7,419 bases of DNA, from contig JAMOPO010000049.1 of assembly GCA_027064425.1 (NCBI GenBank), positions 1-7,419 on the forward strand, read 5' to 3'. Below, piece by piece: positions 1 through 7,419 of this stretch (its first letter is position 1; each line of letters begins with the position of its first letter). This DNA is from Methanobacteriota archaeon (GTDB lineage Archaea; JAADCQ01; Methanopyri; Methanopyrales; Methanopyraceae). The translations under genes were made by a program, and so were the position numbers. The notes under the pieces were generated by a model. The model searched no databases. It saw only the letters and a list, made by a program, of their open reading frames with translations, and had not been told where the DNA came from.

Positions 1-488
1 ACCCGCTCCAGCACCATCTCCAGGAACTCTACGGCGTTGAGCAGCCCCTCCGGCGGGTCTACCACCCTCCACATTCGAATCGGTACCAAGTCCATGCGGT
101 AGGCGGTGCCTTCCCACTCGATCCCGGCGATCGCCGTGGGCACGTAGACGTCCGCGAGCTCGGCCGTGGGCGTCCACTCGGGGTCCACGCAGATCAGCGG
201 GATCTCGGCCATGCGCTCCACCGCCTCCTGCGGGAAGTGAGCGCCCGGGTCGCTGGCGACCACCATCATCGCGTTCGCCTCGCCCCGCGCCAGTACGTCC
301 ACCGCGGAGAACTCTCCAGGGTTGTACCGGGGGTAGCCCCGGCTAAAGTCCACCGCGAATGGGTAGCCCGTGGTCCAGGAGAGTACCTCGTTGAACCCGG
401 TCACGTTGTAGTGCCCGCGCATCATCATTAGGACCCACTTGGTGTGCTCGTTGAGGTCTCGGATGAGGCAGATGGCGTTGTCGATGTT
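1..488 (-). pseudogene. fwdB: Formylmethanofuran dehydrogenase subunit B, C-terminal fragment (5' part missing)
   Basis: On the minus strand an open frame of about 162 codons runs from 488 to the window edge. It reads like the C-terminal part of FwdB/FmdB, the molybdopterin- or tungstopterin-binding catalytic subunit that reduces CO2 to formylmethanofuran in the first step of methanogenesis. Family landmarks are MRGHYNVTGFNE, YPFAVDFSRG, the YNPGE segment, ASDPGAHFPQ, a TAELADVYVPT stretch and EGTAYRMD, all typical of the cofactor-binding C-terminal region. No start codon or N-terminal domain is present. Upstream the frame collides with hdrA at 484-492 in a different reading frame. The missing N-terminal half (roughly 240 residues, estimated from family length) would carry the iron-sulfur site and the active-site Cys or Sec. 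The 3' end lies outside the window. As it stands this piece cannot give a working enzyme. Identity is confident; whether the break is biological or technical is unknown. Confidence 0.85.
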
Positions 489-1009
489 TCGACAAGGATG
501 ACCTCGAAGCCCATGTCCGCAAGGTCGAGCGCGGCCTGGATCCCAGCCACGCCGCCCCCGATAACCAGCGCCCGGTCCGTCACCTCTACCTCGATCTCCT
601 CGAGCGGCTCCAGCTCCCGCGCCTTGGCCACTGCCATCCGGACTAGGTCCTTCGCCTTCTCCGTTGCTCGGGTCGGGTCATCCATGTGCACCCACGAGCA
701 GTGCTCCCGGATGTTCGCCATCTCCAGGCAGTAGGGGTTCAGCCCCGCCTCCTCCACGCATCTCCGGAACGTCGGCTCGTGCAGCCGGGGCGAGCAGGCC
801 GCGACGACCACACGGTTCAGGTCATACTTCTCAATGTCCCGCTGGATCAGCTCCTGACCCGGGTCCGAGCAGACGTACTTGTAATCCCGCGCGACGACCA
901 CGTTCTCCAGCCGGCTCGCGTATTCCGCGACCTCCTTGACGTCCACCACGCCCGCGATGTTCACTCCACAGTGGCACACGTACACGCCGATCCGGGGCTC
1001 CTCCGACAA
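428..1009 (-). pseudogene. hdrA: Heterodisulfide reductase subunit A, N-terminal fragment (truncated)
   Basis: The first 174 residues match HdrA, the FAD and iron-sulfur subunit that bifurcates electrons from H2 (delivered by MvhAGD) to ferredoxin and to the CoM-S-S-CoB heterodisulfide. Visible marks are the CHCGVNIAG motif at residues 12-20, [10 protein letters not shown] near 44-53, [15 protein letters not shown] at 70-84, and the FAD-binding Rossmann loop GGGVAG at 151-156. After GFEVILVE (167-174) the expected continuation (GGRMAQLDKTFPTLD-type segment with the cluster-ligand Cys/Sec) is absent. Instead 19 Ser/Thr/Pro-rich residues follow, which are fwdB DNA read out of frame, ending at TAA (428-430). 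Full HdrA is about 650 residues, so all C-terminal ferredoxin-type cluster domains are lost. The start is TTG, five bases after the mvhA stop, preceded by GGGGGTAGG. It is the last promoter-distal partner of the mvh operon here. Confidence 0.88.
484..492. other. hdrA / fwdB breakpoint
   Basis: On the minus strand the HdrA frame is convincing through Glu174 (codon 490-488). The FwdB frame is convincing from about Asn (codon 488-486), and the two frames differ by one or two bases. The two homologies therefore meet within a few bases, with no spacer, no repeat of transposon type and no target-site duplication. The sequence across the joint is GTCGAAACATCGAC on the minus strand. Its GTCGAAA portion could be codons of either gene, so a short microhomology at the joint is possible but cannot be tested without the parental sequences. 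Confidence 0.8.
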
Positions 1010-1023
1010 GCAGCCTACCCCCG
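1010..1023 (-). promoter_or_regulatory. Shine-Dalgarno supporting the TTG start of hdrA'
   Basis: Read on the minus strand, GGGGGTAGG (1022-1014) overlaps the mvhA stop codon TAG and sits four to five bases before TTG at 1009-1007. This placement supports the unusual TTG start, and the N-terminal sequence it gives aligns with the usual HdrA beginning. It suggests translational coupling to mvhA. Confidence 0.6.
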
Positions 1024-2442
1024 CACGACCCTCACGACCTCACCCGCGCGGCGAACCTCGAGCGTGAGCCGGGGCCGACCGCCCAGGGCGTGCGTAGCGC
1101 AGGAGAGGCAGGGATCGTAGGCCCGAATCACCATTTCCATATAGTTAAGAACTTCCGGAGTCGCGTCCTCGGGACCCTCCAGGTACTCCTCCGCCACCCG
1201 CCGCACGCCCAGATCCATGGCCGGGTTGTTCTGCACCGTCGCCACGATCAGGTTCGCCTCCGTGATACGCCCCTCCTCGTCCGTCCTGAAGTGGTGAATC
1301 AGCGTCCCATGAGGCGCCTCAACGCACCCTACGCCCTCGCCCGTCACGTCGTCCGGGTCCACCTCTTCTCGCACGTCATCGCCCGTGATCTCGTCGTCCT
1401 CGAGCAGCTCGACGCACCGCTCCGCCGACGAGAGTAGCTCGATCGCCCGCGCGTAGTGGTACAGCATCGGGTGATGGCACGGGCTCCCATACTCCTCAAC
1501 CAGCTCTTCGTACCGCTCCTGCGCCCGCGGCGTCGCCATCTCGTCGCACACGTTCAGCCGGGAGAGCGTGTTGACCCGGTAGACACCGTCCTCCTCGCCG
1601 TAATCGCGCAGGTACGGGAACTTGAGGTACGAGTACGGGCGCACGGCCTCCGCGATGTGCTCCAGATACTCCGACGGCTCGAACTCCCGGTCCACCCTCC
1701 CCTCCGGGTCGACGACACGAATCACCCCGTCGTACAGCTCGTGCACCCCGTCCCGGACCATCCCCATGTGGTACGTCTCCACGCTCCCCAGCTCGAGAAG
1801 TCCCTCCTCCAGCCGCCTCGTGAGCTCCCGCGCCGTCTCTACCGTCTCGTCCGCCAGCTCGACCGCGCGCCGCGCCAGCTCCAGCAGCTCCTCCCGCCTC
1901 TCCTCCTCCAGCGGCCGGGAGACGCCACCCGGGACCGCCGTGACCGGGTGGATCGCCTTGCCGCCCACCGCCTCCACGATCGTCTGCCCGATCTTCCGCA
2001 GCTCAATCGCGCGCTTGACCAGGTCCGGCTCCTCCCGGGCCAGCGCCAGCACGTGCCGCTCCTCCGGCTCACGCCCCGGGTCCACCAGGTCCGGCGCGGC
2101 CAGGAAGTAGAAGTGCAGGGCGTGGCTGTGCACCGTCGCGGCATGGTGCATCAGCTCCCGCAGCTTCCGGCCCGGCTCGGGCGGCTCCACACCGAACACC
2201 TCGTCCGCCGCCTTCGCGCTCGCCAGGTGGTGAGCGACCTGGCAGATCCCACAGATCCGTGGCGTCAGGATCGGCGCGTCCTCGATGAACCGCCCCTCCA
2301 GGAACTTTTCGAACCCGCGCATCTCCGTCACGTGGAACCGGGCGTCCCTCAGGTTCCCCTCCTCGTCGAACTCGACCACAGTTTTACCGTGACCCTCCAC
2401 CCGCGTCACGGGCTCCACCTCGACCGTCACCGCCTCGGACAA
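1015..2442 (-). CDS. mvhA: F420-non-reducing [NiFe] hydrogenase large (catalytic) subunit MvhA
   Basis: A 475-residue large subunit of a group 3c [NiFe] hydrogenase. It splits H2 at the Ni-Fe centre in the cytoplasmic MvhAGD-HdrABC complex. Both nickel-ligand pairs are present: [11 protein letters not shown] (Cys64, Cys67) and DPCLSCATH (Cys445, Cys448, His451). The N-terminal EPVTRVEGH motif of the family is at residues 10-18. After His451 come 24 residues, the place where maturation proteases cut in this family; whether cleavage occurs here is not shown. The Vhu-type arrangement, in which the C-terminal motif is a separate selenocysteine peptide (VhuU), is not used: the chain is continuous and both residues are Cys. 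The TTG start at 2442 is favoured by GGGGGTG five bases upstream. mvhG ends 12 bases before it and hdrA' begins 5 bases after it. The length and motifs indicate an intact gene. Confidence 0.95.
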
Positions 2443-2454
2443 GCTCGCACCCCC
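2443..2454 (-). promoter_or_regulatory. Shine-Dalgarno supporting the TTG start of mvhA
   Basis: On the minus strand GGGGGTG (2454-2448) directly follows the mvhG stop TGA and lies five bases before TTG (2442-2440). It makes TTG the best start and suggests re-initiation after mvhG. A later in-frame GTG is possible but would remove part of the conserved N-terminus. Confidence 0.6.
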
Positions 2455-3351
2455 TCATCGATCCACCCGGAACGGAATCAGCGAGGCCGGCAGCGTGAAC
2501 CGGCAGAACCAGCTCACCGGGTCGCGGAGCCGCTCGACCAGCTCGCCCGGGTCGACCTCGTCCTCGTCTGCCCGGAACGCGGAGGCGATCGTCGAGAGCA
2601 TCCGCGCGCCCTGATCGACCGACCGATCCGTCGGACCCGCGCACCCCGTGCACGGCACGCCCGCCTTCGGGCACCGGGCCCCGCAGCCCGCCCGCGTCGC
2701 CGGCCCCATGCACAGGTAACCCTGCTCCAGCAGGCACCGGTCCGGGTCCGGCTCGCCCTCCACCGGCCGCCGGATCTCGGGGATAATGAGCCCCTCCTCC
2801 CGCTTCTCGCGCGGGCACTCCTCGCAGAGGTTGTAACCGGGCAGCTCCGGCTCCTCACCCTCAAGAATCGCCTCCAACACCTCCGCGATCCGGTCGGGCT
2901 CCGGCGGGCAGCCCGGCAGCTCGTAGTCCACCTCGATCACGTCCGAGAACGGGTGAACCCGCCAGGTCAGCTCGGGGACGCCCTCGGACGGGATCGTTCC
3001 CTCCTCGTTCTCCGTGCTGGCCGTCTCTACGTACACGGCCTCGAGTAGCTCCTCGTTGGAGAACAGGTTGGCCAGCCCGGGCACGCCACCGTAGCAGGCG
3101 CACGTGCCCAGCGCGACCACGACCTCCGCCTTCTCCCGCAGCTCCTCCGCCACCTCCACGTTCTCCTCGTTCCGGATCCCACCCTCGATCAGCGCGACGT
3201 CCACGTCGTCCGGGATCTCCTTCACGTCCATCAGCACGGGGCAGTGAACCAGCTCCACGTCCTCGAAGAGCTTCAGCAGCCGCTCGTGCAGGTCCAGCAT
3301 CGAGACATGGCAGCCCGAGCAGCAGCACAGCCAGGTCGTGGCTATCCTCAT
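2455..3351 (-). CDS. mvhG: F420-non-reducing hydrogenase small (electron-transfer) subunit MvhG
   Basis: A 298-residue small subunit of the group 3c [NiFe] hydrogenase. It carries electrons from the MvhA active site to MvhD through three [4Fe-4S] clusters. The proximal-cluster motif CSGCH is at residues 11-15, followed by LGTCACYGG (Cys84, Cys86) and the PGCPP motif (Cys148). Further cysteines that fit the medial and distal clusters are at 176, 179, 206, 214, 223, 227, 234 and 237. There is no twin-arginine signal peptide, as expected for the cytoplasmic Mvh type. The ATG start follows GGGG (3362-3359) by seven bases. The gene begins 12 bases after mvhD ends and stops 12 bases before mvhA, so the three are almost certainly co-transcribed. 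The protein is strikingly acidic (long Glu/Asp runs around 61-76 and 261-271), a composition known in M. kandleri. It appears intact. Confidence 0.95.
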   Translation of the reverse strand: MRIATTWLCCCSGCHVSMLDLHERLLKLFEDVELVHCPVLMDVKEIPDDVDVALIEGGIRNEENVEVAEELREKAEVVVALGTCACYGGVPGLANLFSNEELLEAVYVETASTENEEGTIPSEGVPELTWRVHPFSDVIEVDYELPGCPPEPDRIAEVLEAILEGEEPELPGYNLCEECPREKREEGLIIPEIRRPVEGEPDPDRCLLEQGYLCMGPATRAGCGARCPKAGVPCTGCAGPTDRSVDQGARMLSTIASAFRADEDEVDPGELVERLRDPVSWFCRFTLPASLIPFRVDR

Positions 3352-3363
3352 TTCAATTCCCCA

Positions 3364-3792
3364 TCAAAGCTTCTTCAAGCGCTCATCCAGCTTAAGCGGG
3401 CCCAGCTCCAAGATCGTCTCATGGAACTCAGTCATCACTTGGGCGAACTTCTCTCCCTCCGAAGCCGAGATCCACTCGTACCGGAACCGCTCCGGCTCAA
3501 TGCCAATCTGCTCCAAATAGCGCTTCAGCGCCTCGGCCCTCCTCCACCACTTGTAGTTGCCGGACTGGTAGTGACAGTCGCCCAGGTGACATCCTCCTAC
3601 GAACACCCCGTCCGCTCCCTCTCGGAAGGCCTTCAGCACCAGCGACGGCTCGACCCGGCCCGAGCACATGACGCGGACGATGCGCGCGCTGGGCGGGTGC
3701 TGCATCCTCCCCACGCCGGCGGTGTCCGCGCCGCCGTACGAGCACCAGTTGCAGCAGAAGGCGATGATCTTGGGCTCCCAGTCCTTGGCCAT
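3364..3792 (-). CDS. mvhD: Methyl-viologen-reducing hydrogenase delta subunit MvhD
   Basis: A 142-residue protein of the MvhD/VhuD family, the iron-sulfur adaptor that docks the hydrogenase MvhAG to HdrA and relays electrons to its FAD. The conserved cysteine pattern is clear: FCCNWCSYGGAD (Cys13, 14, 17), VMCSGRV (Cys43) and GCHLGDCHY (Cys68, Cys73), followed by SASEGEKFA near 109-117. The family has a redox-active cysteine in the GDCHY motif that is selenocysteine in some methanogens; here it is an ordinary TGT Cys codon. The ATG at 3792-3790 is fixed by an in-frame TGA directly upstream; the preceding GGCGGTGA resembles a Shine-Dalgarno but lies unusually close. It is the first gene of the minus-strand unit, 12 bases ahead of mvhG. 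Length is normal and the gene looks functional. Confidence 0.95.
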   Translation of the reverse strand: MAKDWEPKIIAFCCNWCSYGGADTAGVGRMQHPPSARIVRVMCSGRVEPSLVLKAFREGADGVFVGGCHLGDCHYQSGNYKWWRRAEALKRYLEQIGIEPERFRYEWISASEGEKFAQVMTEFHETILELGPLKLDERLKKL

Positions 3793-3835
3793 TCACCGCC
3801 CCCGGCGAGGAGGTCCATCTCAATACAGTAAAAAG

Positions 3836-3848
3836 CCTTATTTATTGG
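3836..3848 (-). promoter_or_regulatory. Putative TATA box of the mvhD-mvhG-mvhA-hdrA' unit
   Basis: On the minus strand the stretch reads CCAATAAATAAGG, an A/T core in otherwise GC-rich DNA. It lies about 45-55 bases before the mvhD ATG. With the usual 25-30 base spacing of archaeal promoters, transcription would begin near 3815-3820 and give a leader of roughly 25 bases. No convincing purine-rich BRE is seen beside it, so the call rests on composition and position only. Confidence 0.45.
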
Positions 3849-4041
3849 AAACCTCAGGCGCCAAGCGGCTTGTTGAAGTCCAGTCAAGAATTGGAAAGAC
3901 ATCAAAGCTTTTCCGTCGTTTCGTTGACATGATTTGCATAGCCATCGGAAGCACCAATAACCAGCAACCAGCTCCAAAGCCCCCCTTAAACTTTCAACTC
4001 AGTAGCAGGCCGCAGTCGCAGGACGGAAAAGCAGCAAAGTA

Positions 4042-4088
4042 GGCGGAGATGCCGCCACAGGCCATTAGCGGTGGCCGTTAGCGTTGCC
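4042..4088. repeat. Hairpin pair with imperfect 13-base tandem repeat
   Basis: Two short stem-loops stand side by side: GGCGG/CCGCC with a five-base loop (4042-4056), and GGCCA/TGGCC with a seven-base loop (4060-4076). The second overlaps two tandem 13-base units, CCATTAGCGGTGG (4062-4074) and CCGTTAGCGTTGC (4075-4087), which agree at 10 of 13 positions. The cluster ends about 30 bases before the TATA-like element of the plus-strand gene, a position where archaeal regulators often bind. A binding-site role is inference; chance in GC-rich DNA is also possible. Confidence 0.35.
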
Positions 4089-4117
4089 AGAAAGTGACGG
4101 CAGACTTCAATCAGTAA

Positions 4118-4131
4118 CATTAATATCATAT
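4118..4131 (+). promoter_or_regulatory. Putative TATA box of the secreted-protein gene
   Basis: The A/T-rich stretch CATTAATATCATAT lies about 50-60 bases before the GTG start at 4181. Transcription would be expected to begin near 4145-4155, giving a leader of about 30 bases that includes the Shine-Dalgarno hairpin. This placement also means the in-frame ATG at 4130 falls within the promoter rather than in the message, which argues against it as the start. Confidence 0.5.
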
Positions 4132-4155
4132 GTTGGCAACGGTTGGAACCGGCCG

Positions 4156-4180
4156 GCCCGCCTCCGGGGGGGAGGGGGGC
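4156..4180 (+). promoter_or_regulatory. Shine-Dalgarno GGAGG inside a potential hairpin
   Basis: GGAGG (4171-4175) lies five bases before the GTG at 4181, an ideal Shine-Dalgarno position that decides the start. The same bases can pair with CCTCC (4161-4165) across a five-G loop. The stem extends to GCCC/GGGC (4156-4159 with 4177-4180) after one G-G mismatch, so the arm covers the whole site up to the start codon. In a hyperthermophile the hairpin may be melted at growth temperature, so an effect on translation is only a hypothesis. Confidence 0.55.
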
Positions 4181-7123
4181 GTGAAAAAAGCCCTGATGGC
4201 GATGATCGCCCTCCTCCTCGCTGCAGCGCCCGCTACTGCAGTGCGCGTCCAGCTACCGGGTGGCCCTAACTGGTCATTCAATGAGGACATTGTAGCCGGA
4301 CCGGACCCGCATCTCAGGGCTCACGAGGTGACCGTACAGGGAGGCATCGACCACGCTGGTTATTATCCACTAGACAAGTACTGGGACTGGAAGACGGCTT
4401 TTAAGGCGAGAACCAGCTTTGGAGAGGTGACTTTTCACCTGTCTCCCGCCGACAGCTACAACGCGTTTCTGGCAGACAACCGAGTCATACTGTTTCCAGC
4501 ATTCCACGGTAAGTACCCGACGACAGTGTACATCGCCTACATCGCTGTGAACTGGTGGGAAAGCGATGGTCATCGCTGGTTACACCCGTACCGGTGGACG
4601 TACGTGGACGTAATGACAGTAGAGTACTATGGTATGATAAGGGTTAAGCTGGCGGATTGGTGCTTAAGGGGTGTAATGGGATCGTGCGATCCTGGCATTG
4701 GTCAAGGCGAAGGATACGCTGTAGACATCCTAGACGATGCTTTCCTCGATGTCATACCGGTTAAGTGGGAAAATGTGCCAGCTGTTCCGGGGTTCCCAGA
4801 ACGCGCAGGCCCGAACGGTGTCGAACGAATCGGCTGGAACATTTGGGTTCTAGCGATTTCAACATGCGATGGCATCGAGGGCATCAGAATTCGCGTGCCA
4901 CCGAAGAACCCTTCAGGCAACCCACCTCACATCTGGGTAGTGGCAGTAGTTGCAGAGTACCCGGATGGTAGCAGGTACTCAGTAGTGCCCGAAGACTGGT
5001 GCGTTCCGGCGAAGTGCAGCGCCCAGGAAGCCGCCCTAGATGGCACGTTCCGGTTACCAGATGTCCGAGCGGTGATAGCACCTTGGGTATCTCCGCGCTT
5101 CGGACACGGTGTGAGCTCGCTGATGCCACCACTGGACGTGTTACCGTACGAGTCGTGCGTTGACGACCAGGGCAGGCTGTGGCTGAGCATAGGGGGAGAG
5201 CTGGTACCATTCCGATTTAACCCGCGTCACGCCGAACTCCTGAACGTGCTCCAGTTTCCAGACGCAGTGCTGAGGCTTCCCAGACCCGCTAGGGCAGTCT
5301 ACCTGCTATACCTAGCCACATGCTGGCGGGACGATCACGGCAATCCAGTTGACCAGTACCCAATTTTGGTTCAGTATGCAGACGGAACCGCGAGTGGGCT
5401 GACTGTGCGCATTGTGGACTGGTGCGCGCTTGAGCCTAAATCATACAATGAGAGGCAGCGCAGCACCGCGGCCCGCGCTTGTCCGGATCCGCAGCCCTAC
5501 TGGGTTACGGGGGAACCGCTAGCCTTCCAGACGCCGGCACTAGTGTTCCGAGACCGCGGAGATGGCAACCACCCAATCGCATGGCTACTGAAAATCCAGG
5601 CTCCACCAGGTAAGCGCATTGTCAGCATAGACTTCCCAGAGCGGTGGTGGAGGAAGGGTGGTTACCTGTGGCTCCTCGCCGTCACCGAGCTAGCGGACGA
5701 CGGCAAATATTACTCAGTCTTCCCTGGAGAGGGGGTTCTGTGGGACCCCACCGACTCCGGCAGTTGTCCGTACACACCTCACTCCAAGCTAAGCTGGCTA
5801 GCGGAGATCGGAGTGCCATTCGTGCTTAGATACTTCGTGGACAAGACTCCAGCACCGACGCCGGACATGTCATGGATGGCGTACGTCCGGGGAGTCGTCC
5901 CACCTAGCGACGGCCTCGCCACTAATCTTAACGTCATCCTCTATAGGACCGCGTGGTGTGAGCAGGGCCACCCGAAAGCCACGAAGGGACTAAAGCTCGC
6001 GCTATCAATGCTAGCGGCGCTGTTCGATGCCGCCATCGAGCGCCAGGCTGAGGACCTCGGCTTGAGAGCCTATCGGGCTTACCCAGCGGTGGTGCAAGGG
6101 GTCGTATGGTCGAGCGACTCGTCCCAACTCCTAATCTACCAGCCCACGCTCGGAGTAAGCTTCTACGGCCCGCCAGTGCTGGTTAGAGCCCTGAATTCAT
6201 ACGCTTCCGCCTTACTAGCTGCCGCCGAAGACTTAGTGCTGCACGTCGCGCTAGGGTGCCCGCAGTTAGCACCGTGGCAGTACGACCCGCAGCTAAGGTC
6301 GCGTTTCGTGCAGGACGTCCAGCAAGTACTAGGAATCAGCAGGGACGCTGCGGCAGACTTCACGCGCGCGCTCGACCGCGGGGAAGCGACTCTTGGGGAT
6401 CTTCTGCGCTGGACAGGGGCTGCGCAAGTAGGAGCAAGTGCGGTGACTGCGCTTTCGACTCTGCTCTCGCGCTCTTGCGGACTATCCACAGACGCGGATG
6501 TGTACACCTACTGGTCGGCGGCCACCGGCGAGATAATGTTCCTAGTAGTCGCGCCGAGGGCACTGCCGACGAAAGGAGGGGTCACGACTGGCTGCTTCTG
6601 TGGCACCTTGACGGACAACCTCAACAAGGTAGGTTCGTGGCTGTCGAGCGACTTCTGGTCGATATTTAGGCGTTACTTCAACAATCCACTGATCAACGGA
6701 GCAATGGCGACACTACTCTCGTGGGGTGTGGAATGGGCGATAATCTTGTCAGCAGGGCTTATGGCAGGCCTCTCCCCCGCGGCGGCGGAACTGCTGGCGT
6801 CTGGTGCACCGTACCTGGCGGCCCTTGGTTCGTCCGCGATCATGGCACTGCTAGACTGGTGGTTAAACAACAGGACATGGGATCAAGTCCTAAAGGAGAT
6901 AGCCGTGGGCGCTGCGGCTGGTGCGGGAGTGTACAAGTTCGTAGTCAAGTACATCTCGAAGATACGTGAGTACGCGGGAAGAACCGTTGCCTCCAAGATT
7001 ATAGCGAGGTACTACGACTTCGCGTTCAACTGGAGCACCAACTCGATCCTAGCGGCCACGTCGAACCTGTGGTTGACAGGGGGGCTAAACGCCCATTGTC
7101 CTTTCTCCATCAGGCCTACCTAA
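4181..7123 (+). CDS. Large secreted orphan protein with four beta-rich modules and a hydrophobic C-terminal domain
   Basis: A 980-residue protein whose exact family I do not recognise; it resembles the Methanopyrus-specific secreted proteins with repeats. From the GTG start a textbook signal peptide follows: KK at 2-3, a hydrophobic core at 4-16, and a likely signal peptidase cut after the Ala-Thr-Ala at 18-20. An upstream in-frame ATG at 4130 would spoil the signal and lies in the promoter. Residues about 50-530 hold four diverged modules. The first three end in Asp-Trp-Cys (159-161, 272-274, 413-415). Modules two and three carry YPDG (260-263) and YADG (399-402) before it; module four has DDGKYYSV (506-513) but no DWC. 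A second Cys follows each DWC, suggesting disulfides. Residues from about 601 are helical, with hydrophobic segments near 840-864, 877-895 and 907-925. DNA is lower in GC than the mvh genes. It probably sits at the cell surface; its function is unknown. Confidence 0.85.
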   Translation: MKKALMAMIALLLAAAPATAVRVQLPGGPNWSFNEDIVAGPDPHLRAHEVTVQGGIDHAGYYPLDKYWDWKTAFKARTSFGEVTFHLSPADSYNAFLADNRVILFPAFHGKYPTTVYIAYIAVNWWESDGHRWLHPYRWTYVDVMTVEYYGMIRVKLADWCLRGVMGSCDPGIGQGEGYAVDILDDAFLDVIPVKWENVPAVPGFPERAGPNGVERIGWNIWVLAISTCDGIEGIRIRVPPKNPSGNPPHIWVVAVVAEYPDGSRYSVVPEDWCVPAKCSAQEAALDGTFRLPDVRAVIAPWVSPRFGHGVSSLMPPLDVLPYESCVDDQGRLWLSIGGELVPFRFNPRHAELLNVLQFPDAVLRLPRPARAVYLLYLATCWRDDHGNPVDQYPILVQYADGTASGLTVRIVDWCALEPKSYNERQRSTAARACPDPQPYWVTGEPLAFQTPALVFRDRGDGNHPIAWLLKIQAPPGKRIVSIDFPERWWRKGGYLWLLAVTELADDGKYYSVFPGEGVLWDPTDSGSCPYTPHSKLSWLAEIGVPFVLRYFVDKTPAPTPDMSWMAYVRGVVPPSDGLATNLNVILYRTAWCEQGHPKATKGLKLALSMLAALFDAAIERQAEDLGLRAYRAYPAVVQGVVWSSDSSQLLIYQPTLGVSFYGPPVLVRALNSYASALLAAAEDLVLHVALGCPQLAPWQYDPQLRSRFVQDVQQVLGISRDAAADFTRALDRGEATLGDLLRWTGAAQVGASAVTALSTLLSRSCGLSTDADVYTYWSAATGEIMFLVVAPRALPTKGGVTTGCFCGTLTDNLNKVGSWLSSDFWSIFRRYFNNPLINGAMATLLSWGVEWAIILSAGLMAGLSPAAAELLASGAPYLAALGSSAIMALLDWWLNNRTWDQVLKEIAVGAAAGAGVYKFVVKYISKIREYAGRTVASKIIARYYDFAFNWSTNSILAATSNLWLTGGLNAHCPFSIRPT

Positions 7124-7419
7124 TGCCCCTCGCCCTCACTTACATTTTCTTTGCATCACTAGTGTTGTGGCTCGTATCGATAGTGACAGTTGTTGTTAAG
7201 TGGAGGAAGGCACGGAAGATCGTGAACGAAGCCATGGAATCGGGCACGGTAGGTCCCTACGGTGGATTGGATAAGGAGACTGGGGTTAGGCTTTCCTCTA
7301 CGAAGGTGGTGTGGTGTTACGGTATTTTCGACTTCCCGCCGATAAGTTTACCCATCGTAGCACTACTCTCTGCCGTCGCCCTGGGAAAGGGTTGGGAGAG
7401 CCCTACAGTGTGTCCTGGG
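7123..7419 (+). CDS. Membrane protein of unknown function (3' end beyond the window)
   Basis: The frame starts at the ATG of TAATG, sharing one base with the stop of the secreted-protein gene, and stays open for 99 codons to the window edge. No clear Shine-Dalgarno precedes it, so translation probably depends on re-initiation after the upstream gene. Residues about 5-25 form one hydrophobic helix (YIFFASLVLWLVSIVTVVV) followed by a basic stretch KWRKARK, the positive-inside signal of a membrane anchor. A second hydrophobic stretch lies near 75-92 (PPISLPIVALLSAVALG). Between them is a polar segment of about 45 residues. No family is recognised. The tight coupling suggests that it works with, anchors or exports the secreted protein. 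Although no homology could be checked, the absence of stops, good topology and coupling make a real gene likely. Confidence 0.65.
   Translation, partial: MPLALTYIFFASLVLWLVSIVTVVVKWRKARKIVNEAMESGTVGPYGGLDKETGVRLSSTKVVWCYGIFDFPPISLPIVALLSAVALGKGWESPTVCPG

Follow-up and report, generated by a model that had tools for sequence, protein, structure and literature searches.

The window is the entire 7,419-bp contig C49 of a Methanopyrus genome assembly (G000; 57 contigs, 1.54 Mb, 99.2% complete, contamination 0.78%). The host is a methane-making archaeon of hot vents. The contig was compared with the other contigs of G000 and with the Methanopyrus genomes G001 to G004, of which G001 (1.42 Mb) and G002 (1.69 Mb) are complete. 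On the minus strand, from 3792 to 3, it carries a cluster in the order mvhD-mvhG-mvhA, hdrA and fwdB, which is collinear with clusters in G001 and G002 (Table 1). The last two genes are fragments that meet at a single joint. The 997-aa protein encoded on the other strand has no match in Pfam or NCBIfam. Among the genomes compared it is found in Methanopyrus only, with relatives in G002 and G004 and a truncated remnant in G003. The gene of this secreted-like protein lies in an array with the membrane-protein gene and others (G002, 310-325 kb).

Table 1. Genes and breakpoints in the 7,419-bp window.
Feature	Position	Strand	Basis
fwdB (fwdB2, Cys isoform cluster), C-terminal fragment, residues ~261-420/421	3..488	-	TIGR03129, E 2e-59
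Probable fwdB/hdrA deletion joint	488..489		Six fwdB and five hdrA genes aligned across the joint
hdrA (hdrA1, Cys isoform cluster), codons 1-173	489..1009	-	NF040770, E 5e-86
mvhA/vhcA, F420-non-reducing [NiFe]-hydrogenase large subunit, intact, Cys form	1015..2442	-	PF00374, NF041785
mvhG/vhcG, intact	2455..3351	-	PF01058, NF045875
mvhD/vhcD, intact; Cys at both UGA sites of paralogue	3364..3792	-	PF02662
997-aa protein, signal-like N-terminus	4130..7123	+	Methanopyrus relatives only
Left breakpoint of G003 6,825-bp deletion	118..119		Comparison with G003:C31
Right breakpoint of G003:C31 6,825-bp deletion, joined to window 118	6943..6944		Blunt join
Membrane protein gene, 5' part, cut by contig end	7069..7419	+	Complete 280-aa ORF in G003:C31

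The switch from fwdB to hdrA falls between bases 488 and 489, within the clean breakpoint that the first-pass annotation had placed at 484-492. The window has T at both bases: at 488 it shares this with fwdB, whereas hdrA has C, and at 489 with hdrA, whereas every intact fwdB gene in the comparison has C. Because each of these bases matches one gene only, the microhomology at the joint is 0 bp; only a T at 489 in the lost fwdB would raise it to 3 bp (TCG). The GTCGAAA-like shared sequence proposed earlier is absent from the joint. Viral contigs were searched for the exact joint and none carried it. HdrA homology, described earlier as excellent to residue 174, covers codons 1-173 (NF040770 positions 1-173) and ends at 489, with 92% amino acid identity to hdrA1 of G002. 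FwdB homology starts directly at 488, in another frame of the same strand, as had been described. The ORF at 3..428 (minus strand) matches TIGR03129 positions 281-420 of 421, and the fwdB frame runs on for 20 further in-frame codons to 488. The hdrA ORF (428..1009, minus strand) encodes 193 aa and, beyond hdrA, continues out of frame into fwdB as far as 428.

Profile matches and gene alignments confirm that both genes are cut, and they revise the extent of each loss. HdrA does lose its C-terminal part, but about 73% of the protein rather than two thirds: about 173 of about 650 residues remain. Measured on model NF040770, positions 1-173 of 777 are present, and complete flavin and C-terminal ferredoxin domains are not retained. 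FwdB does lose its N-terminal part, but about 260 of 421 residues (62%) rather than half. Its remnant is the C-terminal 38%, and the model residues before about 261 are missing, including the N-terminal [4Fe-4S] motif and the active-site Cys/Sec. Neither remnant can make a working enzyme. At least about 2.2 kb of coding sequence is missing at the joint, whatever the ancestral arrangement.

The intact arrangement is seen in the two complete genomes, where the two points that meet in the joint lie 5,655 bp (G002) or 5,644 bp (G001) apart, in the same order and on the same strand. The joint is therefore best read as a deletion, and the internal deletion first suggested is supported. Its size, given before as about 2 kb, would rather be that of the G002 or G001 distance if the ancestor was arranged likewise. 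Nor are hdrA and fwdB adjacent, as had been assumed. In G001 and G002 they are separated by about 3.4 kb and five genes, which in G002 encode a BcrAD-type activase, two YedE half-transporters, a Se/S-carrier-like protein (PF11823) and a kinase-like protein. The half-transporters match the NCBIfam model for a putative selenium transporter below its curated cut-off and Pfam Sulf_transp above its own. Neither G000 nor G003 contains this 3.4-kb interval of G002. In G004, other genes follow hdrA, which is not next to fwdB, so the distance before the deletion in the window's lineage can only be inferred.

What kind of enzymes does the cluster encode? At the selenocysteine (Sec) site, MvhA of the window has Cys (DPCLSCATH), whereas its paralogue VhuU on G000:C27 has UGA (DI*LSCAAH; the asterisk stands for the codon). 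MvhD has Cys at both of its Sec sites (CCNWC, GGCHLG), and VhuD on C26 has UGA at both (CCYE*GYG, IAG*KKGE). In-frame UGA is also found in HdrA2 on C27 (DDCAM*ILAPKM) and in FwdB1 on C15 (TASV*HGPS). The corresponding positions of the window's own HdrA and FwdB both fall within the missing part; in the G002 orthologues they are occupied by Cys (HdrA, DCSICILAPKM; FwdB, TASVCHGPS). Judged from these residues, the window cluster is the predicted Cys (selenium-independent) Mvh/Vhc-HdrA-FwdB isoenzyme set. The collinear fwdB of G001 has UGA at the Sec site, and the isoform at this place is therefore not fixed in the genus. Sec isoforms of all four proteins (HdrA, FwdB, VhuU and VhuD) are encoded on G000 contigs other than C49. 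The other copies of hdrA and fwdB that the first-pass annotation called for do exist, at full length, on C27 and C15, respectively. Its statement that two essential genes are cut holds for the cutting and not for "essential", since one of two sets is cut and the Sec isoforms are kept elsewhere. The joint is an ordinary kind of lesion in a redundant isoenzyme cluster. In each of the Sec genes hdrA2 and fwdB1 of G000, a further in-frame TGA stands in place of a conserved Cys, at VCH*GVN in hdrA2 (L035, ~11095) and at CPF*GTLCDD in fwdB1 (L034, 7418). Other Methanopyrus copies compared have Cys at these positions, which are possible additional selenocysteine positions.

Paired isoenzyme sets have been described in other methanogens. 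Methanococcus maripaludis has two sets, vhcDGAB-hdrA-fwdB (Cys) and hdrAU-vhuDGAUB-fwuB (Sec) (PMC11097638). The window resembles the former in that Cys isoforms of F420-non-reducing hydrogenase and, as predicted, of HdrA and FwdB are encoded together, with the Sec set elsewhere. It differs in that hdrA and fwdB are truncated and fused and no vhcB was seen, and in the intact Methanopyrus relatives other genes set these two 3.4 kb apart. In Methanopyrus kandleri, regulation of Sec and Cys isoforms by selenium is reported (PMC11097638; Vorholt 1997, cited in PMC2933860), as are both selenium-dependent and selenium-independent formylmethanofuran dehydrogenases (Vorholt 1997, cited in PMC2933860). 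Its pair of fwdB genes, of which one carries an in-frame UGA and the other Cys, recurs in G002, whereas G000 and G003 keep only the UGA fwdB intact, the Cys form being reduced to fragments. The published KOL6/SNP6 comparison mentions neither selenium nor heterodisulfide reductase nor pseudogenes.

The cluster is damaged in different ways across the genus. In G003:C31, window positions 1-118 (95.8% identity) are joined blunt to 6944-7419 (98.7%) beside a FIST-domain gene, a deletion of 6,825 bp relative to the window that takes the rest of fwdB together with hdrA, mvhADG and the greater part of the 997-aa gene. On the 193-kb contig C57 of G000, a frameshifted 172-bp scrap of fwdB lies beside the same FIST-domain gene. 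In G001, three genes of the cluster are frameshifted: hdrA1 lacks 8 bp, and one base is inserted in each of mvhG and mvhD (L037, 16500, 18755 and 19458), while the neighbouring genes are intact and read through. The single-base insertions could be sequencing errors; the 8-bp deletion hardly could. Redundant prokaryotic gene clusters commonly decay by deletion. The independent deletions and frameshifts that sister lineages show at this one dispensable locus resemble such ordinary decay, except that the redundant set here consists of central energy-metabolism enzymes.

The age of the lesion in the window was approached through selection. Window-specific changes in hdrA are 23.5 synonymous to 3.5 non-synonymous, and no relaxed selection was seen in the window's hdrA or in its intact mvhADG, which argues that the fwdB-hdrA deletion is recent. 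In the fwdB remnant, three changes could be polarised by comparison with C31 and with intact fwdB genes, and all of them are non-synonymous. Six otherwise invariant residues are altered there, against twelve such changes in the intact C44 copy of G004. These counts hint faintly that the remnant decayed after truncation. As a separate observation, mvhA and mvhG of G004 (mvhADG at L274 13154-15926) have far more lineage-specific non-synonymous changes than those of the window (for mvhA, 72 non-synonymous vs 61 synonymous in G004, and 8.5 vs 36.5 in the window), which suggests relaxed or altered selection.

To which strain does the contig belong? The ends of C49 are 96-99% identical to G003:C31, vs about 86-91% between G000 and G003 elsewhere where compared. 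Its fwdB is a mosaic, with exact runs at 90-226 (137 bp) and 370-488 (119 bp) shared with the fwdB paralogue on G003:C7; the longest exact run shared with G000's own fwdB on C15 is 34 bp. We take this mosaic as the probable outcome of gene conversion among the fwdB paralogues of a G003-like lineage. With G003-like ends and exact tracts of G003:C7, C49 is therefore probably a stray contig of a G003-like strain that was binned with G000, an origin that the earlier annotation had not considered. No other sampled G000 contig reached 95% identity to 712 kb of G003 (contigs of at least 3 kb, the large ones sampled partly), and contamination would therefore be limited to this one contig. Wholesale contamination of G000 by G003-like contigs was rejected on the same sample, in which only C49 is G003-like. 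That C49 is the sole G003-like sequence among the contigs sampled, in an assembly with completeness of 99% and contamination of 0.78%, would also suit a different owner: C49 may truly be G000's, which would have gained a G003-like allele laterally and retained it alongside the remnant on C57. This is improbable given the gap in identity between the contig ends and other G000 regions. The orthologous locus, moreover, is already present in G000, on C57, so that a stray contig of a co-occurring strain is simpler. Lateral transfer would concern the owner of the contig, not the joint, and is compatible with a natural deletion.

The joint itself is probably the scar of a natural internal deletion in the selenium-independent cluster mvhDGA-hdrA-...-fwdB. 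In favour of this are the collinearity with G001 and G002, the long, clean homologies on both sides of the joint, and the other lesions that the cluster has suffered at three further loci (G003:C31, G000:C57 and G001). It is seen in one short contig of one assembly, as assembled sequence only, and the contig is probably misbinned. An assembly or library chimera, in which the strain's hdrA and fwdB are intact and two fragments were wrongly joined, could also account for it. Assemblies in this genus break at the long stretches in which fwdB paralogues are identical. The identical tract at 370-488 stops exactly at the joint, and its length, 119 bp, is a k-mer size in some assemblers, which makes faulty assembly conceivable on the fwdB side. 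However, an overlap assembler requires shared sequence, of which the joint has 0-3 bp, and no repeat ends on the hdrA side, where hdrA2 is diverged. The removed interval is moreover absent from G000 and G003, and G003 has a different cut at the same locus, which leaves a chimera unlikely. Far less credible still is a functional fusion, in which the 193-aa ORF (the HdrA N-terminus plus 19 out-of-frame residues) would be a new protein. The ORF is open and its hdrA part was under purifying selection until recently, but the flavin domain of HdrA is cut after about 30 residues, the tail is out of frame and the fusion was found in no relative compared.

Under a natural deletion, breakage would have been followed by end joining with 0-3 bp of microhomology. 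The event would have removed the last ~480 codons of hdrA, the intervening genes and the first ~260 codons of fwdB, about 5.65 kb in all if the ancestor was arranged as in G001 and G002. The need for the Cys set may have been relaxed, and the loss would have been tolerable because selenocysteine isoforms are encoded elsewhere in G000. The same locus is cut further in G003, nearly all lost in G000:C57 and frameshifted in G001.

Cys backups of selenoenzymes would thus appear to be lost stepwise at this locus in several Methanopyrus lineages. The locus offers a natural test of a broader question: can a hydrogenotrophic methanogen become tied to selenium? Tentatively, and with rather less confidence than for the deletion, the G000/G003 sublineage may be shedding selenium-independent methanogenesis enzymes together with the neighbouring putative selenium-uptake genes and becoming dependent on Sec enzymes, two G000 selenoproteins having an extra UGA. 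Where "essential" methanogenesis genes appear truncated or absent in such assemblies, isoenzyme redundancy and strain mixing should both be weighed.

Two further observations concern the assemblies. Contigs of G004 (L042, L043 and L274-L277) end within fwdB and within hdrA, in both copies of each gene and at corresponding points, a pattern to be expected if assembly collapsed identical converted tracts. Many small contigs of G000 (among C1-C25 and C34-C56; 3-12 kb), most of them with a GC content of 62-66% vs 67-70% in the large contigs sampled, match the G003 sequence compared barely or not at all, and several encode large secreted-like proteins.
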